Part shown: positions 1 to 12,484 of the stretch, piece after piece
Layout: each line of letters begins with the position of its first letter
Numbering within the stretch: the first letter of the stretch is position 1
Assembly (NCBI GenBank): GCA_934293835.1
Contig: CAKQZO010000039.1
Location: 1-12,484, forward strand
DNA length: 12,484 nucleotides
From: an uncultured Lacticaseibacillus sp.
GTDB taxonomy: Bacteria > Bacillota > Bacilli > Lactobacillales > Lactobacillaceae
Reading direction: 5' to 3'
Made by a program: the position numbers and the translations under genes
The notes under the pieces: generated by a model
What the model saw: the letters and a program-made list of their open reading frames with translations, nothing else
What the model was told of the DNA's origin: nothing
Databases searched by the model: none

Positions 1-347
1 CGATCGGCGCGCAGGTCGGCACCGCCTTTCTCGTGGCCACCGAAACGCCGATCGCCGAAGCTTACAAACAGGCTGTGCTCGCCGCAACCGATACCAGCAC
101 GGTCATCACCGGCCACGCCTTGGGCGATGCGGTGCGGTGCTTGGCCAATCCGCTGACGGAGGCCTACTTCGCGGCAGAACAACAAGGCGCGGATTCGGCT
201 ACCTTGCACCGGTTGCTCGACGGTAGCTTGACCCGTGCCATCGCCGGGGATGTCGCGCACGGCACCTTGATGGCCGGGGCCATCGCTGGCCAGCTGACCA
301 AGATCGAACCTGTCAGCGCCATCGTCGCGCGCCTCTATCCGCACTAA
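1..347 (+). CDS. Nitronate monooxygenase / FabK-like flavin oxidoreductase, C-terminal part (5' end outside window)
   Basis: The frame is open from the first bases (codons begin at position 3), so the gene starts upstream; the GTG at 33 is internal. The visible 114 or so residues match the C-terminal end of the NAD(P)H-dependent FMN oxidoreductase family that includes 2-nitropropane dioxygenase (nitronate monooxygenase) and enoyl-ACP reductase FabK. The typical pieces are a 'GAQVGTAFLVATE' stretch at the end of the TIM barrel, then 'DTSTVITG', 'VRCLANPLT', and a C-terminal 'GSLTRAIAGD...GTLMAGAIAGQL' helix. Family members bind FMN and either oxidise nitronates or reduce the enoyl-ACP double bond in fatty acid synthesis. 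The visible part cannot separate the two, because the substrate region is missing and no fatty-acid synthesis neighbours are seen. The TAA stop overlaps the stop of the convergent AIM24 gene. Confidence 0.8.
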   Translation, partial: IGAQVGTAFLVATETPIAEAYKQAVLAATDTSTVITGHALGDAVRCLANPLTEAYFAAEQQGADSATLHRLLDGSLTRAIAGDVAHGTLMAGAIAGQLTKIEPVSAIVARLYPH

Positions 348-1048
348 GACTGCTTATTTGGCACATAAGGCACGATCAACTTGGCGAGCGCCTCAACGTT
401 GCGCGTCTGAATGTAGATTCGACCTTGGCCGGTGAAGCGGTTGACCAAGCCTTCGCCTGTGGTGAAGCCAAAGGCGCCGCTCGCCGCTTCGATGTGATAG
501 TCCAATGTATCTGCCCAGGCGACGACATGGCTGTTGTCGACCACGTAATCGTGACTCCCGTCGAGATCGACCGCCAACATGTCCCCATACGCGCTGACGA
601 GCATCGTCCCCACGCCGCTGGTTTGCATCACGAAAAAGCCGCCGGTTCCGCCGAACAAAGCGCCGCCGACGTGTTGAGCGATCATCTGATAGCGCGTGGT
701 GCTGTTGCCGGCCAAAAAGGCGCCGGTGTTCAGATACCACTGATGCTGAGCGTCAAGCGTCAGCGCCCGGATCGCTCCAGGATTGGCCGGCGCGATGCCG
801 AGCTCGCCGCCAGCGTTGGTGCCGGTGGCGGTGGTGATGAAGAAGCTTTCGCCGCTGGTCATCGAGCGGCCGACCGCGCTCAACAAGCCTCCCAGCCCTT
901 TTTTACCATTACTATTTATCTTCCCGGCCAGTTCGATGTCCCCGTTGTGGTAGATCATCGCTCCGGATTCGATCTGCACCGCCTCGCCCCGGTTCAGGCG
1001 TAAGACGATGATAGGGAACGTGTCGCTTCCTTGCGTCGTATAATCCAT
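344..1048 (-). CDS. AIM24 family protein (TIGR00266 / DUF124-like)
   Basis: A 234-residue protein of the AIM24 family, a beta-rich fold widespread in bacteria; the mitochondrial member AIM24 affects inner-membrane organisation, but the bacterial role is not settled. Family traits visible are the N-terminal 'RLNRGEAVQIESGAMIYHNG' stretch, the glycine-rich 'KKGLGGLLSAVGRS' followed by 'GESFFITTATG', the pseudo-repeated glycine-rich 'GGALFGGTGGFFVMQTSG', and the C-terminal 'GFTTGEGLVNRFTGQG' plus a final beta strand. The frame is open further up to 1108, but a GGAGGA site (1060-1055) lies 3 nt before an ATG at 1051 and 6 nt before an ATG at 1048. I choose the second for spacing; the first would add one Met. 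No signal peptide or membrane helix is evident. It is transcribed divergently from the aldo/keto reductase and convergently with the FabK-like gene. Confidence 0.85.
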   Translation of the reverse strand: MDYTTQGSDTFPIIVLRLNRGEAVQIESGAMIYHNGDIELAGKINSNGKKGLGGLLSAVGRSMTSGESFFITTATGTNAGGELGIAPANPGAIRALTLDAQHQWYLNTGAFLAGNSTTRYQMIAQHVGGALFGGTGGFFVMQTSGVGTMLVSAYGDMLAVDLDGSHDYVVDNSHVVAWADTLDYHIEAASGAFGFTTGEGLVNRFTGQGRIYIQTRNVEALAKLIVPYVPNKQS

Positions 1049-1079
1049 CATGATTCCTCCAATAATTAAGGTTACCGCA

Positions 1080-1108
1080 AGCATACCCTGTCGGCCGGTG
1101 CCAAACAA
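1080..1108 (-). promoter_or_regulatory. Possible promoter of the AIM24 family gene
   Basis: On the minus strand a TTGTTT (-35-like, 1108-1103) and a TATGCT (-10-like, 1085-1080) are separated by 17 bp, upstream of the GGAGGA site at 1060-1055. The -35 match is weak, so this is tentative. Confidence 0.3.
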
Positions 1109-1120
1109 GCGATTCCTGGC

Positions 1121-1149
1121 TTAACAGTCGCAACCGCTTACGGTACAAT
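1121..1149 (+). promoter_or_regulatory. Sigma-70 type promoter of the aldo/keto reductase operon
   Basis: TTAACA (1121-1126) and TACAAT (1144-1149) are separated by exactly 17 bp, each one base from consensus, about 36 bp upstream of the GTG start at 1185. It lies in the divergent spacer next to the AIM24 start region. Confidence 0.7.
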
Positions 1150-1184
1150 GAGACTAGACTGACAATAAGGAAGTAGGTGATTCG

Positions 1185-2030
1185 GTGTTACCCACGATCC
1201 AACTTGCAGACACCACCGTCCCTTGCCTGGGCATGGGCACTTGGTATCTCGGCGAAGGAAGCGCCACCCGGTGTGACCAGGAGATCGCTACTTTACGCGC
1301 TGGCATTGATCACGGGCTGACTGTGATCGATACGGCCGAGATGTATGGCGAGGGGCTTGCGGAAACGCTCGTCGGCAAGGCCATCGCGCCATATGATCGC
1401 CACGACCTTGTCCTGATTTCCAAGTTTTACCCTTGGCACGCCACCGCCCGCCAATTACGCAAGGCCTTAGAGCAGACCCTGGCGCGCCTAGGCACAGATT
1501 ATCTGGATATGTACCTCTACCACTGGCGCGGCAACACACCGCTCAAGGAAACTTTGGCCGGACTCAACACGTTGCGCCAAGCGGGCCTGATCCGGGCCTA
1601 TGGCGTCTCGAATTTCGACGTTGCCGATCTAGAGGCGACCCAGGCGGTCGCCGACTCGGCGATTGCCGCCAACGAAGTCTTGTATAACTTACAGGCCCGC
1701 GGTATCGAATACAACTTGCAACCTTACCAAAAACGCCACGGCCAAACACTGATCGGCTATTCGCCGTTCGGCTCTGGGCAAGGTGACCGCATCCGTTTAC
1801 CAAGACCACTGCTGGCCTTGGCCCGGGCAAAAGGCCTCTCTAGCCACCAGCTCATGTTGGCGTGGGTCCTGCGCCACCGCGACTTGCTGGCGATTCCTAA
1901 GGCCAGCACGATCGCCCACATGCAAGACAATCTCGGTGCTTTAGCGGTGACTTTTACCCCAGATGAACTGGCGCTGATCGATCAATATTTTCCGGCGCCT
2001 ACGACTAAACAACCCTTGACGATGATTTAA
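1185..2030 (+). CDS. Aldo/keto reductase, YeaE-like
   Basis: A 281-residue NADPH-dependent aldo/keto reductase, of the usual length for a cytosolic (beta/alpha)8 barrel enzyme reducing aldehydes or ketones. The catalytic tetrad is visible: Asp49 and Tyr54 in 'VIDTAEMYGEG', Lys80 in 'ISKFYPW' and His113 in 'YLYHWRG'. 'YGVSNF' and the C-terminal 'AIPKAST' cofactor-binding motif are present. From memory of family sequences it resembles E. coli YeaE (a methylglyoxal-reducing AKR) along its whole length, including 'YNLQARGIEYNLQPY' and the end 'PAPTTKQPLTMI'. The start is GTG, supported by a GTAGGTGATTC ribosome binding site (1173-1183) that pairs with the 16S 3' end. It leads an operon with the NAD(P)-binding gene 14 bp downstream, suggesting a joint role in carbonyl or redox stress. 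The exact substrate is unknown. Confidence 0.9.
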   Translation: MLPTIQLADTTVPCLGMGTWYLGEGSATRCDQEIATLRAGIDHGLTVIDTAEMYGEGLAETLVGKAIAPYDRHDLVLISKFYPWHATARQLRKALEQTLARLGTDYLDMYLYHWRGNTPLKETLAGLNTLRQAGLIRAYGVSNFDVADLEATQAVADSAIAANEVLYNLQARGIEYNLQPYQKRHGQTLIGYSPFGSGQGDRIRLPRPLLALARAKGLSSHQLMLAWVLRHRDLLAIPKASTIAHMQDNLGALAVTFTPDELALIDQYFPAPTTKQPLTMI

Positions 2031-2044
2031 CTGGAGGATTTAAT

Positions 2045-2665
2045 ATGAACATTTTTGTTATCGGTGCTCATGGTCAAGTTGGCCAGCACGTTGTTGATAC
2101 CTTATTGGATAACGATTATCGTGTCGTCGCCGGCTACCGCGATCCCGACACTCAGGCGCCGGAGCAAACCAATGCCCAACTGCGGACGGTCACTTGTGAC
2201 CTCACCGGCAGTATCGCCGATCTCGCCGCGGCCATGACCGGCTGTGATGCTGTGATCTTCGCCGCCGGCTCACGCGGCAAGGCGCTGCTCGCCGTTGATC
2301 TCGACGGCGCGGTCAAGGCCATGGAAGCCGCGCAGCGCGCTGGCGTCGCCCGCTTCATTCAGCTCAGCACCTTGAACGCTGGCGACCGCGCCAAGTGGCC
2401 GGAAAGCCTGAACGATTATTACATTGCCAAGTATTACGCCGACGAATGGCTCGCCCACCACACGACCTTGGATTACGTGATCGTACAGCCAACTACGCTC
2501 ACCAACGATGCGCCCACTGGTGCGATCAAGTTCGACCCGACTTGGAAAGACACGATCACGCGCCAAGACGTCGCCACCGTCCTCGTTGAAGCGATCGAAT
2601 CCGACCAGCACCGCACCACCATCAAGATCGCCAACGGCAACCTCCCGATCGCTCAAGCATTGTAA
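2045..2665 (+). CDS. NAD(P)-binding (NmrA/atypical SDR-like) oxidoreductase
   Basis: A 206-residue single-domain Rossmann protein of the NAD(P)H-binding NmrA-like / atypical short-chain dehydrogenase type (B. subtilis YhfK-like). The glycine-rich dinucleotide motif G7-A-H-G10-Q-V-G13 begins the protein. A 'CDLTG' acidic turn, 'DAVIFAAGSRG', 'FIQLSTLNAGD' and a Y-x-x-x-K pair in 'DYYIAKYYADEW' follow in the order expected for the family, and 'DYVIVQPTTLTN' is the typical substrate-domain strand. The start ATG is preceded by GGAGGA at 2033-2038. It is co-transcribed with the aldo/keto reductase (14-bp gap). Family members act as quinone or ketone reductases or as redox sensors; the substrate here is unknown. 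The stop TAA coincides with the first bases of a repeat unit (TAAACCAGAGCGG), so the repeat directly abuts the coding region. Confidence 0.85.
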   Translation: MNIFVIGAHGQVGQHVVDTLLDNDYRVVAGYRDPDTQAPEQTNAQLRTVTCDLTGSIADLAAAMTGCDAVIFAAGSRGKALLAVDLDGAVKAMEAAQRAGVARFIQLSTLNAGDRAKWPESLNDYYIAKYYADEWLAHHTTLDYVIVQPTTLTNDAPTGAIKFDPTWKDTITRQDVATVLVEAIESDQHRTTIKIANGNLPIAQAL

Positions 2666-2785
2666 ACCAGAGCGGAGCTGAGTGCATTTAAGGCGTAGCA
2701 TAGCGTGTACTAATGACGGAGCGAACTTGTTCGCGCAGACATTAGTGCCGTTAGGCCTAGCCTGTTGCTCAGCGCAGCTCGACGA
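2663..2785 (+). repeat. Repeat unit A, copy 1 (long imperfect hairpin)
   Basis: Starts with TAAACCAGAGCGGAGC and ends with GCAGCTCGACGA. The unit folds on itself. The outer stem pairs 2670-2682 with 2768-2780. A middle arm is ACTAATG (2709-2715) with CATTAGT (2740-2746). The tip is GCGAAC (2721-2726), TT, GTTCGC (2729-2734). The 43 bases 2708-2750 are identical to 5911-5953 in copy 3. There is no U-tract, so it is not a classical terminator. The strand is given only as the orientation read; the unit is nearly palindromic. Confidence 0.85.
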
Positions 2786-2911
2786 TAAAACCAGAGCGGA
2801 ACAGGACGGGCTTAGGCATGTGGATAAGGAAGCGTGGACGCAGTGCCAGCGAAGCTGGTGCAAGTCCGCGATTACTTATCTGCAATGCCGTTGTCCTGTG
2901 TAGCTCGACGA
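2786..2911 (+). repeat. Repeat unit B, copy 1 (long imperfect hairpin with the same termini as A)
   Basis: Begins with the same ACCAGAGCGGA end as unit A and closes with the same TAGCTCGACGATA end, but the inside differs. Nested arms are GAGC (2794-2797) with GCTC (2903-2906), CAGGAC (2802-2807) with GTCCTG (2893-2898), GGCAT (2815-2819) with ATGCC (2885-2889), GATAAG (2823-2828) with CTTATC (2875-2880), and a tip CCAGC-gaa-GCTGG (2846-2858). A shortened copy lies at 5990-6060. Confidence 0.8.
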
Positions 2912-3065
2912 TAAACCAGAGCGGAGCGAGGCCGTCCTTAGGGCGTAGCGTAACGTGTGCTATTGACGGAGCGAACTCGTTCGCGCAGACATTAGTGCCG
3001 TTAGGCCTAGCCCATTGGCCTCGCGTAGCTAGCTGTACCCGCATTGCGCCACGCGGCTCGACAAT
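2912..3065 (+). repeat. Repeat unit A, copy 2, with an extra segment near its 3' end
   Basis: Starts ATAAACCAGAGCGGAGCGAG. The tip is GCGAAC (2971-2976), TC, GTTCGC (2979-2984), and the outer stem is GCGAGGCC (2926-2933) with GGCCTCGC (3018-3025). After GTAGCT (3026-3031) roughly 25 bases intervene before the usual end GGCTCGACAATA (3055-3066). The ribosome binding site of the HAD gene begins 12 bases later, so this copy forms the upstream region of that gene. Confidence 0.8.
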
Positions 3066-3089
3066 ACCCACAGACCTAAGGAGATCCTA

Positions 3090-3893
3090 TTGCCAATTCG
3101 CCACATTTTTTCAGACATGGACGGTACCCTTCTGAACTCGAAAGGGTTACTGGCCCAGAGTAACGCTAAGCTGATTTCGGCCGCGCGCATTCCGATGACC
3201 TTGGTCTCTGCGCGCGCCCCGATCGAGATGGCGCCGGCTTTCCAGGCACTCAACCTCACCGGCCCACAGATTGCCTTTAACGGCGGCCTGATTTTTCGGC
3301 CCAATACCCACTTCGATCCGCTGGTCGCCCATCCGATTACGCCAGCCGCGGTGGCAACACTGTTGGCCCAGATTGAAGCACATTTTCCCAACGTGTCGTT
3401 GAGCTTCTATGACCAGCAGCACTGGTACACCAGCCGCATCGACCGCGGGATTCAATACGAGCAGGCGCTGACGGAACAGGCGCCCGAGCTGGTCGTGACC
3501 GAAACCACGGCGGCCAAAAGTCTGACCGTGTTCAAGTTGATGATGATCACCTTCGATCTTGCCGAGATGAACGCCCTGAATCGCTTCGTGCTCGACCTGA
3601 AGGTGCCTGGTGTCTCGATTCAGCGCTCAGGTGACGACTACTTGGAGATCACCTCTGACTTGGCCAAAAAGTCGCACGGAATCCAATACCTGTTCGACCA
3701 CGCCGGTTTGGTGGCGCAAGACTGCGCCGCATTCGGAGATGGCCACAACGATCTACCGATGTTCAAAGCCGTCGGCACGCCGATCGCCATGGCCAACGCC
3801 CAGCCGGAGGTCAAACAGGCCGCCGTGCACACCACGACTTCGAATGACGACGACGGCGTAGGCCGCGGGATTCGCGACTTTTTGCTCCAATAA
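3090..3893 (+). CDS. Cof-type HAD-IIB family hydrolase (sugar-phosphate or nucleotide phosphatase)
   Basis: A 267-residue haloacid dehalogenase superfamily phosphatase, of normal length for the Cof/YidA/YwpJ group. Motif I is D9-M-D11-G-T-L with the nucleophile and acid/base aspartates; motif II is the Ser in 'MTLVSAR'; the IIB group marker 'IAFNGGLI' follows; motif III is a Lys in 'LAKKSHGIQYL' (about 193-194); motif IV is 'FGDGHNDLPMF' (215-225). A C2-type cap sits between motifs II and III. The protein is cytosolic and Mg-dependent; substrates in this group are sugar phosphates, FMN or PLP and cannot be told from sequence. The start is TTG at 3090, chosen because AAGGAG (3078-3083) is 6 nt upstream and the protein then begins right before motif I. 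It is monocistronic, with a strong terminator after it. Its upstream region is repeat DNA. Confidence 0.9.
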   Translation: MPIRHIFSDMDGTLLNSKGLLAQSNAKLISAARIPMTLVSARAPIEMAPAFQALNLTGPQIAFNGGLIFRPNTHFDPLVAHPITPAAVATLLAQIEAHFPNVSLSFYDQQHWYTSRIDRGIQYEQALTEQAPELVVTETTAAKSLTVFKLMMITFDLAEMNALNRFVLDLKVPGVSIQRSGDDYLEITSDLAKKSHGIQYLFDHAGLVAQDCAAFGDGHNDLPMFKAVGTPIAMANAQPEVKQAAVHTTTSNDDDGVGRGIRDFLLQ

Positions 3894-3903
3894 TAATCAC
3901 GCC

Positions 3904-3953
3904 AAAAATCCGCCTAAACGCGGCTCAAGCTTGACCCATTTAAGCGGATTTTT
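3904..3953 (+). terminator. Intrinsic terminator of the HAD gene
   Basis: AAAAATCCGC (3904-3913) pairs perfectly with GCGGATTTTT (3944-3953), extended inward by TAAA (3915-3918) with TTTA (3939-3942). The T-run at 3949-3953 ends the stem. It lies 11 bases after the HAD stop codon. Confidence 0.85.
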
Positions 3954-4132
3954 CTGTTTGTCAAAGCAGCTTATTCACACACCGCAACCGCCGCGCGATT
4001 GTCACGGTGAGCCACAAGGCGCCGGGCGCCGTCATCGCCTCTTTCACTTGAATGGAGACATTTTACAACGTGATTGCCATCTAGTGAACCTTTTTTTCTT
4101 TACGAGTTACTAATCAATCGCACGATCACAAC
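3954..4132. other. Intergenic stretch without a recognisable gene
   Basis: Lies between the HAD terminator and the ABC-F promoter. It holds a GC-rich GGCGCCGGGCGCC run (4018-4030) and a T-rich stretch around 4091-4101. A 60-codon open frame across it (3931-4113) begins inside the terminator, has no good ribosome binding site and resembles no family, so I regard the stretch as non-coding. Confidence 0.5.
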
Positions 4133-4161
4133 TTGACAGCCATCAACAAACCTGATAGCCT
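4133..4161 (+). promoter_or_regulatory. Promoter of the ABC-F leader
   Basis: A consensus TTGACA (4133-4138), a 17-bp spacer and TAGCCT (4156-4161), with an extended -10 TG at 4153-4154. Transcription would start near 4168, giving a leader of about 220 nt before the ABC-F start codon. Confidence 0.65.
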
Positions 4162-4186
4162 ACAAACTAATCATACACGGAAAAGA

Positions 4187-4204
4187 GTGAAGCCCTTGAA
4201 GTAA
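4187..4204 (+). CDS. Putative leader peptide MKPLK (regulatory upstream ORF)
   Basis: GTG-AAG-CCC-TTG-AAG-TAA in the leader of the ABC-F gene, preceded by a purine-rich GGAAAAGA (4179-4186). That is a weak and very close ribosome binding site. Immediately after its stop, CCATTGA (4207-4213) can pair with TCAATGG (4266-4272), and an antiterminator/terminator pair lies further on. Antibiotic-responsive ABC-F genes in other Firmicutes are often controlled by short leader peptides of this sort. That a ribosome actually stalls here is inference; the ORF is too short to be scored by coding statistics. Confidence 0.4.
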   Translation: MKPLK

Positions 4205-4206
4205 GC

Positions 4207-4328
4207 CCATTGACGAATTTGTACCCGACCCGCACGCGCATTGGCGACGTCTGGACATTTTGTGTTCAATGGACGAACTTCCTTAGGCTGACTTCACGCC
4301 TGAGGTCTAGCATTCGCTAGGCCTTTTT
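4207..4328 (+). promoter_or_regulatory. Attenuator-like leader of the ABC-F gene (antiterminator plus intrinsic terminator)
   Basis: Three stems can be drawn. Stem 1 is CCATTGA (4207-4213) with TCAATGG (4266-4272). Stem 2 is CCTTAGGC (4281-4288) with GCCTGAGG (4298-4305), with one G-U pair. Stem 3 is AGGTCTAGC (4303-4311), loop ATTC, GCTAGGCCT (4316-4324), with one G-U pair and a T-run at 4324-4328. Stem 3 is an intrinsic terminator 64 nt before the ABC-F start codon. It shares three bases, AGG 4303-4305, with stem 2, so the two compete only in part. A terminator between promoter and gene, behind a short ORF, is the typical layout of transcription attenuation. Confidence 0.65.
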
Positions 4329-4391
4329 GCATGTCGAACAGCAGGAAGCCCCTTCGCGACTCGGGTCCCGCAACCATTGGAGGACACCATA

Positions 4392-5894
4392 ATGTCGACA
4401 ATTACGATCAAACATCTCAACTTTGCCTATGACGGGCAAACCCCATTATTTTCTGACGCGAATTTCTATCTGGATACCAACTGGCACCTCGGGCTGGTCG
4501 GGCGTAACGGCCGCGGCAAGACGACCCTGTTGCGCCTGTTGCAAGGCCAGCTCGATTACACCGGCGAGCTCAGCGTCCCGGTCGCCTTGACCTATTTCCC
4601 GCAGCCGATCACCGATCCCAGCCAGCTGACCCTGTACGCCTTGCAGGAAACCAACGACTTCGAGCAGTGGCAGCTCGAGCGGGAGTTGAACCTGATGGGC
4701 ATGACCCCTGACTTGTTGTGGCGACCATACGCAGAGCTGTCTGGTGGCGAACAAACCAAGGTGCGGCTGGCATTGCTGTTCACAGACACCGAGCATTTTG
4801 CCTTGATCGACGAGCCCACCAACCACCTCGACGGCGCGTCGCGGGCCTTGGTCGCCGATTATCTGAAGCGTAAATCCGGCTTCATCGTGATCAGCCACGA
4901 CCGCCATTTTCTCGATCAAGTCACCGACCACACCCTCGCCATCGATCGCCAACAGATCACGCTGTATCAAGGCAACTACGCGACTTATGCTGACGCCAAG
5001 GCGAACCAAGACGCTTCCGAGCGCGCCGAAGATCAGAAGCTCCGCCGCGACATCCAGCGTCTCGAACAAACCGCCGCGGAAAAAGCCCGATGGTCGGCCT
5101 CGCGGGAAAAGGATAAGTATGGCGATCGCCACGTCAAAAACTCGGGCGGCATCCCTGACAAGGGTTTCATCGGCGCCCGTGCGGCCCGCGTTATGCAGAA
5201 ACACAAGAACCTCGAGCGCCGTATGGACAACGAGATCGCGGCCAAATCCGAGCTGCTGAATAATATCGAATCCGTGGCGCCGCTGACGATCAACACCTTG
5301 CCTGATCACCACTCGGTCTATATCCATGCCGATCAGCTCCAACTCGGCCACGACGGGACGCCTTTGTTTGCCCCTATCAGCTTCGACGTCTTGCCCGGCG
5401 AGCGCGTGGCTTTGGTCGGCCCCAACGGCATCGGCAAGTCCTCGGTGCTGCGGGCCTTGGCCGGCCATTTTACCGGCGAGGGCACTGGCACCTTGACGCA
5501 ACCTCAACTCGCGCTCAGCTGGGTGCGCCAGCAGATCGACAACCGTGGAACGCTCGCCGCCTTCGCCACGGCGCGCCACCTCGACTACCAGGCCTTGTTG
5601 AACAACCTCAAAAAGCTCGGCTTAGAGCGCGCCAGTTTCACGACCCCCATCGAGCTGATGTCGATGGGGCAGCAGAAGAAAGTCGAGCTCGCGGCCTCCT
5701 TGGTCACGCCGGCCAACCTGTTGATCTGGGATGAGCCGCTGAATTATCTCGATCTCTACAACCAAGACCAGCTGGCGGACAGCATCCTCCAGTCGCGCCC
5801 GACGATGCTGTTCGTCGAACACGACGCCGACTTCATCGCTAAGGTCGCGACGAAGGTGATTAAATTAAACCAGAGCGAAGCTGAGCGTATTTAA
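4392..5894 (+). CDS. Lsa-family ABC-F ribosomal protection protein
   Basis: A 500-residue protein with two ATP-binding cassettes and no membrane segment, matching the ABC-F class. From memory it follows Enterococcus Lsa(A) closely along its length ('DTNWHLGLVGRNGRGKTTLLRLL', 'FPLIDEPTNHLD'-like box, 'ARAARVM', 'MSMGQQKKVE', 'WDEPLNYLD'). Cassette 1 has Walker A G37-T45, signature LSGGEQ at 116-121, Walker B/D-loop ending DEPTNHLD at 140-147 and an SHDR switch. A charged inter-domain linker follows (about 190-290). Cassette 2 has Walker A GPNGIGKSS (about 342), signature 'SMGQQK', and DEPLNYLD (about 447). Lsa-type proteins bind the ribosomal E site and dislodge lincosamides, streptogramin A and pleuromutilins; a resistance phenotype here is inferred. 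The ATG at 4392 is chosen over an upstream in-frame TTG because GGAGGA (4379-4384) sits 7 nt before it. The last residues, NQSEAERI, and the stop are encoded inside repeat A copy 3. Confidence 0.9.
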   Translation: MSTITIKHLNFAYDGQTPLFSDANFYLDTNWHLGLVGRNGRGKTTLLRLLQGQLDYTGELSVPVALTYFPQPITDPSQLTLYALQETNDFEQWQLERELNLMGMTPDLLWRPYAELSGGEQTKVRLALLFTDTEHFALIDEPTNHLDGASRALVADYLKRKSGFIVISHDRHFLDQVTDHTLAIDRQQITLYQGNYATYADAKANQDASERAEDQKLRRDIQRLEQTAAEKARWSASREKDKYGDRHVKNSGGIPDKGFIGARAARVMQKHKNLERRMDNEIAAKSELLNNIESVAPLTINTLPDHHSVYIHADQLQLGHDGTPLFAPISFDVLPGERVALVGPNGIGKSSVLRALAGHFTGEGTGTLTQPQLALSWVRQQIDNRGTLAAFATARHLDYQALLNNLKKLGLERASFTTPIELMSMGQQKKVELAASLVTPANLLIWDEPLNYLDLYNQDQLADSILQSRPTMLFVEHDADFIAKVATKVIKLNQSEAERI

Positions 5895-5987
5895 GGCGTA
5901 GCATAGCGTATACTAATGACGGAGCGAACTTGTTCGCGCAGACATTAGTGCCGCTATGCCTAGCGTGTTGCGCCATGTAGCTCGACA
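5866..5987 (+). repeat. Repeat unit A, copy 3, overlapping the ABC-F 3' end
   Basis: Starts TTAAACCAGAGCGAAGCTGAG inside the ABC-F reading frame and ends ATGTAGCTCGAC. Outer pair GAGC (5873-5876) with GCTC (5980-5983), inner arm GCATAGCG (5901-5908) with CGCTATGC (5952-5959), middle arm ACTAATG (5912-5918) with CATTAGT (5943-5949), and tip GCGAAC (5924-5929), TT, GTTCGC (5932-5937). Positions 5911-5953 equal 2708-2750 base for base. Confidence 0.85.
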
Positions 5988-5989
5988 AG

Positions 5990-6060
5990 ACGCGAGCGGA
6001 GCAGGACGGGCTTAGGCATGTGGATTCGTGCCAGCGGAACTGGTGCAAAATCTCGCTCCT
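5990..6060 (+). repeat. Repeat unit B, copy 2, internally shortened
   Basis: Follows repeat A copy 3, as B follows A at 2786. The left part, GAGCGGAGCAGGACGGG through GGCATGTGGAT (5994-6025), matches B copy 1 (2794-2825). It then jumps to the GTGCCAGC-type tip (6029-6044) and lacks the GATAAG/CTTATC arms and the normal right end. A short closing pair GAGCG (5994-5998) with CGCTC (6054-6058) remains. Confidence 0.7.
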
Positions 6061-6100
6061 TGACGCCAACAAGCAGTCTTGGTATTCTGATGCCATAGAA

Positions 6101-6128
6101 AAGCACCGCGACGGCAATCGCGGTGCTT
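6101..6128. terminator. Perfect 11-bp hairpin, possible minus-strand terminator
   Basis: AAGCACCGCGA (6101-6111), loop CGGCAA, TCGCGGTGCTT (6118-6128). Read on the minus strand the stem is followed by TTTTCTAT, which resembles a short U-tract; on the plus strand no T-run follows. A second hairpin, GAACCAC (6134-6140) with GTGGTTC (6148-6154), lies just after it. No minus-strand gene ends here in the window, so the role is uncertain. Confidence 0.45.
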
Positions 6129-6184
6129 CCGCAGAACCACGAGAGCAGTGGTTCACCTGATTATTCTACTTTAGATAAACGATT

Positions 6185-6226
6185 ACCCGCAGTAAAACCG
6201 TCCAAGGTTTTGTGGCTGCGGGTTTT
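6185..6226 (+). terminator. Intrinsic terminator downstream of the ABC-F gene
   Basis: ACCCGCAG (6185-6192) pairs perfectly with CTGCGGGT (6216-6223), with an inner arm AAAACC (6194-6199) and GGTTTT (6206-6211) and a T-run at 6223-6226. It is about 290 bases after the ABC-F stop, beyond the repeats, so the ABC-F transcript would carry the repeat hairpins in its 3' UTR. Confidence 0.75.
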
Positions 6227-6285
6227 AGTTGGCCATTTTTCTGGTATTCTGTTCAGGCGCCACCATCCCTTCACCCCCGAATTTA

Positions 6286-6314
6286 GTGACTAATCTCCCC
6301 CAACGTGGTACGCT
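6286..6314 (+). promoter_or_regulatory. Possible promoter of the osmC-lepB operon
   Basis: GTGACT (6286-6291), a 17-bp spacer and TACGCT (6309-6314), with an extended -10 TG at 6306-6307. The hexamers match consensus only moderately. A second extended -10-like TGGTATTCT at 6242-6250 lacks a -35. Confidence 0.4.
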
Positions 6315-6377
6315 GAAACCGACTACAAACTAACCGTTCATTCGGTGTGGGGACCGGAGGACAATGGAGGAATTCAG

Positions 6378-6812
6378 ATGGCATCGCTATATCACACTTT
6401 TGTTCAAAATCACAATGGCTTGACCGGGACCAGTTTTGTTGAAGGTGATGAAGGATTAGCTTTGGGTGTCTCCAGCTCGCTCATCAAGGCGCCAGGGACT
6501 AACCCCGAACAGTTCATCGGGTTCGCGTTAGCAACGTGTTTCAACGCCACGATCCGCATCGTGCAGCACCGTCAACAGCAGCCGGAGAACTCGCAGTTGC
6601 GCGTCCGCGTCGATATCGAACACGACACCGTCGGCTACCAGTTCGTCGTCACGGCGCAGATCAAGATGCCGGGCTACGACGAAGAAGCCGCCCAGGCGAT
6701 CATCGCCCAGGCCTTGGCCGAGTGCCCGGTGGCCAAGCTGCTGAAGGACAACGAGAACGTCCACTTCCAACTCGTCGATGACTTCACCGACGACCCTCTG
6801 CTAGGGGAATAG
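6378..6812 (+). CDS. OsmC/Ohr family peroxide-detoxification protein
   Basis: A 144-residue protein of the OsmC/Ohr family of thiol-dependent peroxidases, of the usual length. These reduce organic hydroperoxides with a reactive cysteine pair. Cys54 in 'NPEQFIGFALATCFN' and Cys116 in 'AECPVAK' are present at the family positions. The N-terminal beta strands end in 'APGTNPEQF', where Ohr proteins carry the conserved Glu-rich helix start. Whether it is Ohr or OsmC proper is not resolved, because the N-terminal arginine region of Ohr is not obvious. An in-frame TTG at 6345 is rejected in favour of the ATG at 6378, which has TGGAGG (6365-6370) 7 nt upstream. It is likely the first gene of an operon with the signal peptidase (19-bp gap). 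Confidence 0.85.
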   Translation: MASLYHTFVQNHNGLTGTSFVEGDEGLALGVSSSLIKAPGTNPEQFIGFALATCFNATIRIVQHRQQQPENSQLRVRVDIEHDTVGYQFVVTAQIKMPGYDEEAAQAIIAQALAECPVAKLLKDNENVHFQLVDDFTDDPLLGE

Positions 6813-6831
6813 CGCGAAAGAAGGTGGCGCC

Positions 6832-7407
6832 GTGGCGTCTCATGATAAAATTACCTGGCGCTGGCTCCTGTTGTTGATCGTCGTCTTCACTGGCGTCTTT
6901 TTCACGACCCGCTACTTCGTCGCCAACGATATCGTCTCTGGCAACTCAATGCAGCCGACCCTCCAATCTGGCCAGCGCCTGTTGTCACTCAAACACAAGC
7001 TGCCGCATCGCTTCGACATCATTGTCTTAGATGCCCCCGACCATGCCGGTTCACTGTACATCAAGCGCGTCATCGGCATGCCCGGTGACACCGTCGCCGT
7101 CAAAAACGACCAGCTCTACCTCAACGGGCGCAAGCAAGCCGAGCCTTACCTAAAAACCGCCTTTGCCAAGCGCGAGCTGGCGCAATACCAGAAGGCCTAT
7201 CAGGTCAAGCACTTCACGACCAACTTCGACCTGCGCCACCTGAAAGCGACCCAAACGATCAAGGTGCCGGCGCACAGCTACTTCGTCATGGGTGACAACC
7301 GCCCGATTTCTAACGACGGGCGCGCCTTCGGGTACATCACGCAGGCCCAAGTCGAATCCGTCATCATCTGGCGCTACTGGCCGCTTAGCACGGTCAAGGT
7401 GCTGTAA
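6832..7407 (+). CDS. lepB: Signal peptidase I
   Basis: A 191-residue type I signal peptidase, the size of Gram-positive SipS-like enzymes. It cleaves signal peptides from exported proteins at the outer face of the membrane. One N-terminal transmembrane helix spans about residues 10-30. Box B holds the catalytic Ser39 in 'SGNSMQPTL'. Box D holds the general-base Lys78 in 'YIKRVIGMPGD'. Box E is 'GDNRPISNDGRAFG', keeping the structural Ser, Asp and Arg, but with Gly where DSR is usual. The start is GTG, with an AAGGTGG site (6821-6827) upstream. It follows the OsmC gene by 19 bp, and a perfect palindromic terminator begins right at its stop codon. The pairing of a peroxidase with a signal peptidase has no obvious functional logic and may just be shared transcription. 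Confidence 0.95.
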   Translation: MASHDKITWRWLLLLIVVFTGVFFTTRYFVANDIVSGNSMQPTLQSGQRLLSLKHKLPHRFDIIVLDAPDHAGSLYIKRVIGMPGDTVAVKNDQLYLNGRKQAEPYLKTAFAKRELAQYQKAYQVKHFTTNFDLRHLKATQTIKVPAHSYFVMGDNRPISNDGRAFGYITQAQVESVIIWRYWPLSTVKVL

Positions 7408-7447
7408 CAAATAACCCTCAAAGCGGCCGCTTTGAGGGTTATTTGTT
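7406..7447. terminator. Perfect 42-bp palindrome, bidirectional terminator
   Basis: Bases 7406-7447 form an uninterrupted inverted repeat centred on GCGGCCGC (7423-7430). Arms rich in A/T at the outside give ATTTGTT on each strand after the GC stem (CCCTCAAAGC / GCTTTGAGGG). It starts in the stop codon of the signal peptidase gene and ends 4 bases before the stop of the convergent permease gene, so it can end both transcripts. Confidence 0.9.
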
Positions 7448-7450
7448 GCG

Positions 7451-10063
7451 CTATTCCGTTGCCTTCAGCGCCGACACCATGTCCACGCGTTGCAGTCGTT
7501 TGTGGGTCACCCCCATCACGATGCCGGTGAAGCACGCCATCAACACCGCGGCGACGACGTAACCCGGCCAGTGAATGACCAGCGGGAACATCACCTGCGC
7601 CGTCGTCGCCTGCTTCAAGATGTACCAGGTCAGGCCGTTGCCGACGAAGAAGCCGGCGATGATCCCGACGATGGTCAAGACGACGTTTTCCCGTGAGATA
7701 TACATCGTGACTTCCCGGTCGTAGAAACCGAGCACCTTGATCGTCGACAGCTCCCGGATACGCTCGGAGACGTTGATGTTGGTCAGGTTATACATCACGA
7801 CAAAAGACAGCAGCCCCGACATCACGATGAAGATCACGACCACCGGCGTGAGGGTGCTCGACATCTTGTCGATCGTGGTTTTCTGATCGGCGACGTAGCT
7901 CGTTCCTAACACCGCGTGTGCTTGCAACAATCGGTGCGCCAACTTGGTGCGCTGGGCATCGGATTGGTGATCAAGCCGCACCAGCAAGGCGTTGGTGGTG
8001 GCCGCCTGCCCCCAGGCCTGTTGGTAGGCCGTCGCACTCATGTAGAGGTAATCGCCGATGTAATTCTGCGCGATTGCCGCAATCTTGACCTTCGCCGTTT
8101 TGGCGCCGGTCAGGTGCACCGACACGCGTTGGCCAGGGGCCACGCCTAGAAGCGTCGCGGTTTTCTGGCTGATGACCGCACCTTGTTGCGGCAAGCGCAC
8201 CGGCCGCCCGGCAGGGGTCGTCAGGTGCAGATACTGCGAGAACGCCGCGGTTTTCGGGGTGAACACGTTGACCGCCGCGACGCTTTCATCCCCGTAGCGC
8301 AGCTTAGCCGTCTTCGCGGCGATCGCGGTGCTACTACGGTATTGGACGCTCGTCTGCAACACTTGGCGCGCCTTGGTCGCGTGGGCCGCATCGCGCAGCG
8401 ACACGACCGCCTGATAGCGCACGATATCGCCGTACTGCCGCGTGCCGGAAGCGACGATCGAATCGCGGATCCCAAAGCCCGTCATGATCAAGGCACAGCC
8501 GCCGGCAATGCCGATGATCGACATCACCATGCGGCTCTTGTAGCGAAACAGGTTGCGGTAGGAGACTTTTTGGTTAAAATTCAGCCGCGACCACAGCGGC
8601 GTGATGCGCTCCAAGAGGATGCGCTTGGCCGACTTCGGCGCCTTGGGCAGCATCAACGCCGCCGGGCCTTCTTCGAGCTCCCGCCGGACGACGAAGGCAG
8701 CCGCGCCGACTGAGGCAATCAGCGCAAACACCAGGGCCAAGCCGAAGCTCCCCCACTGGAAGCGCACCATCGTCGTCATCGGGATACACTGGTGGTACAC
8801 CGACAAGATGAAGTGCGGCAGGGTCAGGTTGCCGATCCAGCCGCCGGCCACACCGCCGACAAGCGCCGCGATCAAGGCGTATTCTAAGTAATTCCTAGCG
8901 ATTTCCCACTTGCCATAGCCCAGCGCCTTGAATGTCCCGATCTGCCCGCGCGCCTCTTCCACCATCCGGGTGATCGTGGTGAACGTGATCAACGCGGCGA
9001 TCAGGAAGAAGAACACGGGGAAAACGTTGGCGATGGCGGCGATACGCTCGCTGGATTCACCATACGCAGAGAAGCCTGGCAGATCTGCGCGGTCTTGCCA
9101 GGTATAGGTGGTCTTGGCCGCCTGCTTGGCTTGTGTGCGCGCCGCATCGAGCTTGGCCTGCGCGGTCTGTAGCGTCGCGGCCTGCTTGGTGAGCGCAGGC
9201 GTCGTGGTCAGTGCCCCGCCGGAAGCTTGGGCAACCTGCTTCTCGGCCGCCGCCAGCTGCTGCTTGCCGGCATCGAGCTTAGCTTGTTGCGCAGCGATGG
9301 TCTTGGTCGCCTGCTGGTAGACCTCAGCCGTGCGCGTTGAGACGCGCTTGGCGAAGACTGCCTTGAGCCGCTTGACCTTGGTGTCGCGCGCCTTTTCATA
9401 TTGATCCGCATACGTGTTGGCCCCTTGCAGCGCCTTGAAGCGCACGTTCAGCAAGGTCGCCACCGGCAAGTCGAGTTGGGCTTGCGGGACATAGGCAAAA
9501 AAGCGTACCGTGCCGTCGCCGACGTTCGCCGCGCCGCGCAGGCCGTTGTCGATGAATTGCGGCGAGTCCGCAAAGCCGACGATGGTGAAGCTGTGGCGCT
9601 TGACCTTGGCATCGGCAGAGAAGGTGAACCGTTGGTTGAGCTTGTAGCCGTAATCGGTTTTGGCCTTCTGGTCTAACACGATCTGATCGGCTTGCCGCGG
9701 CAGGTGGCCACTGCGCAGCGCCAGCTGGTTGATGGCCGCGCCGGGTCGATAGCCATACAGCGCGATGGCCTGGGCGTCTTTGCCGCCGGTGGCGTAGGTG
9801 AACTTGACGCGCTCTGCCTGCGCCCCGGCGACTTGTTCCGCTTCCTGCACGTCTTTGGCCGTGAAGGCGGTTGTGCTCAGCAGCTGCACGTCACTCAGGT
9901 GCAGCGCCTGCACCGTCGTCGTCATCGACTCGTTGAGGCCAGGGCCTGCCGCCCGCACGCCGACGAAAATCAGACAACCCATCAAGATGATCATGATGAT
10001 GGCGATGAAGCGGCCGCGGCTGGCGCGGATTTCCCGCCAGAGATTCTTGGTCATTGGTTTCAT
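7451..10063 (-). CDS. FtsX/MacB-type ABC transporter permease with long extracellular domain
   Basis: About 870 residues, a two-FtsX-domain permease. The order is: an N-terminal helix just after 'LWREIRASRGRF'; an extracellular domain including an Ala/Gln/Lys-rich coiled coil (two stretches like 'IAAQQAKLDAGKQQLAAAEKQ' and 'LQTAQAKLDAARTQAKQ'); a first FtsX block with three helices around 'FPVFFFLIAALITFTTITRMVEE', carrying 'IGTFKALGYGKWEI'; a fourth helix plus second extracellular domain after 'KSRMVMSIIGIAGGCALIMTG'; and a C-terminal FtsX block with 'IRELSTIKVLGFYDREV' and three helices. Such permeases work with a MacB/LolD-like ATPase in export of peptides or lipids, or in envelope maintenance. 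Start candidates are GTG 10075, GTG 10072 (GTGA overlap with the ATPase stop) and ATG 10063; I list ATG 10063, with GGTGAG just upstream, but the GTGs remain possible. It is translationally coupled to the ATPase. Confidence 0.88.
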   Translation of the reverse strand: MKPMTKNLWREIRASRGRFIAIIMIILMGCLIFVGVRAAGPGLNESMTTTVQALHLSDVQLLSTTAFTAKDVQEAEQVAGAQAERVKFTYATGGKDAQAIALYGYRPGAAINQLALRSGHLPRQADQIVLDQKAKTDYGYKLNQRFTFSADAKVKRHSFTIVGFADSPQFIDNGLRGAANVGDGTVRFFAYVPQAQLDLPVATLLNVRFKALQGANTYADQYEKARDTKVKRLKAVFAKRVSTRTAEVYQQATKTIAAQQAKLDAGKQQLAAAEKQVAQASGGALTTTPALTKQAATLQTAQAKLDAARTQAKQAAKTTYTWQDRADLPGFSAYGESSERIAAIANVFPVFFFLIAALITFTTITRMVEEARGQIGTFKALGYGKWEIARNYLEYALIAALVGGVAGGWIGNLTLPHFILSVYHQCIPMTTMVRFQWGSFGLALVFALIASVGAAAFVVRRELEEGPAALMLPKAPKSAKRILLERITPLWSRLNFNQKVSYRNLFRYKSRMVMSIIGIAGGCALIMTGFGIRDSIVASGTRQYGDIVRYQAVVSLRDAAHATKARQVLQTSVQYRSSTAIAAKTAKLRYGDESVAAVNVFTPKTAAFSQYLHLTTPAGRPVRLPQQGAVISQKTATLLGVAPGQRVSVHLTGAKTAKVKIAAIAQNYIGDYLYMSATAYQQAWGQAATTNALLVRLDHQSDAQRTKLAHRLLQAHAVLGTSYVADQKTTIDKMSSTLTPVVVIFIVMSGLLSFVVMYNLTNINVSERIRELSTIKVLGFYDREVTMYISRENVVLTIVGIIAGFFVGNGLTWYILKQATTAQVMFPLVIHWPGYVVAAVLMACFTGIVMGVTHKRLQRVDMVSALKATE

Positions 10064-10068
10064 CGCGC

Positions 10069-10770
10069 TCACCACGCGATCTCGGCGACCGGAGTCGGCT
10101 GCGGATTATCCACGACCTCACGCACGCGGGCGTCGTTGATGCGAATCACCCGATCGGCCATCTTGGCCAAGGCCGCGTTGTGGGTGATGATCAAAACCGT
10201 CTTGTTGTCGCGGCGTGACGCGTCTTGCAGCAACTGCAACACCTGCTTGCCGGTTTCATAATCCAACGCGCCGGTCGGTTCGTCACACAGCAGTAGCTTG
10301 GGATTTTTCGCCAACGCCCGGGCGATCGCCACGCGTTGTTGCTCCCCGCCGGACAGCTGCGATGGGAAGTTGTTCAGCCGTGCGCCTAACCCGACTTGCT
10401 TCAAGGTCGCCTCGGCGTCGAGGGCATCAGACACAATCGCACTCGCCAACTCGACGTTTTCCTTGGTGGTGAGGTTCGGCACCAGGTTGTAGAACTGGAA
10501 CACGAACCCGACGTTGTGGCGCCGATATTCGGTCAGCTGCTTGTCGCTGAACTGCGCGATATCGACCCCATCGATCAAGACCTGGCCCGCAGTCGGAGTG
10601 TCCATGCCGCCTAAGATGTTCAACACCGTCGACTTGCCCGCCCCGCTGGGTCCCAGGATCACCGTCAGTTGCCCTTGTTCGCAGGCAAAACTCAGATCGT
10701 GATTCGCATCGATCTTGGTTTCGCCCATCTGGTAGGTCTTGTACTCGTTCTTCACTTCAATATATGCCAC
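10069..10770 (-). CDS. MacB/LolD-type ABC transporter ATP-binding protein
   Basis: A 233-residue ATPase of the lipoprotein/macrolide-exporter subfamily. Walker A is GPSGAGKST (40-48), the Q-loop is '[10 protein letters not shown]' (89-98), the signature is LSGGEQQR (139-146), Walker B is [12 protein letters not shown] (159-170), and the switch is 'IITHN'. The 'NVGFVFQ' and '[12 protein letters not shown]' stretches are typical for this subfamily. The frame is open to 10845, but a GTG at 10770 preceded by AGGAGG (10781-10776, 5-nt spacer) fits the family N-terminus ('[11 protein letters not shown]'), so the upstream part is taken as non-coding. It is the first gene of the operon; the permease start overlaps or immediately follows its stop. 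A divergent TetR gene suggests inducible expression. Confidence 0.92.
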
Positions 10771-10800
10771 GTTGTCCTCCTGCGATTCGTCATTGCCATC

Positions 10801-10829
10801 ATTATCCTGCTGTGCGAAAATAACGGCAA
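10801..10829 (-). promoter_or_regulatory. Promoter of the ABC exporter operon
   Basis: On the minus strand TTGCCG (10829-10824), a 17-bp spacer and GATAAT (10806-10801). The -10 differs from consensus at one base. Transcription would start near 10795, leaving a leader of about 25 nt with the AGGAGG site. Confidence 0.6.
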
Positions 10830-10856
10830 CGACGAAAATCGCCATCGTGTCATTAA

Positions 10857-10873
10857 TTGAACACTCTGTTGAA
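10857..10873. promoter_or_regulatory. Candidate TetR operator in the divergent spacer
   Basis: TTGAACA, CTC, TGTTGAA forms a 17-bp near-perfect inverted repeat (6 of 7 positions per arm), of a size usual for TetR dimers. It lies 28 bp upstream of the exporter -35 and just upstream of a TATGCT (10876-10881) that may be the -10 of the tetR gene. An overlapping looser repeat is GTGT (10847-10850) with ACAC (10861-10864). Confidence 0.4.
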
Positions 10874-10895
10874 AGTATGCTGAAAGGATCGCCTC

Positions 10896-11468
10896 ATGGT
10901 CGGAATCAAGAACAATCGCCGGGTCCAATACACCCACCACCAACTCAAAAATGCGCTCATCACCTTGCTTAAGGCCAAGCCACTGGCTCAGATCACGGTC
11001 ACCGCGCTGTGCCAAGAAGCCGACGTGAACCGCGGCACCTTCTACGCCCATTACGACAACCCCGCGGCCTTGTTCCACGAGATCGAAGCCGAGCTGGTGC
11101 ACCAAATTCAGCCGCAGATCCGCGGCGACCAGCCCCTGATGGCCTGGCTGCCGAACGTGTTAGCTGTCATTCGTCAGGCCGACACCGCAACGGTCATCAT
11201 CCTCGAAAACGTCGACGACAGCCCGCTGCTACACAACATCCTCACGCCGCTGCGCGCCCAGACCGCGCGTGAATACACCCACCGCTTCGGCGAAACCGAT
11301 CCAACCTTGTTGGCGTATTACTTTGATTACTACCTCAGCGGGGCCATCCACGTGATCACCCGCTGGCTGGCCAACGGTGCCAAGGAATCTCCGCAAGCGA
11401 TCGCCCAGATCATCGCCAACGTGAACGTGACGGTTCCAAGGCCAGGTTTGGCAAACAAAAATCGGTAA
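10896..11468 (+). CDS. TetR/AcrR family transcriptional regulator
   Basis: A 190-residue TetR-family regulator. Residues about 14-60 form the three-helix DNA-binding domain: 'QLKNALITLLKAKPLAQITVTALCQEADVNRGTFYAHYDNPAALFHEIE', with the 'VNRGTFYAHY' recognition helix that is the family hallmark. The remaining alpha-helical part is the ligand-binding and dimer domain; its ligand cannot be told. The ATG start has an AAAGGATC site (10883-10890) upstream. The gene is divergent from the ABC exporter operon, and such neighbours usually repress the exporter until an effector binds. The C-terminal tail 'PRPGLANKNR' is polar and probably unstructured. Confidence 0.9.
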   Translation: MVGIKNNRRVQYTHHQLKNALITLLKAKPLAQITVTALCQEADVNRGTFYAHYDNPAALFHEIEAELVHQIQPQIRGDQPLMAWLPNVLAVIRQADTATVIILENVDDSPLLHNILTPLRAQTAREYTHRFGETDPTLLAYYFDYYLSGAIHVITRWLANGAKESPQAIAQIIANVNVTVPRPGLANKNR

Positions 11469-11498
11469 TGTTGCACCAAATCGCACGCTTTTCGCGGC

Positions 11499-11504
11499 TA
11501 TAAT
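11499..11504 (+). promoter_or_regulatory. Possible -10 element of the right-end membrane-protein operon
   Basis: A consensus TATAAT at 11499-11504, 31 bp before the start at 11535. The only good -35, TTGCAC at 11471-11476, is 22 bp away, which is too far for a standard promoter; an activator or a weak -35 may be involved. Confidence 0.45.
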
Positions 11505-11534
11505 GACAATAGTCTCCACGAAAGGACCGAGCCG

Positions 11535-12149
11535 ATGAACGATTTTCACGAAACCCGCGCGAGTCGCCAGCGCCCCCACCGAAACAAACCGCACATTAGC
11601 TTCAATTGGCGGCTACTTACCAGTATCTGGACACATCTGTGGCACTTCGCCAACCCGATATTATGGCTACTCAGCCTCGCCGCCATCATCTTGGGTGGCT
11701 TTTTGGCGTGGACCCAGCCATCAGGCACGACTGCGCAGACGCTGATCCGTACCGCCCAGAATCAACAAGACCCTGCGGCCGACCAACAGTTCAATGCCCT
11801 GCCGCAGACACAACAACTCGCCTTGCTCGCACGCTGGAGCGCGCCTCACGCTAGCGGCAACTACCGCGTCTTCATGGGTGAAGCCAACACGATCTACTTC
11901 GAATACGACCCGGCCGCCGATGACTGGTTGGCCAACACCGTCAAGGTCACCGACAACCATGACGGCACCTACCTCGCCCAGACCCCAGACCAGGCGAACG
12001 CTAATGCGACCGCCCAAGACGCGACTTGGACAACCACCGCGGCGATTTCTAAGGGCCAGCTGTTGCAGCGCTTCCGCGATGACATCGCCAATTACACCAC
12101 CCGGCTTGATCTATCGCAGCAAACTAGCGCGAATCCGACCGCACAATGA
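11535..12149 (+). CDS. Unrecognised single-pass membrane protein
   Basis: A 204-residue protein that I cannot assign to a family. The first 30 or so residues are basic and polar (RASRQRPHRNKPH), presumably cytosolic. One transmembrane helix follows at about 40-60 ('FANPILWLLSLAAIILGGFLAW'). The remaining roughly 145 residues are acidic and Gln/Ala/Asp/Thr-rich, and by the positive-inside rule should lie outside the cell. That part contains a beta-like 'NYRVFMGEANTIYFEYDPAADDW' segment and 'VTDNHDGTYLAQT'. The ATG has AAAGGA (11521-11526) 8 nt upstream, and a TATAAT lies before it. The stop codon overlaps an in-frame ATG of the next gene's reading frame (ATGA at 12146-12149), so the two genes are an operon and probably function together. 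Confidence 0.7.
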   Translation: MNDFHETRASRQRPHRNKPHISFNWRLLTSIWTHLWHFANPILWLLSLAAIILGGFLAWTQPSGTTAQTLIRTAQNQQDPAADQQFNALPQTQQLALLARWSAPHASGNYRVFMGEANTIYFEYDPAADDWLANTVKVTDNHDGTYLAQTPDQANANATAQDATWTTTAAISKGQLLQRFRDDIANYTTRLDLSQQTSANPTAQ

Positions 12150-12163
12150 ATCGAGGCTTCTCA

Positions 12164-12484
12164 ATGTCAACCTTACTCACCCATCTGATCACCTTCGGCC
12201 AACAACACGCCGGAAGCGGCCCGGCGCAATGGGCTCAGCATCTGATTCAAACCGTCGTGCCTCAGTTCACCAATCCCGCCGCAAGCTTTTTTCTTGGCTG
12301 GGGAATCACCTTACTAATTGCTCTGACCCTCATTCAAATCGGCGGTCAAATCCTAAGCAATTGGCGTTATCACCAACAGATGCGCCACGCCCAACAGCAA
12401 CAACTTCAAGCCCAACGCCAACTCGATGCCCACATCGGCGAGCTGGTCAACTCCCAACGCGCGATTCAGCCCGACACCTTCTTA
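12164..12484 (+). CDS. Unrecognised membrane protein with Gln-rich cytosolic segment, N-terminal part (runs off the window)
   Basis: The frame is open from an ATG at 12164 to the window end (107 codons). An earlier in-frame ATG at 12146 overlaps the previous stop as ATGA; I prefer 12164, because GAGG (12153-12156) is 7 nt upstream. About 40 soluble residues ('STLLTHLITFGQQHAG...') precede a single strong helix at about 42-67 ('FFLGWGITLLIALTLIQIGGQIL'). After it comes a basic and Gln-rich stretch ('NWRYHQQMRHAQQQQLQAQRQLDAH') likely to form a coiled coil. I recognise no family. Co-expression with the preceding membrane protein suggests a complex, which is inference. Confidence 0.65.
   Translation, partial: MSTLLTHLITFGQQHAGSGPAQWAQHLIQTVVPQFTNPAASFFLGWGITLLIALTLIQIGGQILSNWRYHQQMRHAQQQQLQAQRQLDAHIGELVNSQRAIQPDTFL

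What the first reader, a model, noticed from the sequence alone, without database searches (positions are those of the whole stretch)
2663..3065. Mosaic array of hairpin repeats with common ends and two different interiors
Three units in tandem (A-B-A) share the left end TAAACCAGAGCGGA and the right end TAGCTCGACGATA, while the interiors of A and B are different long imperfect hairpins. The A then B order recurs at 5866-6060. Shared ends with exchangeable cores recall bacterial interspersed mosaic elements (BIME/REP) or MITE families, but I do not recognise this sequence as a described one. No transposase is in the window, so mobilisation would have to come from elsewhere.
Basis: partly seen in the sequence, partly recalled or inferred. 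Interest (0 to 1): 0.72.

Follow-up and report, generated by a model that had tools for sequence, protein, structure and literature searches.

The report
Swappable DNA hairpins in polar arrays
Lactobacilli carry many copies of a large DNA hairpin whose base tends to stay with its chromosomal site while its core is swapped for other cores, a pattern for which I found no description and no known moving enzyme.

Summary
The units are ~115-nt imperfect hairpins. A covariance model from 50 units matches 28 of 30 genomes of the genus of Lacticaseibacillus yichunensis and 84 of 301 of its family. Helix covariation is strong.

Two related genomes (452 units, 218 arrays) show the build. All 234 neighbouring pairs are head-to-tail. 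Truncated units lie mostly at the right end of an array and keep their left end. Linkers are array-specific and repeat about 5 nt of the left flank. Units of one array share ends (outer stem, first internal loop) even when their cores differ; inside that boundary there is no excess sharing. At orthologous sites 53 of 123 units have no positional partner at 0.80 identity. Plasmid alleles show swap, gain and loss between strains.

So cores behave as exchanged cassettes in a local frame. Orientation towards genes is neutral, against an RNA role. Y1 transposase, reverse transcriptase, Cas1 and IS110 are each undetected in some unit-rich genomes. Hairpin breakage with repair from another copy is the mechanism I favour; it is inferred. 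It is not BIME/REP as defined: no inverted dimers, no obligatory RAYT.

The parts
2663..2785 (+). Unit A1 (hairpin 2669-2783), starting at the TAA stop of ORF 2045-2665
2786..2911 (+). Unit B (hairpin 2793-2909), same ends, different core
2912..3033 (+). Unit A2 (hairpin 2918-3033), A-like core, damaged right end
3028..3065 (+). Right arm of a third core type fused to A2
   Evidence: query 354-403 matches G009, G013, G019 at 78-93%; cf. the G009 unit L052:1430
5866..5986 (+). Unit A' (hairpin 5872-5986); its first bases encode the end of the ABC-F ORF 4377-5894, whose stop lies inside the unit
5987..6060 (+). Unit B': left end of B kept, inner part shortened, right end lost
   Evidence: (D3)

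Best explanation
A family of large imperfect DNA hairpins occupies local intergenic frames. SHOWN by statistics on G001 and G002: the frame consists of an array-specific linker plus the outer stem P1 and the first internal loop; the core hairpin inside it differs between neighbours and between species at the same site; arrays are head-to-tail and polar; linkers repeat about 5 nt of the left flank. INFERRED: the hairpin extrudes as a cruciform or on single-stranded DNA, is cut near its tip by a structure-specific nuclease such as SbcCD, and is repaired from another unit across the conserved P1/loop boundary. This swaps the core, keeps the frame, and failed repair leaves internal deletions. New units are added at the left boundary with a short local duplication (route unknown). 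The fold acts as DNA rather than as RNA (inferred from neutral orientation).
For: Covariation. End sharing stops at the first internal loop: left positions 1-5 0.936 against 0.82, 6-9 0.82 against 0.676, last six 0.906 against 0.814, next four 0.83 against 0.692, each above the maximum of 500 resamples; inner segments no excess; 4 of 5 variable end positions hold within canonical ends. 53 of 123 units without positional partner at 0.80. Different units in near-identical plasmid flanks, and units placed directly in front of a remnant. Internal deletions: L147 against L141, remnants L148-L150, L151. Neutral orientation. SbcD in 30 of 30 genomes. Left and right arms of the core rarely come from different types: of 782 pairs with left arms alike (0.88 or more), 645 have right arms at 0.80 or more and 19 under 0.6.
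Against: Ends and cores are not fully independent: core-similar units of different arrays also have more similar ends (0.864/0.827) than core-dissimilar ones (0.72/0.75), correlation 0.22. Recent donors are rare: in G001 only 7 of 202 units have a relative of 0.95 or more in another array and none of 0.99; an ectopic match of 0.95 or more that clearly beats the positional one was seen for 2 of 123 units. The ungapped flank profile at swapped edges showed no sharp drop at the unit border (outside 0.56-0.89 left, 0.27-0.82 right; blurred by indels). Arm co-movement is partly forced by pairing. SbcD is also in G003 and G023, which have no matches. The shared ends of about 10 nt are short for ordinary homologous recombination (recalled). 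The 5-nt duplication and left-end growth are not explained by repair alone.
Confidence: 0.4

Rival explanations
1. A dedicated but unknown recombinase or transposase recognises the folded hairpin on one strand and delivers units or cores in trans, inserting left of an existing unit with a staggered cut of about 5 nt.
For: Linker 3' ends match the left flank with a peak at 5 nt (19 arrays against 4.5 shuffled); polarity; fold with strand asymmetry kept across a bacterial family; L142 has two units exactly in front of the remnant of L148-L150.
Against: No candidate found: Y1, reverse transcriptase, Cas1 and IS110 each undetected in some unit-rich genomes; no recurrent gene beside arrays (largest family 3 of 880 ORFs); the duplication was not seen on the right flank (by eye).
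Confidence: 0.25
2. A transcribed RNA element (3' UTR stabiliser, terminator or small RNA) kept by selection on the RNA fold.
For: Strong covariation; 50 of 100 arrays behind a co-oriented gene start 0-9 bp after its stop.
Against: Orientation to neighbouring genes is neutral: ++ 46, +- 54, -+ 41, -- 62; fast turnover of cores and unit numbers; G.U only 2.4% and 5.7% of paired cells (no RNA control was run).
Confidence: 0.12
3. No exchange: arrays grow by tandem duplication and cores then diverge quickly by compensated mutation, the ends being held back by selection or homogenised within the array.
For: 14 of 180 neighbouring full units are at least 0.97 identical, so tandem duplication happens; array-specific ends and linkers.
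Against: 150 of 180 neighbours are under 0.80, with few intermediates (14 at 0.85-0.97); core types recur at distant loci (512 and 554 ectopic pairs at 0.84 or more); at orthologous sites the pattern is nearly all-or-none (SSS 18, DDD 25 of 60).
Confidence: 0.13
4. BIME/REP or REPIN moved by a RAYT (Y1) transposase.
For: Intergenic palindromes with a conserved foot; read on the other strand the stem is preceded by CGTC, as in the CGTC-tagged REPs of PMC3733652 (abstract and 12 passages seen).
Against: ~115 nt instead of 20-40; 0 of 234 inverted neighbours, whereas that paper calls head-to-head dimers predominant; no Y1 detected in G009, G013, G019.
Confidence: 0.04
5. MITE of a classical DDE transposon.
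For: Short duplication beside units; many dispersed copies.
Against: No clean empty site with duplications on both sides; ends go with the locus; no larger element with the same ends in the fetched loci.
Confidence: 0.06

Closest known systems
REP / BIME / REPIN with RAYT, including CGTC-tagged REPs (PMC3733652: abstract and 12 passages seen)
   Same: Intergenic palindromic repeats, many per genome, a conserved foot beside the stem, often behind genes
   Different: About 115 nt, head-to-tail only, polar arrays with local linkers, exchanged core, no RAYT needed
MITEs and modular repeats such as BOX or EFAR (recalled; named in PMC3733652)
   Same: Dispersed, non-coding, foldable, some with modular interiors
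   Different: No two-sided target duplication found; the ends belong largely to the site and not to the mobile part
Integron attC arrays (recalled)
   Same: Folded DNA sites in one direction, structure kept while sequence varies, growth at one end
   Different: No cassette genes; no integrase was looked for or seen beside the arrays
CRISPR arrays (recalled)
   Same: Polar array, one end complete, local repeat copied on growth
   Different: The repeated frame is short, the variable part is a hairpin; Cas1 undetected in several unit-rich genomes
Long palindromes cut by SbcCD (recalled; paper titles and abstract starts)
   Same: Large hairpins, internal deletions; breakage with recombinational repair is proposed here
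   Different: A natural multi-copy family with a defined exchange boundary

Membership tests
REP/BIME | Small palindromes of 20-40 bp | tested here: not met
   Units of about 112-122 nt
REP/BIME | Inverted (head-to-head or tail-to-tail) dimers predominate | tested here: not met
   0 of 234 neighbouring pairs inverted; 0 of 116 arrays mixed in G021
REP/BIME | GTAG or CGTC tag at one foot | tested here: inconclusive
   CGTC precedes the stem on the reverse strand of window-type units; other species groups have other ends
RAYT-moved REPIN | A Y1 transposase in the genome, flanked by the repeats | tested here: not met
   13 of 30 genomes match PF01797; none in unit-rich G009, G013, G019. Flanking of the Y1 genes that exist was not examined
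MITE | Target-site duplication on both sides of a unit absent from a sister site | tested here: not met
   16 candidate sites printed, none clean; some of these are artefacts because L001 was not scanned for units; sites empty in both genomes were not sampled
MITE | Related autonomous transposon with the same ends | tested here: inconclusive
   None in the fetched loci of G001 and G002, about 850 kb; whole genomes were not read
Integron attC | Integrase gene and cassette ORFs between sites | not tested
   No gene lies between adjacent units (linkers mostly 3-9 nt); no search for integrases was made
CRISPR-like adaptation | Cas1 in unit-bearing genomes | tested here: not met
   15 of 30 genomes match PF01867; none in G001 (148 unit matches), G012, G021
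Known structured RNA (Rfam) | Match at gathering score | tested here: not met
   11 matches at E up to 5 in the window, none at its gathering score

The most novel reading that the evidence does not exclude
A structure-guided cassette-exchange system: folded hairpin cores are traded among many local frames of a genome by a dedicated factor that reads the outer stem and first internal loop, and new units are added only at the left end of an array. I know of no described system that works like this.
Probability: 0.25. Interest if true: 0.9.

Novelty: new variant of a known kind. Interest (0 to 1): 0.74.

Why it matters
Interspersed palindromic repeats are among the oldest unexplained features of bacterial genomes. 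Here the part that stays (frame) and the part that changes (core) can be told apart by statistics, in food bacteria that can be handled genetically, and plasmid alleles show the change between strains. That makes the question of what moves and keeps such repeats testable. Linkers and cores might also serve as strain markers.

Tried and rejected
Block copying of arrays from locus to locus as the main route: not supported. Neighbour order was shared in 7 of 182 (G001) and 8 of 109 (G002) similar pairs, against permuted means of 3.1 and 2.8 and maxima of 12 and 8 in 300 permutations. The G002 value reaches its permuted maximum, so rare block copies are not excluded.

Y1, reverse transcriptase, Cas1 and IS110 as the necessary mover: matched in 13, 11, 15 and 14 of 30 genomes, each undetected in some unit-rich ones. 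Assemblies may be incomplete.

An autonomous element with the same ends: no left-fragment/right-fragment pair 20-6000 nt apart in the fetched loci of G001 and G002. Phages: no match. Plasmids with the window's own units: no match. IMG/VR: 0 exact matches to a 36-nt pattern.

Exchange helix by helix (nested modules): suggested (six P2 types cover 291 of 389 units), but partner arms resemble each other by pairing anyway, and one search shows mainly whole-core change (SSS 18, DDD 25, SDD 11, other 6 of 60). Not claimed.

Replication-strand bias: 69 against 47 arrays in G021, p about 0.05 by hand. Not claimed.

Dropped: the P2 complementarity count (wrong offset; faulty pattern, replaced); 12 overlapping antisense hits of the same hairpins (464 to 452), which before removal gave 17 apparent inverted neighbours.

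Full report
WHAT IS IN THE WINDOW. The window is from a Lactobacillaceae bacterium: its ABC-F protein is 69% identical to that of Lacticaseibacillus yichunensis and L. mingshuiensis (L001, L002). No whole genome is held for it. The reported units are real. A1, B and A2 lie head to tail at 2663-3033, A' and a damaged B' at 5866-6060. A2 is fused at about 3028 to the right arm of a third core type, a stretch that matches places in G009, G013 and G019. In both arrays the damaged unit is the right-most one.

THE FAMILY. A blastn search of the 30 held genomes of the genus of G001 (the genome of L. yichunensis) matched 7 of 30. A covariance model R1 from 50 units of 7 genomes and the window matched 28 of 30, with 16 to 122 matches each; 122 is the number of candidates scored. 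The two without a match are G003 (L. brantae) and G023. In the family 84 of 301 genomes match, with only 12 candidates scored per genome. Loci L119-L136 come from genomes outside the 30 and by eye show the same architecture. Searched singly, G001 has 148, G002 145 and G021 139 matches out of 150 scored candidates each, so these are lower bounds. The architecture is a 4-bp outer stem P1, a 3x3 internal loop (often GNA opposite GNA, by eye), a 7-bp stem P2, a bulge on the left strand, P3, further helices and a short apex. End sequences differ between species groups. No Rfam family reaches its gathering score.

THE STRUCTURE IS KEPT. On 150 units of G001 (147 distinct rows) 94.3% of cells pair, against 72.8% in shuffles, and 887 cells are changed on both sides against 275 (this alignment was fitted to the structure). 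On the MAFFT alignment of 50 units the numbers are 89.6% against 66.3% and 326 against 104; the count of pairs with a double change is less telling there (22 against 19.4; 24 of 500 shuffles reach it). Slid controls give 32-45% paired. The structure was derived from these same 50 units. G.U makes up 2.4% and 5.7% of paired cells, which is low for an RNA family by what I recall; I ran no control.

TWO GENOMES COMPARED. I fetched 118 stretches of G001 and G002 around R1 matches, so sites empty in both are missing. A profile found 464 hits, 452 after removing overlaps (229 and 223), in 218 arrays. All 234 neighbouring pairs run in the same direction. Of 105 G001 arrays 77 have both flanks on one fetched G002 locus; unit numbers differ at 52 of these 77. 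Of 123 full G001 units at such sites (mean flank identity 94%) 62 have a positional partner of 0.88 or more and 53 have none of 0.80; for 63 of 123 the best G002 match lies elsewhere (random pairs: 0.70). Recent donors are rare: 7 of 202 G001 units have a relative of 0.95 or more in another array of G001, none of 0.99, and only 2 of 123 have an ectopic G002 match of 0.95 or more clearly better than the positional one. Among 180 neighbouring full units 150 are under 0.80 and 14 at least 0.97 identical; 9 of 59 triples are A-B-A.

FRAME AND CORE. Units of one array with different cores (212 pairs, not independent of each other) share their ends: left positions 1-5 and 6-9, the last 6 and the next 4, each above the maximum of 500 resamples of pairs from different arrays. 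From position 10 inward there is no excess. With 257 units of canonical ends the result stands at 4 of 5 variable positions; the fifth (L7, 0.541 against 0.385) lies within the resample range, maximum 0.568. So the boundary lies at the first internal loop. Against full independence: units of different arrays with similar cores also have more similar ends (0.864 and 0.827, against 0.72 and 0.75). One clean case is a single-unit site with 20 of 20 identical left-flank bases, an end variant not among the 15 commonest kept by both species, and units 64% identical. Over all swapped edges, however, an ungapped flank profile showed no sharp drop at the unit border, probably because of indels. Linkers are identical within arrays in 49 of 115 pairs and between arrays in 1.3%; their 3' ends match the left flank (136 arrays; mean 2.93 nt, shuffled 1.80, maximum of 2000 shuffles 2.06), with an excess at 5 nt (19 against 4.5) and longer. 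I saw no such copy in the right flank beyond further unit fragments, by eye only.

POLARITY. First units of arrays of two or more: 141 full, 1 left fragment, 1 right fragment. Last units: 95 full, 45 left fragments, 3 right fragments. Single units: 68 full, 6 left, 1 right. Of 165 arrays ending in a complete unit, 85 are followed at 3-10 nt by a further left-end motif (1.2% in random stretches). Detection bias between left and right ends was not controlled.

STRAIN-LEVEL EVENTS. A casei-type unit (L113) matched 15 PLSDB plasmids, 6 of Lacticaseibacillus and 9 of Pediococcus. Between mannose-PTS IIC and IIB, L143 (CP064307) and L146 (CP064301) carry different units in near-identical flanks; L152 (Pediococcus inopinatus) has the first allele; L151 (L. 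plantarum) keeps only a few bases of the ends; L154, a more distant relative, has none. Between IID and DUF956, L148-L150 (3 fetched of 6 records with that coverage) carry a 40-nt remnant, L142 two units directly in front of the same remnant, L144 one unit. L147 is an internal deletion of L141. These are plasmids of different strains and species, so the direction of change is inferred.

FUNCTION. Around 203 arrays with callable neighbours (a simple ORF caller of my own) orientation is neutral: ++ 46, +- 54, -+ 41, -- 62; 9 were set aside as edge or far and 6 as too close to a locus end. With a co-oriented upstream gene, 50 of 100 arrays begin 0-9 bp behind its stop. I read this as tolerance of the place rather than RNA function; a left-end target preference would also fit. 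In G021 the replichore bias is weak (69 against 47).

MECHANISM. Shown statistically: local frame, differing core, polar head-to-tail arrays, local linkers; seen in single cases: internal deletions, replacement, addition in front of a remnant. Inferred: extrusion, cleavage near the tip, repair from an ectopic unit across the P1/loop boundary. SbcD is in 30 of 30 genomes, as the model needs, but also in the two without units. Four mobile-element enzymes are not obligatory. Addition at the left with a short duplication is not explained by repair alone; this is the strongest reason to keep the dedicated-factor reading open.

LITERATURE. Five searches for the family (25 of 60, 25 of 186, 13 of 13, 2 of 2 and 2 of 2 papers listed) and one on palindromes and SbcCD (12 of 94 listed) showed no paper on this family, judged from titles and abstract starts. 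I read the abstract and 12 of 37 passages of PMC3733652 and no other paper. Subscription papers and IS databases were not searched, so an older description cannot be excluded.

Noticed in passing
window 7406-7447: Perfect 21-bp inverted repeat without spacer between two convergent ORFs (6832-7407 + and 7451-10075 -), probably a shared terminator.
   Followed up: no
window 5866-5894: The end of the ABC-F ORF (last residues and stop) is encoded by unit A', so the element has changed the protein's C-terminus.
   Followed up: no
L145; Pediococcus acidilactici and P. inopinatus plasmids: Casei-type units sit on 9 Pediococcus plasmids among 15 matching PLSDB records, so units can travel between genera on plasmids.
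   Followed up: partly
G001 and G002 units, positions 10-16: The second stem comes in few discrete types: six 7-mers cover 291 of 389 units and combine with different inner stems.
   Followed up: partly
G003 and G023: Two of 30 genomes of the genus have no R1 match; useful contrasts for finding a needed host factor.
   Followed up: no
G001 and G002 arrays with a co-oriented upstream gene: Half of them (50 of 100) begin 0-9 bp behind the stop codon, as does A1 in the window; a left-end target preference is possible.
   Followed up: partly
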